From positions 1 to 64,000 of the forward strand of contig JAIPCX010000013.1 in NCBI GenBank assembly GCA_021737945.1: a stretch of 64,000 nucleotides of DNA, read 5' to 3'. Of the stretch, positions 1 to 64,000 are shown one piece after another. Both the position numbers and the translations under genes were made by a program. Each line of letters starts with the position of its first letter. Position 1 is the first letter of the stretch. The notes below the pieces were generated by a model that saw nothing but the letters and a program-made list of their open reading frames with translations, had not been told where the DNA came from and ran no database searches. The DNA is from Polynucleobacter sp. (lineage in GTDB: Bacteria; Pseudomonadota; Gammaproteobacteria; Burkholderiales; Burkholderiaceae_D).

Positions 1-1731
1 GGTATTAATTTGGTTCGCCATGTTGACCGAAGCGAAGAGCAGCGTGCGTGGGTTAAAGAGTATTTTGAGCGAGAAGTCAGACCTATTCTCACGCCTATTG
101 TGCTGGATCCATCGCATCCGTTTCCGCAAATCGTCAACAAAAGTCTTAATTTTATTGTTGAACTGAATGGCAAAGACGCTTACGGACGAGGCACATCGAT
201 TGCCGTGATTAAGGCTCCGCGTGTACTTCCGCGAATTATTCAATTACCTGAAAAAATTTCTGGTGACGGTAACGCATTTTGTCTTTTGTCGTCCGTTATT
301 CATGCCCACATAGAAGATCTTTTTCCAGGCCGAGAAGTTAAAAGTTACTCACAATTTCGTGTCACGCGTGACAGTGATTTGTGGGTCGACGAAGAAGAAG
401 TAAAAAACTTACGGCAGGCCCTGAAAGGCGAGCTCCAGACTCGGCATTTTGGTTTTGCTGTCCGTCTTGAGGTCGCAGAAAATTGCCCAGCTAACCTTGC
501 TGATTTTTTATTAAATCAGTTTAATATCGCGCCCGAGTTTCTGTATCGTGTCAATGGCCCGGTGAATATGGTTCGACTTAATGAGCTAGTCGACTATGCC
601 TCACGACCAGAATGGCGTTTTGCTCCATTTACTCCCAAGCTTTCTGTGACGTTGGCTGATGGCGATCTATTTGGTGCTATCGCTCAAAAAGATATTCTTC
701 TTCATCATCCCTTTCAATCATTTCAACCCGTTATTGATTTCATTCGTACAGCGGCACAAGACCCACAGGTTGTCGCGGTAAAGCAAACGATTTATCGCAC
801 GGGTATGAATTCGGAGTTGATGGAAGCGCTAATCATGGCGGCTCACAACGGTAAAGAAGTAACGGTCGTTGTGGAATTGATGGCACGCTTCGACGAAGAA
901 GCGAATATCAATTGGGCCGATCGTTTGGAGAGGGCTGGTGCACAAGTCGTGTATGGCGTGGTGGGCCTGAAGACGCACGCCAAGATGGCCTTAGTGATAC
1001 GCCGCGAATCCGGTAAGTTACGTTTTTATGCCCATATGGGAACAGGCAATTACCATCCCACCACCACCAAGTTTTATACAGACTTTGGTTTATTAACTGC
1101 CAACGCGGCGCTTGCCAAAGATGTAAATGAAGTATTTATTAGCCTGACCAGTTTGGCGAAACCACGAAAACTGCAGCACTTGTGGATAGCACCGTTTGAA
1201 TTGCAGCGTGAGTTAGTTAAGGCAATACGCAACGAGACTCGAATTGCGAAAGAGGGGGGTGTGGGTCAGATTACTGCAAAGATGAATTCGCTAGTGGACG
1301 AATCGATTATTGAGGCGCTATACGAAGCTTCGCAAGCGGGCGTAAATATCGAACTCATCGTTAGGGGAGCATGTTCGCTTCGCCCGGGAGTTCCCGGGAT
1401 GTCTGAGAACATTCATGTTCGCTCCATTGTTGGAAGATTTTTGGAACACAGCCGCATTTTCAACTTCCATAATGAAGGCGCTAATGACGTCTATCTTTCC
1501 AGTGCAGATTGGATGAACCGTAATCTTTTCAGGCGCATAGAGATTGCTTTTCCTGTGCTGGATCCACAACTGAAAAAACGTGTACTGCAAGAGGGTCTGC
1601 TACCTTATCTTAAAGACAATAAAAATTCGTGGGAGCTCGACTCGGATGGGGTTTATCATAGGCGCAAGTCGCGAACAGTTCAGGCAGAATTCAGCGTACA
1701 ACAACATTTGATGAACACCTTGGGTGGATAA
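1..1731 (+). CDS. ppk1: Polyphosphate kinase 1, 3' part
   Basis: Polyphosphate kinase makes long-chain inorganic polyphosphate from ATP, reversibly, at the inner membrane. The reading frame is open from base 1, so the start lies upstream of the window; about 576 of the usual roughly 690 residues are present. Both catalytic histidines are visible: the one in the GLKTHAK motif (codon 976-978), which corresponds to the autophosphorylated His, and the one in LEHSRIF (codon 1447-1449), in the C-terminal phospholipase-D-like domains. The stop TAA directly abuts the sixA ATG with no spacer, so the two are co-transcribed and probably translationally coupled. Exopolyphosphatase lies at 8-9.4 kb on the other strand. 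Identification is firm; only the N-terminal domain cannot be judged. Confidence 0.97.
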   Translation, partial: GINLVRHVDRSEEQRAWVKEYFEREVRPILTPIVLDPSHPFPQIVNKSLNFIVELNGKDAYGRGTSIAVIKAPRVLPRIIQLPEKISGDGNAFCLLSSVIHAHIEDLFPGREVKSYSQFRVTRDSDLWVDEEEVKNLRQALKGELQTRHFGFAVRLEVAENCPANLADFLLNQFNIAPEFLYRVNGPVNMVRLNELVDYASRPEWRFAPFTPKLSVTLADGDLFGAIAQKDILLHHPFQSFQPVIDFIRTAAQDPQVVAVKQTIYRTGMNSELMEALIMAAHNGKEVTVVVELMARFDEEANINWADRLERAGAQVVYGVVGLKTHAKMALVIRRESGKLRFYAHMGTGNYHPTTTKFYTDFGLLTANAALAKDVNEVFISLTSLAKPRKLQHLWIAPFELQRELVKAIRNETRIAKEGGVGQITAKMNSLVDESIIEALYEASQAGVNIELIVRGACSLRPGVPGMSENIHVRSIVGRFLEHSRIFNFHNEGANDVYLSSADWMNRNLFRRIEIAFPVLDPQLKKRVLQEGLLPYLKDNKNSWELDSDGVYHRRKSRTVQAEFSVQQHLMNTLGG

Positions 1732-2190
1732 ATGGATTTGATTCTCTGGCGTCATGCGCAAGCCGAAGCGGGTGAACCCGATGAGGGGCGCGAGCTGACG
1801 CAACAGGGACGCAAGCAGGCTCAACGGATGGGGGCCTGGTTAGATCGAACATTACCTAGCGGCTGCAAAATTTTATCTAGCCCCACTTCCCGAACAATTC
1901 AGACCGTAGACGCTTTAGGTCGCAAATATAAAATCGTTCCAGAGATTGGCCCCATGGCCAGTGCGGCGGACGTGATTAATGCGGTGGGTTGGCCTGAGTC
2001 AAAAATTCCAGTGATGGTAGTAGGACATCAGCCTTGGCTCGGTGAGGTAGCTTCGCTGTTACTGACCGGTGAGGAACAGTACTGGACAATAAAAAAATCA
2101 AACGCTTGGTGGATATCCCATCGTCAGCGCGACGATGGGAACGAGATATTTCTAAAAGCAGTAATGAGTCCGGAATTTTTCTTTGATTGA
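1732..2190 (+). CDS. sixA: Phosphohistidine phosphatase SixA
   Basis: This 152-residue protein has the SixA branch of the histidine phosphatase fold. The RHA variant of the RHG catalytic motif is at residues 7-9 (LWRHAQAE), and the second catalytic histidine is in VVGHQPWLGE near residue 103. SixA removes phosphate from phosphohistidine on proteins; in E. coli its known targets are the ArcB HPt domain and the nitrogen PTS. The start codon follows the ppk1 stop immediately, which suggests coupled expression. PPK1 passes through a phosphohistidine intermediate, so the pairing is suggestive, but any direct functional link is inference. Confidence 0.88.
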   Translation: MDLILWRHAQAEAGEPDEGRELTQQGRKQAQRMGAWLDRTLPSGCKILSSPTSRTIQTVDALGRKYKIVPEIGPMASAADVINAVGWPESKIPVMVVGHQPWLGEVASLLLTGEEQYWTIKKSNAWWISHRQRDDGNEIFLKAVMSPEFFFD

Positions 2191-2218
2191 TAGCGCTTTG
2201 ATTGAGTGACTATTGATT

Positions 2219-2695
2219 TTAGTGGCTTGCTGCATAAGATAGATACATCAGCCCAAAACCCAGCGGTGTAAAAATCCAATATTCAATCGGTGCACCGGCT
2301 ACCCAATTCTTATGCCAATTGGCATGCGTTTTCTCGAAGCGCTTAAATCCAAACGCGGGATTAAGCACAAACCACAAAAAATCTTCGCTTACCCAAAACA
2401 GCATGATGCTGGCTAATGCGCGGATCTCGGCTTGCCAAGAATAATCGCCACTAAACACCAATGGAAAATGAAAAAATAAAGCGATGATGGAAAAAGCCCA
2501 GGCGTGGTAGCCCGTCATTTCACGGCCACCCCAAAAAATATCCAGTAACCAATGCCCTTCGATACGCCAGGTAGGAAGGTTTGCAGCCCAGCCAGCATCA
2601 CCTTCAATCGCAATTTCTAGTTTTGCAAAGAAAAATCCAAGTAAAAACACACTCAATATAGTGTGTGTCATCGATAGCAACTGAGCATTCGTCAT
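2219..2695 (-). CDS. Uncharacterised four-helix membrane protein of the lipid operon
   Basis: I do not recognise this 158-residue protein. About four hydrophobic segments are visible (roughly residues 8-26, 62-80, 88-105 and 137-155). A tryptophan-rich loop contains SEDFLWF, and a conserved-looking stretch THANWHKNW lies before the last helix. Its ATG overlaps the stop of the upstream glycosyltransferase gene by four bases (ATGA), so it is the last gene of the olsB-phosphoesterase-glycosyltransferase operon and probably acts with it. A role in handling lipid intermediates at the inner membrane is inferred from position only. Confidence 0.75.
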   Translation of the reverse strand: MTNAQLLSMTHTILSVFLLGFFFAKLEIAIEGDAGWAANLPTWRIEGHWLLDIFWGGREMTGYHAWAFSIIALFFHFPLVFSGDYSWQAEIRALASIMLFWVSEDFLWFVLNPAFGFKRFEKTHANWHKNWVAGAPIEYWIFTPLGFGLMYLSYAASH

Positions 2696-3918
2696 ACGGT
2701 TTGACTCACTAGATTTTTTTCTATGTGATTGAGTAAAGTGCTAGCAGCGCCTGATCGGCCAAGTGCGGAAGCGTGTTTCTTCATAGTCTCGAGTTTTTCG
2801 GGTTTAGCCAATAACTGTGTTAAGCGATACAACAGGGTCGCTACATCATCAGCACGTTGAGCGACACCCTCTTGCAAAAGGTAGCTAGCATTGCGCTCTT
2901 CTTGGCCAGGAATAGGGTTAATCAACACCATCGGCAGACCCATGACCAAGCACTCTGAAGTACTCAAACCGCCGGGCTTGGTGATCACCAAATCTGCACA
3001 GGCCATCAGCTCAGGTACTTTGTCGGTATAGCCCATGGCTACGAGTCGGCCTGGCCACTGTGCGGACAACGTCAGCAATTCATCCAGCAGTAATTTATTT
3101 TTTCCCGCCATGACGATAATTTGTACATCTGCTTGCAAACTCAATAAAGAATTAACCAAATGGCAGTTGATGCCTAACCCAGCGCCGCCGCCCATGATGA
3201 GCAGTGTTTTATGTGCAGAATGTAAACCAAGCTTTGCTGCACACACATCACGTTCGGGTCGGTTAACAAATTCAGGCATCACAGGAATCCCTGTCACGAC
3301 AATGTGTGATTTGGGAACGCCGCTACTTTCTAAGCGAAAGGAGATTTCTTCGTTAGCGACGAAATAGCCAGCAATACCATCATGCACCCACATCTGATGC
3401 AGATCGAAGTCCGTCACCATCACCCATACGGGACACGCTAGACGTTTTTGTAAAACAGCATCTGCTAGTAGTTCAGCAGGCAGAAAGTGAGTGCAAACGA
3501 TGGCATCTGGTTTGTAATCAGCGATCTCTGTAAATAGCTTTTGTGCTGACAGGCGTTGTAAGCTGCGACGACAACGCTCCGTCAAGCTGCCTGTGGGTTC
3601 ATGATCAGTTTTTCGATATAACCAGCCCCAGGCCTCAGGTAATCCGCCCGCAATTTTGATGTACAGATCGGTATAGATTTTTCTAAAGTAGGCAGGAACG
3701 AGCTGCATCAAATCTCGGTGGAGCACAGCCCATTCAGGAAAATCAATGTGGGCATGGGCTTCGATTCCCTGAGCGGCACGTATGTGGCCGCTGCCAGCCG
3801 AAACGGAAATGACGAGTAAGCGCTTTTTAGTGGGGAGCGTAATGTCTTTAGAGGATGGTGATGGTAACTTCATACCCTCTACGTCTATTGAAATCGCTGG
3901 TTCTACGGCAGTCGACAC
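2692..3918 (-). CDS. MGDG synthase-type (GT28) diacylglycerol glycosyltransferase
   Basis: The 408-residue protein matches the MGDG-synthase/UgtP family. An N-terminal glycine-rich motif SAGSGHIRAAQ is at residues 40-50 of the acceptor domain, and a C-terminal nucleotide-sugar-binding motif TKPGGLSTSE is near residue 310. Family members transfer galactose or glucose from a UDP-sugar to diacylglycerol at the membrane. The GTG start lies 2 bp after the stop of the phosphoesterase gene, and no strong ribosome-binding site is seen, which suggests coupling; an internal ATG at codon 16 is an alternative. A phosphoesterase able to release diacylglycerol just upstream would supply the acceptor, giving glycolipid when phosphate is scarce. 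The sugar and product are not readable from sequence. Confidence 0.85.
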   Translation of the reverse strand: MSTAVEPAISIDVEGMKLPSPSSKDITLPTKKRLLVISVSAGSGHIRAAQGIEAHAHIDFPEWAVLHRDLMQLVPAYFRKIYTDLYIKIAGGLPEAWGWLYRKTDHEPTGSLTERCRRSLQRLSAQKLFTEIADYKPDAIVCTHFLPAELLADAVLQKRLACPVWVMVTDFDLHQMWVHDGIAGYFVANEEISFRLESSGVPKSHIVVTGIPVMPEFVNRPERDVCAAKLGLHSAHKTLLIMGGGAGLGINCHLVNSLLSLQADVQIIVMAGKNKLLLDELLTLSAQWPGRLVAMGYTDKVPELMACADLVITKPGGLSTSECLVMGLPMVLINPIPGQEERNASYLLQEGVAQRADDVATLLYRLTQLLAKPEKLETMKKHASALGRSGAASTLLNHIEKNLVSQTV

Positions 3919-3920
3919 TA

Positions 3921-4781
3921 TCAGGCAGGGACGGGATTGATAACAGGCTCTTTTTTGGCAAATTGACGCTGCTCCCAGCGCAACATGATTTCATGCCAAT
4001 CAACCAAATGAAGTTCACCGACTTCATCTTCGACCAAAGCTGTGAGGCTCTCTACCCAATCGCCATCATTACAATACAGAATGCCGTCGATATCACGTAT
4101 CTCTGCTTTGTGTATGTGACCGCAGATAACGCCATCTAAATTTTGTTTACGCGCCTCCGCTGCCAGCGCATCTTCAAATGAGGTGATGTAGCTGACTGCA
4201 TTTTTAACTTTTAATTTCAGATATTGAGACAGCGACCAATAAGGAAGGCCAACGCGTGCGCGCCACACATTAAAGATTTGATTAAATTTCAAAATCATCG
4301 TGTATAGCGAATCACCCACATAGGCTAACCATTTAGCGCAAGCAATCACACCATCAAAGCGATCGCCGTGCAGTACCAGCATACGTTTACCATTTGCAGT
4401 GACGTGCACATGTTCATCACGAATTTTAATACCGCCGAAATTCAAACCAATGAACTGTTTGACGACTTCGTCATGATTACCGGGTACAAAAATAACTTTC
4501 GTACCTTTCTTGGCTTTTTTCATCACCAACTGAACCACGTCATTGTGAGTTTGATGCCAGTACCAACGACGCTTGAGTTGCCAGCCGTCGACGATGTCGC
4601 CAACTAAGTACAGCTTGTCAGATTCGGTGGCTTTAAGGAATTCCAGCAGACGCTTTGCTTGGCAGCCACTGGTTCCGAGGTGGACATCAGAAATCCAGAT
4701 GGTTCGAAAGCGCAGTGGTTTAGGTTTTTTGAGGAGGGATTTAGAGATATTGTCGAAGTGTCTGTTATCGGGGGCATTCAT
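3921..4781 (-). CDS. Calcineurin-like metallophosphoesterase (PlcP/LpxH-like)
   Basis: All metal-binding motifs of the calcineurin-like fold are present in this 286-residue protein: SDVHLG (residues 31-36), GDIVDGW (61-67), GNHDE (101-105), HGDRFD (138-143) and GHIHKAE (221-227). Sequence alone does not separate LpxH-type UDP-diacylglucosamine hydrolases from PlcP, the phospholipase C of phosphate-starved rhizobia and marine bacteria that cleaves phospholipid to diacylglycerol. The context favours PlcP: it overlaps olsB by four bases, precedes a diacylglycerol glycosyltransferase by 2 bp, and sits in a phosphate-scavenging neighbourhood. The protein is also longer than E. coli LpxH (about 240 residues). 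Metallophosphoesterase: high confidence; PlcP: inference. Confidence 0.85.
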   Translation of the reverse strand: MNAPDNRHFDNISKSLLKKPKPLRFRTIWISDVHLGTSGCQAKRLLEFLKATESDKLYLVGDIVDGWQLKRRWYWHQTHNDVVQLVMKKAKKGTKVIFVPGNHDEVVKQFIGLNFGGIKIRDEHVHVTANGKRMLVLHGDRFDGVIACAKWLAYVGDSLYTMILKFNQIFNVWRARVGLPYWSLSQYLKLKVKNAVSYITSFEDALAAEARKQNLDGVICGHIHKAEIRDIDGILYCNDGDWVESLTALVEDEVGELHLVDWHEIMLRWEQRQFAKKEPVINPVPA

Positions 4782-5545
4782 GCCGGCTCCGCTTCTTTTA
4801 AGTAGTGTCTTGCGTAGCGGCTATCGAGACGCGAAAGTGGCAACATCATGAATAAATCCGCGCTATGAAAATCGGGATCCCATGCAGGCTCACCACAAAT
4901 CCACGCACCACTGCGCAGATAGCCTTTAATTAATGCGGGCACCTGCAGCCCTTCAGGTAAAGGATCATCATGCAAAGGGAAGGGCAGACGTGGGCTAACG
5001 CGATACTCAGGCGGCGACAAATGCTCTGCTGCGAGTTTGCGGTACAGCGCATTGATAGTGTGTCCACCGTCAGCCAGGCTGACACTAGCGCAACCAATTA
5101 AGTATTCGGCTTGTTCGCGCTGCATGCATGCAGCAAGACCTGCCCACAACATCATGATGACGCCACCACTGCGGTAGTCTGGATGAATGCAAGCGCGTCC
5201 AGCTTCCATGATGCGCGGACGCAGATTGGCTAACCGTACCAGATCAAATTCTTGTTCGGAGTAGAAACCACCGGTCTGAGAAAGTACGCGGGGTGATAGT
5301 ACGCGGTAGGTACCAACAACTTCTAGAGTGCGGGTGTCACGGACGATGAGATGGTCACAGACGTCATCAAATTCATCGCGTTCTATGCCTTCGTGGTTCT
5401 TGAGAGATTCAAGACCCATTGCCTCAACAAATACTTTGTAGCGAAGGCGTTGAACTTCTCTTACGTCTTCATGAGTGCTAGCTAGACTGAGGCTGAGTTT
5501 GGGGAAGCTCGTACTGGAGTCAGCCCCGACGTTCATCATGCGCAT
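4778..5545 (-). CDS. olsB: Ornithine N-acyltransferase (OlsB-type GNAT)
   Basis: The 255-residue protein has the OlsB/haemolysin-like GNAT layout: an LRYKVFVEAMG motif near residue 33, DEFDDVCDHL near 61, a RIMEAGRACIHPDYRSG core near 110-130, and a YR.SPR..FP stretch late in the protein. OlsB transfers a 3-hydroxyacyl group from ACP to ornithine, the first step of phosphorus-free ornithine lipid. No olsA-type O-acyltransferase lies beside it, so the second step must be encoded elsewhere or be done by another enzyme. ATG at 5545 is chosen because AAGAAGGAG stands 5 bases upstream. It is the first gene of a four-gene operon. A long-chain N-acyl amino acid synthase of similar fold is the main alternative. 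Confidence 0.82.
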   Translation of the reverse strand: MRMMNVGADSSTSFPKLSLSLASTHEDVREVQRLRYKVFVEAMGLESLKNHEGIERDEFDDVCDHLIVRDTRTLEVVGTYRVLSPRVLSQTGGFYSEQEFDLVRLANLRPRIMEAGRACIHPDYRSGGVIMMLWAGLAACMQREQAEYLIGCASVSLADGGHTINALYRKLAAEHLSPPEYRVSPRLPFPLHDDPLPEGLQVPALIKGYLRSGAWICGEPAWDPDFHSADLFMMLPLSRLDSRYARHYLKEAEPA

Positions 5546-5589
5546 CGTCGCTCCTTCTTGTTTTCATGTCGCAAGAGTAACGATGCAAT

Positions 5590-5607
5590 ACTGCAGGCAA
5601 ATGACAA
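5590..5607 (-). promoter_or_regulatory. Candidate Pho box upstream of olsB
   Basis: On the reverse strand the sequence TTGTCAT-TTGC-CTGCAGT resembles the PhoB box, two CTGTCAT repeats 11 bp apart. The first half-site matches 6 of 7 bases and the second 4 of 7. It lies about 45 bp upstream of the olsB start in the 129-bp gap after phoX. The match is imperfect and was found by eye, so the call leans on the phosphate-related genes on both sides. Confidence 0.3.
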
Positions 5608-5674
5608 TTAGGTTTCGTTTCTGTTACAAAGAACGAATTTTTCTGCGCCCTCTTTGCTATGTGACCGAACGATG

Positions 5675-7831
5675 TCAGACCAGATCAGCACCGATGGGGC
5701 CACCATCATCGCGCGTAATCACAATGGTACTTGAGCGTGGTCTAGCGGTTCCGCCTTGTGGCCAGTGGCTTAGATAAGTGGTCGGATCAGCGATATTAAA
5801 ATTCTTCCCTGTGGTGGTTTCACCCGGATGCTGAATGTTTACAAACAGCGCGCGGCCGTCGGGGGTTTCTGTAATACCGGTGATTTCACAATCTACCGGA
5901 CCGACTAAAAAACGTCGTAGACGGTCGTCGCCGGGAGTAGCCCCCACGTGAGTGGTGGCAGTGCTTTGTTGACCATTATCCGAATTAACGATGGTCTTAG
6001 TCGAACCGTCACCTACTTTTCCAGGGATCGCAGCGAGTAGCATGCAATTACTCGCATCGGTGAAGGCGTGATCATCGGTTTCTACCCATAGCAAACCGCT
6101 GCGTGCAAACCATAGCCCATCGGGACTAGAGAAATCATTATCGGCGGTCAGTCCGGAAATATTTACATTGATGGGATCGGCGCTAGAGCGCGCTGCGAAT
6201 AAAAATACATCCCATTGAAACTTGGTGGCAGAACCTTTGGCATCGTGCTCTGCCCAGCGAATGATGTGTCCGTTGGCATTGCCCTTTTGTGCCACACCTT
6301 TTTTAGGATCGTTATAAAAACGAGGGTTGGCTGCATCAACTTTGTCTAAAGCACGAGATGGATTGTAGGTGAGTGTCATATACACTTCGCCATTTTTTGG
6401 ATTAACGGCACCCCATTCAGGTCTATCCATTTTGGTTGCGCCGCGTGCATCAGCGGCGAGTCGCGCATTGATTAGCACATCGGCTTGATCACTAAAACTG
6501 TAAAAGCTATTTTCTCTGTCGAGGCCATTGCGGCCATGGGTTAATTCAAGCCAGTCACCGCTGCCATCGGCATTAAAGCGTGCGACATACAGCGTGCCGT
6601 CATTTAAATATTTATCGCCTGCCGCCGCGCCACGTTTTGCATCAGCCGGATCCCAAACGGCATTCGATACATATTTATAAATGTACTCATGACGCGAGTC
6701 GCAGCCCATGTACCAAACCAGCGGTTGCCCTGCAATTACCAAGCCAGGCCAAGCACCTTCGTGGGCAAAGCGGCCGAGTGCAGTACGTTTTTTGGGTGTT
6801 GAATCAGGATTGAAAGGATCAATTTCGACCACCCAGCCAAAGGTGTTCGGGGCGTTGCGGTAGTCGTCGCTACCATCACTTGATGGTCCGTTAATACTGG
6901 CATCCCAACGACCAAAGCGATTGTCAGCCGTATCAGGTTGTACGGTTGCCCACAGTGACAAACTGTTTCCCTTCACGCCATAGCGTTTTAACGATGCCAT
7001 CTCGCGCGCGCTGCGCTTGCTGTCATCGGTTGCTGGACGGCGGAAAAAATAAGCCCAATTTTCTTCACAAGTGAGATAGGTTCCCCAAGGCGTATGACCA
7101 TTCGCACAATTACCGATAGTGCCTCGGGTACGCGTACCCGTAACCGAATACTTAGTAATCATCAAAGAACTACGGGCTGCAGGGCCGGTGATTTCTATGT
7201 CGGTCATCGACGTGACGCGGCGATTGAAACGCGAATTTTGTACCAGCTTGTAGCTTTGCCCCACTTTTTTTACTTCAGCGATCGATAAACCGATGGCAAG
7301 CATTTCTTTCAAAACTTCATTGTCATTGGTACGTTTTTCATCAACGATTGTCGCACCCGTTGGATGAAGAAATCCGACAGTGACACTTTCATGGTTTACG
7401 CAAAGCAGACCACGATCTGAAGCCAAAGGACTCCAAAGTCCATTTTTACCTAAGCCAAAAAAATGCATGCCATCGTGATGATCACCGACACGTTTATTAA
7501 AACTTTCAGCGCGCTCGCTGCCATTGTTTGAATAAGCAGGTATACCCTCCGCGAGAGGATCACCAGTGCTTGAAATGATTCGGTAGGAATAACCCTGAGC
7601 CAGCGTTACTTTGTCTGAGAGTGTTTTATTTACGGCAGCAAAATTGAATTTCAATGCACCAGTGGCTGCCCGTGTTTCGCCTGTCGCCGATAACAACAGG
7701 CTACTACCGCCAAAATATAGCGCTGCAGCCGCTCCGAATGAGCCTTTAAGCATACTGCGCCGTGAAAGGCGTTCCGAAAGAATGTGATTGAACTCAGGAT
7801 TAGTTGAATCGTTTTCTGTATCGGTCAGCAT
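5675..7831 (-). CDS. phoX: PhoX-family alkaline phosphatase, Tat-exported
   Basis: PhoX enzymes are Ca/Fe-dependent periplasmic phosphatases that release phosphate from organic esters under phosphate limitation. The protein has a twin-arginine signal (LSRRSMLKG, then a hydrophobic run AAAALYFGG) and the long DUF839-type body, with NGHTPWGTYLTCEENW, GWVVEIDPF and FSSPDGLWF among its recognisable stretches. The start at 7831 gives 718 residues with RR at positions 24-25 and the NPEFNHIL segment common before the Tat motif. Upstream TTG/ATG codons at 7903/7900 are possible; neither option has a clear ribosome-binding site. It lies downstream of ppx and upstream of olsB on the same strand, with gaps of about 160 and 130 bp. 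Confidence 0.92.
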   Translation of the reverse strand: MLTDTENDSTNPEFNHILSERLSRRSMLKGSFGAAAALYFGGSSLLLSATGETRAATGALKFNFAAVNKTLSDKVTLAQGYSYRIISSTGDPLAEGIPAYSNNGSERAESFNKRVGDHHDGMHFFGLGKNGLWSPLASDRGLLCVNHESVTVGFLHPTGATIVDEKRTNDNEVLKEMLAIGLSIAEVKKVGQSYKLVQNSRFNRRVTSMTDIEITGPAARSSLMITKYSVTGTRTRGTIGNCANGHTPWGTYLTCEENWAYFFRRPATDDSKRSAREMASLKRYGVKGNSLSLWATVQPDTADNRFGRWDASINGPSSDGSDDYRNAPNTFGWVVEIDPFNPDSTPKKRTALGRFAHEGAWPGLVIAGQPLVWYMGCDSRHEYIYKYVSNAVWDPADAKRGAAAGDKYLNDGTLYVARFNADGSGDWLELTHGRNGLDRENSFYSFSDQADVLINARLAADARGATKMDRPEWGAVNPKNGEVYMTLTYNPSRALDKVDAANPRFYNDPKKGVAQKGNANGHIIRWAEHDAKGSATKFQWDVFLFAARSSADPINVNISGLTADNDFSSPDGLWFARSGLLWVETDDHAFTDASNCMLLAAIPGKVGDGSTKTIVNSDNGQQSTATTHVGATPGDDRLRRFLVGPVDCEITGITETPDGRALFVNIQHPGETTTGKNFNIADPTTYLSHWPQGGTARPRSSTIVITRDDGGPIGADLV

Positions 7832-7993
7832 GATTGGGCAGTCAGTAGAGGTTTGGGTTATGAAAAGCTTCTGAGCATAGTATTGACTAACATTGCACAT
7901 CAAAGCACGTGAATGTTAAACGATGATGAATTTTTAGGGCAGAAACCACGGTACGTTTACGGGGGATTTTTGCCAAGCGCCGAGGCGGGATGT

Positions 7994-9448
7994 TCAGTAT
8001 TGCCGAACTGCCATGGACCAGTCGACCTCTGACCACGCGACTTGTTCTTTTTGTAGCCAGTGCGCGAGCGTCGGATGCTTGCGCAGCATAGTGGCATGAA
8101 TATCAATTTCAATTTTGTGACGAATTTTGACGCCGACTAATTCTTCGCTCAAATCAATACGCGAATGGCTAAACAAAATACCCAGTCTTAATGAAAGTAT
8201 GGCCTTAGCCAGATCGGGTAGTGATAAGGCTTCAGTAACTTTTTTTAAGTTACCTTTTTGTGACAGCACCAGGATGCTGAGAATGTGTTGTTCCTGCTTT
8301 GTGAAGCCAGGTAGATCAGCATTCAGAGTCAGGTAGGCACCATGTTTGTGAAAGCCGCTATGAGATACCGCCATTCCCACTTCATGTAAGCGAGCTGCCC
8401 ATGCAAGCAATCTATCGTAATGATCTGTTTCGGGTTCAAGTTGAACATGCAGTAGTTGTGTATTGGCTTTTACTCTTGCGCCACGCGCTTCATTAACACC
8501 AAAGCGGCGGCCGAATTCACGCACTGAATCACGACGACGATCTTTGCTGCTGCGACGTAAATGCAGATCCCACAGCACGCCCATGCGCAAACCCGCTTCA
8601 ACCGGTTGCATGTCGCGCATGCCGAGTTCTTGACACAGACCTAGCAAAATCGGCAGCCCGCCCAGCACCACTGCGCTGCGTTCGGGTTTAATGCCTATGA
8701 GTTCTGTTTTGCTGACGCGACCACATTCGATCAAAAGATCACGCAAAGCACGTAAACTTTTGAGTGACAAACCACCATCGCCAAGCGAGTGCATTTGTAT
8801 TAGCTCTGCCAAGGTTCGCATCGTGCCGGAGGAACCATATGACACAGTCCACAGCCTAGGGTGAAAAGGCTCCATGCCATCTTCGAAATAACTGCGCGCA
8901 TTCAGGATGGCATCTGCAAAGGTAGATTCTGTAATGCGATCATTACCAAAAAATTCTAACGCCGTATTGACTGTACCAACGCTGAAGGATTCAACGCTTT
9001 CGATGTGACTGCCTTGACCTAACACCAGTTCGGTAGAGCCGCCGCCGATATCAACGACTAATCGTCGTTCGTCTGGTAAATCGAGTGTGGTCGAGACTCC
9101 AAGGTAAATCAGCCGTCCTTCTTCTTCACCTGAGATAATTTCAATGGGATAGCCGATTGCTTTTTCAGCAAGTTCAAGGAATGCATCTTTGTTTTTAGCT
9201 ATGCGCAGCGTGTTAGTGCCCACCACCCGAACGGCGGATAGGGGAACAGAGCGGAGTATTTCAGAGAAGCGCCCAAGACATGCAAGCGCCGTCTGCATTG
9301 CTTGAACGGTGAGATTGCCTCGTTTATCGAGCCCTGCACCAAGTCGCACGGGTTCGCGGGCGGTGTTCAGGATGCGAATCTGTTCGCCATCAAAATGGCC
9401 GATGTGCATGCGAAAACTATTAGAGCCTAGATCAATGGCGGCCAGCAT
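7994..9448 (-). CDS. ppx: Exopolyphosphatase (Ppx/GppA family)
   Basis: The protein starts LAAIDLGSNSFRM, the first phosphate-binding loop of the ASKHA fold, followed by EISGEEEGRLIYLGV and the second loop VVDIGGGSTELVLG. The C-terminal half carries the HD-like helical domain seen in long Ppx proteins. Ppx removes terminal phosphates from polyphosphate and so opposes ppk1 at the start of the window; GppA activity on pppGpp cannot be excluded. The start at 9448 (484 residues) puts the family's usual N-terminus first; an in-frame codon 13 residues upstream also exists. The divergent porin gene shares its 5' intergenic region. Confidence 0.93.
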   Translation of the reverse strand: MLAAIDLGSNSFRMHIGHFDGEQIRILNTAREPVRLGAGLDKRGNLTVQAMQTALACLGRFSEILRSVPLSAVRVVGTNTLRIAKNKDAFLELAEKAIGYPIEIISGEEEGRLIYLGVSTTLDLPDERRLVVDIGGGSTELVLGQGSHIESVESFSVGTVNTALEFFGNDRITESTFADAILNARSYFEDGMEPFHPRLWTVSYGSSGTMRTLAELIQMHSLGDGGLSLKSLRALRDLLIECGRVSKTELIGIKPERSAVVLGGLPILLGLCQELGMRDMQPVEAGLRMGVLWDLHLRRSSKDRRRDSVREFGRRFGVNEARGARVKANTQLLHVQLEPETDHYDRLLAWAARLHEVGMAVSHSGFHKHGAYLTLNADLPGFTKQEQHILSILVLSQKGNLKKVTEALSLPDLAKAILSLRLGILFSHSRIDLSEELVGVKIRHKIEIDIHATMLRKHPTLAHWLQKEQVAWSEVDWSMAVRQY

Positions 9449-9602
9449 GTTCAGGAAATTCCAATGAAATTCAAAAACAACATTCAATTATATTTCCCGA
9501 TTGTGACTTCCTAATTACAAGAAATGCTGATCACAGACCAGTGTTGCTGAGCGGCACTATATTTCACTTAAGGCAAGCATTATGAGTCTGTCTAGACGGC
9601 AT

Positions 9603-9650
9603 GTCATCAAGTTGAAAAATTTCCTCCTAATAATCCGTCACCAAGTTGAA
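9603..9650. repeat. Direct repeat pair between ppx and the porin gene
   Basis: GTCATCAAGTTGAA (9603-9616) and GTCACCAAGTTGAA (9637-9650) are 14-bp direct repeats differing at one base, with starts 34 bp apart. They sit 66-113 bp upstream of the porin ATG. The first is preceded by CTGTCTAGACGGCAT, giving a further GTC-rich stretch but not a correctly spaced Pho box. Binding sites for a regulator are a reasonable guess. Confidence 0.45.
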
Positions 9651-9715
9651 TCAAAAGCAAGGCACTAGGCCGTCTTCCTTTGGATTTTCTTGTATTTTTA
9701 ACTGGAGAATTTTTT

Positions 9716-11191
9716 ATGATCAAATCTGATAACAAAATCTTTACTGCAAAATCGGTCGCTTTGGCCGCAGCAGCTTTGTGCGCTTCACTGTCAGCACCGG
9801 TATTTGCTAGCACCGACGACGTAAAAGCAATGATGGACCTGTTGCTCAAGAAAGGCGTTATTTCGCAGGCTGACTATGATCAGCAAATGAAAGCAACGCA
9901 AGAAGCCGCTGAAAACCGCGAATTCAAAGAAAAGCGTATCGACAAAGACGTAGCAAAAGCGAATGAGTTCCTGCTCAAGAACAAAGATGCTGGTCAGGTT
10001 ATGAAAAACGGCATAGGCCTTCAATCCGCTGATGGAGCAAATTCTATCCAACTGATGGGTCGTTTGCACATGGACTACCGCGGATACGACGCAGGTTTTG
10101 CATCGGGTACGACTAAGACTGACCCGTTGACAGATGTGCTAGACGTCCGTCGTGCTCGTTTGGGTGTAAGAGGACAACTCGATAAAGATTTCAAATATGA
10201 AATCCAAGGTACTTACGGTATGGCTGACAATGGCATGTCCGACTCTGTGACCGCGATTGATATTGCTTTTGCTGACTACGCGGCTAATCCAGCAGCAATT
10301 CTGCGTGTTGGTAAATTCAAGATGCCTTTCAGTCTTGAGCAGTTGACAAGTTCAAACAACATCGACTTCATGGAGCGTAGCTTCGCTAGCCAAAACGAAG
10401 GCGAATACATTCCTGCTAAAGAAACAGGTGTTATGGTATTCGGTAGCCCAATGCCTGGTACTTACTACGGCTTGGCCTATTCACGTGGCCGTGCTAACAA
10501 GAGTGCGATATATGATAGTCCTGACTTAGTCGGCCGTGTTTCGGCTAACTTGGCTAAAGCAGCGATGGGCCGTGATGACATCGTTACTCACTTAGGTTTG
10601 GGTTACAGCGTCGGTCGTGTCAAGTCTGCAACGTCATACGCCAGTGCCCGTGATGAAAGCCGTGCTTATTCAGGTTTCTTCAATGGTACAGAAGCAACGT
10701 CAGCCGGTTCTACACGTACACGTCAAGCTATTGAATACGCGATTGCTTATGGTCCATACAAGGCTCAGGGTGAATTCTTCGAGATTAGCTACACGGACAT
10801 GACTGGCACTAATGCTGGTACGAATGCTGTGAAAATGAATTACAACGAACTACTGTGGAACATCACAGGCGAATCACACAACTACAGCAACAGCGGCGGT
10901 ACGTTTGGTTGGATCAAGCCAAATACTAAGTTCTCGTCGAACGGTGGTTTGGGTGCGTGGCAGGTGGGTGTACGTCTGAGCGATTTCGATGGTTCTGACT
11001 TCACAGCAGCCAGTGGCAAGACAACTAAAGCGACCTCGATGACCTACGGTCTGAACTGGTTCGTTAACGACAATGTTCGCGTTATGTTGAACTTTGTTGA
11101 GACTAAGTACGACTCGTCAGTGTTAGTCGCCACCGGTACTTCGCTCGACAAGATCAGAGCGATCATGTTGCGTAGTCAAATCTGGTTCTAA
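9716..11191 (+). CDS. OprO/OprP-type porin
   Basis: The 491-residue protein has a signal peptide ending near SAPVFA, a short charged coiled-coil-like segment (about residues 35-90, after KKGVISQADYDQQ), and a beta-barrel body that ends in aromatic phenylalanine, as outer-membrane barrels do. LMGRLHMDYRGYDAG and DVRRARLGVRGQLDKDFKYEIQ match the phosphate-selective porin OprO/OprP family. The ATG at 9716 follows CTGGAG; 12 extra upstream codons in the same frame are not part of the signal. A rho-independent terminator follows. Anion or phosphate selectivity is inferred from family and from the ppk/ppx/phoX context; many Burkholderiales porins of this family are uncharacterised. Confidence 0.87.
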   Translation: MIKSDNKIFTAKSVALAAAALCASLSAPVFASTDDVKAMMDLLLKKGVISQADYDQQMKATQEAAENREFKEKRIDKDVAKANEFLLKNKDAGQVMKNGIGLQSADGANSIQLMGRLHMDYRGYDAGFASGTTKTDPLTDVLDVRRARLGVRGQLDKDFKYEIQGTYGMADNGMSDSVTAIDIAFADYAANPAAILRVGKFKMPFSLEQLTSSNNIDFMERSFASQNEGEYIPAKETGVMVFGSPMPGTYYGLAYSRGRANKSAIYDSPDLVGRVSANLAKAAMGRDDIVTHLGLGYSVGRVKSATSYASARDESRAYSGFFNGTEATSAGSTRTRQAIEYAIAYGPYKAQGEFFEISYTDMTGTNAGTNAVKMNYNELLWNITGESHNYSNSGGTFGWIKPNTKFSSNGGLGAWQVGVRLSDFDGSDFTAASGKTTKATSMTYGLNWFVNDNVRVMLNFVETKYDSSVLVATGTSLDKIRAIMLRSQIWF

Positions 11192-11229
11192 TTTATACGT
11201 AATCTCCAATCCGTTAAGGATGCTTTATA

Positions 11230-11254
11230 CGCCCCCTCGGGGGCGTTTTTTTTT
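11230..11254 (+). terminator. Rho-independent terminator of the porin gene
   Basis: A perfect 7-bp GC stem (CGCCCCC/GGGGGCG) with a 2-base TC spacer is followed by nine T residues, 39 bp after the porin stop. Confidence 0.92.
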
Positions 11255-11272
11255 AAGTCCGAATTCATACCT

Positions 11273-12295
11273 ATGTCGACTGAACAGCCATCAGAATTTC
11301 AAACAACGCAAAGTGGATTTGTTTGGGGCTATTTACTCGATGGTGCAGGTAATACTCAGGTGGTCAACGCTAGCAATCTAAAAGCGGCGTTGCAAACCAT
11401 TCCTGAAAACTCCAATCGGAATTTTCTTTGGTTGCATTTCAATCTGAGTCAAGCGTCAACGGAGCGCTGGTTGAGTGAGAACACTGCTTTACCTCCAGAA
11501 TTTTTTGAGGCATTACATATTGGATCGCGTTCGACCCGAGTCGAAGTCATCGATGACAGTTTGATTGCTGTGGTCAACGATGTGTTGCATGGTTTTTCGT
11601 TTGACCCTTCAGAGATTTCTACACTGTGGTTGTCTGTCACGCCTCGAATCGTTATTAGCGCGCGTCGTAAGCCGCTCAAATCGGTGGATAGATTACGTCA
11701 TGCTGTAAGTAACGGCGCGAAGATTACAAGCACCGTTGAGTTGTTAACTCACTTGTTGCGTGATCAAGCGGATGTCTTGATGGGTATAGTGCGTGATGCA
11801 GTAGCTAAGGTCGATAAAATTGAAGATGATTTACTCGCCGGACGTTTAAATCACAAACGCGAAAATCTCGGTGCCTTACGTCGGGTCTTGGTGCGATTGC
11901 AGCGTTTAATGGCGCCCGAGCCGGCTGCACTATTTCGTTTGCTTCAGCGACCGCCTGTATGGATTCCTGAGGATGATTTGCAGGACATTCGTCAATCGAG
12001 TGAAGAGTTCTCGGCGGTGTTGATTGACATGGCATCGCTGCAGGAACGAATCAAACTGTTGCAAGAAGAGATTGCAGCGATGATTAGCGAAAAAAGTAGC
12101 GGTAGTCTTTTCACACTGACTATCGTAACCGTACTTGCGCTACCGATTAATTTAGTGGCGGGTTTGTTTGGTATGAATGTGGGCGGTATTCCTTTAGCCG
12201 CTGACGAATCCGGATTTTGGGTGATTGTGTGCGTGCTAGCAGCGATTACTACAACGGCGATCTGGCTAATTTTGAGACGTGGTAGCGATAGCTGA
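11273..12295 (+). CDS. zntB: CorA-family zinc transporter ZntB
   Basis: This 340-residue protein has the CorA/ZntB build: a soluble N-terminal funnel domain, a long stalk helix (around LQERIKLLQEEIAAMISEK), and two C-terminal membrane helices joined by the signature GMNVGG. The N-terminal sequence GFVWGYLLDG and the LWLHFNLSQ motif favour ZntB over magnesium CorA. ZntB moves Zn2+ across the inner membrane. The gene starts 19 bp after the porin terminator and is its own unit. The metal specificity is a family-level inference. Confidence 0.85.
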   Translation: MSTEQPSEFQTTQSGFVWGYLLDGAGNTQVVNASNLKAALQTIPENSNRNFLWLHFNLSQASTERWLSENTALPPEFFEALHIGSRSTRVEVIDDSLIAVVNDVLHGFSFDPSEISTLWLSVTPRIVISARRKPLKSVDRLRHAVSNGAKITSTVELLTHLLRDQADVLMGIVRDAVAKVDKIEDDLLAGRLNHKRENLGALRRVLVRLQRLMAPEPAALFRLLQRPPVWIPEDDLQDIRQSSEEFSAVLIDMASLQERIKLLQEEIAAMISEKSSGSLFTLTIVTVLALPINLVAGLFGMNVGGIPLAADESGFWVIVCVLAAITTTAIWLILRRGSDS

Positions 12296-12347
12296 TATTG
12301 ACTAGAGTTCTCAAGCGTTAGAACGTATGGCGGAGTTTTTAGATTTA

Positions 12348-12656
12348 TTAGGAGCTTGCTGGATCGAGATTCAGGCCGGTTTCTCTTTGGTGTCTGATAG
12401 CCAAAACTAGTATTGTGTTTTTGTACTGCTCATAGCTATACAGTGCCACGTAGCCAGAGTTGCCTCTTGAAATGACTAGTTCACGCAAAAAATCGTCTAC
12501 CGCACGACCAATCAGAGGATGTCGTTCCAAGAGCATGACAGCCTCTTCAATTAATCCGATGGTGTCGAGCGCTGCTGTTGGATTTGATTCAAGCAAAAAG
12601 TCCGTCAATCTCAATAAATCATTGACAGCTTGCTGTGCGTAGATAATTTTTACCAA
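12348..12656 (-). CDS. ParE/RelE-family toxin
   Basis: The 102-residue protein begins VKIIYAQQAVNDLLRLTDFLL, continues with LLERHPLIGRAVDD, and ends in a beta-rich stretch YVALYSYEQYKNTILVLAIRHQRE; these are standard ParE/RelE features. ParE toxins poison gyrase and RelE toxins cut mRNA; which applies cannot be read here. It overlaps the upstream antitoxin gene by 7 bp, the normal antitoxin-first order. The length is complete, and no lesion is seen. Confidence 0.83.
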   Translation of the reverse strand: MVKIIYAQQAVNDLLRLTDFLLESNPTAALDTIGLIEEAVMLLERHPLIGRAVDDFLRELVISRGNSGYVALYSYEQYKNTILVLAIRHQRETGLNLDPASS

Positions 12657-12928
12657 GATTTAAGCTTGAGCGCAGATCTTTTTTTGCCAGCAATGCGATC
12701 GCGTAGATGCTTGTGAACGTCTTTTGCCTCATAACCTGTGCCAGATTTAATGGCCTGTTTTCTGGCGGCAGTAGCTTCCGCAATGAAGGCACGACGGAGC
12801 TCAGAATTATGAGCTGCCTGTCTTATTGCTTCGACCATAAAAGCATGAGGACTTAATCCTAAGACTGCAGCAGCTTTAGTCGCTTGTTCCTTGAGGTCAT
12901 CAGGTAATTTAAGTGAAGTGGTTGCCAT
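12650..12928 (-). CDS. Ribbon-helix-helix antitoxin (ParD/CopG-like)
   Basis: The 92-residue protein opens ATTSLKLPDDLKEQATKAAAVLGLSPHAFMVEAI, a ribbon-helix-helix DNA-binding fold, followed by a charged C-terminal tail expected to bind the toxin. Such antitoxins usually repress their own promoter, here within 12929-13115. Toxin and antitoxin genes overlap, indicating coupled translation. The pair stands alone between zntB and the patatin gene with no other mobile-element trace. Confidence 0.83.
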   Translation of the reverse strand: MATTSLKLPDDLKEQATKAAAVLGLSPHAFMVEAIRQAAHNSELRRAFIAEATAARKQAIKSGTGYEAKDVHKHLRDRIAGKKRSALKLKSW

Positions 12929-13115
12929 CCGACCCTTTCGTTCAATCAGTAGTGGTGTTACCTAAGTAGTACCCAATTTAACCTATTGAAAAATTGGTGT
13001 CAATTAAGATTGTGTAGTTAAGCTCAGCCAAACTGCAGGAACGAAATAACTCAAGGGCGATTGCTTTTGGTTAGTTGGCTACAATCAATCTTTTATTATT
13101 AAATTTCAAAACTTC

Positions 13116-14147
13116 ATGCGCTTACTATCCGCTGGGCTATTCGCTCTTTTCATTCTGTCAGGTTGTAGCACACTGCCGCCTGCAACCCCGACTACGTCGA
13201 CGCCTAAGAGCGACACCAGCGCGCCCACCGATTCCAGCTCACAGAGCGCATCTGAGGCCGCCTCTAAGCCAGAGCCACCCGCTGCAAGCACTCCGCCTGA
13301 GGCATCAGTGACGCCACCGCCACAGCCTCCCCAAAGCCCTGTAGCGGTACCTAAAGCGCTGAAGATAGGCTTGGCGTTAGGCGGTGGTGCTGCGCGTGGT
13401 TTTGCGCATATTGGTGTGATTAAAGTATTAGAGGCGAATGGCATCGTGCCCGATATTGTGGTTGGGACGAGTGCGGGTAGTTTGGTGGGTGCGCTTTATG
13501 CGGCGGGTAACAATGGCATGGCTTTGCAAAAGTTAGCGATGGAGATGGATGAGGCAGCTATCTCAGATTGGTCGGTGCCATTTTTCTCCACTTCCACCGG
13601 TGTGTTGAAAGGTGAGGGCGTGCAACAGTATGTGAACCGCGCTGTTCACAATCAACCGATTGAAAAGCTACGTATCCCATTTGGTGCTGTTGCTACAGAT
13701 TTAAAAACAGGTCAGCCGATTCTTTTCAGGCGAGGTAATACCGGTGCTGCCGTTCGTGCATCGTCGGCCGTGCCGGGTGTTTTTCAGCCGGTGCGAGTGG
13801 GCAATGTTGATTATGTCGATGGTGGATTGGTCTCGCCAGTACCGGTGAGTTTTGCTCGCAAGATGGGTGCGGATTTTGTGATTGCTGTGAATATTTCAGC
13901 GCAACCGGATACGCAGCCTGCTTCATCAACATTCGATGTGTTGTTACAGACGTTTGCGATCATGGGGCAAAGTTTGAATCAGTACGAGCTCAAGCAAGCA
14001 GACATCGTGATTCGCCCTGAGTTAGCGAACATGAAAGGGAGTGACTTCACTAGTCGAGGGCCTGCCATCATTGCGGGAGAAAAAGCGGCGTTGGCTTTGA
14101 TTGCTGAAATACGGCAGCGGATTAAAGCGAAACGAGAAAAATTCTAG
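13116..14147 (+). CDS. Patatin-like phospholipase lipoprotein (RssA-like)
   Basis: The 343-residue protein has a lipoprotein signal with lipobox LSGC (Cys about residue 17), then a proline/serine/threonine-rich linker to about residue 80, and then a patatin domain. The oxyanion loop GGGAARGFAHIG, the nucleophile elbow GTSAGS (Ser119) and the catalytic Asp in VDGG (Asp235) are all intact. Patatin proteins are serine acyl hydrolases; this one should be membrane-anchored and face the periplasm. The DNA of the linker is GC-rich and gives a long antisense reading frame that is not a gene. The substrate is unknown. Confidence 0.9.
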   Translation: MRLLSAGLFALFILSGCSTLPPATPTTSTPKSDTSAPTDSSSQSASEAASKPEPPAASTPPEASVTPPPQPPQSPVAVPKALKIGLALGGGAARGFAHIGVIKVLEANGIVPDIVVGTSAGSLVGALYAAGNNGMALQKLAMEMDEAAISDWSVPFFSTSTGVLKGEGVQQYVNRAVHNQPIEKLRIPFGAVATDLKTGQPILFRRGNTGAAVRASSAVPGVFQPVRVGNVDYVDGGLVSPVPVSFARKMGADFVIAVNISAQPDTQPASSTFDVLLQTFAIMGQSLNQYELKQADIVIRPELANMKGSDFTSRGPAIIAGEKAALALIAEIRQRIKAKREKF

Positions 14148-14173
14148 GTGAGCGAACAGGTAGGACGGATTGC

Positions 14174-14827
14174 CTAGCGATTAGCGGCGGGGTTTTCGCT
14201 GGTTTCGATGCGGCGCGCACCATTAAAACGAGCCTTCCAGTACGAAAGGTCCATGCTTTCTATACGTACGGCACCACCGGTTGAGGGTGAATGAATGAAT
14301 TTATTGTCGCCCAGATAAATGCCCACATGTGAGAAGGCGCGACGCAAGGTGTTGAAGAATACAAGATCACCTGGTTGCAAATCTTGTTTATCAACGGATT
14401 CGCCCAGTTTGCTAATTTCAGCGGAGGTGCGCGGAAGTTCTTTTCCCTGAACTTCTTTAAACACGTGGCGCACAAAGCCGCTGCAGTCCAAACCATTTTC
14501 TGGGGAGTTGCCGCCGCGCCGATAGTTGATGCCCACTAGTGACATGGCTTCTATCGCTAGTTGGGTTGCGCGGTCGGTGAAGCTGGAAAGCTTGCTGACC
14601 AAAAAATTTGTCTCGCCCTCTATTTCGACTGCCGTCGCAGGCAGGCAGCATAAAAAAGCCATCAGAGTGATGATTAGCGATGCTTTGCGTACCGATGAAG
14701 GACGATAAATGTTTTGCAAATTAGGCAATTGTATATTTTTGGTAAAAAAACCAAGGGCGAATGTAAGCGATGCTGCGCTCAATGTCAAAGCATGGCCAAT
14801 TAAATTATTCGGAATAAGAACTGACAT
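14174..14827 (-). CDS. NlpC/P60-family cell-wall hydrolase
   Basis: The C-terminal half of this 217-residue protein is an NlpC/P60 cysteine peptidase domain with Cys115 (NGLDCSGFV), His167 (FSHVGIYLG) and His179 (KFIHSPS). It probably cleaves peptide stems in peptidoglycan in the periplasm. A hydrophobic segment at residues 48-64 ending ATAVE looks like a signal peptide, but no start codon sits close in front except the ATG at codon 56, which would truncate it. The upstream ATG adds another hydrophobic stretch, so the true N-terminus is uncertain. It converges on the patatin gene. Confidence 0.87.
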   Translation of the reverse strand: MSVLIPNNLIGHALTLSAASLTFALGFFTKNIQLPNLQNIYRPSSVRKASLIITLMAFLCCLPATAVEIEGETNFLVSKLSSFTDRATQLAIEAMSLVGINYRRGGNSPENGLDCSGFVRHVFKEVQGKELPRTSAEISKLGESVDKQDLQPGDLVFFNTLRRAFSHVGIYLGDNKFIHSPSTGGAVRIESMDLSYWKARFNGARRIETSENPAANR

Positions 14828-14885
14828 TCTTAGGTAAAAAACTTGTCGTACAATCCAGCCTTTTTCAATTCAGGGGAGTCGAATT

Positions 14886-15293
14886 ATGCGGTCCAAACAA
14901 GCACTGACGCTGTCGGATGTTAAGAAAATTGCAACGGCGGCTGAGGCTGAGGCTGTTGCCAACAAATGGGCTGTCACCATAGCGATTGTTGATGATGGTG
15001 GCAACTTGCTTTGGTTGCAGCGTCTGGATGGCGCTGCTCCGGTTTCGGCTTCGATCGCTCCATCCAAAGCGCGTACCTCGGCGCTCGGCCAACGTGAGAC
15101 TAAGGTTTATGAGGATGTCATCAACAACGGCAGATATTCCTTCTTATCGGCGCCAAACATTGATGGATTGCTCGAAGGCGGCGTTCCCATCATGGTGGGC
15201 AGTGATTGTGTGGGTGCGGTGGGCGTTTCGGGAGTGAAATCCAACGAAGATGCGCAGATCGCTAAAGCCGGCATTGCGGCATTGGGTTTGTAA
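14886..15293 (+). CDS. GlcG/HbpS-family haem-degrading-type protein
   Basis: The 135-residue protein is a complete GlcG/HbpS (DUF336) domain: LTLSDVKKIATAAEAEA, then IVDDGGNLLWLQRLDGA, SIAPSKARTSA, and the glycine-rich VPIMVGSDCVGAVGVSG. The fold binds small ligands, and HbpS of Streptomyces binds haem; for most proteobacterial members the ligand is unknown. An AGGGGAG sequence precedes the ATG. It stands between the NlpC gene and carA, and no functional link to carbamoyl phosphate synthesis is expected. Confidence 0.87.
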   Translation: MRSKQALTLSDVKKIATAAEAEAVANKWAVTIAIVDDGGNLLWLQRLDGAAPVSASIAPSKARTSALGQRETKVYEDVINNGRYSFLSAPNIDGLLEGGVPIMVGSDCVGAVGVSGVKSNEDAQIAKAGIAALGL

Positions 15294-15330
15294 GTCACTA
15301 CTTAGTCTAAATACGGCGTTGGGCCTTGGC

Positions 15331-15360
15331 TTGCTCGGGTATGATGCTTCGCGGTACAAT
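15331..15360 (+). promoter_or_regulatory. Candidate sigma-70 promoter of carAB
   Basis: TTGCTC (15331-15336) and TACAAT (15355-15360) are separated by 18 bp, giving a leader of roughly 140 nt before the carA start. The leader is C-rich in its first half and contains GGGAGGCGG near its middle, which could pair with CCTCC upstream. Found by eye. Confidence 0.4.
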
Positions 15361-15508
15361 TGTCAGGTTTAACTAATTGAACCCGCCGCCCGCACAAGCC
15401 TCCTTCCACACATCCCGGTCCACCCGTATTCCGCGCGTCCCACATTAAGAGGGAGGCGGCTAGCGAGTATCAGGGATAGCTGCGGCGGTAACTATCTTGG
15501 AGTTACTT

Positions 15509-16663
15509 TTGCCGCCTTTTCTTTCGGCCAACGAGCAACCGGCCATCCTAGCCCTAGCGGATGGCACAGTATTTAAGGGAATTTCAATCGGTGCCGCAGG
15601 CTATACCAGCGGTGAAGTCGTTTTCAATACAGCAATGACGGGTTATCAGGAAATTCTGACCGACCCTAGCTATAGCCGCCAGATTGTCACACTCACTTAT
15701 CCTCATATTGGTAATACCGGTGTTAATCCTGAAGATGTGGAATCTAGTCGTGTTCATGCCGCTGGACTAATCATTCGCGATTTACCGCTGCAGGCCTCTA
15801 ATTTCCGTTCGACGCAAAGTCTGTCGGATTACCTCAAAGCAGAAAATATCGTCGCTATCGCGGGTATTGATACTCGCAAGCTGACACGCATTTTGCGAGA
15901 AAAAGGTGCGCAAAGCGGATCGATTGTCGCTGGCACTGATGTAAAACAAGCCACTGCGCTGGAGCATGCGAAGGCCTTTACTGGTTTGGCTGGCGTGGAT
16001 CTGGCAAAAGTGGTGTCAACCAAAGCGTCGTATGAATGGACCGAGACTGAATGGGTACTCGGTCAGGGTTACGGCAAACTCAGTTCACCCCAATTTCATG
16101 TGGTCGCGTTTGATTACGGCGTGAAGTACAACATCCTTCGTATGTTGGCATCACGCGGATGTCGCGTCACCGTCTTACCTGCGCAGGCTACGGCATCCGA
16201 TGCATTGGTATTAAAACCCGATGGCATTTTTCTCTCGAATGGTCCAGGGGATCCTCAGCCCTGCGACTACGCCATTCAAGCAGCACGCGAATTAATTGAT
16301 CAAGGTTTGCCGACCTTTGGTATTTGCCTTGGACACCAAATCATGGCGCTCGCTTCGGGTGCCAAAACTATCAAAATGAAATTCGGTCACCACGGTGCGA
16401 ATCACCCGGTGCAGGATTTAAGTACCAAGAAAGTCATGATCACTTCGCAGAACCATGGTTTTGCAGTCGATCCCAACACGCTGCCCTCAAACTGCCGCGT
16501 TACACATATTTCACTGTTCGATAATTCGTTACAAGGTTTTGAGCGAACTGATCGTCCCGCATTTTGTTTTCAAGGCCATCCCGAGGCCTCGCCCGGACCA
16601 CACGACATTGCCCCGTTGTTCGATCGTTTCGTGGCAATGATGGAGAAGCACAAACATGGCTAA
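15509..16663 (+). CDS. carA: Carbamoyl phosphate synthase, small subunit
   Basis: CarA hydrolyses glutamine and passes ammonia to CarB, supplying carbamoyl phosphate for arginine and pyrimidines. The N-terminal domain begins [10 protein letters not shown]. The glutaminase domain has the nucleophile Cys in FGICLGHQ (Cys273), and its His and Glu partners in [14 protein letters not shown] at 15509 is chosen as start because GGAG lies 6 bases upstream; a TTG four codons earlier overlaps that site. With this start the protein has 384 residues. The stop overlaps the carB start by 8 bases. Confidence 0.96.
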
Positions 16664-19600
16664 GCGTACCGATATAAAAAGTATTCTCATCATCGGTGCG
16701 GGTCCGATCATTATTGGTCAGGCCTGCGAGTTTGATTACTCCGGTGCGCAAGCGTGTAAGGCGCTGCGTGAAGAGGGATACAAAGTTATTCTGGTCAATA
16801 GCAATCCGGCCACCATCATGACCGACCCAGAAATGGCGGACGTGACCTATATCGAACCGATTAACTGGCAGGTTGTCGAGCGCATCATCGATAAAGAAAG
16901 ACCCGATGCTATTTTGCCGACCATGGGTGGTCAGACAGCGTTGAACTGCGCGCTTGATTTGCATCGTCATGGCGTACTCACAAAATATGGTTGCGAATTA
17001 ATCGGCGCCACACCGGAAGCGATTGATAAAGCCGAAGATCGTTCTAAGTTTAAAGATGCGATGACCAAAATTGGTTTGGGCTCGGCAAGCTCTGGCATTG
17101 CACATGATATGACTGAAGCTTGGTCGGTTCAGAGAAAAGTAGGCTTCCCAACGATTATTCGTCCCTCGTTTACGATGGGTGGTTCAGGTGGTGGTATTGC
17201 GTATAACTCAGAAGAATTTGAAGCCATTTGTAAACGTGGCCTAGAAGCTTCGCCCACCAATGAATTGTTGATTGAAGAATCACTGTTGGGTTGGAAAGAA
17301 TTTGAGATGGAAGTCGTGCGAGACCGCAATGATAATTGCATCATTGTGTGCTCCATCGAAAATCTGGATCCTATGGGCGTGCATACCGGTGATTCGATCA
17401 CCGTCGCTCCAGCGCAAACGCTGACGGACAAGGAATACCAGATCATGCGGAATGCCTCGTTGGCGGTGCTGCGTGAAATTGGTGTGGATACGGGCGGCTC
17501 TAATGTTCAGTTTGCGGTTAATCCTAAAGATGGCCGCATGATTGTGATTGAGATGAATCCGCGGGTGTCGCGTTCGTCCGCTTTAGCTTCAAAAGCAACC
17601 GGTTTTCCGATTGCAAAAGTCGCCGCCAAACTGGCGGTGGGTTACACGCTGGATGAATTGCGTAACGAGATTACCGGTGGTGCTACACCTGCATCATTCG
17701 AGCCTTCGATCGATTACGTAGTTACTAAGATTCCACGGTTTGCGTTTGAAAAATTCCCTGCTGCAGATAGTCACCTGACCACGCAAATGAAATCGGTGGG
17801 TGAGGTGATGGCGATTGGTCGTACCTTCCAAGAGTCGTTTCAAAAAGCGTTACGTGGTTTGGAAGTCGGTGTCGATGGCATGAATGAGAAAACCACCGAC
17901 CGTGAAGTCATTGAAGAAGAATTAGGTGAGCCAGGACCAGAACGTATCTGGTATGTGGGTGATGCGTTTGCTCAAGGTTTTACGACAGAAGAAGTGCATC
18001 AACTGACTAAGATTGATCCGTGGTTCTTGGTGCAGATTAAAGAAATTATTGATATAGAACTTTGGTTAGAAACACAGAAAATTTCTGATATCACCAAAGA
18101 GACTTTGTTAGCTTTAAAGCGCAAAGGATTTTCTGATCGGCGCTTGGCAAAATTATTAAAAGTTGAAGATCGTGAAGTGCGTAAATTGCGTCGCATGATG
18201 AATGTGCGGCCGGTGTACAAGCGCGTTGATACCTGCGCCGGCGAGTTCGCCACTGGTACGGCGTATATGTACTCTACGTACGAAGAAGAATGCGAGTCTC
18301 ATCCCACATCACGCAAGAAAATTATGGTGTTGGGCGGTGGCCCGAATCGTATTGGTCAAGGTATTGAATTTGATTATTGCTGCGTGCACGCCGCTTTTGC
18401 GATGCGCGAAGATGGCTATGAAACCATCATGGTCAACTGCAACCCTGAAACCGTATCCACCGATTACGATACGTCGGATCGTTTGTATTTCGAGCCGCTC
18501 ACCTTAGAAGATGTGCTTGAAATCGTTGACAAAGAAAAGCCGGTAGGTGTCATCGTTCAATACGGTGGCCAGACGCCATTGAAGTTGGCCCTCGATCTAG
18601 AAGCGAATGGTGTTCCTATCATTGGTACCAGCCCTGACATGATTGATGCCGCAGAAGACCGCGAGCGGTTTCAAAAACTTTTGCAAGATCTCAAGCTGCG
18701 TCAACCGCCAAACCGTACAGCACGTACCGAAGAACAGGCCTTGGCTTTGGCACAAGAGATTGGCTATCCCTTGGTTGTACGACCTTCGTATGTATTGGGT
18801 GGTCGTGCCATGGAGATCGTGCATGAGCAGCGTGATCTTGAGCGTTACATGCGTGAGGCGGTGAAAGTATCGAACGATTCACCCGTGTTACTTGATCGCT
18901 TTCTAAACGATGCGATTGAAGTGGATGTCGATTGCCTTTCTGATGGTAAGCGCACATTCATCGGTGGTGTGATGGAGCATATCGAGCAGGCGGGTGTTCA
19001 CTCGGGTGACTCTGCATGTTCACTGCCGCCGTATTCGCTCTCTAAAGAAACGATAGACATACTCAAGCAGCAAACCGCCATGATGGCGAAAGGTTTGAAC
19101 GTTGTTGGTTTGATGAATGTGCAATTTGCGATTCAGCAGCAAGAAATTGACGGCAAGATGCAAGATGTGGTCTTTGTACTAGAAGTTAATCCACGCGCAT
19201 CACGCACCGTGCCTTATGTATCTAAAGCTACCGGATTGCAATTGGCCAAAATCGCTGCGCGTTGCATGGTTGGGCAATCGCTGGACAGTCAAGGTATTGG
19301 TAATGAAGTCGAGCCGCCTTATTTCAGTGTCAAAGAAGCGGTCTTCCCGTTTAATAAATTCCCGGGTGTAGATACGATTCTTGGTCCAGAGATGAAGTCG
19401 ACCGGTGAAGTGATGGGCGTTGGCAAAACTTTTGGAGAAGCTTTCGTAAAATCGCAACTCGGCGCCAGCATTCGCATGCCAACCTCAGGTAAAGTTTTTC
19501 TGTCTGTAAAAAACAGTGACAAGCCGCGTGCTGTCGAAGTAGCCCAGGCCTTAGTGACCATAGGATTTACTGTGGTGGCTACGAAAGGTACAGCTGCCGC

Positions 19601-19886
19601 TATTGCCGCTGCGGGCATACCTGTCGAGACAGTCAATAAAGTCGCCGAAGGCAGGCCGCATGTGGTCGATATGATTAAGAATAATGAAATCGCGCTGGTG
19701 ATTAACACCGTCGAAGAAAAACGCACCGCTATTCATGATTCACGCACCATACGAACGTCTGCATTGGCTGCGCGAGTGACTACCTACACGACGATTGCTG
19801 GAGCAGAGGCCGCCGTTGAAGGCATGGCGCACTTAGACCAGCTGCATGTGTACGATTTACAAAGCATGCATGCGTCGCTGCATTAA
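16656..19886 (+). CDS. carB: Carbamoyl phosphate synthase, large subunit
   Basis: The 1076-residue protein has the expected two homologous ATP-grasp halves (starting with [13 protein letters not shown] and again with [17 protein letters not shown] near residue 555), an oligomerisation region between them, and a C-terminal MGS-like allosteric domain from about residue 940 ([10 protein letters not shown]). It makes carbamoyl phosphate from bicarbonate, ATP and the ammonia from CarA. The length is normal and no lesion is visible. It overlaps carA by 8 bases. Confidence 0.98.
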
Positions 19887-19921
19887 ATTGTATTAAACTT
19901 GAACGCTTAAAGTTCAAGCTT

Positions 19922-19956
19922 GAGGGGCTGCGAATTTCCGCAGCCTCTGTGCTTTT
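19922..19956 (+). terminator. Probable terminator after carB
   Basis: A 7-bp perfect stem (GGCTGCG/CGCAGCC, loop AATTTC), extended by two pairs across a bulge, is followed by a short T run (CTTTTAG). A second hairpin, CTTGAAC/GTTCAAG with a 7-base loop, lies just upstream at 19898-19918. The weak T run suggests partial read-through to greA. Confidence 0.6.
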
Positions 19957-19977
19957 AGTCTTGCTAATGGAATCGTT

Positions 19978-20454
19978 ATGAGCTCAGTCCCTATTACTGT
20001 CGTTGGTGCACAATTATTGAAAGATGAATTGCAGCGTTTAAAACACGTTGAGCGCCCTGCTGTTATCAATGCCATTTCTGAGGCGCGTGCACAGGGCGAT
20101 CTTTCAGAAAATGCTGAATACGATGCGGCTAAAGAACGTCAGAGTTTTATCGAAGGCCGTATTGCTGAACTCGAAGGTAAACTCTCTGCAGCTCAAATTA
20201 TTGACCCTACCTTACTTGATGCAGAAGGACGCGTTGTTTTTGCATCCACGGTCACTTTACAAGATCTTGAGAGCGACGAGAACGTTACCTACCAAATTGT
20301 TGGCGACGATGAGGCTGATCTCAAAGTTTCGAAAATTTCTATCAGTTCGCCGATTGCGCGTGCTCTGATCGGTAAATACGCCGGCGACGAAGTTGAGGTG
20401 CAGGCGCCCGCTGGCGTACGCTCATACGAAATCATCGAGGTTAAGTACATCTAA
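19978..20454 (+). CDS. greA: Transcription elongation factor GreA
   Basis: The 158-residue protein has an N-terminal coiled-coil finger with the acidic tip in GDLSENAEYDAAKERQ, and a C-terminal FKBP-like domain (LIGKYAGDEVEVQAP). GreA enters the secondary channel of RNA polymerase and stimulates cleavage of backtracked RNA. The length is typical. A DUF4149 gene follows after 5 bp. Confidence 0.97.
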   Translation: MSSVPITVVGAQLLKDELQRLKHVERPAVINAISEARAQGDLSENAEYDAAKERQSFIEGRIAELEGKLSAAQIIDPTLLDAEGRVVFASTVTLQDLESDENVTYQIVGDDEADLKVSKISISSPIARALIGKYAGDEVEVQAPAGVRSYEIIEVKYI

Positions 20455-20459
20455 GCGCT

Positions 20460-20912
20460 ATGTTGCCGGCACTGATTCCACGGTTGCGCGTTTTACTGGT
20501 TACCTTTTGGGTCGGCAGCATGTGGACCGTTGGCTACGTCGTCGCGCCTTTGCTGTTTGCTACGCTAGCGGATAGATCACAGGCGGGAACGCTTGCCGGA
20601 CTATTTTTTAAAGCCGAGGCGTGGATATCGCTGATTTGTGGCGCATTACTGTTAGCGATCATCTGGACTGAAAGAGAACATCCAACACGCATTCTGCAAA
20701 TCAAACTAGTGATCTGCATGTTGTTATGCACGGTGATTGGTTATTTTGGTTTGCAGCCTTACATGGCTGAGCTGCGTGCTATTGCTGCGCAGTCAGATGG
20801 CATCATGGATGATGCCATGCGTTCGCGATTTGGCATGCTACACGGCGTAGCGAGCGTCATTTATTTAATTCAAAGCGTATTGGCCGTTGGCCTTGTTCTG
20901 AAATCTAAGTAA
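20460..20912 (+). CDS. DUF4149 membrane protein
   Basis: The 150-residue integral membrane protein has about four hydrophobic helices; conserved features include VTFWVGSMWTVGYVVAPLLFA near the N-terminus and a MLHGVASVIYLIQS segment near the C-terminus. This is the DUF4149 family, found between greA and yhbY in many Burkholderiales; its function is unknown. It starts 5 bp after greA and converges on yhbY. Confidence 0.87.
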   Translation: MLPALIPRLRVLLVTFWVGSMWTVGYVVAPLLFATLADRSQAGTLAGLFFKAEAWISLICGALLLAIIWTEREHPTRILQIKLVICMLLCTVIGYFGLQPYMAELRAIAAQSDGIMDDAMRSRFGMLHGVASVIYLIQSVLAVGLVLKSK

Positions 20913-20927
20913 CACGGCGGCTTGCCG

Positions 20928-21392
20928 TTATCTTCCCAGCGAATTTTTCTTCTGACTTGTCTGACGCACCTTAGCGCGTTTGACATTGCCTCCGGCCGTG
21001 ATGCGTTCATTGCCTTTGACCATAAGTTTTTTGATCGTTGGCTTTTTTGTCGGATTGGTTTTGACGATAACCACTTCACGCATGCCTTTGCCGCGAGTCG
21101 CTTTAGCTTCTTTTACGACTTCTTTTTTAGGCCGATACAACACTAATAATTTGCCGATGTGTTGAACGGGCGCGGCCCCAAGTTCTGCGCAGATGCTTTC
21201 ATAGAATCCCAGACGAGCCTCGCGGTCGTCACCCAAAACTCGGACTTTAATCAGGCCGTGTGAGTTCAGGCTAGCGCTGATTTCTTTCATGACGGCAGGC
21301 GTTAGGCCGCCGTCGCCGATCATGACGACGGGGTCCAGACCATGGGCTTGGGAGCGTAGTTCGCTACGTTGGGCAGAAGTGAGTTTTAGCAT
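20928..21392 (-). CDS. yhbY: CRS1/YhbY RNA-binding protein with basic tail
   Basis: Residues 1-95 form the YhbY/CRM domain (LTSAQRSELRSQAHGLDPVVMIGDGGLT, then GLIKVRVLGDDREAR), which binds pre-50S ribosomal particles. The protein is 154 residues long, about 57 more than E. coli YhbY; the extra C-terminal part is rich in Lys and Arg and looks disordered, fitting added rRNA contact. It is divergent from rlmE, the 23S rRNA methyltransferase, so both ribosome-assembly genes share a 120-bp promoter region. Confidence 0.92.
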   Translation of the reverse strand: MLKLTSAQRSELRSQAHGLDPVVMIGDGGLTPAVMKEISASLNSHGLIKVRVLGDDREARLGFYESICAELGAAPVQHIGKLLVLYRPKKEVVKEAKATRGKGMREVVIVKTNPTKKPTIKKLMVKGNERITAGGNVKRAKVRQTSQKKNSLGR

Positions 21393-21512
21393 GAGTCTCT
21401 TTCAAAACCACCATTGTAAGTCAGCGATACCACTCTTTCGTACTTAGAATCTGATTGGATTTAATTTGTCTATGGGGTGTGATGAAACCCTGAGGCATGT
21501 ATCCTCTCGAGT

Positions 21513-22157
21513 ATGGCAAAAAACAAAGCAAACAAGAATTGGCTGCACGGCCATATCAACGACCCTTACGTAAAACTGGCGCAAAAAGATGGCTATCGAG
21601 CACGGGCGGCCTACAAGCTCAAAGAAATCGATGAGGATGAAAAGCTGATTAAGCCGGGGCAGATCATTGTGGATTTGGGTTGTGCGCCGGGCAGCTGGAG
21701 TCAATACGCGCGGCGCAAATTAGCCGGCAAGGAAGGTGGCGGCATCCACGGCATGATTGTTGGATTGGATATGCTCGAGATGGAGCCGATCGCCGATGTA
21801 AATTTTATTTTGGGCGATTTCCGTGAAGAGACGGTTCTGACCCAGCTGGAGTCGCTACTTCAGGGGCAAAGGGTTGATCTGGTGATTTCTGACATGGCAC
21901 CCAACTTGTCAGGGATTGCGGATACGGATGCGGCGCGGGTCGAAGATTTGGTCGATTTGGCAATAGATTTTGCGCGTCAGCACATGAAACCCTCTGGGTC
22001 GCTGCTCGTTAAATGCTTTAATGCCAGTGGTTACACGCAAATTGTTGAAAAATTCCGGGATCAATTTAAGGTAGTCAGCTCTAAAAAACCCAAGGCCAGC
22101 CGGGATAAATCATCCGAAATCTTCCTGTTGGGTAAGGGCTTACGCCACCCCGCCTGA
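21513..22157 (+). CDS. rlmE: 23S rRNA 2'-O-ribose methyltransferase RlmE
   Basis: RlmE (FtsJ/RrmJ) methylates U2552 in the 50S A-loop using S-adenosylmethionine. The 214-residue protein carries the SAM-binding motif [12 protein letters not shown], the catalytic DMAPNLSG, and LLVKCF with the catalytic lysine, after a Lys-rich N-terminus that meets RNA. As in many proteobacteria it is followed by ftsH, with a 199-bp gap holding an inverted repeat. Confidence 0.97.
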
Positions 22158-22234
22158 TCCTTTTATGCCAGCTAAATCAGGCATTCGATGGGCTTTCTGC
22201 GCCGGCGAGCTTTTGCTCTGGAGCCGAGCGTTTC

Positions 22235-22290
22235 CCCAACCCTTGAAAAATCAGGGATTTAGCACCATATCCTTACTGGCAAGGGTTGGG
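22235..22290. promoter_or_regulatory. 11-bp inverted repeat and candidate promoter of ftsH
   Basis: CCCAACCCTTG (22235-22245) and CAAGGGTTGGG (22280-22290) are a perfect inverted repeat with a 34-base spacer. A possible -10 element TAGAAT follows at 22300-22305, so the repeat lies where a regulator would bind upstream of ftsH; it could also form an RNA hairpin on read-through from rlmE. There is no T run, so it is not a standard terminator. Confidence 0.5.
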
Positions 22291-22356
22291 TATTGCGAGT
22301 AGAATTTATTTACTACGCGCTAGACCGCAACTGCCGGTCCGCAATAAGGAGTCTTC

Positions 22357-24234
22357 GTGAATAATATGTTTTCAAAAGCCGCCATCTGGGTTGTCATTGC
22401 CTTGGTGCTATTTACCGTCTTCAAACAGTTCGATGAACGTGGTTTGGCGGGTGGCGCAACGCCCATTCCTTACTCCGATTTCCTTGATGAAGTGAAATCG
22501 CAGCGCATTCGTGAAGCAACGATTGAGGATCGCACGATCATCGCCATCACCAATGATGGTAAAAAAATCAAAGCGACGACGACAAATCTGGATCGCGGCT
22601 TGATTGGTGATTTGGTGAATAACGGCGTGAAATTCGACGTGAAGCAACCTGAGCCGCCATCATTCCTTTCGCAGATTTTTATTTCGTGGTTCCCGATGCT
22701 GCTTTTAATTGGCGTATGGGTTTTCTTCATGCGTCAAATGCAGGGCGGCGGTAAAGGTGGCGCGTTCTCGTTTGGTAAATCCAAAGCGCGCATGCTCGAT
22801 GAACATCAAAACGCTGTCACCTTCGCTGATGTAGCGGGTTGCGATGAAGCGAAAGAAGAAGTTTCTGAGTTGGTCGACTTTTTGCGCGACCCAACCAAAT
22901 TTCAAAAATTAGGTGGTCGTATCCCGCGCGGTGTGCTGATGGTTGGCCCTCCGGGAACCGGTAAAACGTTGTTGGCGCGAGCGATTGCTGGCGAAGCCAA
23001 AGTGCCTTTCTTTACTATTTCTGGTTCTGATTTTGTCGAGATGTTTGTGGGTGTAGGCGCATCGCGTGTGCGCGATATGTTTGAGAATGCAAAAAAACAT
23101 TCACCCTGCATCATCTTTATTGATGAGATCGATGCAGTGGGTCGTCACCGTGGTGCAGGTATGGGCGGTGGTAACGATGAGCGTGAACAAACACTTAATC
23201 AGCTGTTGGTTGAGATGGATGGATTTGAAGCGAATGCGGGTGTGATCGTGATTGCAGCGACCAACCGTTCAGACGTGCTTGATAAAGCCTTGCTGCGTCC
23301 AGGTCGTTTCGACAGACAAGTGGTTGTGGGTCTTCCCGATATTCGCGGTCGTGAACAGATCTTGATGGTTCACATGCGCAAGGTACCTATTGCTCCTGAT
23401 GTGAGAGCCGATGTTCTGGCGCGTGGTACGCCTGGTTTTTCTGGTGCCGATCTCGCAAATCTGGTGAATGAATCAGCATTGTTTGCTGCGCGTCGTAACA
23501 AACGTTTAGTTGAGATGCAGGATTTTGAAGACGCAAAAGACAAGATCGTCATGGGGCCTGAGCGTAAGTCGGCTGTCATGCGCGAAGAAGAACGCCGCAA
23601 TACCGCCTTTCATGAATCAGGTCATGCTGTCGTAGCTAAGCTCTTGCCTAAGGCTGACCCCGTTCATAAAGTAACCATTATGCCGCGTGGTATGGCATTA
23701 GGGTTGACTTGGCAGCTGCCAGAGCACGATCGTGTGAATATGTACAAAGACAAAATGCTAGAGGACATAGCGATTTTGTTTGGCGGTCGAATTGCTGAAG
23801 AAATTTTTATGAATCAAATGTCGACCGGCGCATCAAACGACTTTGAGCGTGCCACCAAACTGGCTCGTGCGATGGTTACTCGCTTTGGTATGTCGGAGTC
23901 CTTGGGTACGATGGTTTACGAAGATTCTGATCAAGATTCTTACTTTGGACGTATGTCATCCAAAACCGTATCCGAAGCGACGCAGCAAAAAGTGGACATG
24001 GAGATTCGTAACATCTTGGATCAGCAATATGCCATGTCGCGCAGTTTGTTGGAGAGAAATCGCGACAAAGTTGAGGCGATGGCGAAAGCCTTGCTCGAAT
24101 GGGAAACCATCGATGCTGATCAAATTAACGACATCATGGCTGGTAGTGAGCCACGTCCCCCGAAAGTGGCGCCCACACCGCGCCCGAGTGATCCACCCGG
24201 CGGTGGTGTTGCGCCAGCCACTGCTCCGGCCTGA
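22357..24234 (+). CDS. ftsH: ATP-dependent zinc metalloprotease FtsH
   Basis: FtsH is a hexameric inner-membrane protease that degrades unassembled membrane proteins and regulators such as LpxC and sigma-32. The 625-residue protein has two membrane helices (about residues 8-24 and 106-125) around a periplasmic domain, an AAA domain with Walker A GPPGTGKT (197-204), Walker [12 protein letters not shown] and SRH, and the zinc motif HESGH (419-423). A Pro-rich C-terminal tail follows. The GTG start has AAGGAG 7 bases upstream. Confidence 0.98.
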
Positions 24235-24253
24235 TGGTCGTCAGTCAACCATA

Positions 24254-24296
24254 AGCAAACTAGCGGGGTGAGGAGAAATCTTCACCCCGTTTGCTT
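24254..24296 (+). terminator. Hairpin after ftsH
   Basis: AGCAAAC-tag-CGGGGTGA pairs with TTCACCCCG-TTTGCTT across a short loop. The stem is strong but the following T run is broken, so partial read-through to folP is likely. Confidence 0.65.
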
Positions 24297-24316
24297 GTCA
24301 ATTTTCTGATTTCTCT

Positions 24317-25198
24317 GTGACTGATTTCCCTGATACTTATTTGCAGTGTGGTCGTTATCGACTGAAAATTAGTGGACCGTCATTTCGTCCGTTGGTTATG
24401 GGTGTCTTGAACGTCACACCCGATTCTTTTTCAGATGGCGGACGCTTTAGCTCACTCGATGCAGCCATCACTCAAGCGGAACTCATGATCGAATCAGGAG
24501 TAGACATTATTGATATTGGTGGCGAGTCGACTCGACCGGGTTCGCCCCCATTATCTATCGAAGAAGAATTACGTCGAGTGATGCCGGTACTGTATGCACT
24601 GCGTGATTGCGGAAAACCGATCTCGGTAGATACGCGTCGACCCGAAGTGATGTATGAAGCGATGATCGCTGGTGTCGATATGATTAATGACATCACCGGC
24701 TTTCGTGATGAAGACAGCTTAAGCTTGCTCAGGGATAGCGACTGCGCATTATGTATTATGCACATGCAGGGCACCCCGCAAACCATGCAGCACGAGCCTA
24801 GTTACGACGATGTCGTGCGTGAGGTGAGTGAGTTTCTCTTACAGAGGGCGGATGCTGCTGCTAGCGAAGGTATAGACCGCCGTCGCTTATGTATCGATCC
24901 TGGATTTGGTTTTGGTAAAACACTGCAGCACAATTTAGAGTTACTAGCGAATATAGGACGTATACAACATCAGTTAAGCTTGCCACTTCTAGCCGGTCTT
25001 TCACGCAAGAGCATGATAGGTAAGTTGACTGATAAACCAGTAGAGCAACGCATGGCTGGCAGTATTGCCGCCGCTTTGTATGCGATAGCACAGGACGCTC
25101 GTATCGTGCGTGTGCATGATGTCGCTGAAACGGTTGACGCGATCAGTGTTTGGCAAACAGCAAAAAATGCGGAAGTTAAAATAAACCCAATCGATTAG
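24317..25198 (+). CDS. folP: Dihydropteroate synthase
   Basis: FolP joins p-aminobenzoate to dihydropterin pyrophosphate in folate synthesis and is the sulfonamide target. The 293-residue TIM-barrel has VMGVLNVTPDSFSDGG, DIIDIGGESTRPG, CIMHMQGTP and the C-terminal RVHDV motif. GTG at 24317 is used as start. The glmM gene follows after 62 bp, the usual ftsH-folP-glmM order. Confidence 0.97.
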   Translation: MTDFPDTYLQCGRYRLKISGPSFRPLVMGVLNVTPDSFSDGGRFSSLDAAITQAELMIESGVDIIDIGGESTRPGSPPLSIEEELRRVMPVLYALRDCGKPISVDTRRPEVMYEAMIAGVDMINDITGFRDEDSLSLLRDSDCALCIMHMQGTPQTMQHEPSYDDVVREVSEFLLQRADAAASEGIDRRRLCIDPGFGFGKTLQHNLELLANIGRIQHQLSLPLLAGLSRKSMIGKLTDKPVEQRMAGSIAAALYAIAQDARIVRVHDVAETVDAISVWQTAKNAEVKINPID

Positions 25199-25260
25199 TG
25201 ATAAAAATCGGCAAGACATAACAAGACACGATAAGACACAACTAAAAAATACAGGACACC

Positions 25261-26601
25261 ATGGCAAGAAAATATTTTGGTACAGACGGCATCCGCGGCA
25301 GCGTGGGCACTGCACCGATTACGCCTGATTTTGTGATGCACTTAGGCCATGCCGCAGGCAAAGTATTAGCGCGATCAGAGAATGCATTGACTGGACGCCC
25401 CACCGTTTTGATTGGCAAAGACACGCGTATTTCAGGCTATATGCTCGAGGCCGCGTTAGAAGCGGGTTTTACCGCTGCAGGCGTTGACGTCTTACTCGCC
25501 GGTCCGATACCGACACCGGCTGTTGCTTACTTAACGCGTGCATTGCGTTTATCTGCTGGCGTGGTGTTATCGGCTTCACACAATCCCTATCAAGATAACG
25601 GCATCAAGTTTTTTTCTGCGCAAGGTAACAAGCTGCCGGATGCGGTTGAAGAAGCGATTGAGACGGCGCTTGAAACGCCTATGGTCTGCGTTACTTCCGA
25701 CAAGCTGGGTCGTGCCAAGCGACTGGATGACGCACGCGGTCGTTATATTGAATTTTGTAAAAGTACCTTTCCAAATGAGCTTGATCTGCGCGGTATCAAG
25801 CTAGTGGTGGATTGTGCTCATGGCGCGGCCTATCACATTGCGCCCGATGTATTTCATGAACTGGGCGCTGAAGTCATCGCGATTGGTAATCAGCCTAACG
25901 GTTTTAATATTAATGAGCGTTGTGGTGCTACGGCACCGCAGGCGCTGTCTGAAGCAGTACGTACCCATAATGCAGATTTAGGTATTGCTCTTGATGGTGA
26001 TGCCGATCGGCTGATTATGGTCGATGCTAGTGGCCGAGTATTCAATGGCGATGAGCTTCTGTATGTGATGGTGAAAGATCGGTTGGCTAACGGCGGTGTC
26101 CAAGGTGCCGTGGGAACCTTGATGACCAACATGGCCGTTGAATCAGCCTTTAAATCCATGGGTGTGGGTTTTGCTCGCGCTAAAGTGGGAGACCGCTACG
26201 TGCTTGAGCTATTGCAGGAACGTGGGTGGCAAATCGGTGGCGAAGGTTCGGGACATCTACTTTTTCTCGATAAGCACACCACAGGTGACGGCATCATCTC
26301 AGCCTTGCAGGTGTTAGCTGCGCTAAGGCACAGCGGCCAAACTCTCTCCGGTATCATCAGCGATATGCAGCTTTGGCCGCAGACCTTGCTTAATGTGAGG
26401 ATTGATCCTGGCTTTGACTGGAAAGCCAGCAAAAATCTGATGGCAGAAAAGGAGCGTGCCGAGGCAGAATTAGGCGAGGCAGGGCGCGTACTAATCCGGC
26501 CCTCAGGCACTGAGCCTCTGCTACGAGTCATGGTGGAAGCGCGCGAGGCATCCCTCGCGAAAGCACTTGCTGAAAGGTTGGCGGCCTGCATTAATACCTG
26601 A
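25261..26601 (+). CDS. glmM: Phosphoglucosamine mutase
   Basis: GlmM converts glucosamine-6-phosphate to glucosamine-1-phosphate for peptidoglycan and LPS. The 446-residue protein starts [11 protein letters not shown], has the phosphoserine loop SASHNP (Ser106), the metal loop DGDADR near 243-248, the sugar loop GGEGSGH, and the phosphate-binding loop [12 protein letters not shown]. The start has AGGA nearby. Downstream are two tRNA genes on the other strand rather than the pst operon found in some related genomes. Confidence 0.98.
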
Positions 26602-26721
26602 CTATTGCTGGCTCAATTTTGCATATGCGACATGCAACTCGGCACTGTCATCCGTATCTCGCAGCACCACGATGTCTTAATTTAGAAACGTGGGGGCGGT
26701 GATGTAAGTTGTTGATTTTAA

Positions 26722-26798
<77 letters not shown>

Positions 26799-26830
26799 TG
26801 CACGCGGAAACAGAAGCGTTTCCACAAATG

Positions 26831-26866
26831 AAAAAACGGGCTGTCAATGACAACCCGTTTTTTTAG
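26831..26866. terminator. Hairpin between the two tRNA genes
   Basis: AAAACGGG and CCCGTTTT flank a partly paired core, with A and T runs on the outside, so it could act as a rho-independent terminator in either direction. On the reverse strand it lies directly after tRNA-Pro and could limit read-through to tRNA-Arg. Confidence 0.6.
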
Positions 26867-26868
26867 AC

Positions 26869-26945
26869 TGGTCGGAGTACAAGGATTCGAACCTTGGACC
26901 CCCTGCTCCCAAAGCAGGTGCGCTACCGGGCTGCGCCACACTCCG
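26869..26945 (-). tRNA. tRNA-Pro (anticodon TGG)
   Basis: Cloverleaf: acceptor CGGAGTG/TACTCCG, D-arm GCGC/GCGC, anticodon stem CCTGC/GCAGG with loop TTTGGGA, T-arm CAAGG/CCTTG with TTCGAAT, discriminator A and encoded CCA. It is the upstream member of a two-tRNA unit on the reverse strand. Confidence 0.97.
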
Positions 26946-26953
26946 AGAACATA

Positions 26954-26959
26954 ATTATA
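26954..26959 (-). promoter_or_regulatory. -10 element of the tRNA-Pro/tRNA-Arg unit
   Basis: A perfect TATAAT on the reverse strand lies 8 bp upstream of the mature tRNA-Pro 5' end. No good -35 stands at 17 bp; a TTGACA exists but is about 30 bp away. Confidence 0.5.
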
Positions 26960-27180
26960 CCTTAGCCTGCGGCTACCTTGCCACTTTGTTGTCAATAACG
27001 CCAAGCATGTAGGTAATCCCCCCCGTAAGATAGGATTCGCATTAAGTAGAATTTTCTCGTTGTGAGGTGATCTAATTCAAAGGAAAAAAAGCCGATATCC
27101 ACGTGTTTTGGAGTATCCCCCTAATCAACATTCAAAAGTATGCAGCAACGCCGCTTCTGAGTTATCCGGCGTGAACATGC

Positions 27181-27203
27181 AAAAAGGGTCAGAGACCTTT
27201 ACG
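27181..27203 (-). terminator. Terminator overlapping the stop of the first globin-like gene
   Basis: On the reverse strand AAAGGTC-TCT-GACC-CTTTTT forms a short stem with a T run, and begins within the stop codon region of the gene at 27199-28002. Confidence 0.55.
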
Positions 27204-28002
27204 ATTTTTTCTTCAACACTGACTCTTTATCAAAACTATAAACGTCAGCAAGGTCCATACTAAAACGATGCAAGTAACGGATAAATAGACGCATAGGAAC
27301 GCCATTGTCAAAGGGTAGTGTGTGACTTGCATAAAAATGCTGTGGACCTGAATCGCGCACAAGCTTCAGATTAACAATACTTTCTTTCTCAGCCTGCTTT
27401 TGTATGATTTCTTCTAATTGATCATCAAAGGCCTGATCTTTGATAAATATTTTTCCGTACAAAAGAATTGTTTTTTCTTCGTCATCCAATCGAATCCAAG
27501 CCTCATGCGCCAATCCTTTTTCGGTTTTAATAGCTCTGGACGGCATGACTTCAGAAACGATTTTATTTCGTTTTAAAAATAGGCTAATTTTTTCAGAATC
27601 GACTTCTTTGGCATCTAATACTGAGGGTGATGTATCAGCCGTCTGACTTCTCGTTTCCTCAATAATTTCCAAAATTTCATGAGTTAACTGTGGTGCATGC
27701 TCAGCGTTAAATTTTAGTTCTCTAAACAGCTTCGTCATGATGACGATAATTTCAGAGAACTGTCGCTCAGGTAGTTGTATATCGTATGAGGAAGTTGGGG
27801 TTGCCGGCTTTCTGTATTCAAAGGTAGTCTTTGGAATTAAATACGGCCAATAGCGATTCAAATCTTGAATGATTGTTGGTTTTTTCGCGAGCAGAAAGAA
27901 ATGTTTGACCAAGTCATTTTGGCTAACATTCTCATAGAACTGATCAAGGAATTGGTCAAATTCTTTGGTACCTAAGTAGGACTGTAACAAGATCGAAATC
28001 AT
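27199..28002 (-). CDS. Globin-like protein A with shared C-terminal domain
   Basis: Residues 1-120 of this 267-residue protein follow the truncated-globin pattern of the larger protein at 30394-31803: YLGTKEFDQFLDQFYENV aligns with its first globin helix, and the F-helix region ends ERQFSEI. The haem-ligand histidine is replaced (TPTSSYDIQL at that place), so a normal haem site is unlikely. A signature HEILEIIEETRSQ ends the globin part. Residues 150-267 form a second domain containing YGKIFIKDQAFDDQLEEI and SHTLPFDNGVPMRL; it slightly resembles YbjN-type domains, but I cannot name it. It is roughly 70-75% identical, without gaps, to the gene at 31964-32767. No signal peptide is seen, so it is probably cytoplasmic. 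Function unknown. Confidence 0.85.
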   Translation of the reverse strand: MISILLQSYLGTKEFDQFLDQFYENVSQNDLVKHFFLLAKKPTIIQDLNRYWPYLIPKTTFEYRKPATPTSSYDIQLPERQFSEIIVIMTKLFRELKFNAEHAPQLTHEILEIIEETRSQTADTSPSVLDAKEVDSEKISLFLKRNKIVSEVMPSRAIKTEKGLAHEAWIRLDDEEKTILLYGKIFIKDQAFDDQLEEIIQKQAEKESIVNLKLVRDSGPQHFYASHTLPFDNGVPMRLFIRYLHRFSMDLADVYSFDKESVLKKKS

Positions 28003-28421
28003 GCTGGTTTAATACCCTAGAACTAAGTGAATTTGCGCTTTCATGCGGACTTGGCTGACTGACTTATCAAACCACTTAAGTTTGAAGAGCAGAGGCTATT
28101 CGCAGTCTGAAACTAACTTGATATACATTCCATGAACTAGATCAAGAACCAATCGGGAATGTAAGTATGAAAGTTATCTTTAAGGCAAATTTTATTGAAA
28201 ACCATATCATTATATAAAAAAATAAAAACTGAGTAGCTGGACCGCGTCGTGTGAGGTGGTTAAATAGATTCAACGCTAGCTGGATTGCGTTACATAGACT
28301 GGGGATGCTGGCCAGGGATAGCACCCATAGAATGACTTCAATTGGATAAACATGTTTTTACATAACGAGTTAATTTTGAAGTTTATCTTTTGATCAGTAA
28401 GGCAAAAATATCGAGGCTCAT
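28003..28421. other. AT-rich intergenic stretch upstream of globin-like gene A
   Basis: This 419-bp gap separates the reverse-strand globin-like gene from the forward-strand lipoprotein gene. It should hold both promoters. Apart from an FNR-like site at 28132-28145 and a CTTGAT/ATCAAG inverted repeat around it (18-bp spacer), I see nothing coding; a 60-codon reverse frame at 28142-28324 has no ribosome-binding site or family resemblance. Confidence 0.5.
28132..28145 (-). promoter_or_regulatory. Candidate FNR/ANR-type site
   Basis: On the reverse strand TTGAT-CTAG-TTCAT matches the FNR consensus TTGAT-N4-ATCAA at 8 of 10 positions. It lies 130 bp upstream of globin-like gene A and is about equally placed to act on the forward genes. 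Oxygen-linked control would suit globin relatives, but this is a by-eye match. Confidence 0.3.
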
Positions 28422-28607
28422 GTGCTGCATATGAACTATTTATTTGTAATTTTTTTTATTGCCGGGTGTGGATTGGTTACTGAGCGTTCTATCTACGAAG
28501 GCGTGCGGTCTGTTAACAAGGCCAAGTCGACTGAGATTGAACCCAATTCCAAACAGCTCCCTCCGTATGATCAATACGAAAAAGAGAGAAAAGAAATGCA
28601 TCGGTAA
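28422..28607 (+). CDS. Small lipoprotein
   Basis: A 61-codon frame encodes a short lipoprotein: hydrophobic NYLFVIFFIAGC with lipobox IAGC, then SIYEGVRSVNKAKSTE and a tail LPPYDQYEKERKE. Small lipoproteins ending in a PPYDxYExER-like tail occur in other betaproteobacteria; I know no function for them. GTG at 28422 has GAGG 5 bases upstream; ATG at 28431 is the alternative and gives a more standard signal. The protein should be anchored in a membrane facing the periplasm. Confidence 0.6.
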   Translation: MLHMNYLFVIFFIAGCGLVTERSIYEGVRSVNKAKSTEIEPNSKQLPPYDQYEKERKEMHR

Positions 28608-28743
28608 AGCCAATTTTTTCGGAGTTGTAGATGACGTGCAGTTGGTTAATCATAAATATCTGATTGTCGATTTTCCTAAGAAAAAGCTATTTCAATTTCG
28701 TCATGCTGATTTAAATAGTCAACCCAAAATTTGAGGTATAAAA

Positions 28744-29124
28744 ATGAACAGAGCAATCAATGTGGGTGTTGCGGAGAAATTAGGAAAGTATAGTGATGCT
28801 ATTCAAACCAATTCGGGCGCGCGTTGGTTATACACATCAGGCACGCCAGGCTTGAATGAGGACGGTAGCTTGCCTGAAGATTTTGAGTCGCAGGCCCAAC
28901 TGGCCTGGAAAAGTATTATCGCTATGCTGCATGCAGCGGATATGGATGTTGAAAACATCGTCAAGATTAATCAGTCCATGCTGAGAAGAGAAGATCTACC
29001 GGCTTATCGAAAAATCCGAGATGAACATTTGGGGCTTGCTCGTCCCGCTTGCATGCTTAGTTTTATTAGTGAACTGGTGATGCCAGGCATGCTGATTGAA
29101 TTGGAAATCGTGGCGGCGAAGTAA
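28744..29124 (+). CDS. RidA-family (YjgF/YER057c/UK114) protein
   Basis: The 126-residue protein is a full-length RidA-family member: ARWLYTSGTPGLNEDGSLPEDFESQ, then AWKSIIAMLHAADMDVENIVKIN, and a late RPACMLSF segment carrying the arginine that binds substrate in active RidA. Canonical RidA hydrolyses reactive enamines/imines made by PLP enzymes; several subfamilies lack that activity. The C-terminal ELVMPGMLIELEIVA differs from the textbook RidA subgroup, so it is safer to name only the family. It begins with AGGTATAAAA before the ATG and is not overlapped by neighbours. Confidence 0.85.
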   Translation: MNRAINVGVAEKLGKYSDAIQTNSGARWLYTSGTPGLNEDGSLPEDFESQAQLAWKSIIAMLHAADMDVENIVKINQSMLRREDLPAYRKIRDEHLGLARPACMLSFISELVMPGMLIELEIVAAK

Positions 29125-29290
29125 GTTGTGCTACCCGTTTTTTGGGCGGGCTGACCATAGTTAAATTAACTAGCCCATCGTGTGCTAAGGCTAGCTAAGT
29201 GTAGGTTTTTGAATTCCAAACCTAAACGGTTGCCAAGCTTTGGGACGCGATATACAGTCCGGCATTATAGAAATAATGCCTTCTTAAATA

Positions 29291-29644
29291 ATGTCTACGA
29301 TACCCGCGTGTCCCAGCTGCACAAAAGAAAATACCTATCAGGATGGCGACCTCTATATCTGCGCTGACTGTTTCCACGAATGGTCAGTTAACGGTAGCGC
29401 AATCGGTGAACTAGGGGAGATGGGTGTTGGGATTGTTCGCGATGTGAATGGCAATCCGTTGGCGGATGGTGATTCCGTGATTCTGATTAAAGACCTAAAG
29501 GTAAAAGGTTCCTCGACGGTACTTAAAAAAGGAACCAAGGTTAAAAGTATACGGTTAGGTAATGCGTCAGATGGCCATGAGGTTGATTGCCGAATGGAGG
29601 TGGGTAATTTCATGCTCAAGGCAGAATTTTTGAAAAAAGCATAA
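29291..29644 (+). CDS. PhnA-domain zinc-ribbon protein (YjdM-like)
   Basis: The 117-residue protein has an N-terminal zinc ribbon, CPSC and CADC separated by 16 residues, and a C-terminal SH3-like PhnA domain (VRDVNGNPLADGDSVILIKDLKVKGSS, ending MLKAEFLKK). The name PhnA is historical: these proteins are not part of C-P lyase, and their role is unsettled. A 7-bp inverted repeat (TAGGTTT/AAACCTA, 29202-29224) lies in its upstream region. It stands alone between ridA and an unknown gene. Confidence 0.9.
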   Translation: MSTIPACPSCTKENTYQDGDLYICADCFHEWSVNGSAIGELGEMGVGIVRDVNGNPLADGDSVILIKDLKVKGSSTVLKKGTKVKSIRLGNASDGHEVDCRMEVGNFMLKAEFLKKA

Positions 29645-29770
29645 CGACTCCAATAGCCGTGTTTTCTGGAAGAGAATTTTTTTGTATTTTGATGCCAAGT
29701 TAGGTTATAAATAGCGTTTGTGTAATGGGTAGATAAAACTACCAATTTGATCATTATAATATTAGCAATA

Positions 29771-30307
29771 ATGAATCAAGCTACCGTCCTCCACATTGAG
29801 CATCTGGTCAATCACTACCTTACCCACCACTTGGGCGAGGAAAGAGTCTTTTTTCATTGCAAGGTCAACATTGAACGCATTCGCGATGATCATGTCCTCG
29901 GTGACATTGTTTATCACGACAAGTCTATTGAGGGTGCTGATTACTATCCGCATACCAACATAAACAAAGTTATCTATGAAAATAATGCGGACCTAAAATA
30001 TCTACCGCTGCGCTCTGATGAAGAAAAATCATCAGACATAGATGCCCTAAATATTTCTAAGCGTTCGTCTCGCGAGCTTTCTATTGAAAGTGATGAGCTT
30101 GGCGAATGGGAATTCGAGTGTTTTCTGACTCAAATAAACAAAGAGGAGTGCGGGCAATTTTTGGTTGAGGCTTACGGAAAAAAAGAGAGTATTGCTTTTA
30201 TAACGTACCCTAAAAAATTGCATTACTTTTTAGAAGATGCGTTCGATAAGTATGTTTTGTTTGAAAGGTTGCTCGACAAGACTATGCAGAAGTATGGTTT
30301 TTTATAG
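29771..30307 (+). CDS. Unknown protein between the globin-like genes
   Basis: I do not recognise this protein of about 178 residues. It is acidic and mostly hydrophilic, with no signal peptide or membrane helix. Notable stretches are HIEHLVNHYLTHHLGEERVF near the start, LGEWEFECFLTQINKEECGQF in the middle and a C-terminal AFDKYVLFERLLDKTM. ATG at 29771 is chosen because the eight codons before it are Ile-rich and unlikely to be translated; neither start has a clear ribosome-binding site. It converges on the double-globin gene with an 86-bp gap. Confidence 0.6.
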   Translation: MNQATVLHIEHLVNHYLTHHLGEERVFFHCKVNIERIRDDHVLGDIVYHDKSIEGADYYPHTNINKVIYENNADLKYLPLRSDEEKSSDIDALNISKRSSRELSIESDELGEWEFECFLTQINKEECGQFLVEAYGKKESIAFITYPKKLHYFLEDAFDKYVLFERLLDKTMQKYGFL

Positions 30308-30393
30308 TCCTGTCTAAGCTTATTTACTAATGATCGTCACTTCCTATCGGCGATGCGTTTTTTTAAAATCAGATTAAGCAAGCCAGCCTAAGG

Positions 30394-31803
30394 TTACAGC
30401 GCAACTTTCAGTAATATTTCTTCTGCATCGTAAGTAAAGGTATCAGAAAAAGTCTTTGAAAATTGTTGTGCAATCTTAATAAGTAAACGATTAGGAACGC
30501 CGAATTCAAAGGGTAGGCTGTAACTGGCGACATACAGTGGCGCGTCATCCATATCCGAGTAAAAATTCAAAATCGGGGCGTACTGCTTTGCCTCGTTCAA
30601 TAAATATCCCATTTCTTCTGGCGTGACACTTTCTTTTACCGCGGCCTTTGCGATCAGGGTCAATGTTTGGTTTTCTGAATCAATCTGGGTAAAAAATGGA
30701 AAGGGATAGGGGCCGCCTTTAAATGGTGAGGATACATAGATCAGATCGGGACTCTTAATGATCGTATCTAATTTCCCTTTTTGATAGACCTTGGATAAAG
30801 CTTCTACGGATACATCAACTGATTTTAAAACGCCAATCTTGTTGTCATTGCATTGAGTACGAGTCTCTTCAATGATTTCCATGATGTGCGTAATTAGGCG
30901 AGGCGTATCATGCTCAGGTAGTCCGGCATTAAGTAATATCTTGCGCAAGATATCAATCACCTCGTTGAAGACTACGGCGCCCACTTGAATACTCAAATCT
31001 GAGCTTTGGAAAAATCCACCTAAATAAGAATGATCTGCTTTTCTCAGGACATAGCTAGCGAAATGCTCTTGGTCAGCAATTATTTTTTCAGGCGTGACAT
31101 TTAAAAAGTAATGCCTGAGTTCGGGTTCTTCATTTACTTGGCTATAGAGATCGCGCACGATCATTTTAATTCGTGGAAGACCGCCGAAAATTGGTTTAAA
31201 AGTTGCTTTTTGTTGTTGCTTGAAATCAGTCGATGTCGAGTTAGTTTGAGCCTGCACAGGCGTTGACGCCGCTGGTTCAGCCGTCGGAATGCTGTTTGCT
31301 TTTTCGGTAGAATTTTCTGTGTGAGTACTTGGGGATGGTTTAGCTAACGCCCCAATTGTGGGGATCTGCTTGGCAACAGCTGGTGATGGCGATTTGTTCG
31401 CCACAGGTGCGGGTTGAGTTTGTACTTGCGGTAGTGATTGTTTAGTACGGTCGACAATCTCATCTCGTATTTCCAGTACAACGCCCATAATCAATTTAAT
31501 GTCATCAATCGTCACGCCACCAGTTTTAAGCGTGTTAACCAATAACCGACCAATCTCATCGAATTCGGCGTCGCTGATATTTAAAGGATGATGAGCATCT
31601 GCAAGTTCCCTACCTGTATATGTTTTTGCTGGTTTGCCTAGGACGACAGATAAAAATTGTACTTGATGGTCAATCAATTTTTCCATGTCCAATTTATTGA
31701 AATAATGACCCACTTTGGGGTTTACTCGTGCCTGCTTATAAAATTCGCGGACGAGAATTTTCATTGTTGGCGTTCCGCCATATTTGTCGTACAGGGTGGG
31801 CAT
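30394..31803 (-). CDS. Double truncated-globin protein with shared C-terminal domain
   Basis: This 469-residue protein has four parts. Residues 1-118 are a group-1-type truncated haemoglobin with Tyr22 at the B10 place (REFYKQ), DHQVQFL, YTGREL and the proximal His71 in ADAHHPLNIS. Residues 121-200 are a Pro/Gln/Thr-rich linker. Residues 203-320 are a second globin-like domain in which the proximal-His region reads FFQSSDLSIQ, so it probably cannot hold haem in the usual way; it ends in IIEETRTQ, as in the two smaller paralogues. Residues 330-469 match their C-terminal domain, with SYSLPFEFGVPNRL. A haem-based sensor or O2/NO-binding protein is a reasonable inference. It is separated by 160 bp from the next globin-like gene upstream. 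Confidence 0.87.
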   Translation of the reverse strand: MPTLYDKYGGTPTMKILVREFYKQARVNPKVGHYFNKLDMEKLIDHQVQFLSVVLGKPAKTYTGRELADAHHPLNISDAEFDEIGRLLVNTLKTGGVTIDDIKLIMGVVLEIRDEIVDRTKQSLPQVQTQPAPVANKSPSPAVAKQIPTIGALAKPSPSTHTENSTEKANSIPTAEPAASTPVQAQTNSTSTDFKQQQKATFKPIFGGLPRIKMIVRDLYSQVNEEPELRHYFLNVTPEKIIADQEHFASYVLRKADHSYLGGFFQSSDLSIQVGAVVFNEVIDILRKILLNAGLPEHDTPRLITHIMEIIEETRTQCNDNKIGVLKSVDVSVEALSKVYQKGKLDTIIKSPDLIYVSSPFKGGPYPFPFFTQIDSENQTLTLIAKAAVKESVTPEEMGYLLNEAKQYAPILNFYSDMDDAPLYVASYSLPFEFGVPNRLLIKIAQQFSKTFSDTFTYDAEEILLKVAL

Positions 31804-31963
31804 AATTTTCTAATCGCAAAAAAATAATGTGACGGGCTTTGGCAAATTATGAATGTGAGCCAACCCTCAGTCAGAGGTTGATCACTCTACAGAGGAAATG
31901 TGACATGTTAATTTTTCGTTTTGCTTGAACAGTGACTTTTACATTTTTATAATGTGTCGCAAA

Positions 31964-32767
31964 TCAGGTTTTTTTCTTTAATATCGATTCTTTGTCAAAA
32001 CTGTAGACGGCTGCTAAGTCCAGACAGAAGCGCTGTAAACAACGTGTAAAAAGTCGCATCGGGATGCCGTTGTTAAACGGCAGAGTATGACTTGCATACA
32101 AATGTTGCGGCCCAGAGTCACGTACAAGTCGCAGTTTGACGATGCTTTCTTTATCGGCCTGTTTTTCTATGATTTCAGTTAATTGATCATCGAAGGCTTG
32201 GTCTTTAATGAATATTTTTCCGTAGATCAGTATTTCCTTTTCTTCGTGATCAAGTCGTATCCACGATTCATGCTCTAGCCCTTTGCTGGTTTTTAATGCT
32301 TTGGATGGCATGACTTCAGACTGAATCTTGTTTCGCCTCAGATAAAGGTGAAGAATATCCGAATCGATATCTTTTCCCTCAAGCGTCGATGATGCTGTAT
32401 CAGCTGTCTGGCTTCGTGTTTCTTCAATGAGTTCTAGGATTTCATGAATCAACTGAGGAGCATGTTCTGAGCTGAATTTCATTTCGCGAAACAACTTTGT
32501 CATCAAAATGACTATTTCGGAGAATTGACTTTCAGGCAGCTGGATTTCGTACGATGAAGTTGGCGTCGCAGGTTTTCTATATTCGAGAGTTGATTTGGGT
32601 AGCAAGTACGGCCAATATCTTTTCAAGTCTTGGACCACTGCGGGTTTTTTAGCCACGATAAAAAAATGTTTAATTAGATCGTGCTGAGTGACTGAGTCAT
32701 AGAATTGATCTAGGAAGTCATCAAACTGTGGGGTGCCAAGGTATTTTTCTAACAAGATTTGCGCCAT
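31964..32767 (-). CDS. Globin-like protein C with shared C-terminal domain
   Basis: This 267-residue protein is the paralogue of the gene at 27199-28002: same length, no gaps, roughly 70-75% identical by eye. The globin-like part (YLGTPQFDDFLDQFYDSV to HEILELIEETRSQ) again has TPTSSYEIQL where the proximal His would be. The C-terminal part has YGKIFIKDQAFDDQL and SHTLPFNNGIPMRL. ATG at 32767 is preferred over the upstream frame because GGAAGAGA stands just before it and it aligns with the paralogue's start. The two copies flank about 4 kb holding ridA, phnA and the double-globin gene, which suggests duplication. Function unknown. Confidence 0.85.
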   Translation of the reverse strand: MAQILLEKYLGTPQFDDFLDQFYDSVTQHDLIKHFFIVAKKPAVVQDLKRYWPYLLPKSTLEYRKPATPTSSYEIQLPESQFSEIVILMTKLFREMKFSSEHAPQLIHEILELIEETRSQTADTASSTLEGKDIDSDILHLYLRRNKIQSEVMPSKALKTSKGLEHESWIRLDHEEKEILIYGKIFIKDQAFDDQLTEIIEKQADKESIVKLRLVRDSGPQHLYASHTLPFNNGIPMRLFTRCLQRFCLDLAAVYSFDKESILKKKT

Positions 32768-33173
32768 TTTTGTGTCTCTTCCTGTGCCAGATACGGTGTT
32801 TGGCAAATGATGTTTAGCGTCAGAAAAATGGCGTATACCGCCAGTCTTCTGCTATAGCTCACCGCTTTAGTTTTATTGTTTTGGTTCGGTGGAATGTGGA
32901 TTGAGAAACCGAATACCTTTGGAATTATCGTATACCAGTTTGCAATTTATATTCAAGGATGAAATGAGTTAACTGAATAAGCACTTTAGTGGGGTTGCCT
33001 ATTAGTTAATTTAATTTCGTGTCGTCAGCTAATTGATGGTTATCTCACGTTTTTGTTAAGCATTGTTAGCTAATGCATACCCTTGAACGTGCTTTTTTCC
33101 TACGCCGCGCAAATAATTTTCGTGAGTAGACTTTGTGGAGGATTGAAGCGTAGGCGGCGGGAGATTTGTCTTA
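32768..33173. other. Intergenic stretch between globin-like gene C and flaG
   Basis: These 406 bp hold the promoter of globin-like gene C and the 3' end region of flaG. I see no supported gene. An inverted repeat CCTACGC (33100-33106)/GCGTAGG about 40 bp apart lies just downstream of flaG. Confidence 0.4.
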
Positions 33174-33566
33174 CTAAGCTTGAGCGTTATAGAGCACACC
33201 TTTTAGATTTTCAATCGAGTGCGCAACGCGTAAAACCGCTTCAGCTGGAATTTGGCGGACTAGCTCACCGGTATTTTTATCAGTAACGGCAACTACGGGA
33301 GTGTTAATCGTTCTATCCATTTCAAACCAAAGATCACGATTGGTTGATTTCATTTGTTGGTTTAACTCATCCACCACAGCTTGAAATGCCTGAGTCATTT
33401 TTTCTGCCGAGTTTGGCGGAATGGGTCCAACAGGTATGGGCTCCGGTGTGCGGTTAGGCGATGGAGTAATTACCTTAGCTGCAGGGAGCTGCACTCCCAT
33501 GGCGGGGGCAAGGGTTGCGCTGGCATTAGTAGCAGTGTGAATAATCATTATGGCAAGTGCTGACAC
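33174..33566 (-). CDS. flaG: Orphan FlaG-family flagellar protein
   Basis: The C-terminal half is a FlaG domain: WFEMDRTINTPVVAVTDKNTGELVRQIPAEAVLRVAHSIENLKG, with the family's GE.(I/V)RQIP.E core. The first 65 residues are Pro/Ala-rich and variable, as usual. FlaG is linked to flagellar filament length in some bacteria. GTG at 33566 or ATG at 33548 may be the start; neither has a good ribosome-binding site. No flagellin, fliD, fliS or other flagellar gene is nearby, which is unusual because flaG normally sits beside fliD. Confidence 0.85.
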   Translation of the reverse strand: MSALAIMIIHTATNASATLAPAMGVQLPAAKVITPSPNRTPEPIPVGPIPPNSAEKMTQAFQAVVDELNQQMKSTNRDLWFEMDRTINTPVVAVTDKNTGELVRQIPAEAVLRVAHSIENLKGVLYNAQA

Positions 33567-33685
33567 ATGAATTCAGATAGGCATATCATAGGCCAACTTT
33601 ACCGTTAGCGCTAAGATGCGTCCATAGTGTGCGCCATGGACTTGCTTATCGGTGCGGGTACAAATAAAACTGTGTTGAGATCGAT

Positions 33686-34132
33686 ATGGAAAAGCGAGAT
33701 TTTAAAATTTTAATAAGAAAAAAGTTATTCAGTACTCGATGGCGATTGCTTGCAGTAACGTTGTTTCTTTTGCCAGCCAGTCAAGTTTATGCCGCCTGGG
33801 AGTTGGTGACTAAAAGTGCGCGCGGTGACACGTATTATCTTGACTCAACCGTTCAAACTAAAGGGATCATTTCTCAGGTCTGGGGCTTAGTCGATTTATC
33901 GGAGCCCGTTGAGGGCAGTAACTCGGTTAAGCGTCTGTATCAAATCGACTGCGTCAAGGGCAAGCTTAGAGTTAATCAGCGTTTGGCTTTTGCCGACAAG
34001 GGAGGGCAGGGTGCATTGACCTCGTCTGAAAAAACTCCAGGGCAGTGGGTATACCCTGATCCCGAATCAATCAATGAACAATTAGTTTTGAAAATTTGTT
34101 TCGATAAAAAACCTGCTAATCCAAAACAGTAA
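33686..34132 (+). CDS. Exported surface-adhesin-E-like protein
   Basis: The 148-residue protein has a basic start, a hydrophobic signal LLAVTLFLLPASQVYAA (cleavage near VYA-A), and a body that opens WELVTKSARGDTYYLDSTVQ and has a QVWGLVDL motif and two cysteines (IDCVKGK, LKICFD). This pattern fits the surface-adhesin protein E-like family common as small periplasmic proteins in betaproteobacteria. Its job here is unknown. GAGATCGAT before the ATG gives a weak ribosome-binding site. It converges on the HTH gene at 34160. Confidence 0.7.
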   Translation: MEKRDFKILIRKKLFSTRWRLLAVTLFLLPASQVYAAWELVTKSARGDTYYLDSTVQTKGIISQVWGLVDLSEPVEGSNSVKRLYQIDCVKGKLRVNQRLAFADKGGQGALTSSEKTPGQWVYPDPESINEQLVLKICFDKKPANPKQ

Positions 34133-34159
34133 GCTTCGCGATAGCAGCGCAGAGCGGTA

Positions 34160-34441
34160 TCAACCTCTGTCTAATTCAGACACAGTAGAATCAATGAGGG
34201 AATGAATTTTGTCATTTCCCATGCCTAATTTTTTAGCGTAAATCCGCATTTTTATTTTTAGCATTTCAACTTCATTTCCGAATCCACTGTAGTCAGCGGT
34301 CTCAATCGAGTTGATATGTCTTTCGCTCACTCCAATACGGAGGGCAGCATCACTGAGTGTCCAGCCTTTGATCTGCCTAGCATTTTCCAGCAGCATTCCT
34401 AATTCAAAGCCTGAGAAAAATCCTGAGTCCGAGAGTTTCAT
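34160..34441 (-). CDS. RodZ-type helix-turn-helix protein
   Basis: The 93-residue protein is little more than one helix-turn-helix domain of the RodZ/HTH_25 kind: LGMLLENARQIKGWTLSDAALRIGVSERHINSIETADYS, then KMRIYAKKLGM. RodZ itself continues into a membrane helix and periplasmic domain; none is present. It is divergently arranged with a similar HTH protein at 34681, and the two align along their length. A small DNA-binding regulator is likely. Confidence 0.75.
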   Translation of the reverse strand: MKLSDSGFFSGFELGMLLENARQIKGWTLSDAALRIGVSERHINSIETADYSGFGNEVEMLKIKMRIYAKKLGMGNDKIHSLIDSTVSELDRG

Positions 34442-34680
34442 TACGCGGCGTGTACTTAGCTATTTAGTATCGTTGACCAGTCATGGTCGATCGGGGTTTT
34501 AAACAGATGATTTTGGTATTGTAATTTTTAGGCTAATGCGCGCTTTGAGAATATCGTGTAATTACTAAAATGGCACGATACTTTCTTAGGAATTTGCGCT
34601 ATTGCCCCTTAGGTCATATGGACAATGCCCTAAAATTATGCAACAGTTTGCTCAGGAGTAGACAATCACAAGAACACATC

Positions 34681-34977
34681 ATGCTTGGGGAAATTCTTAA
34701 ACAACGGCGGGAAGAGCTTGGACTGGGAGTTCAGGATATTGCTCGCATGACGGGAATGCCGCCTAAGCAGGTTGTTGCTCTTGAGGCGGGTCACGCGGCC
34801 TACTTTGCTGGCGGTAAGCTGGAAGTTGATCGTTTGATCAAGCTCTACGCCAAAAAAATAAATATGAATGTAGATCCATCATTTTCAGCCCATTCAGCCG
34901 CGGATCAAAAACCGGGTGATAAGCGTTCTGCAGAGGCAATGATTCCAGCCTTCTTAATGGTCGCCTCGCCAAAGTAA
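34681..34977 (+). CDS. RodZ-type helix-turn-helix protein, divergent partner
   Basis: From ATG at 34681 this 98-residue protein opens LGEILKQRREELGLGVQDIARMTGMPPKQVVALEAGHAAYF and has LIKLYAKKINM, matching the HTH protein at 34160-34441 helix for helix. The reading frame is open further upstream to 34570, but those residues do not resemble the family; no strong ribosome-binding site supports either start. The C-terminal 30 residues are Ser/Ala-rich with no membrane helix. It is probably cytoplasmic and DNA-binding. Confidence 0.7.
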   Translation: MLGEILKQRREELGLGVQDIARMTGMPPKQVVALEAGHAAYFAGGKLEVDRLIKLYAKKINMNVDPSFSAHSAADQKPGDKRSAEAMIPAFLMVASPK

Positions 34978-35242
34978 CCAATGCAATCGAAGAAATGAGC
35001 ATCCGCCTAGGATGTTTTTGAAGAAGAGTAAACTTTTCTCTGCTTGGTGTTTTCACATCCCCTTGTTTTTAATTTGCTAATGCTGTTTTCTCAACGCAGT
35101 TAATTGACCTTGAGTCGCAGGTCGTTTGTTTTCGTTTATTTCAATTCTTTTGAAGTTCGAATTCATCAAATGCTCGAAACTTAGGTATTCTTATAAATTA
35201 TGTAGAACAATAGTCTTTTGCTAATCACGTTATTGGTAATTT

Positions 35243-35569
35243 ATGGATACTAGGGAAATTGCACGGCGTCTGGGTTCACTTTCGATCGAAGAGCGGGTTC
35301 AGATAATCAACTGTTTGCTCGATTTCAGCCCGCAGAGCTTAAAAGTAGTGGAAATTGCCAGTGCCACTCAATTAGGTGCACCTGCAGTACACAAGCAAGT
35401 TGAGGCCTTGGTGGGGGCGGAATTAGTGTCCTCTCAAACTGTCGATGGCGAAAAAGCGTATGCCGTGAACGCGAAAATGGTTCGCGACTTATTTGATTAC
35501 ATGTATCACCAATTCGGCCCTGGATTTCAGCCTAAGACAAGTCACGCTGACACTGAAGCAGCACACTAA
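35243..35569 (+). CDS. ArsR-like winged-helix regulator
   Basis: The 108-residue protein reads RRLGSLSIEERVQIINCLLDFSPQSLKVVEIASATQLGAPAVHKQVEALVGAELVSSQTVDGEKAYAVN, a winged helix of the ArsR/HTH_20 type with recognition helix around TQLGAPAVHKQVEAL and a wing at VDGEKAY. No cysteine motif for metal binding is present, so any inducer is not a simple thiol-bound metal. The gaps on each side are over 250 bp, so it is probably monocistronic. Confidence 0.75.
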   Translation: MDTREIARRLGSLSIEERVQIINCLLDFSPQSLKVVEIASATQLGAPAVHKQVEALVGAELVSSQTVDGEKAYAVNAKMVRDLFDYMYHQFGPGFQPKTSHADTEAAH

Positions 35570-35826
35570 GACCTCAAGTTGGCTGAAGCGCGCCAAGCGC
35601 TGACTTACTTACAGCTCCCTGATTCACCTGGCCTCGCGTTGCAAAGCAGCGCTGTCGCGCCATAAAATCGCAGTAAATCAGCCTCTGCCCGATTTAATCA
35701 GCCATTTATTTAAAGGTCTGCCAATAAAGTACGAATCTTTCATTGGAGCTGAGGCGGAATTAATTTTTGTTAGTGCAGCGTGGTCTGTAATCAGCTAAAC
35801 ATTGAGAGTGGTTCAAGGAGTCAGCG

Positions 35827-36198
35827 GTGGAAGCCTTGCTTAATATTTTCAAAAAGTTATCAATAGCCTCCGCGCTCATCGTGGGCTGGCTTATCGTTTT
35901 GCTATTGTTCGTTGGCTGGTTAATTTTTGCTTACGATCAGGCTGCAGCGTTTGGTTTCATTTCGTACGTCAAGAGCAGCATGAGCATCATTAACAAGCCG
36001 CTGGATGCGCTAGATGTAGCGGCAGGACTACGATTAGTTTTCGCTGTCCTGTCTGCCATTTTCGCGGTGATCGTCTGCGTAATCACCTTGCCCATGTTTG
36101 CCTTTGTTTATTTGGGCGCGGCCTATGGCAAGGTCGTCGAGAAACTTTCTAAACGCAAGGAAGGCGCTGAACCTGAGCCGGGAGCAGTAGCTCAGTAA
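35827..36198 (+). CDS. Small two-helix membrane protein
   Basis: The 123-residue protein has two long hydrophobic helices (about residues 13-36 and 70-95) and a charged C-terminal tail EKLSKRKEGAEPEPGA. I know no family for it. The GTG start has CAAGGAG upstream at good spacing. Its last 14 bases, CAGTAGCTCAGTAA including the stop, are repeated in tandem immediately downstream (36185-36198 and 36199-36212). Confidence 0.65.
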   Translation: MEALLNIFKKLSIASALIVGWLIVLLLFVGWLIFAYDQAAAFGFISYVKSSMSIINKPLDALDVAAGLRLVFAVLSAIFAVIVCVITLPMFAFVYLGAAYGKVVEKLSKRKEGAEPEPGAVAQ

Positions 36199-36283
36199 CA
36201 GTAGCTCAGTAACGGGCCGGGGTGTCTGCACGTTATTCAAGTTTTTACACGGTTCGTCGATATCTCTAAGGAGCAGTCAGCCA

Positions 36284-36409
36284 ATGTGTGGCCGACTTGC
36301 CACCTTAAATCGGAACCCAAGAATCATGCTACCCGTTGATATCGAAATCCGCCTGACAGTTTTTTCATTCTTCGTAGTCGCCCTCGTGGTGAGCTTCATA
36401 TTGAAGTGA
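36284..36409 (+). CDS. Possible 41-residue single-helix membrane protein
   Basis: An open frame of 41 codons starts at an ATG preceded by AAGGAG about 10 bases away, and encodes a short polar N-terminus then a single hydrophobic helix LTVFSFFVVALVVSFILK at the very end. It lies 85 bp after the two-helix membrane protein gene on the same strand. Small size and no family resemblance keep this tentative. Confidence 0.35.
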   Translation: MCGRLATLNRNPRIMLPVDIEIRLTVFSFFVVALVVSFILK

Positions 36410-36444
36410 TTTTTTGGATGATTACCCACACGGGATGATCTCTA

Positions 36445-36897
36445 TCACTGGCATTCCATTGCGTATTTTTCAGACGCTCGCCTAACGCGAGTTCGCTCTT
36501 TGTCCTGCTTATGAAGTGGTGCCTGCCTAAAATCTTCCTCTCGCCAGCGTAACTGTAGCGCAAGGGATTTACATTTACGTTCTCTTGCGGCAGCGCCGCG
36601 AGCAGATAAATCCCGAATCTGTTGATCTTGCCGTTCGCGTTGTTCGCGAAATTTTTGGAGCCGTAATATTTCAGCTCGGTCTTTTGCTAAGGATTCATTC
36701 TGGTTGCTACGTTGAGACTCTGAGGCGGGTAACTCAGCCAGAGAGAGTTGCCCACCATCGCACGCTTTATCGGTATAAATAATTTCTCCATTGCGCATGC
36801 ATTTATAAACAGCGTGCGCACTGAATGAAGTCAAACATAAACAGCCTAGAAGAATCAATGAAATCCAGCAGGCTAAACGTTGAGTAGAAGTTCTCAT
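36445..36897 (-). CDS. DUF4124-containing exported protein
   Basis: The 150-residue protein has a signal peptide (ACWISLILLGCLCLTSFSAHA) followed by YKCMRNGEIIYTDKACDGG, the DUF4124 motif with its cysteine pair, and then a long charged alpha-helical tail rich in Arg and Glu. The ATG at 36897 is chosen since GGAG stands 6 bases upstream; in-frame codons further up would spoil the signal peptide. Periplasmic; function unknown. Confidence 0.78.
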   Translation of the reverse strand: MRTSTQRLACWISLILLGCLCLTSFSAHAVYKCMRNGEIIYTDKACDGGQLSLAELPASESQRSNQNESLAKDRAEILRLQKFREQRERQDQQIRDLSARGAAARERKCKSLALQLRWREEDFRQAPLHKQDKERTRVRRASEKYAMECQ

Positions 36898-36948
36898 GGT
36901 CATCTCCGAATCAAAAATCAATCCGGCGAAGACCATTAACACCTTGTG

Positions 36949-38344
36949 TTAAATCACTTTGCCCGGATTCATCAGGTTAAGCGGGTCTAATGCCTGCTTA
37001 ATGGCGGCCATCATGGCCAGCTCTGTCTCGGATTTGTAGCGCTTGATTTCATCTCGCTTGAGTGAGCCTAAACCGTGCTCAGCGGAGATGGATCCTGCGT
37101 ACTTGTGCACATTGTCATGCACGCAGCGGTTGATGGCATCTTGCTGTTGCAAAAAGGTTTCGACATTGATGCCTACAGGTGCTGATACGTTGTAATGCAA
37201 ATTACCATCACCAAGATGGCCGAAGGTAACCATCCTGCAGCCTGGAAAATCGCGCTGAAGTAAAGCGTCTGTCTCAATCAAAAAATCGACCATACACGAT
37301 ACAGGCAATGAAATATCGTGCTTGATATTTAGGCCTTCAGCCGCTTGCGCCATCGAGATATGTTCGCGCATGGCCCACAGCTTGTGCGATTGTGAAAGCG
37401 AGCTTGCAATCACAGCATCAGCAGCCCAAGCTTTTTCAATAGCAGTGGCTGCAACGGCTTCTAGCTGAGCCATCGCATGCGATTCAGATTCACTATCTGA
37501 GATTTCCATCAGCACATATTGCGGATGACGCTCTGAAAACGGCAATGACAAATCAGGAAAATGTTGTTCAACTAGCTTCAAACAAAATTCAGACATAAGC
37601 TCAAAGCCAGTCAAACTGGCATCGCAACGCTGGCGAGCTAATTCGAGCAAATTCAGCGCATCATTCACGCTATTCAAAGCAAATAAGGCGGTGAGTTTTG
37701 CGGCAGGTTGCGCGTAGAGTTTAAGTACTGCTGCCGTGATGATGCCCAAGGTACCTTCGGCGCCGATCAACAAATGTCGTAAGTCATAACCGGTATTGTC
37801 TTTGCGCAGACTGCGCAAGCCATTCCAAATGTCTCCTGATGGCGTGACGACTTCCAGGCCAAGTGTCAGATCGCGCATGCTGCCATAGCGCAGAACGGCG
37901 GTACCACCAGCGTTGGTAGAAAGATTTCCTCCGATAGTGCAACTGCCCTCTGAAGCGAGTGATAGCGGAAATAACCGTCCCTGTTCGTGAGCCACTGCCT
38001 GAATTTGTTGTAGCAAGCAACCCGCTTCAACGGTGATTGTGTCGTTGAGTAAATCAATCGATCGCACGCGATTCATGCGTGTGAGTGAGAGCACGATAGC
38101 TTTGCCACTTTGGTCTGGTACGCTACCTAAAACTAATCCAGTATTACCGCCTTGGGGAACGATGGGCACCTTATGTGCTGCGCAAATTTTTACTATGTTT
38201 GCGACTTCTTCTGTTTTCCCAGGTTTGATTACGGCTAATGCGCGACCCGTAGCGCGCTTGCGCCAGTCAGTCAGAAATCCATCCATATCCGAGCCCGTCA
38301 AAACATGTTGCGGGCCAACGATATCGTTACACAGTTTGAGAAAA

Positions 38345-38355
<11 letters not shown>
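36949..38355 (-). CDS. FAD-linked oxidase (GlcD/D-2-hydroxyacid dehydrogenase type)
   Basis: The 468-residue protein has a PCMH-type FAD-binding domain (AVIKPGKTEEVANIVKICAAHKVPIVPQGGNTGL, then GSCTIGGNLSTNAGGTAVLRYGSMRDLTLGLEVV) and a C-terminal FAD-oxidase domain with FGHLGDGNLHYNVS and ISAEHGLG. Such flavoenzymes oxidise D-lactate, glycolate or D-2-hydroxyglutarate; which one is not clear. ATG at 38355 (PSDFLKLC) lies inside the end of the DUF2069 gene, giving an 11-base overlap and probable coupling. Confidence 0.88.
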
Positions 38356-40689
<2,334 letters not shown>

Positions 40690-41458
40690 TCAGGCTGTTC
40701 AGCCATCAATGCGTGACCACTACTTTCGATCATAACTATTTTTGATTCGGGCAAAGCAGACATTAAGGTCGATGCCGCTTTTGGCGGCGTCATCATATCT
40801 TTGCGCCCTAATAAAAATAGAGCAGGGCAATGCAGTGATTTAGCAGCAGCTTCGCCATTGGCATAGACATTGCATGCGGAAAAATCAGTGAAGAAAACTT
40901 TAGCCGTATTGTTTTTCGCGACATGCTGCATTAAGCGGCGACTACCACTCGGTACATAAAAGCCCGGACCGGGCGCCGAGGGTTTTTGTGCGATGCTGGA
41001 ATGCGACCAAATATTCACCATATCAATGGCCGCTTGTTCGCGATGCTCGGATGCTTCTAGTAGCAAAGGCGAAACCTTCATAGGATAAGCCGTACCCACC
41101 AGCGCGACTCCAGCTACACATTCTTTCGCTCGCTTAGCCGTCTCCAGCGCGATCAACGAGCCCATGCTGTGCCCGATTAATACAGCGCGCTGAACACCGA
41201 CGCTTTGCAGCAAAGTAGTTAGCCAATCAGCCATCGCTTCTACCGTAGTTATCGGTTGACCTTTGCTGCGTCCATGACCGGGTAAATCAACCGCCAGTAC
41301 AGAAAAACCATGATGCGCAAAGTAGCGTGTTTGCAGCGCCCAGACTGAATGATCATTTTGTGCGCCATGAATGAACACAGCAGTAGGTAGTTGCGCATTG
41401 AATACCTTACCACCGGTATAAGCATAGGCTGGTTGTGAGTTGATAGTGATGATCATGG

Positions 41459-42769
41459 TTATGCCCCTTTCTGCGCAGCTTTCAAGCCGCGTTTCAGGTC
41501 GTCGATCAAATCATCGACATCTTCTAAACCTATCGATAAACGCATCGTGCCTTCAGTGATACCAGAAGCCGCCAGCTGATCATCCGGTACGCGGAAGTGA
41601 GTAGTTGATGCAGGATGAATCACCAGCGATTTAGCATCGCCGACATTGGCGAGATGTGAGAACACAGACAGCGCTTCAACAAAGCGTCGACCTGCAGCTC
41701 GATCACCTTTCAGAGCAAAAGAAAATACCGCACCACAGCCTTTGGGTAGCAAACGTTTTGCTAAGTCGTAATCAGGATGCTCAGGTAGTTCGGGATAAGA
41801 AACAGAGGCAATCGTTGGTTGCGAAACTAAAAATTCCACGATCTTGCGAGCATTAGCGACATGGCGATCCATGCGTAAGCTGAGCGTTTCTATGCCTTGC
41901 AAAATGGCGAATGCATTGTGAGGGCTCATTACAGCACCAAAATCACGCAGGCCTTCGCGTCGTGCGCGAAGAGAAAACGCGCCGACCGTAGATTCTTCCG
42001 TAAAGACCATGCCATGAAAGCCGTCATACGGTTCGCATAACTCAGCAAAGCGCCCCGTTTTTTCATACGCCGCTTGCCAATCGAAGGTACCGCCATCAAC
42101 CAGCAAACCGCCTATTGCTGTGCCGTGCCCACATAAAAATTTAGTCGCAGAGTGATAGATTAAATCAGCACCATGATCCAAAGGTTTCAGTAAATAAGGC
42201 GTCGTAAAGGTGGAGTCCACCATTAATGGCAAATGATTCTCGTGCGCTATCTGTGACACAGCTTCGATATCTAATACATCCAGTCCAGGGTTACCCAAAG
42301 TTTCAGCGAATAAGACTTTGGTGTTTGGACGAATATTGCTTCGCCATGCGTTCATGTCGCGTGGATCAATGAAGGTCGTCTCAATGCCGAAGCGTTTCAT
42401 GGTGTAGCCGAGCAAATTTTGCGAGCCGCCATACAGCGCACGTGAAGCGAGTACGTGCGAGCCAGCACCTGCGATAGTCGCTAAACCAAGATGCAAGGCC
42501 GCTTGTCCACTAGCGACGGCGATGCCAGCGACGCCACCTTCAAGTGCCGCAATACGTTCTTCCAGAACAGCATTGGTTGGATTCGATATGCGTGAATACA
42601 CATGACCCGAGCGCTCCATATTAAATAGCGAGGCGGCATGATCTGAATCACGAAACACAAACGATGTCGATAAGTAGATCGGGGTTGCCCGCGCGCCGGT
42701 AGTCGGGTCGGGGGTGCTACCTGCGTGCAATGACAAGGTATCAAAGCCGGGATATCGTGGTTCGCTCAT
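41459..42769 (-). CDS. metY: O-acetylhomoserine sulfhydrylase
   Basis: MetY makes homocysteine from O-acetylhomoserine and sulfide with PLP. The 436-residue length and the sequence GFDTLSLHAGSTPDPTTGARATPIYLS fit MetY better than the shorter MetZ or cystathionine gamma-synthase. PLP-binding features are SGHVYSRISNPT, AVASGQAA and the lysine in YHSATKFLCGHG (Lys210). It is followed 2 bp later by an alpha/beta hydrolase gene. Confidence 0.92.
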   Translation of the reverse strand: MSEPRYPGFDTLSLHAGSTPDPTTGARATPIYLSTSFVFRDSDHAASLFNMERSGHVYSRISNPTNAVLEERIAALEGGVAGIAVASGQAALHLGLATIAGAGSHVLASRALYGGSQNLLGYTMKRFGIETTFIDPRDMNAWRSNIRPNTKVLFAETLGNPGLDVLDIEAVSQIAHENHLPLMVDSTFTTPYLLKPLDHGADLIYHSATKFLCGHGTAIGGLLVDGGTFDWQAAYEKTGRFAELCEPYDGFHGMVFTEESTVGAFSLRARREGLRDFGAVMSPHNAFAILQGIETLSLRMDRHVANARKIVEFLVSQPTIASVSYPELPEHPDYDLAKRLLPKGCGAVFSFALKGDRAAGRRFVEALSVFSHLANVGDAKSLVIHPASTTHFRVPDDQLAASGITEGTMRLSIGLEDVDDLIDDLKRGLKAAQKGA

Positions 42770-42979
42770 GGCTACATTCTCAGGGAGTCGCTAGGAAAGA
42801 TCTGCAAAATTGCGCAGGTTATGGTGTGCCAGCACGGTAACTAAACACGCTGCGGGCTCATTAGAAAAAGAATTATAGGCTGACTGACCGCAGCTACGGC
42901 GTCACTTGCGGCTGGGCTCTGGCTTTTTTGCTAAGCCTGGGCTACAGTCCTTCTATAAAAAATAATCTTGGGGGCGGCC

Positions 42980-43429
42980 ATGAAAGTTTCCGAAATTCTG
43001 AAGCTGAAGGGCAATATCTTGTTTACGGTCACGCCGGAAACGCTATTGCTAGACGCCATTGATACACTGGCCGAAAAAGATATTGGATCGCTCGTGGTGA
43101 TGAAGAGCGGCGCCTTGGTCGGTATGCTGAGCTTTCGAGAAGTCATGAAAGCCGTGCATGCAAGTCGCGGAAATATTACGGGCACCGTCGGTGATTACAT
43201 GGATCGCGATATGCTCACGATAGCGCCAGATACCGACGTCAATGACATACGTCGTATGATGCTCGAGCATCACGCACGTTATGTGCCCGTGTTAGATGGG
43301 ATGATGCTAATGGGTGTGATGTCGTTTTATGATGTCGCCAAAGCCGTTTTTGAAGAGCAAAATTTTGAAAACAAAATGCTCAAAGCGTACATTCGTGACT
43401 GGCCATCTGAGTCAGAAAAAGAAGGATAG
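42980..43429 (+). CDS. Two-CBS-domain protein
   Basis: The protein of about 149 residues is a tandem pair of CBS domains: VTPETLLLDAIDTLAEKDIGSLVVMKSGALVGMLSFREVMKAV and MLTIAPDTDVNDIRRMMLEHHARYVPVLDGMMLMGVMSFYDVAKAV. Stand-alone CBS pairs bind adenine nucleotides and regulate other proteins. The start at 42980 is the first ATG, with GGGGG upstream. The LplT-like transporter gene follows after 6 bp, so they are co-transcribed. Confidence 0.9.
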   Translation: MKVSEILKLKGNILFTVTPETLLLDAIDTLAEKDIGSLVVMKSGALVGMLSFREVMKAVHASRGNITGTVGDYMDRDMLTIAPDTDVNDIRRMMLEHHARYVPVLDGMMLMGVMSFYDVAKAVFEEQNFENKMLKAYIRDWPSESEKEG

Positions 43430-43435
43430 TTTAGC

Positions 43436-44767
43436 GTGAAATCAGGCCAGTTTTCTTTGTTGGGCCAAGCGCGGTTCGGCCCTTTTTTTGGCGCTCAATT
43501 TTTGGGTGCTTTCAACGATAACTTGTTCAAGACGGCGTTAGTGACCGTCATCACCTTTGATGCCGCGTCGTGGACATCCATGAATGTCGGACTACTGAAT
43601 AATTTAATCGCCGGTTTGTTCATTTTGCCTTTTGTACTAGCATCGGCTACGGCTGGTCAGCTAGCTGACAAAATCGATAAGGCGCGCTTAATGCGCATCA
43701 TCAAACTGATTGAAATTACCGTCATGTTGGTGGCAGCAGTAGGCTGGTATACGCATTCACTTTGGATATTAATTCTGGCCGTTGTTGGCATGGGGTTGCA
43801 TTCCGCATTATTCGGTCCGGTTAAGCATTCCTATCTTCCGCAGCACCTTGAGGTGAGTGAATTAGTTGGTGGCAACGGCATGGTTCAAATGGGTACCTTT
43901 GTCGGTATTCTAACTGGGCAGCTGATAGGGGCGTCGTTGGTGAGTTGGGGCCCGATTGGTGTCCACATCATTATTTGGTCAACTGTGGTGGTGGCGGTGG
44001 TAGGTTTGTTGTTCACACTCTTTGTACCGCATACACCCGCCCCCGAACCTGAGCTCATTATTAATCGCAATCCTTTTCCTGAGATGGCGAGTAATCTTAA
44101 ATTCGCAGCGAGTCGCAGCGATGTGTTCGTTGCTATGTTAGCTAATTCATGGTTTTGGTTTTTTGGTGCGATGTTGCTCGCACAATTTCCTGTTTTTGCG
44201 CGTGATGTATTGCATGGAGAGCCAGAGATCTTTGCCTTATTGCTCACCGCGTTTTCATTAGGAATAGGCGCGGGTTCACTCATGTGCGAACGCTTGTCGG
44301 CACGCACTGTACAGTTAGGACTAGTTCCACTAGGGGCCATCGGGCTAACTGTGTTCGGTATCGATTTATATTTTGCCGGTAGCCAGACGATGCCAGCATC
44401 GCTCAGTGCAGCCGAGCTGATGTTTGGCGAGCATTTCCGAATTTTTATGGATTGCTTATTGTTAGGACTATTTGGTGGGCTCTACGTGGTGCCGCTTTTT
44501 GCACTCATCCAGACGCGTGCCGATCGTTCTCATTTGTCACGCATTATCGGTGGGATGAATATTCTAAACGCCATTTTTATGGTGTCAGCAGCCCTCATCG
44601 CTATGCTACTGCTGAGCGCGGGACTATCGGTGGTTGATATTTTCGGGTTCACAGCAGTTCTCAATTTCGTGCTGTTAGTTGCTCTATGTCTTAAGCAGCC
44701 AGAATATGCTCGCGCCTTCGTCTCCTGGCTGCTAGGTCTGGTAAAGAAGCGCCCGCTGGTAGAATGA
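43436..44767 (+). CDS. LplT-like major facilitator transporter
   Basis: The 443-residue protein has about 12 membrane helices; the start LGQARFGPFFGAQFLGAFNDNLFKTALVTVITF and the motif TAGQLADKIDKARLMRIIKLIEI are typical of the LplT (lysophospholipid flippase) branch. In some relatives this MFS unit is fused to an acyltransferase (Aas type); here no acyltransferase domain or gene follows. GTG is the start. The lysophospholipid substrate is inferred from family only. Confidence 0.83.
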   Translation: MKSGQFSLLGQARFGPFFGAQFLGAFNDNLFKTALVTVITFDAASWTSMNVGLLNNLIAGLFILPFVLASATAGQLADKIDKARLMRIIKLIEITVMLVAAVGWYTHSLWILILAVVGMGLHSALFGPVKHSYLPQHLEVSELVGGNGMVQMGTFVGILTGQLIGASLVSWGPIGVHIIIWSTVVVAVVGLLFTLFVPHTPAPEPELIINRNPFPEMASNLKFAASRSDVFVAMLANSWFWFFGAMLLAQFPVFARDVLHGEPEIFALLLTAFSLGIGAGSLMCERLSARTVQLGLVPLGAIGLTVFGIDLYFAGSQTMPASLSAAELMFGEHFRIFMDCLLLGLFGGLYVVPLFALIQTRADRSHLSRIIGGMNILNAIFMVSAALIAMLLLSAGLSVVDIFGFTAVLNFVLLVALCLKQPEYARAFVSWLLGLVKKRPLVE

Positions 44768-44827
44768 CGCTTTTGGCGAGTTTAGATATCTTTCTTACTT
44801 GCCTACTTCACTCTCATTGATTTCATC

Positions 44828-45901
44828 ATGTCCGGTAATACAATAGGCCAGCTTTTTTGCGTGACCACTTTTGGCGAATCTCATGGCCCGGCGATAGGCT
44901 GCGTGGTCGATGGATGTCCTCCGGGCATGCCGCTATCTGAAGCCGATATTCAGCCCGAACTTGACCGTCGCAAACCAGGTACCTCACGCCACGTTACGCA
45001 GCGTAAGGAATCCGATACGGTGGAAATCCTGTCGGGCGTGTATGAAGGTAAAACCACCGGCACGCCTATCGCATTATTGATTCGCAATGAAGATCAGCGC
45101 AGCCAAGATTACGGCAATATTGTTGATCGCTTCCGCCCTGGTCATGCCGACTACACCTACTGGCACAAGTACGGAATTCGCGATCCGCGCGGGGGTGGAC
45201 GTTCCTCTGCTCGTTTAACTGCGCCAGTGGTGGGCGCAGCGGCGATCGCCAAAAAATGGCTGCATACGCATTACGGCACCACTTTTCATGGTCATATGAG
45301 CCAATTGGGCGAGATTGCTATCCCGTTTCAATCGTGGGATCACGTACACACCAATCCTTTTTTTGCAGCTAACGCGGACATTATTCCCCAGCTTGAAAGC
45401 TACATGGATGACTTGCGCAAAGCGGGTGATTCCTGCGGTGCTCGGATTGATGTAGAAGCGCACCACGTTCCTGCTGGTTGGGGCCAACCCTTGTTTGACA
45501 AACTCGATGCTGACATTGCCTACGCCATGATGGGTATTAACGCGGTGAAGGGTGTCGAGATCGGTGCTGGGTTTCGTTCGGTCACGCACAAAGGCAGCGA
45601 ACACGGTGATGAAATCACACCAACTGGTTTTGTGGGTAACAATGCTGGCGGTGTTTTAGGAGGCATTTCATCGGGTCAGGACGTCACTGTTTCTATCGCT
45701 ATCAAACCGACGTCGAGTATTCGTACCCCACGTAAATCGATTGATCGTGATGGCAACCCTGTGATGGTTGAAACCTTTGGGCGACATGATCCTTGCGTAG
45801 GTATTCGCGCTACGCCTATCGCTGAGGCTATGCTCGCGCTGGTGCTGATGGATCACGCACTGCTGCATCGTGCACAGTGCGGTGATGTGAAGCCGGAGTA
45901 G
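44828..45901 (+). CDS. aroC: Chorismate synthase
   Basis: AroC turns EPSP into chorismate using reduced FMN. The 357-residue protein carries the three family signatures: [18 protein letters not shown], the [27 protein letters not shown] region, and [17 protein letters not shown]. The downstream MFS gene shares one base with the stop codon (TAG/GTG), so the pair is probably coupled. Chorismate feeds the trp genes later in the window. Confidence 0.98.
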
Positions 45902-47070
45902 TGTCAGCCGCTTCACGACCAGCGCAGTCCCTCAACTTTGCGCTGTTTTTCTTCGCTTACTACGGCTACGTCGGTGTTTTTTCACCCTACGCTAGCTTGT
46001 ACTTCGCCGACCGAGGATTATCCGCCACGCAAATCGGCATCTTGATGTCGTTGATGCAGGTGATGCGAATTTTTGGTCCCAACCTGTGGGGCTGGGTAGC
46101 GGATCAATCGCGGCGTCGTGTACTGGTTCTGCGTTTAACATCCGTCGTTGCTGCACTCAGTTTTTGCGGCATGTTTGTTGGTCAGTCCTTTATGTTCTTT
46201 TTTGCTCTGATGGTCACGGTAAATTTATTTACCAGTGCTCAGGGCCCCATCTCCGAAGCCTTAATGTTGTCGTCCATGCGTGGTGATTTGACTCACTACG
46301 GTCGCGTGCGTTTGTGGGGGTCGGTGGGCTTCATCGTACTGGTGACCTTATCAGGGTATGCGTTGGATTGGCAGGGCATTGAATTAATGCCATGGATAGC
46401 ACTGCTGATGCTGGTAATGGTGACCAGCGTTACCTTTAGTCTTCACGAAGAGCCAGCAACGCAGCATGCTCAGCCATCGCATTCTGTTCGTGAATTGTTA
46501 TCCCGTAAATCGGTGCTGTCTTTTTTCGCGTCGACATTTTTGATGATCGCTGCCCATTCATCGCTCTATGTGTATTACTCGCTGTATCTGTCTGATATGG
46601 GTTACAGCAAGACCGTGATTGGCCTGATGTGGTCGCTAGGTGTTATTGCCGAAATTCTGTTTTTCTTTTACCAGGCACCGTTGTTTCGACGCTTTGGTGT
46701 GCGCAAACTCATGCTGTTTAGTTTAGCGATCGCGGTGATTCGTTTTCTGATGATAGGGTGGGGTGCGCAATCACTGTCGGTGCTGTTAATAGCGCAGGTG
46801 CTGCATGCGGCAACTTTTGGCGTGCATCATTCAGCATCAGTGGCGACCTTGCAGCGTTGGTTTGCTGGGCCATTGCAAGCGCGCGGTCAGGCGCTCTATA
46901 TTAGTATTTCATACGGTCTCGGCGGAACGGTGGGCGGTTTGCTACTCTCAGCCTGTTGGGATACATTTGGCGCGCGTTGGGTCTATGTATTAGCGGCTAT
47001 CATGTCTTTGTTAGGCCTGTTCGCTGCCCAATTAAGCTATCGATGGCAAGACGAAGAAGTGCGGACGTGA
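45901..47070 (+). CDS. MFS transporter (PPP/HcaT-like)
   Basis: The 389-residue protein has about 12 membrane helices; LNFALFFFAYYGYVGVFSPYASLYFADRGLSATQIGILMSL and YGRVRLWGSVGFIV match the phenylpropionate-permease (PPP) family of MFS proteins, whose members import various sugars, nucleosides or aromatic acids. The substrate is unknown. GTG start overlaps the aroC stop by one base. A 29-bp gap separates it from the M48 lipoprotein gene. Confidence 0.85.
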   Translation: MSAASRPAQSLNFALFFFAYYGYVGVFSPYASLYFADRGLSATQIGILMSLMQVMRIFGPNLWGWVADQSRRRVLVLRLTSVVAALSFCGMFVGQSFMFFFALMVTVNLFTSAQGPISEALMLSSMRGDLTHYGRVRLWGSVGFIVLVTLSGYALDWQGIELMPWIALLMLVMVTSVTFSLHEEPATQHAQPSHSVRELLSRKSVLSFFASTFLMIAAHSSLYVYYSLYLSDMGYSKTVIGLMWSLGVIAEILFFFYQAPLFRRFGVRKLMLFSLAIAVIRFLMIGWGAQSLSVLLIAQVLHAATFGVHHSASVATLQRWFAGPLQARGQALYISISYGLGGTVGGLLLSACWDTFGARWVYVLAAIMSLLGLFAAQLSYRWQDEEVRT

Positions 47071-47099
47071 GCAGTCAGATTGTTTTATCGGAGCTTTTT

Positions 47100-47936
47100 A
47101 TGCGAAACAAAAACACATTTCACATTCTGCGCACTACGTTAATTGCGGGCGCTATTTTATTTCCGCTGAGTGCCTGTCAGACAGTCAAAACAACGCAAGC
47201 AGGTGCGGTCGGTGTCGATCGCCAGCAGCGCATGTCTGTGTCGGCTCAGTCCATAGAGCAAAACGCCAATAAGCAGTATGGGCAGCTGATGGCGGACGCG
47301 AATAAAAAAGACAAGCTTAATGCGGACACCGCGCAGTACGAGCGAGTAAAAAAAATCGCAGACAAGCTCATTAAACAAACGCCTTCATTTCGGCCTGATG
47401 CGCTGAATTGGAAGTGGGAAGTCAACGTGCTGACTTCAGGTGAAGTGAATGCTTGGTGTATGCCGGGCGGGAAAATCGCGGTTTACAGCGGCTTGATTGA
47501 AAAACTCAAAATCACCGATGACGAACTAGCAGCCGTGATGGGCCATGAAATTGCTCACGCACTGCGCGAACATTCGCGTGAGCGTGCTTCGGAGCAGACC
47601 GTAGCTAATGTAGGAATTACGATTCTAGCTACGGTAGCGGGTTTGGGACAGTTGGGTCAAAAAGGCATGGAATACGCCTATCAAGGTTTGCTAGGCTTAC
47701 CGAATTCACGTGAACATGAAACCGAGGCTGATCGTATTGGCGTTGAACTCGCCGCCCGTGCTGGCTATGACCCAAGGGCTGCGATCACCCTCTGGGAAAA
47801 AATGGGACAAGTCGGTGGTAACGAGCCGCCAAAATTCATGTCGACTCACCCACCGCGTGCAGATCGCGTCAAAGACTTAACCCGCTACTCACAAAAAGTT
47901 TTACCGCTGTTCGAGCAAGCCAAAGCGCGCGGCTAA
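47100..47936 (+). CDS. M48-family metalloprotease lipoprotein
   Basis: The 278-residue protein has a lipoprotein signal with LSAC (Cys26) and a zinc protease motif HEIAH (residues 149-153) with the third ligand in REHETEADRIG. It resembles the LoiP/YcaL type rather than the BepA type with TPR repeats. It is expected to act in the periplasm, anchored to a membrane, on faulty envelope proteins. ATG at 47100 begins the signal peptide; the frame is open another 48 codons upstream but inside the MFS gene. Confidence 0.92.
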   Translation: MRNKNTFHILRTTLIAGAILFPLSACQTVKTTQAGAVGVDRQQRMSVSAQSIEQNANKQYGQLMADANKKDKLNADTAQYERVKKIADKLIKQTPSFRPDALNWKWEVNVLTSGEVNAWCMPGGKIAVYSGLIEKLKITDDELAAVMGHEIAHALREHSRERASEQTVANVGITILATVAGLGQLGQKGMEYAYQGLLGLPNSREHETEADRIGVELAARAGYDPRAAITLWEKMGQVGGNEPPKFMSTHPPRADRVKDLTRYSQKVLPLFEQAKARG

Positions 47937-48000
47937 TCACTAATGCGGGATTTCAGCCCTCAGTAGCTGGTAAGCAGGGCTAAAACGCCAGTAAGCGCGG

Positions 48001-48041
48001 GCCGGTATGGCATAATTTAGGGCTATTTACCCTCTACCGGC
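48001..48041 (+). promoter_or_regulatory. Nested inverted repeat upstream of leuC
   Basis: GCCGGTA (48001-48007) pairs with TACCGGC (48035-48041), and inside it AGGG (48019-48022) pairs with CCCT (48030-48033). A -10-like CATAAT lies in the interval. It may be an operator or a leader hairpin 23 bp before the leuC ATG. A weaker AGCCCT/AGGGCT hairpin, probably ending the protease gene, is just upstream. Confidence 0.4.
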
Positions 48042-48063
48042 GCGCTTACAGCGCAATATCGCC

Positions 48064-49464
48064 ATGGCACAAACTCTTTACGACAAACTCTGGCAATCCC
48101 ATGTGGTGCATACCGCTGAGGATGGCACGTCCATCCTTTACATTGACCGACATCTAATTCACGAAGTCACCAGCCCGCAGGCCTTTGAAGGTTTGAAGCT
48201 GGCGCATCGCAAGCCTTGGCGTAATGCCGCCAATTTGGTGGTGGCTGATCACAATGTCCCGACCACGCATCGTTCCGAAGGTATTGCTGATCCGATTTCG
48301 CGCTTGCAAGTTGAGACGTTGGATCACAACGCAAAAGAATACGGGCTTACTTATTTCAATATGAACGATCGCCGTCAGGGCATCGTGCATGTGATCGGAC
48401 CTGAGCAAGGCGCGACCTTGCCCGGCATGACTGTCGTGTGCGGCGATTCGCATACCTCCACCCATGGTGCTTTTGCCTGTCTGGCGCACGGTATTGGTAC
48501 TTCTGAAGTCGAGCACGTCTTAGCAACGCAGACACTGCTGGCAAAAAAATCCAAAGCTATGTTGGTGCAAGTTGATGGCAAGCTCGGCGCCGGTGTAACG
48601 GCTAAAGATATTGTGCTGGCCATCATTGGCAAGATTGGTACGGCAGGGGGTACCGGATACGCTATTGAATTTGCGGGTTCAGCGATTCGTAGCTTGTCGA
48701 TGGAAGGTCGCATGACCGTTTGTAATATGGCGATTGAAGCCGGTGCACGCGCTGGCATGATTGCCGTCGACGATACGACGATTGACTATGTAAAAGGGCG
48801 GCCGTTTTCACCGGTGGGCCCGCACTGGGATCAGGCACTAGCGTACTGGCGCACGCTGCATTCCGACCCGGAAGCAAAATTTGACGCGGTGGTAACGATT
48901 GATGCTGCCAGCATACTGCCGCAAGTGACGTGGGGCACATCGCCTGAAATGGTGTTACCTATCGATGCACGTGTTCCTGATCCTGATAAAGAAAAAGATC
49001 CAGCACGTCGCGATGCGATTGAAAAAGCCTTGGTCTACATGGGCCTGAAACCCAACACACCGATAACTGATATTCGTATCGACAAAGTGTTTATTGGTTC
49101 ATGTACTAATTCACGCATTGAAGATTTGCGCGCTGCCGCTGCTGTTGTGCGCGGTAAGCATCGCGCATCGAATGTCAGCTTAGCGATGGTGGTGCCAGGA
49201 TCGGGTTTGGTGAAAGAACAGGCTGAGCGCGAAGGGCTAGACAAAATTTTCCGCGATGCGGGTTTTGAATGGCGTGAGCCAGGTTGCTCAATGTGTTTGG
49301 CGATGAATGCAGATCGCCTTGAGCCGGGTGAACGTTGCGCATCAACTTCTAATCGTAATTTCGAAGGACGTCAGGGTGCGGGTGGGCGTACGCATCTGGT
49401 GAGCCCAGCGATGGCTGCAGCAGCAGGTGTTGCCGGACACTTTGTTGATGTTCGTGGTCTGTAA
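48064..49464 (+). CDS. leuC: 3-isopropylmalate dehydratase, large subunit
   Basis: LeuC with LeuD isomerises 2-isopropylmalate to 3-isopropylmalate. The 466-residue protein starts [13 protein letters not shown] and has the iron-sulfur ligands: [31 protein letters not shown] and GCSMCLAMN. The length is typical. A tiny lipoprotein gene sits between it and leuD. Confidence 0.98.
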
Positions 49465-49477
49465 AGGAGTAGGCGCT

Positions 49478-49603
49478 ATGAAAAAAACGACGCTTCTGTT
49501 GGGCCTGATTTTTTTCGTACTAGCAGGTTGCAACACCATTCATGGCATCGGCAAAGATTTTGAAAAGCTGGGCGATAAAATTCAAGACGCGAGCAAAAAA
49601 TAA
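49478..49603 (+). CDS. Entericidin-like small lipoprotein
   Basis: A 41-codon gene encodes a signal [17 protein letters not shown] with lipobox LAGC, then [18 protein letters not shown], matching the entericidin A/B pattern NT..G.GKD....G..I. Entericidins are short membrane-anchored lipopeptides linked to stress and lysis in enterobacteria. AAAGGAG stands just upstream of the ATG. It lies in the gap of 143 bp between leuC and leuD and must be co-transcribed with them. Confidence 0.85.
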
Positions 49604-49607
49604 CATC

Positions 49608-50255
49608 ATGAATAAATTTACTGTACTGGATGGATTGGTGGCGCCATTAGATCGCGCCAATGTAGATACCGATGCCATCATTCCTAAGCAATTTCTTAAA
49701 TCTATCCATCGGACGGGTTTTGGTCCGAATCTGTTTGATGCGTGGCGCTATCTCGATCATGGCGAGCCCGGCATGGATAACAGCAAGCGTCCATTGAATC
49801 CTGATTTTGTGCTGAACCAAGCGCGCTATCAAGGCGCATCGATTCTTTTGGCGCGCAAAAATTTTGGCTGTGGTTCGTCGCGTGAGCACGCGCCGTGGGC
49901 CTTAGATCAATACGGTTTTAGGGCAGTGATTGCGCCGAGCTTTGCCGATATTTTTTTCAATAACTGCTTCAAGAATGGTTTGCTGCCGATTCGACTGACA
50001 GAAACTGAAGTCGATCAGTTATTCAATGAAGTCAAAGCGTTTCCAAGTTTTAAACTCGTGGTGGATCTGGAAAAGCAAACTGTATCGACATCGAATAGCA
50101 GTTCGGTATTTCATTTTGAAGTCGATGCATTCCGCAAACATTGCTTAATCAATGGCTTGGATGATATTGGTCTGACATTGCAGCATGCGGATGCCATCCA
50201 TACGTTTGAAGAGCGTCACATTAGCCGCTTCCCTTGGTTGGCGAATACGATTTAA
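49608..50255 (+). CDS. leuD: 3-isopropylmalate dehydratase, small subunit
   Basis: LeuD is the swivelling-domain partner of LeuC. The 215-residue protein starts [29 protein letters not shown] and has [16 protein letters not shown], the substrate-specificity loop region. ATG at 49608 follows the entericidin stop by 4 bases; the frame is open upstream only because it crosses that small gene. Confidence 0.98.
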
Positions 50256-50274
50256 TTATTTAAGTAGACATCTC

Positions 50275-51345
50275 ATGAAAATCGCAATCTTGCCGGGTGA
50301 CGGCATTGGTACCGAAATTGTTGCTCAGGCAGTTCGTGTTCTGGAAGCCTTAGGTCAAAAATTTGAAATGGAAACTGCGCCGGTCGGTGGTGCAGGCTAC
50401 GAAGCTCACGGTCATCCTCTGCCCGATGGCACATTGAAGCTTGCTAAAGAAGCCGACGCCATTTTATTTGGTGCCGTGGGTGATTGGAAATACGACACGC
50501 TAGAGCGTTCACTGCGTCCTGAGCAGGCTATTCTAGGTTTACGCAAACACTTGACGCTGTTTGCAAACTTTCGCCCAGCGATTCTTTATCCTGAGCTAGT
50601 GGGCGCATCCACTTTGAAACCTGAAGTGGTATCTGGTCTCGATATCCTTATCGTGCGTGAATTGAATGGCGATATTTATTTTGGTCAGCCGCGTGGAATG
50701 CGTGAAGCACCCGACGGTCCGTTCAAAGGTTCGCGTGAAGGTTTTGACACCATGCGTTACGCCGAGCCAGAAATTCGTCGTATTGCCCATGTGGCGTTTA
50801 AAGCAGCGCAAAAACGTGGCAAGCGTTTGACCAGTGTTGATAAAGCCAATGTGTTGGAGACTTTCCAGTTTTGGAAAGACATCGTCACCGACGTCCATAA
50901 AGAATATCCCGATGTCGAGCTCGATCACATGTACGTCGATAACGCGGCCATGCAGTTGGTACGTGCGCCGAAAAAATTCGATGTGATTGTGACGGGTAAT
51001 ATGTTTGGCGATATTCTCTCGGATGCGGCTGCCATGCTGACCGGCTCGATTGGTATGCTGCCTTCCGCATCGCTGGATGCCAACAGCAAAGGTTTGTATG
51101 AGCCTTCTCATGGATCAGCGCCTGATATCGCTGGTAAGGGTGTTGCAAATCCGCTGGCCACGATTTTGTCAGCTGCGATGATGTTGCGCTTCTCATTGAA
51201 TTTGCCTGCAGAGGCAGATCGTATAGAAACAGCAGTCAAGCGGGTACTCGCACAAGGCTTACGTACGCCCGATATTTACGAGGCAGGTACGACGAAGGTG
51301 GGAACAGTTGATATGGGTAGTGCGGTTGTTAAGGCGTTGTCCTGA
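50275..51345 (+). CDS. leuB: 3-isopropylmalate dehydrogenase
   Basis: LeuB oxidatively decarboxylates 3-isopropylmalate to 2-oxoisocaproate with NAD. The 356-residue protein has [22 protein letters not shown], the metal-binding [24 protein letters not shown], and the NAD-site [17 protein letters not shown] at 50275 is the normal start, 19 bp after leuD. The asd gene follows after 16 bp. Confidence 0.98.
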
Positions 51346-51361
51346 TAATTTAGGAAGAGAT

Positions 51362-52498
51362 ATGAAACTCGTAGGATTAGTTGGCTGGCGTGGCATGGTG
51401 GGTTCAGTGCTCATGCAGCGCATGCAAGAAGAAAAAGATTTTGATCACATTGAGCCAGTATTTTTTTCAACCTCGAATGCAGGTGGTAAAGCGCCTGCTT
51501 TGGCTAAAAATGAAACGGCATTAAAAGACGCTAATGATATTGATGCGCTGAAAAAATGCGACATCATTTTGACCTGCCAGGGCGGTGATTACACCAGTGA
51601 CGTTTTCCCTAAGCTGCGCGCTGCAGGATGGAATGGCTACTGGATTGATGCAGCCTCTTCGCTGCGTATGAAAGACGATGCCATCATCGTGCTCGATCCA
51701 GTGAACATGGATGTGATTAAGCACGCATTGAAATCAGGCACCAAAAACTACATCGGTGGTAACTGCACGGTGTCGTGCATGTTAATGGGCTTGGGTGGTT
51801 TGTTCGCGCATGACTTAGTCGATTGGATGACCTCCATGACCTACCAAGCTGCTTCCGGCGGTGGTGCGCAACATATGCGCGAATTGCTAACTCAGTTTGG
51901 CAGCATCAACGCCGAGGTGAAATCCTTGTTAGACGATCCAGCCTCGGCGATTTTAGAAATCGACCGTAAAGTCCTGGCAAAACAGCATGCGATGAGCGAC
52001 GACGAAATCAAACAATTTGGCGTTCCCTTGGGTGGCAATCTCATCCCTTGGATCGATAAAGATTTGGGTAACGGTCAGTCGCGCGAAGAATGGAAGGGCG
52101 GCGCTGAGACGAATAAAATTCTCGGTCGTGGTGCGGCGTTTGGTAAGGATGCAAAATCCGCGATTGCGGTTGATGGTTTGTGCGTGCGTATTGGCGCCAT
52201 GCGCTGCCATTCGCAAGCATTGACGATCAAGCTTAAAAAAGATGTGCCACTGGATGAAATTACCGACATTATTGCCAGCAACAATCCGTGGGCAAAAGTT
52301 GTTCCTAATACACGTGAAGCGTCCATGCACGATCTAACACCTGCTGCTACCACGGGTAGCTTGCGGATTCCGGTCGGTCGTTTGCGTAAGATGGAGATGG
52401 GCGGCGAATACTTATCGGCATTTACCGTGGGCGATCAGTTGTTGTGGGGAGCCGCCGAACCCTTGCGTCGTATGTTGAGAATACTTTTAGAAGCATAA
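51362..52498 (+). CDS. asd: Aspartate-semialdehyde dehydrogenase
   Basis: Asd reduces aspartyl phosphate to the semialdehyde for lysine, threonine and methionine. The 378-residue protein opens [20 protein letters not shown] (NADP loop) and has the catalytic cysteine in GGNCTVSCM and the His region around [18 protein letters not shown] precedes the ATG. It ends the leuCDB-asd operon at a strong terminator. Confidence 0.97.
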
Positions 52499-52533
52499 AA
52501 AAATCCCAGGTTGAGTTGTCAAAGCACAACCTA

Positions 52534-52576
52534 ACCCGCTTGTTTGTCCCTAGTTGGACGACAAGCGGGTTTTTTT
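52534..52576 (+). terminator. Rho-independent terminator after asd
   Basis: ACCCGCTTGT and ACAAGCGGGT form a long stem (extended by GTCC/GGAC) around CTAGT, followed by seven T residues. A further hairpin, AGGTTG/CAACCT, precedes it at 52508-52532. Confidence 0.92.
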
Positions 52577-52703
52577 ATGGCGCCACAGATTCAGTTAACT
52601 TGCGATGTCGTATCGTGAATGATACTGTCCGCTCCGGTCTTTTGGTTGAAGACTCTCTGCATTTTTCTTATCTTTTTATTTCTCTTCACGCTATTTTTCA
52701 TCG

Positions 52704-55046
52704 ATGCTTTATAGATTGTTTCTTCTCGCAGTATTGTTGTCGCTACCCGTGCAATCGATCGCACTGGCTTTGGGCGATGTCATCGTTCGTTCTGCCTTGG
52801 GTCAAGTGTTGGATGCAGATATTGATATGGTGGTGTTGTCTGCGCAAGAAGCTGAGTCTTTGTCTGTAAGGCTAGCGCCGGCAGAAATGTTTGCTGAAGC
52901 GGGGCTGGATTACGGTGTAATTGCTCGGTCAGTTCGCCTGAGCGTAGAAAAAAAAGCAGGTCGTACACAAGTCCACTTAAGCTCTGACAAAGTCATCACC
53001 GAGCCCTTCTTGATGTTGTTAATCGAAGTAAGTGCTGGTGGCAACCGTAGCGTACGACAGTATGCGTTATTGTTGGATCCGCCTTCAACGCGAGATGATG
53101 TGCCCGTAGTTACTGCGCCTCCTGTCGTACCCAAATTAGCTGCAGAGCCAATAGCATCAACCACCCCAACCACCTCATCTGCTGTAGATGCGGCCGTTGT
53201 TACCAAACCATCAAAGTTGCCTAAGCAAGGTGCGAAGCTTTCTCACGTTAGGGAAGCTACCAAAGTTTCTAAAGAAGATGCCACGGAGACCAAGGCCAGT
53301 TCATCAGACATTCAACCCACGACGCGACTCGTAAAATCTGGCGACACCTTGCTTCAGATAGCTGCCAGCATTCAACCGAGTGGCGCTACGCCAGCTCAGG
53401 TCATGATGGCGATTCTGCAAGAAAATTCTCAGGCGTTTGAGCAAAAGAATATTCATCGAATGAAGGCGGGTGTGATTTTAACGATACCTGAGGCCTCGGC
53501 CATGCTCAGCATCGATACCCAACAAGCGATGAAGCAAGTACAGTTACAGACGCGCGAATTCAATCATGCTTCGCTAGCCAGAAAAAAAGATAGTGCAGTA
53601 AGCCCTCAGAACAAAACGGCGACTGAAAGCACGCCAGCGAATAAAAGTCATAGCGGTAGCCTAAGTAAGCCAGCGACGGAGCCGCCATCAGCAGCACCCA
53701 AAGATCAGCTAAAGCTAAGCGCACCAGATTTGTCAGAAAAATCCTCACTCGATCTCAAAGAGCTTGAGAAGCTAGCCAATGAAAAATCGCTGGCTGAATC
53801 AAATCTGCGGATCGCTCAGCTAGAGAAAAATATTCACGATTTACAGAGCCAGCTGGTGACTCGTGATCAGTCGGCATCACCGCAGCCTGCGCCTGCGCCG
53901 CTCGAAGCGGCCGATAAAGCCAAGGACGCCGCAACTGCTGCTGCGGCAACAGCGACTGTGACTCCCCAATCTACTAAAGTCAGCGTTAAGCCAACGGCCG
54001 TGGCAGATCGTGATAATGATTATTTAGCTGAAGTTATAAAGTTTTTTGAGATTGAATCGTTTTTTGATGTTGAGAAAATTTCAAAAGAATGGGATGACGA
54101 ATCATTCATATGGGTAGGTGTGGCTGGAGTGGTTCCTTTGGTTGGACTGCTGTTTTTATTGCGCCGGCAACGCCGACACCAACACCGCAACGCTACGCAA
54201 TCTCAGCGTATTGAACCTGAGGCTGATGCCGGTTCTGTTTTTGGGCATGCTGGCGGTGGGCATGTAGACACCAATCACAGTGTGTTCCATTCCAATTTTG
54301 TACCCTCGGTGAGTAAATTGGATGCGAATGAAGTGGATGCGATTGCTGAAGCTGATGTCTATATCGCTTATGGACGCGATGAGCAAGCCGAAGAAATACT
54401 TCTTGATGCTTTGAAGGCTCACCCAGCGCGGCATGTATTACGCGTCAAGCTTCTTGAAATTTATGCAGCACGTAAAGATCAGAAAAAATTTAGTGTTCTA
54501 GCTTCTGAGCTACGTGTATTAACGCATGCTCAGGGTGCGGAATGGATGCAGGCTGCGCAATTAGCTCAGAAGATGGAAGTCGGTAATCCACTAACAACCA
54601 GCGGTTCATCCATGAAGTCATTCAAAGAACCTTCAGGAGGAATGAACATCGCCACCGCTAGCGTGCATCTGCCATCTAAATTCACCTCGAGTTTGAATGA
54701 TCAACCCGCGACCACAGTCGCTGATTTTTCGATTAGTCTCGATGGCATGCTGCAGGAAGGACGTGAAGGGTCAAGTATCACCAGGCCACCTTCATCCACC
54801 GCTACGGCGGAAGTGATCGATTTCACTCAAACAGGTGTCACGTCGAAAACCTCGTTTACGCAGGCACATACACAGGCACATACACAGGCTGAGACATTAG
54901 CGCTTAAAACAAAACTTGACCTTGCCGTAGCGTGTAATGAAATCGGTGATAACGATGGTGCTCGCGATTTATTACGCGAGGTTGCGTCGTCGCAGCATGC
55001 TGAACTGGCTCCACGGGCAAAATCCTTATTGCAGCAACTCGCGTAA
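52704..55046 (+). CDS. fimV: FimV-family peptidoglycan-binding inner-membrane protein
   Basis: The 780-residue protein has the FimV layout: signal peptide (about 1-23), the N-terminal FimV region ALGDVIVRSALGQVLDADIDM, a LysM-type domain (VKSGDTLLQIAASI to RMKAGVILTIPE, about 213-270), a coiled coil (about 350-390), one membrane helix WVGVAGVVPLVGLLFLLRR, and a cytoplasmic TPR-like region with a final helix pair (KLDLAVACNEIGDNDGARDLLREV). FimV/TspA proteins organise polar type IV pilus and secretion machinery. Low-complexity linkers vary as expected, including a short THTQAHTQAHTQA repeat. Confidence 0.92.
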   Translation: MLYRLFLLAVLLSLPVQSIALALGDVIVRSALGQVLDADIDMVVLSAQEAESLSVRLAPAEMFAEAGLDYGVIARSVRLSVEKKAGRTQVHLSSDKVITEPFLMLLIEVSAGGNRSVRQYALLLDPPSTRDDVPVVTAPPVVPKLAAEPIASTTPTTSSAVDAAVVTKPSKLPKQGAKLSHVREATKVSKEDATETKASSSDIQPTTRLVKSGDTLLQIAASIQPSGATPAQVMMAILQENSQAFEQKNIHRMKAGVILTIPEASAMLSIDTQQAMKQVQLQTREFNHASLARKKDSAVSPQNKTATESTPANKSHSGSLSKPATEPPSAAPKDQLKLSAPDLSEKSSLDLKELEKLANEKSLAESNLRIAQLEKNIHDLQSQLVTRDQSASPQPAPAPLEAADKAKDAATAAAATATVTPQSTKVSVKPTAVADRDNDYLAEVIKFFEIESFFDVEKISKEWDDESFIWVGVAGVVPLVGLLFLLRRQRRHQHRNATQSQRIEPEADAGSVFGHAGGGHVDTNHSVFHSNFVPSVSKLDANEVDAIAEADVYIAYGRDEQAEEILLDALKAHPARHVLRVKLLEIYAARKDQKKFSVLASELRVLTHAQGAEWMQAAQLAQKMEVGNPLTTSGSSMKSFKEPSGGMNIATASVHLPSKFTSSLNDQPATTVADFSISLDGMLQEGREGSSITRPPSSTATAEVIDFTQTGVTSKTSFTQAHTQAHTQAETLALKTKLDLAVACNEIGDNDGARDLLREVASSQHAELAPRAKSLLQQLA

Positions 55047-55118
55047 AATCGCGTCTTCTTTATCTCTCTGAAGCTGCATCACGTTGCCGTATCAATTCGT
55101 GCGTGATCAGTTCACTCC

Positions 55119-55910
55119 GTGAAACGCATAGCCCTAGGCCTTCAATACGACGGCAGTTCATGGCAGGGTTGGCAAACTCAGCTGCACGGTAAAACGGTGC
55201 AGGATGTGCTGGAAAAAGCACTCGCTGAATTTTGCCAACATCCTGTTGAAACAGTGTGCGCCGGCCGCACCGACGCCGGCGTGCATGCCTTTGGTCAGGT
55301 CGTGCATTTCGATACGACGGCTGAGCGCGAACTTTTTTCGTGGGTACGTGGTGTGAATGCCCATTTGCCTTCATCGATCGCGGTGCGATGGGCCACCGAT
55401 GTTGAGGGTGGCGAGAAAGGTTTTCATGCGCGCTTTTCAGCGGTTGCACGTACTTATCATTACCTGATCTACAACCATATGATCCGCTCTCCTTTATGGG
55501 AAAAAAGAGCGGGCTGGGCATTTCGCGCGTTGGACGTTGATGCTATGAATCGTGCTGCACAGTCGCTCCTGGGTATGCATGATTTTTCTGCATTTCGTGC
55601 CGCACAATGTCAGGCTAATTCGCCGATTCGTACAATGCATCGCATTCACGTACAAAGGCAAAAGGATTTGATTGTTGTTTCGCTAACAGCCAACGCATTT
55701 TTGCACCATATGGTGCGCAATATCGTGGGCTCACTGATTCAGGTGGGTAACGGTAATCAGCCTGTGACTTGGGTGGCTGAGGTGTTGGAAAGTCGCGAGC
55801 GCGACGTAGCGGCTCCGACTTTCAGCCCTGATGGCTTGTATTTGGCCAAAGTCGACTACGATGAGCGCTGGGGTTTGCCTCAGCTTGAGTCTGACTTGCC
55901 ATTTATTTAA
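55119..55910 (+). CDS. truA: tRNA pseudouridine(38-40) synthase
   Basis: TruA makes pseudouridine at positions 38-40 of the anticodon arm. The 263-residue protein starts KRIALGLQYDGSSWQGWQ and has the catalytic aspartate in CAGRTDAGVHAFGQV (Asp52), and HHMVRNIVGSLIQVG late. The start is GTG. It follows fimV and precedes trpF, the usual order in this group. Confidence 0.97.
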   Translation: MKRIALGLQYDGSSWQGWQTQLHGKTVQDVLEKALAEFCQHPVETVCAGRTDAGVHAFGQVVHFDTTAERELFSWVRGVNAHLPSSIAVRWATDVEGGEKGFHARFSAVARTYHYLIYNHMIRSPLWEKRAGWAFRALDVDAMNRAAQSLLGMHDFSAFRAAQCQANSPIRTMHRIHVQRQKDLIVVSLTANAFLHHMVRNIVGSLIQVGNGNQPVTWVAEVLESRERDVAAPTFSPDGLYLAKVDYDERWGLPQLESDLPFI

Positions 55911-55922
55911 AAAATTTCACTG

Positions 55923-56585
55923 ATGACGCATAGAACCCGTATAAAACTCTGTGGTTTGTCGCGGCCAGAAGATATTCAGGCTGCAGCTATAGCCGGTGCC
56001 GATGCGATCGGTTTGGTCTTTTATCCACCGTCGCCGCGAAACGTGAGTGCCCAGCAGGCGGCTACATTGTTAGCAGATTTGCCACCTTTTATCTCCAGTG
56101 TTGGCTTGTTTGTGAACGCCAGCTTGGCTGAAGTACAGCAGGTTTTGCGGATTGCGCCGTTATCGATGTTGCAATTCCACGGCGATGAGACGCCAGAACA
56201 GTGCGCACAGATTGCCGAAGCAGTAGCGCGCCCGTTCTTACGCGCCATTCGGGTACGGCCCGATACGACTAGTCAGGATTTGTTAGAATCGGGGCAGTTA
56301 TACCGTGGTTGTAGTTCTTTGTTCGCCGGACTGTTGCTAGATACATGGAGCGACGCTTACGGCGGTACCGGAAAGGTTTTCGATTGGTCTCTCATTCCCG
56401 AAGAAATCGTGCATCAGGCCGTTTTGAGTGGTGGCTTGAACGTACAAAATGTGACTAATGCTGTGCGCTCGTTGCGTCCGCATGCTGTCGATGTCAGTTC
56501 GGGCATCGAATCCAGCAAAGGCATTAAAGACGCGGCGTTGATGCAAGCATTTGTTAATGCTGTGCGCGCCGGCGATACACACTAA
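55923..56585 (+). CDS. trpF: Phosphoribosylanthranilate isomerase
   Basis: TrpF catalyses the Amadori rearrangement in tryptophan synthesis. The 220-residue TIM barrel has RIKLCGLSRPEDI (catalytic Cys), LLLDTWSDAYGGTGKVFDW (catalytic Asp) and VDVSSGIESSKGIKD. It starts 12 bp after truA and leads trpB by 23 bp. The trpEGDC genes are not in the window, so the pathway is split, as normal in this group. Confidence 0.97.
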   Translation: MTHRTRIKLCGLSRPEDIQAAAIAGADAIGLVFYPPSPRNVSAQQAATLLADLPPFISSVGLFVNASLAEVQQVLRIAPLSMLQFHGDETPEQCAQIAEAVARPFLRAIRVRPDTTSQDLLESGQLYRGCSSLFAGLLLDTWSDAYGGTGKVFDWSLIPEEIVHQAVLSGGLNVQNVTNAVRSLRPHAVDVSSGIESSKGIKDAALMQAFVNAVRAGDTH

Positions 56586-56608
56586 GCAAGCATTTCTAAG
56601 GAAAGACC

Positions 56609-57850
56609 ATGGATCACAATCCCGCTCATCTCGGTAACTACAATTTGCCGGACGCCTCTGGCCATTTTGGCCCCTACGGTGGCAGTTTTGTTTCTGAGAC
56701 GCTGACGCATGCGTTGGAAGAATTAAAAGCAACCTACGCTCATTATCAAAACGATCCAGAATTTTTACGTGAGTTTCATCACGAGTTGAAATATTTTGTC
56801 GGTCGTCCTAGTCCCATTTATCACGCACGCCGTTGGTCAACTGAAACGGGCGGAGCACAAATTTATTTCAAGCGCGAAGATTTAAATCACACCGGTGCGC
56901 ACAAGATCAACAATGTCATTGGTCAGGCATTACTGGCTAAACGCATGGGCAAGCCCCGAGTCATCGCCGAAACCGGTGCGGGTCAGCATGGCGTTGCGAC
57001 AGCAACGATTTGTGCGCGCTTTGGTTTGGAGTGTGTGGTTTACATGGGTAGCGAAGACGTTAAACGTCAAGTGCAAAATGTCTATCGTATGCAATTGCTG
57101 GGTGCGACAGTAGTGCCGGTTGAATCAGGTTCAAAAACCCTCAAAGATGCACTCAACGAAGCCATGCGTGACTGGGTCACCAATGTAGAAAATACTTTCT
57201 ACATTATCGGTACCGTTGCAGGCCCTCATCCTTATCCGATGATGGTTAGGGATTTTCAATCAGTGATCGGTAATGAATGTATTGAACAAATGCCTGAGCT
57301 GATAGGTCATCAACCAGATTATGTAATGGCATGTATCGGTGGTGGTTCGAATGCGATGGGAATTTTTTATCCCTACATTAACTACAAAGATGTGAAACTG
57401 ATCGGCGTTGAAGCCGCAGGTGAGGGCATTGCAACCGGTAAGCACTCTGCATCATTGGGTGGTGGCATTCCCGGTGTTTTGCATGGTAATCGTACCTACC
57501 TGCTGCAAGATGAAAATGGTCAGATTACGGAAACTCATTCTGTATCGGCGGGTCTTGATTATCCGGGCGTCGGTCCTGAACACGCTTGGCTGAAAGATTC
57601 TGATCGTGCTGAGTATGTAAGCGTGACTGATGAAGAAGCCGTGAAGGCCTTTCATGATTGCTGTCAAATTGAAGGCATCATTCCAGCGCTCGAATCAGCT
57701 CATGCGATTGCCTATGCTGTGAAGTTTGCTAAGACACTGCCCAAAGATAAATCTATTTTGATTAATCTATCGGGACGCGGTGACAAGGATATGCATACCG
57801 TTCAAGAATACGACAGAGAGCATGGTCGTGATAGCGGCGCGAAGCACTAA
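56609..57850 (+). CDS. trpB: Tryptophan synthase beta chain
   Basis: TrpB condenses indole with serine using PLP. The 413-residue protein has [12 protein letters not shown], the PLP lysine in [11 protein letters not shown] (Lys99), the phosphate-binding GGGSNAMG, and a late SGRGDKD. Full length; AAGGAAAGA precedes the ATG. It works with the trpA product 50 bp downstream. Confidence 0.98.
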
Positions 57851-57900
57851 ATTACTGCGCTCGCTTTTCTCTACAACTCTCTATTGCACGGGTATTTTTC

Positions 57901-58707
57901 ATGTCACGCATAAAACAAACCTTCGATAAGCTTGCTTCACAAAAGAAGAAAGCGCTGATTCCTTTCATCACCGCGGGCGATCCAGCGCCTGATATGACGG
58001 TCCCTTTAATGCACGCCTTAGTTAGAGGTGGAGCCGATATTTTGGAACTGGGTGTTCCTTTCTCGGATCCTATGGCAGAAGGGCCAGTCATTCAGCGCGC
58101 CTGTGAGCGAGCATTGAAATTCGGTGTGGGCTTACGTGATGTGCTCGGCTACGTTCGGGAATTTCGTAAAGAAAATAAAGATACGCCTGTCGTGTTGATG
58201 GGTTATGCCAATCCGATTGAGCGTATGGGTGTTCCAACCTTCATCGCTGAATCTAAAGCAGCCGGTGTTGACGGTGCGATTGTGGTGGATTACCCGCCGG
58301 AAGAATGCGAAGAGTTTGCACGTGCATTGCGTGCAGCAGACATGGACCCAATTTTTCTGTTGGCGCCAACGTCCTCTGAACAACGCATACGTCAAGTGGC
58401 AGAAATTAGTAGCGGCTTTTCGTATTACGTCTCTTTGCGTGGCGTAACCGGAGCAGCGCACATCGACACCACCGAAGTGGCTAACCGAATTGCTGAAATT
58501 CGTAAGCACGTCAAACTGCCGATTGGTGTGGGTTTTGGTATTCGTGATGCCCAAACAGCCAAAGCAGTGGCTTCGGTGTCCGATGCGGTGGTGATTGGAA
58601 GTCGCATCATCCAAGAATTGGAAAACACACCCAAAGACAAGGCCGTCGCAGCGGTTCAGGAATTTTTGTCGGGAATCCGCACTGCTATCGACGAATTATC
58701 GGCCTGA
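57901..58707 (+). CDS. trpA: Tryptophan synthase alpha chain
   Basis: TrpA cleaves indole-3-glycerol phosphate to indole. The 268-residue barrel has [13 protein letters not shown], the catalytic Glu in [20 protein letters not shown] and Asp in [14 protein letters not shown], and [13 protein letters not shown] near the phosphate site. The stop is followed by a 10-bp tandem repeat array before accD. Confidence 0.98.
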
Positions 58708-58770
58708 TGTTTGGTTTAAATTAGCTATCAAATACCAAGCTGACAGCTGCCATGGGCGCCGGTTACAATA

Positions 58771-58854
58771 CGACACAACGCGGCACAACGCGGCACAACG
58801 CGGCACAACGCGGCACAACGCGGCACAACGCGGCACAACGCGGCACAACGCGGC
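58771..58854. repeat. 10-bp tandem repeat array between trpA and accD
   Basis: Seven perfect head-to-tail copies of CGGCACAACG (58781-58850) follow one variant copy CGACACAACG (58771-58780) and end in a 4-base remnant. It directly follows a -10-like TACAAT (58765-58770) and ends 29 bp before the accD ATG. The period is close to one helical turn. Copy number is likely to vary between strains. Confidence 0.97.
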
Positions 58855-58883
58855 CACCAGTCGCTTAATGAAAGAGAGCCCCC

Positions 58884-59756
58884 ATGAGCTGGCTAGAGAA
58901 ATTGCTCCCCCCTCGTATTCAACGCTCCGATGCGTCGACTCGCCGTTCCGTTCCGGAAGGCTTGTGGGTCAAATGTCCTTCCTGTGAAGCGGTGCTGTAT
59001 CGGACTGATTTGGAATCAAATCAGCAGGTCTGCCCCAAGTGTGATCATCACATGCGCATACGCGCACGTGAGCGACTTGATGCTTTGCTCGATCAAGAAG
59101 GTCGCTATGAAATCGGTCAGGAAATTTTGCCGGTTGATACACTCAAATTCAAAGATTCAAAAAAATATCCAGAACGTCTGAAATCTGCCTTAGATGCCAC
59201 TGGTGAAACCGACGCATTGATCGTCTTGGGCGGCGCCATCATGACATTACCTGTTGTGGTTGCCTGTTTCGAATTCGAATTTATGGGTGGGTCGATGGGT
59301 GCCGTGGTGGGTGAGCGTTTTGTTCGTGGCGCGCAGACAGCGCTGGAGCAAAAAGTACCTTTCATCTGCATTACTGCAACCGGCGGTGCGCGCATGCAAG
59401 AAGGTTTGCTGTCGCTGATGCAAATGGCTAAAACTACGTCGATGCTGACTAAGCTGGCCGAAAAAAAATTGCCGTTTATTTCGGTGTTAACTGATCCTAC
59501 GATGGGCGGTGTATCAGCATCGTTTGCCTTTATGGGTGATGTGGTGATTGCTGAACCTAAAGCCTTGATTGGTTTTGCGGGCCCGCGCGTGATTGAAAAT
59601 ACCGTTCGCGAAAAACTTCCCGAAGGTTTTCAGCGCTCCGAATTTATCATTCAAAAAGGCGCTATCGATATGATTGTTGATAGACGCAAGATGCGTGAAG
59701 AAATTGCTCGACTATTGGCGCTGCTGCAAAACCAGCCGCCTGAAGTTCTTGCCTGA
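58884..59756 (+). CDS. accD: Acetyl-CoA carboxylase carboxyltransferase, beta subunit
   Basis: AccD forms, with AccA, the carboxyltransferase that makes malonyl-CoA. The 290-residue protein has the N-terminal zinc ribbon (Cys31, 34, 50, 53 in CPSC...CPKC) and the crotonase-fold core with [25 protein letters not shown] and [21 protein letters not shown] precedes the ATG. A terminator lies 23 bp after the stop. Confidence 0.98.
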
Positions 59757-59778
59757 ATTTCATCTCATGCCGATCAAT

Positions 59779-59801
59779 CCGGGCAGGCTGTCCGGGTTTT
59801 T
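59779..59801 (+). terminator. Terminator after accD
   Basis: CCGGGCA-GGC-TGTCCGG forms a 7-bp stem (one G-T pair) with a 3-base loop, followed by a T-rich run. Confidence 0.85.
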
Positions 59802-59834
59802 CATTTTTATCTCAGCTAATTCGATCTGATTTCC

Positions 59835-61130
59835 ATGCACGCCACTAATATGTCACTCAACGATTGGCTGCTGCGCTTAGAAAGCATGCATCCAAAAGCC
59901 ATCGATATGGGGCTCGATCGTGTTGCTGCAGTTGCGCAAATACTCGGCTTAACATTTAGCTGTCCTGTGATTACCGTGGGCGGTACCAATGGCAAGGGTT
60001 CCACGTGTGCCATGCTCGAATCTATCCTGATGCAGGGTGGTTACCGGGTTGGTTTGTATACCTCGCCCCACATACTGCATTTCAATGAGCGCGCACGTAT
60101 CAATGGTGAATTAGTCAGTGATGACTCTTTATGTGCTGCGTTTGAAAAAGTCGACGCAGCACGCCGTGACATATCGCTGACCTATTTTGAATTTTCAACA
60201 CTAGCTATTTTGTTGCTGTTTGTCGAAGCCGGTCTCGATGCGGTGATTCTTGAGGTGGGTCTGGGAGGTCGACTAGACGCTGTCAATATTATTGATGCCG
60301 ATGTCGCGATTGTGACTAGCGTGGATCTCGACCATCAATATTACCTAGGTGACACGCGTGAAGCGATCGGTTTTGAGAAAGCCGGTATTTATCGCGCTGG
60401 CCGCGCCGCCATTTGCAGCGATCCTGCGCCACCTGCATCGCTCATAGACCACGCCACAAAAATCGGTGCCGATCTCTGGCTGTTTGGGCGTGACTTTAAT
60501 TATTCTGGTGATCGACAGCAATGGAACTATGGCGGACGCAGTCTGCGCCGTAATTCACTAGCCTATCCCAGTCTGCGTGGTGCCAACCAATTGCTCAACG
60601 CTAGCGCGGCCTTAGCGGCGTTGGAAGCCTTGCGGGATCGCTTGCCCTTAGGTGCGCAAGAGGTGCGCAATGGTTTGGTGATGGTCGAGTTGCCCGGTCG
60701 TTTTCAGGTGTTGCCGGGGCGACCGCAAGTCATACTGGACGTGGCACATAATCCGCATGCCGCTGCCACATTGGCCCAAAATTTAGACAGCATGGGTTTT
60801 TTTCCCTTTACTTATGCCATCTTTGGGGCGATGTCGGACAAGGATGTGCTTGGGGTGATTTCTCACTTAAAAGACAAGATCGATCATTGGTATCTCACCG
60901 GACTACCGCTGGATCGTGCCGCCGATACTCAGTATTTAGCGGACTGTCTGCGGCAAGCAGGAGTGCAAGAGAGTACCGAGAAGGGCGCTGAATGCACCAT
61001 TCGGCACTTTTCCAACCCACAAGAGGCGATTATCGAAGCTAAGAGACTAGCCACTGAGAATGATAGAATTGCGGTCTTCGGATCATTCCTCACAGTCGCC
61101 GGTGTCATGGCTCTTAAAACGACTGATTGA
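59835..61130 (+). CDS. folC: Dihydrofolate synthase / folylpolyglutamate synthase
   Basis: FolC adds glutamate to dihydropteroate and tetrahydrofolates. The 431-residue Mur-ligase-like protein has the P-loop VGGTNGKGSTCAML, the folate loop YTSPHILHFNERARING, LEVGLGGRLDAVN and the C-terminal VILDVAHNPHAA. ATG at 59835 is used; an in-frame ATG six codons later is possible. Confidence 0.97.
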   Translation: MHATNMSLNDWLLRLESMHPKAIDMGLDRVAAVAQILGLTFSCPVITVGGTNGKGSTCAMLESILMQGGYRVGLYTSPHILHFNERARINGELVSDDSLCAAFEKVDAARRDISLTYFEFSTLAILLLFVEAGLDAVILEVGLGGRLDAVNIIDADVAIVTSVDLDHQYYLGDTREAIGFEKAGIYRAGRAAICSDPAPPASLIDHATKIGADLWLFGRDFNYSGDRQQWNYGGRSLRRNSLAYPSLRGANQLLNASAALAALEALRDRLPLGAQEVRNGLVMVELPGRFQVLPGRPQVILDVAHNPHAAATLAQNLDSMGFFPFTYAIFGAMSDKDVLGVISHLKDKIDHWYLTGLPLDRAADTQYLADCLRQAGVQESTEKGAECTIRHFSNPQEAIIEAKRLATENDRIAVFGSFLTVAGVMALKTTD

Positions 61131-61176
61131 GCCTCGCTTGTTGCAAATATTTTCAGGTAATTAGACGATTCATTTT

Positions 61177-61929
61177 ATGGGTTTGTTTTCGTTCTCAGGC
61201 AAGGGCAAGCAGGACGCCGACGATGATCTTGACGTCCCGGTAAGGCCCGGGCGTCGTGGTAGCAAGGCGCAGGAAGAGGAACCTATCGATCCCATGCTGC
61301 CGGAAAAAAAGCGTGCGCGCCGTCGTTTGATCGGTGCTAGCGCTTTGGTGCTTGCGGCTATCATCGGATTGCCGATGATTTTTGATTCCGAACCCAAGCC
61401 ACTCGCCGACGATATCGCCATACAAATTCCATCCCGCGACAAACCGGGTGCAGCGCCTAATTCACCGAGCGCGATGGCGCCGCTTCCAGTACCGTTGGTT
61501 GAACCGAAAAAAGCGTTAATCGCGCCCCCGACAAGTAGCTGGACTGAACCAAAAGTTGAGTCCAAGGCTGAAGCAAAGACTGAGTCTGCCCCCACGGCTG
61601 TAGCAAACGACAAAACGTCGGCGGCAGAGAATGTGAAGCCATCCGGTGAGAAAGCCGCTCAAAAATCAACTGAGCGGGCAAGCGCAGAAAAAGTACCAAG
61701 TTCGCGCTTTATTTTGCAGGTGGCGGCGGTAGCCACTAAGACCAAAGCAGACGAATTGCAGACGAAATTAAAACAGGCAGGAATTAAGTCGTATTCGCAA
61801 AAAATCAGCACCAAGGATGGCGAGCGTTATCGAATACGCGTAGGTCCTTACGGTAGTCGTGATGAAGCAGACAAAATGCGAACGCGCCTGATTAAAATGG
61901 GTCTTTCGGTAGCGGTTCAGTCGGTATAA
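61177..61929 (+). CDS. SPOR-domain cell division protein (DedD-like)
   Basis: The 250-residue protein has a cytoplasmic basic N-terminus, one membrane helix (about residues 51-69, LIGASALVLAAIIGLPMIF), a Pro/Ala/Lys-rich periplasmic linker, and a C-terminal SPOR domain (about 173-250, FILQVAAVATKTKADELQTKL to RIRVGPYGSRDEADKM). SPOR domains bind denuded glycan at the division septum. It occupies the dedD place after folC. Unusually, purF rather than cvpA comes next, 37 bp downstream. Confidence 0.92.
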   Translation: MGLFSFSGKGKQDADDDLDVPVRPGRRGSKAQEEEPIDPMLPEKKRARRRLIGASALVLAAIIGLPMIFDSEPKPLADDIAIQIPSRDKPGAAPNSPSAMAPLPVPLVEPKKALIAPPTSSWTEPKVESKAEAKTESAPTAVANDKTSAAENVKPSGEKAAQKSTERASAEKVPSSRFILQVAAVATKTKADELQTKLKQAGIKSYSQKISTKDGERYRIRVGPYGSRDEADKMRTRLIKMGLSVAVQSV

Positions 61930-61966
61930 GTTTTTCTTCTCTGGGTAGTTTTTGAGGGAGTCAGCG

Positions 61967-63484
61967 ATGTGTGGCATTGTCGGTGTCGTTTCGCATGGTC
62001 CGGTTAACCAGATCATTTATGATGCATTGCTGCTTTTGCAGCATCGCGGTCAAGATGCTGCGGGAATTGCAACCAGCCATGGTAGTGCGTTCAGCATGCA
62101 CAAGGCCAACGGTTTAGTTCGTGATGTATTCCGCACTCGTAATATGCGTTCACTTCCTGGTAACTCAGGTATCGGTCAGTGCCGTTATCCAACCGCCGGG
62201 TCGTTCAGTGAGGAAGAAGCTCAGCCGTTTTACGTGAATGCACCTTTCGGTATTACCTTGGCTCACAACGGTAATCTGACCAATGCGGACCAATTAAAAA
62301 TTGAAATGTTCCGCAATGACCGACGACATATCAATACCGATTCCGATTCCGAAGTTTTGCTGAATGTGTTGGCGCATGAGATTCAGCAAGCCACCACTGG
62401 TTTACTGCTAGATCCAGCCGTTATTTTTAAGGCAGTATCCGCGCTCCATCTTCGTGTACGTGGTTCGTATGCGGTGGTATCACAGATTGCGGGTTATGGA
62501 TTACTTGCATTTCGTGATCCGTACGGTATTCGTCCTCTATGCATAGGTTTCAACGACACCGATCGCGGACCCGAGTACGTGGTGGCAAGCGAGTCAGTTG
62601 CGCTGGAAGGTTTGGGTTTTCATTTCTTACGCGATGTGATGCCTGGTGAAGCGATTTTCATCGACAACGATGGCAAGCTCTACAACCAGCAATGCGCCAA
62701 GAATCCGACACTTAATCCCTGTGCTTTCGAGTTTGTTTATCTAGCTCGCCCCGATTCAGTGATTGATGGTGCATCGGTGTACGCGACGCGTTTACGTATG
62801 GGCGAGCATCTCGCTGAAAAAATTCGTAAACAATTTCGTGACGGTGAAATTGATGTGGTCATGCCGATTCCTGATTCATCTCGGCCTGCCGCGATGGAGC
62901 TAGCGCTAAAACTTAATTTGCATTATCGCGAAGGCTTCATTAAAAATCGTTACATCGGTCGCACCTTCATCATGCCAGGTCAGGGCGTGCGCAGCAAATC
63001 AGTACGACAGAAATTGAATGCCATTAGTTCGGAATTCAAAGGTAAGAGTGTTTTATTGGTTGACGATTCCATCGTGCGCGGCACTACTAGTCGCGAGATC
63101 GTGCAAATGGCGCGTGATTCAGGTGCTAAGCGCGTGATTTTTGCTTCGGCTGCCCCACCAGTAAAATATCCGAATGTGTATGGCATTGATATGCCAACCC
63201 GCAATGAGTTGATTGCTTACGGACGTACCGAAGAAGAAGTGTGTCGCGAAATTACGGCTGATGCATTGGTCTATCAAGATATTGAAGCGATGAAGCGTTC
63301 CATTACCGATGTGAACCCGCTGCTGAAAAAATTTGAGGCTTCATGCTTTGATGGCGAATACATCACCGGCGATATTTCGCGTGATTACCTTGATAAGGTT
63401 GAGTACGCCCGTCAACATCCCAAAGTCATTATGGAAGATATCGTTAGAACGCAGCTCAACCTGAACCTGGCACAAATCGAATAA
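61967..63484 (+). CDS. purF: Amidophosphoribosyltransferase
   Basis: PurF makes phosphoribosylamine from PRPP and glutamine, the first step of purine synthesis. ATG at 61967 puts the nucleophile cysteine second (CGIVGVV), as the N-terminal Cys needs; the frame is open 5 codons upstream, but starting there would block catalysis. GAGGGAG lies 6 bases before the ATG. The 505-residue protein has HRGQDAAGIA, the PRPP loop VLLVDDSIVRGTTSREIV, and the flexible PGQGVRSKSVRQKLN stretch. Confidence 0.98.
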   Translation: MCGIVGVVSHGPVNQIIYDALLLLQHRGQDAAGIATSHGSAFSMHKANGLVRDVFRTRNMRSLPGNSGIGQCRYPTAGSFSEEEAQPFYVNAPFGITLAHNGNLTNADQLKIEMFRNDRRHINTDSDSEVLLNVLAHEIQQATTGLLLDPAVIFKAVSALHLRVRGSYAVVSQIAGYGLLAFRDPYGIRPLCIGFNDTDRGPEYVVASESVALEGLGFHFLRDVMPGEAIFIDNDGKLYNQQCAKNPTLNPCAFEFVYLARPDSVIDGASVYATRLRMGEHLAEKIRKQFRDGEIDVVMPIPDSSRPAAMELALKLNLHYREGFIKNRYIGRTFIMPGQGVRSKSVRQKLNAISSEFKGKSVLLVDDSIVRGTTSREIVQMARDSGAKRVIFASAAPPVKYPNVYGIDMPTRNELIAYGRTEEEVCREITADALVYQDIEAMKRSITDVNPLLKKFEASCFDGEYITGDISRDYLDKVEYARQHPKVIMEDIVRTQLNLNLAQIE

Positions 63485-63518
63485 AAATTTTAGATACCCG
63501 GGCAGTACAAGGGATTCC

Positions 63519-64000
63519 ATGAACGACGGAAAAAAATTCGGCTTCACCACCACCATACTTCACAGCGACCGCCAAAAGCCCATCGAGCACGGCTCGCTGC
63601 ACAAACCTATTCATACAGCCGTTGCCTACGGCTACCGCGATGCGCGTGAATTAGCGGATGTTTTTCAGGGTAAGAAACCCGGCTATCGTTATGGCCGTCA
63701 AGGTAATCCTACCGTTACCGCTTTAGAAGAAAAAATCACGCGCATGGAAGAGGGTGTTTCAACCCTGTGCTTTGCAACCGGTATGGCAGCGGTTGGCGCA
63801 TTGATGCAAGGCTTGTTGCGCGCGGGAGATCATGTTGTTTCGTCTGCTTTTTTGTTTGGTAATACGAATAGCCTGTGGCAAACCGTTGATCTACAGGGCA
63901 TGCCCGTTAGCTTTGTGGATGCAACCGATGTCGGCAACGTAGAGCGTGCACTCAAGCCAACGACGCGTATGGTGTTCGTTGAAACTATCGCAAATCCACG
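63519..64000 (+). CDS. PLP-dependent sulfur-amino-acid enzyme (cystathionine gamma-synthase family), 5' part
   Basis: The first 160 codons of a Cys/Met-metabolism PLP enzyme are present; the gene runs off the window end. Family features include HKPIHTAVAYGYRDA, the Tyr/Arg phosphate loop YRYGRQGNPTV, FATGMAAVGAL and FVETIANP. O-succinylhomoserine sulfhydrylase (metZ) often follows purF in related genomes; the N-terminal sequence here looks more like the broader cystathionine gamma-synthase family, and the deciding part is missing. It starts 34 bp after purF. Confidence 0.85.
   Translation, partial: MNDGKKFGFTTTILHSDRQKPIEHGSLHKPIHTAVAYGYRDARELADVFQGKKPGYRYGRQGNPTVTALEEKITRMEEGVSTLCFATGMAAVGALMQGLLRAGDHVVSSAFLFGNTNSLWQTVDLQGMPVSFVDATDVGNVERALKPTTRMVFVETIANP

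Follow-up and report, generated by a model that had tools for sequence, protein, structure and literature searches.

The window, by which we mean the whole 64,000-nucleotide stretch of Polynucleobacter DNA that was analysed, contains three reverse-strand genes, here called A, B and C, together with a gene for a 178-residue protein and a FlaG-family gene (Table 1). The initial annotation had described three reverse-strand genes sharing a globin-derived part and a C-terminal domain, and every feature of that description was found in its place, including the two globin units of B and the single units of A and C. The latter pair, put down there as gapless paralogues about 70-75% identical by eye, proved to be identical at 198 of 267 positions (74%) in a pairwise alignment without gaps, and C aligned with residues 206-466 of B at 26% identity (E 2e-27). 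The globin parts of the A/B/C set end in LELIEETRSQ, LEIIEETRSQ and MEIIEETRTQ, and the C-terminal core signatures of the three genes are SHTLPFNNGIPMRL, SHTLPFDNGVPMRL and SYSLPFEFGVPNRL.

Promoter-like sites were present in the window at chance level (16 versus 15.9 expected) and terminator-like sites above it (15 versus 6.2 expected). A palindrome upstream of A, at 32829-32843, occurred once in the window against an expectation of 0.07; it was found at 5 of 205 loci, four of them copies of the same site and the fifth an unrelated YbjN locus.

Table 1. Genes of the locus and the predicted domains of their products.
Feature	Coordinates	Strand	Description
Gene A	31967-32767 (ORF 31964-32767, ATG at 32767)	-	267 aa; ORF list
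Gene A domains	residues 1-122; about 126-267		Haem-less, truncated-globin-derived; YbjN-fold (predicted model)
Gene B	30397-31803 (ORF 30394-31803)	-	469 aa; ORF list
Gene B domains	residues 1-121; about 122-206		Group 1 truncated haemoglobin, haem-competent by its residues; low-confidence linker
Gene B domains, continued	residues about 206-319; about 323-467		Haem-less globin-like; YbjN-fold (predicted model)
Gene C	27202-28002 (ORF 27199-28002)	-	267 aa; paralogue of A with the same two domains
178-aa gene, family unassigned	29771-30304 (longest ORF 29747-30307)	+	Convergent with B
FlaG-family gene	33177-33566	-	Upstream of A, same strand; Pfam FlaG E 3.2e-18

Residues 3-116 of B matched the Pfam family PF01152 (Bac_globin) with E 6.1e-19 and 68.8 bits (cut-off 21). 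B hit no other globin family; A and C, searched as single sequences, matched none, and no transmitter domain was found by Pfam in any of the three proteins. Group 1 truncated haemoglobins were also the best matches of this unit in the PDB (3aq5, E 1.2e-14), and the B model aligned with another member of that group, 7tt9, at Z 14.8. TyrB10, PheCD1, GlnE11 and HisF8 are all retained, HisF8 in each of the five B orthologues, and residues 1-121 of B thus resemble group 1 truncated haemoglobins in sequence, fold and haem-site residues. Judged by these residues, B alone in the family adds a complete, haem-competent globin. The AF2 model of B is of moderate confidence (pLDDT 70, with residues 119-206 under 50), and its arrangement of domains is not reliable.

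The globin-like domain common to A, B and C was compared with truncated globins by several routes. A profile of the family, searched against the PDB, placed cyanoglobin (1s69) first at E 1.6e-6, and all ten matches below 0.01 were truncated globins; the N-terminal part of the profile also picks up truncated-globin-like stretches in other genomes. An hhalign comparison of the haem-less domain with truncated globins gave a probability of 99.1% (E 9.5e-19), versus 0.3-2.1% for three other pairings. In fold the likeness is weak, residues 2-116 of the AF2 model of A aligning with M. tuberculosis HbN (5ab8) at a Z of only 6.9 by VIA-align. These comparisons uphold the globin ancestry that had been proposed for all the N-terminal parts and show, at the level of sequence, that the common domain descends from truncated globins, is homologous to those of group 1 (trHbN, PF01152) and is without the proximal histidine that these possess. 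In the alignment column for HisF8, histidine occurs in none of 25 family domains versus all 23 true globins, its place being taken by Ser, Met, Asp, Leu or Lys; the initial picture of one haem-competent protein with two paralogues lacking the haem ligand therefore stands. At other positions of the haem site, the family domains have Tyr B10 in 15 of 25, Phe CD1 in 24 of 25 and Gln E11 in 5 of 25. The set of 25 leaves out four fragments (L065:11594, L067, L079 and L086) and a split copy in G018, and the 23 globins are those left from 26 sources after a stop filter and a phmmer search against the first unit of B. In the tree, the haem-less domains all lie on one side of a branch with support of 100/99. 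An alignment of 24 family sequences, the three of the window included, has 15 invariant columns, among them His34, two residues before CD1, and the polar residues E112, E116, R118 and Q120 towards the C-terminal limit of the globin part. This conservation, the low dN/dS values given below and the first rank of cyanoglobin in the profile search show that the resemblance among the three proteins is not a matter of chance.

The C-terminal domain had initially been called novel, a description that did not survive structure searches with the models of A and B. The AF2 model of A (pLDDT 92, pTM 0.88) aligned over residues 126-267 with E. coli YbjN (6vu7) at Z 14.0 and rmsd 2.5 across 134 residues by VIA-align, and the C-terminal part of B did so at Z 13.8; a new fold was rejected on these matches. 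Across the YbjN family, comprising 6vu7, E. amylovora AmyR (5fr7), D. radiodurans DR1245 (4h5b) and P. aeruginosa BacA (8q8o), the common fold was matched at Z 12.1-14.0 over 123-138 residues. We take these four proteins to be stand-alone domains, whereas A, B and C place a globin domain in front. Type III secretion chaperones came after YbjN in both searches with the A model, those of class I (CesT, SycT, SicP, ExsC and VecA) showing the same fold at lower Z values of about 8-11. Sequence links to YbjN are faint: Pfam PF10722 (YbjN) was absent from the matches of A, B and C up to E 5 and had no match in the window's genome, and hhalign of the domain with 26 YbjN sequences of a phylum sample gave 0.3%. 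In a search with a profile of the domain, YbjN open reading frames of three genomes of the order ranked 1-3 among 704, with weak E values of 0.02-0.7, the LPFxxG(V/I)PxRL core aligning with their GGIT region; only 3 of 36 YbjN loci lent such weak sequence support. From the models, the C-terminal domain is thus predicted to have the fold seen in YbjN and in type III chaperones of class I.

Among the genomes sampled, the architecture was confined to one genus, apparently one of freshwater Oxalobacteraceae, in which 17 of 21 genomes carry it as A-type genes (A and C), D-type genes or B-type genes. Homologues of A, B and C occur together in only 3 of the 21, and eight have a single family gene. 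The three genes, first viewed as one unit, do not form one as a general rule; they are a gene family and not a fixed three-gene system. B is present in five genomes and missing from 12 of the 17 that bear the family, and since A- or D-type genes occur without B, they cannot all depend on it. The genus also has plain truncated globins, and the window's genome encodes one. Values of dN/dS were 0.05-0.14 in six unsaturated pairs within the family, with 0.069 for C and its 96% identical orthologue in genome G003; they show purifying selection acting on the family's coding sequences. Some copies are broken or partial: one in G018:C113 is divided between two frames, an A-type remnant in G012:C83 has 79 residues, and the copy of C in G007 runs into a stop after 103 residues. 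Of the copies that a contig end does not truncate, most are open. The genome searches drew on overlapping samples, and contigs were scanned with one strict peptide pattern, so that distant relatives could be missed. Strict patterns found no relatives on viral contigs, A had no plasmid match, and PADLOC and PHROGs yielded nothing convincing (weak matches at E 0.05-0.28); a phage, plasmid or defence origin has no support.

The genomic context of the family was most consistent for B. The 178-aa gene adjoins B convergently at all five B loci, in two different genomic surroundings, and it is present in 5/5 genomes with B and 0/16 without. The five B genomes are related, and common descent may account for this co-occurrence. 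In the window's genome the gene occurs a second time, on a contig in which B was not detected. The best Pfam match of the 178-aa protein reached only E 0.07, NCBIfam, PADLOC and PHROGs gave none at E up to 1, and there was a weak match to roadblock/LC7 (E 0.18); 399 genomes of the order held no clear relative outside the genus, only three partial matches at E 0.01-0.03. FlaG lies beside the family at two loci, the window and that of the related genome L067, in the same gene order. At the other family loci the neighbours scanned included glycosyltransferase, two-component, CIA30 or M48 peptidase genes, and in none of the family neighbours scanned did Pfam recognise a gene of type III secretion. 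An apparent link between A-type genes and a wHTH gene at 35243 (cluster c2, seven loci) was not counted: the window's genome gave four matches to the paralogous family of this gene, and its copy next to A is another paralogue than the ones adjoining A-type genes in six other genomes (28-43% identical).

No paper was found that combines YbjN and globin, in keeping with the initial view that the architecture is without described precedent; a truncated globin-YbjN fusion was not described among the literature matches listed, searches for truncated globin with GGDEF found none, and those for haem-less truncated haemoglobin returned nothing relevant. Truncated haemoglobins have mostly been described as proteins of one domain, with a few reported fusions to other domains. 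In the present family the globins are joined to a YbjN-fold domain; a survey places truncated haemoglobins among single-domain globins (PMC1457004). Globin-coupled sensors, like A, B and C, have an N-terminal globin and a C-terminal non-globin domain, but the globin of this family is of the truncated type and the output lies outside the usual transmitter domains. Stressosome RsbR proteins are alike in that haem and haem-less globin paralogues sit on a common C-terminal domain, with non-haem globins in other RsbR proteins than that of V. vulnificus. RsbR is, however, globin plus STAS, a domain for which Pfam gave no match in A, B or C, and the likeness to truncated globin plus YbjN fold is one of logic, not of membership. 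In V. vulnificus, RsbR is a haem protein that senses O2 (PMC9237108).

Together, these observations lead us to propose tentatively, at a probability of roughly 0.45, that the family consists of regulators in which a truncated-globin-derived input domain is set on a YbjN-type protein-binding domain. To our knowledge, no input signal is known for YbjN proteins. The whole family would go back to a single fusion and a single haem loss. Dimers would form between YbjN-fold domains of the same protein or of paralogues, and these domains would bind a client protein in the manner of class I type III chaperones. In B, O2 or NO at the N-terminal haem would alter client binding by way of the haem-less globin, and A and C would be haem-independent versions of the same client binding. 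The best candidate for a client or partner of B would be the protein that the convergent 178-aa gene encodes. YbjN proteins are considered to act through protein-protein interaction with no enzymatic action, and they have a conserved dimerisation interface (PMC5398634); given that interface, haem-competent B may act jointly with haem-less A and C through their common domain, as initially suggested. A larger version of this proposal appears rather unlikely to us: B would assemble with A, C and D-type proteins through the YbjN-type dimer domain, gas at a few B subunits would reset the client binding of the assembly, and the 178-aa protein would be B's dedicated partner.

Other readings of the same data give the globin part a different role. 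It is somewhat unlikely that B serves, through its first unit, as an NO dioxygenase or O2-binding globin, with its other parts as no more than a scaffold for dimerisation and with an unrelated scaffold role for A and C. That unit has the group 1 set of TyrB10, GlnE11 and HisF8, and M. tuberculosis HbN is known to catalyse NO dioxygenation, but the genus, the window's genome included, already has plain truncated globins, and a scaffold alone hardly explains either the invariant polar residues close to where the globin part ends or the wide occurrence of haem-less family genes in genomes with no B. Nor does it seem likely that the haem-less domain binds haem or another ligand by other residues, so that all members would be direct sensors. 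The frequent Tyr B10, the nearly constant Phe CD1, the invariant His34 and the confidently predicted fold would suit such binding; the residues found at F8 and the scarcity of Gln E11 argue against it, and no truncated globin is known to use the place of His34 for a ligand.

The rank of type III secretion chaperones next after YbjN and the FlaG gene upstream of A would fit A, B and C being export or assembly chaperones, for instance of a flagellar or surface protein, with the globin part as a helical client-binding module. We regard this as unlikely, FlaG being present at only two loci of related genomes and the other loci having different neighbours; AmyR, moreover, shares the fold, and nothing points to a part for it in secretion (PMC5398634). 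That the family represents decaying, functionless relics of globin genes, as its broken and partial copies might suggest, is highly improbable, being contradicted by the low dN/dS values and by the open state of most copies that lie whole within a contig.

What marks these proteins, as read from their sequences and predicted models, is the joining of a truncated globin to a YbjN fold, the loss of the haem ligand from that joined globin and, in B, the haem-capable globin ahead of it. The larger assembly, if it did form, would work like a stressosome that lacks both STAS domains and a kinase. Should B prove to be a sensor under the regulatory reading that we favour, it would offer a natural case of client binding by a YbjN-fold protein under globin gating, and small proteins would then allow tests of the role of haem-less globin domains and of the action of YbjN. 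Sensing aside, the family is an instance, kept by selection, of a truncated globin put to new use as a signalling or scaffold domain that has no haem ligand.

All three reverse-strand genes proposed in the initial annotation were present (genes A, B and C). A and C are 74% identical with zero gaps in pairwise alignment, and C aligns with the final 260 residues of B at 26% (E 2e-27). A and B are consecutive on one strand, separated by ~160 bases in the window and in G003, and by 190 bases in G007, both relatives of the same genus. Between C and B, all on the opposite strand, lie a RidA-type gene (Ribonuc_L-PSP), a YjdM/PhnA gene (Pfam), and a 178-residue gene.

Coordinates of the genes and features discussed (window positions unless a locus or contig is named)
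Feature	Position	Strand	Length
Gene A	31967-32767	reverse	267 aa
Gene B	30397-31803	reverse	469 aa
Gene C	27202-28002	reverse	267 aa
178-residue gene beside B	29771-30304	+	178 aa
Second copy of the 178-residue gene (L184)	G000:C37:10182-10592		
Gene group beside A	33177-34977		
Palindrome	32829-32843		
Family copy over two frames	G018:C113:6706-7345	-	
Plain truncated haemoglobin	L088:6643-7017	+	
Globin-GGDEF fusion	L145:1465-2364	+	
Globin-GGDEF fusion	L141:952-1941	-	
Receiver-globin protein	L038:1069-1857	+	262 aa

Residues 3-116 of B form an ordinary group 1 truncated haemoglobin, matching Pfam PF01152 (E 6.1e-19), PDB entry 3aq5 (E 1.2e-14) and, in the model of B, structure 7tt9 (Z 14.8). 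A, C and the second half of B matched no Pfam or NCBIfam family above the curated cut-offs. When a profile of 24 family sequences, including the window's three but without the first unit of B, was searched against the PDB, cyanoglobin 1s69 ranked top (E 1.6e-6) and every one of the ten matches below 0.01 was a truncated globin. In profile-profile comparison, the haem-less domain (25 sequences) scored 99.1% against 23 truncated globins (E 9.5e-19); the other pairings gave 0.8% (haem-less domain with YbjN), 2.1% (C-terminal domain with globins) and 0.3% (C-terminal domain with 26 YbjN sequences). Alignment placed His at F8 in 23/23 true globins and in 0/25 family domains, a count that omits four family fragments and one split copy; the residues found there instead were Ser (10), Met (8), Asp (5), Leu (1) and Lys (1). 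The family domains kept CD1 Phe in 24/25, B10 Tyr in 15/25 and E11 Gln in 5/25, and all four of these residues are retained in the first unit of B. The position names follow the trHb literature, the sites having been assigned via the alignment. In a tree of globin domains, a single branch (support 100/99) separates the haem-less domains from the rest, so that a single origin suffices; the root position is not fixed, and long branches make the finer topology unsure.

The C-terminal domain had been described as novel. In an AlphaFold2 model of A (pLDDT 92, pTM 0.88), residues 126-267 matched E. coli YbjN at Z 14.0 (rmsd 2.5, 134 residues), followed by AmyR (13.1), BacA (12.5) and DR1245 (12.1), with type III secretion chaperones ranking after the YbjN proteins at Z ~8-11. 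The top seven Foldseek chains for A were YbjN/AmyR, and YbjN was matched again in the model of B (pLDDT 70, Z 13.8). The domain is therefore predicted to have the YbjN fold, so its fold is not novel. In the N-terminal part of the A model, residues 2-116 matched M. tuberculosis HbN with only Z 6.9, by itself weak for a helical domain. The sequence link of the C-terminal domain to YbjN is weak, and PF10722 (YbjN) was not matched in Pfam searches of the three proteins and of the window's genome. Among 704 ORFs from 36 YbjN loci, a C-terminal-domain profile ranked YbjN ORFs from three same-order genomes 1-3 with weak E values (0.02, 0.12, 0.7), the LPFxxGVPxRL core aligning over their GGIT region; the YbjN ORFs of the remaining loci lacked such support. 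The AmyR authors describe a fold common to YbjN proteins despite almost no sequence similarity (PMC5398634). We regard the domain assignments of A, B and C as very likely.

The family occurs in 17 of 21 genomes of the genus, as A-type (A and C relatives; 13 genomes), D-type (8) and B (5). These labels are our assignment from sequence comparisons, and the counts take in genes cut at contig ends (G003, G006, G011) and an A-type remnant (G012). D-type proteins, of ~273 residues, are 24-32% identical to A, C and B. No family gene was found in G010, G013, G014 or G016, and single globins are present in G010 and G016. The initial annotation described the three genes as one locus, and their distribution does not bear out a three-gene unit as a general rule: A, B and C homologues co-occur in 3/21 genomes (the window's own, G003 and G007), and eight genomes carry exactly one family gene. 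The only certain intact set is that of the window's genome; G003 has A as two pieces, located at contig ends, and in G007 the C frame is stopped after 103 residues, 99 bases short of the contig end. One copy, in G018, runs over two frames and is probably frameshifted.

The globin-YbjN architecture is restricted to one genus in the samples searched, which overlap. A sequence search with P0003, one of the window's three proteins, found it in 0/35 genomes outside the genus, and a taxonomic-family sample (195 genomes) in none of 43 other genera. The order sample (300 genomes) gave matches in four others, confined to N-terminal globin positions in three of them and covering 29 positions in the fourth (E 0.0097); in the phylum sample (398 genomes) two matched, over the N-terminal part only. 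A scan of named records returned 21 loci, all from same-genus genomes, and a search for relatives on viral contigs and plasmids found none. The 'freshwater' habitat is read from isolate names (e.g. pond, Erken).

The 178-residue gene lies tail-to-tail with B in 5/5 B loci, in two different surroundings: adjacent to an A-type gene (window, L065, L066) or elsewhere (L070, L084). It is present in all five B genomes and 0/16 others, a co-occurrence with a chance of 1 in 20,349 if the genomes were independent, which they are not. The window's genome has a further copy that is 67% identical over 138 residues, with one stop within the matched stretch, and B was not found on the contig that carries it. 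By the Nei-Gojobori method, dN/dS between the window and G003 was 0.069 for C and 0.140 for B; it was 0.086 for B between G017 and G005, 0.052 and 0.064 for D-type pairs, 0.072 for an A-type pair, and 0.159 and 0.150 for the 178-residue gene. In three further pairs (A/C, A window/G007, B window/G017) dS was saturated. The family genes and the 178-residue gene are maintained.

Seven loci share a row of genes (PMT_2 glycosyltransferase, FAD oxidoreductase, epimerase, UbiA and others) with a globin-group gene beside it. This flanking gene is A-type in L068 and L071, an A-type remnant in L086 and D-type in L077, L082 and L083; in L088, from the window's genome, it encodes a plain truncated haemoglobin (Pfam E 7.8e-14). 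The pattern suggests a single site at which a plain globin gene and a fused family gene can take each other's place. In both the window and L067, a FlaG gene stands ahead of A; the group beside A in the window comprises this gene, a surface-adhesin-E-like gene and two HTH_25 genes (Pfam). The palindrome TGGCGTATACCGCCA, ~60 bases upstream of the A start, occurs once in the window (0.07 expected), was not seen in the relatives' family loci examined, and may be a terminator or operator.

In the literature searched we found no publication that names both YbjN and globin. A phylogenomic survey places truncated haemoglobins among single-domain globins and counts flavohaemoglobins and globin-coupled sensors as the chimeric globins (PMC1457004). 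The architecture is a new combination of two known domain kinds, in haem-less form and within one genus as far as searched; it is not a new category. Some fusions of truncated globins were reported after that survey. Within the genus, G008 and G020 each carry a gene that joins a HisF8-containing truncated haemoglobin to a GGDEF domain, at L145 (Bac_globin E 5.6e-10, GGDEF E 2.4e-9; Pfam) and L141 (judged by eye); a 297-residue frame on G004:C199 may be a third, and no publication naming both truncated globin and GGDEF was found. A protein from another family of the same order (L038) appears, by eye, to carry a truncated globin after a receiver domain of response-regulator type.

YbjN proteins are held to act through protein-protein interaction without enzyme action (PMC5398634), and by analogy the YbjN part of the family would bind a protein. 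DR1245 binds the DNA-repair protein DdrB (PMC3575483), and the YbjN-fold regulators AmyR (PMC3445560) and BacA (PMC10948618) affect exopolysaccharide or biofilm. The stressosome offers a parallel in logic to the globin-YbjN proteins. RsbR proteins of Bacillus carry non-haem globins. In the V. vulnificus stressosome, RsbR carries haem and senses oxygen (PMC9237108). We tentatively propose, at slightly below even odds (about 0.45) for the reading as a whole, that the haem globin of B would gate binding by the YbjN part.
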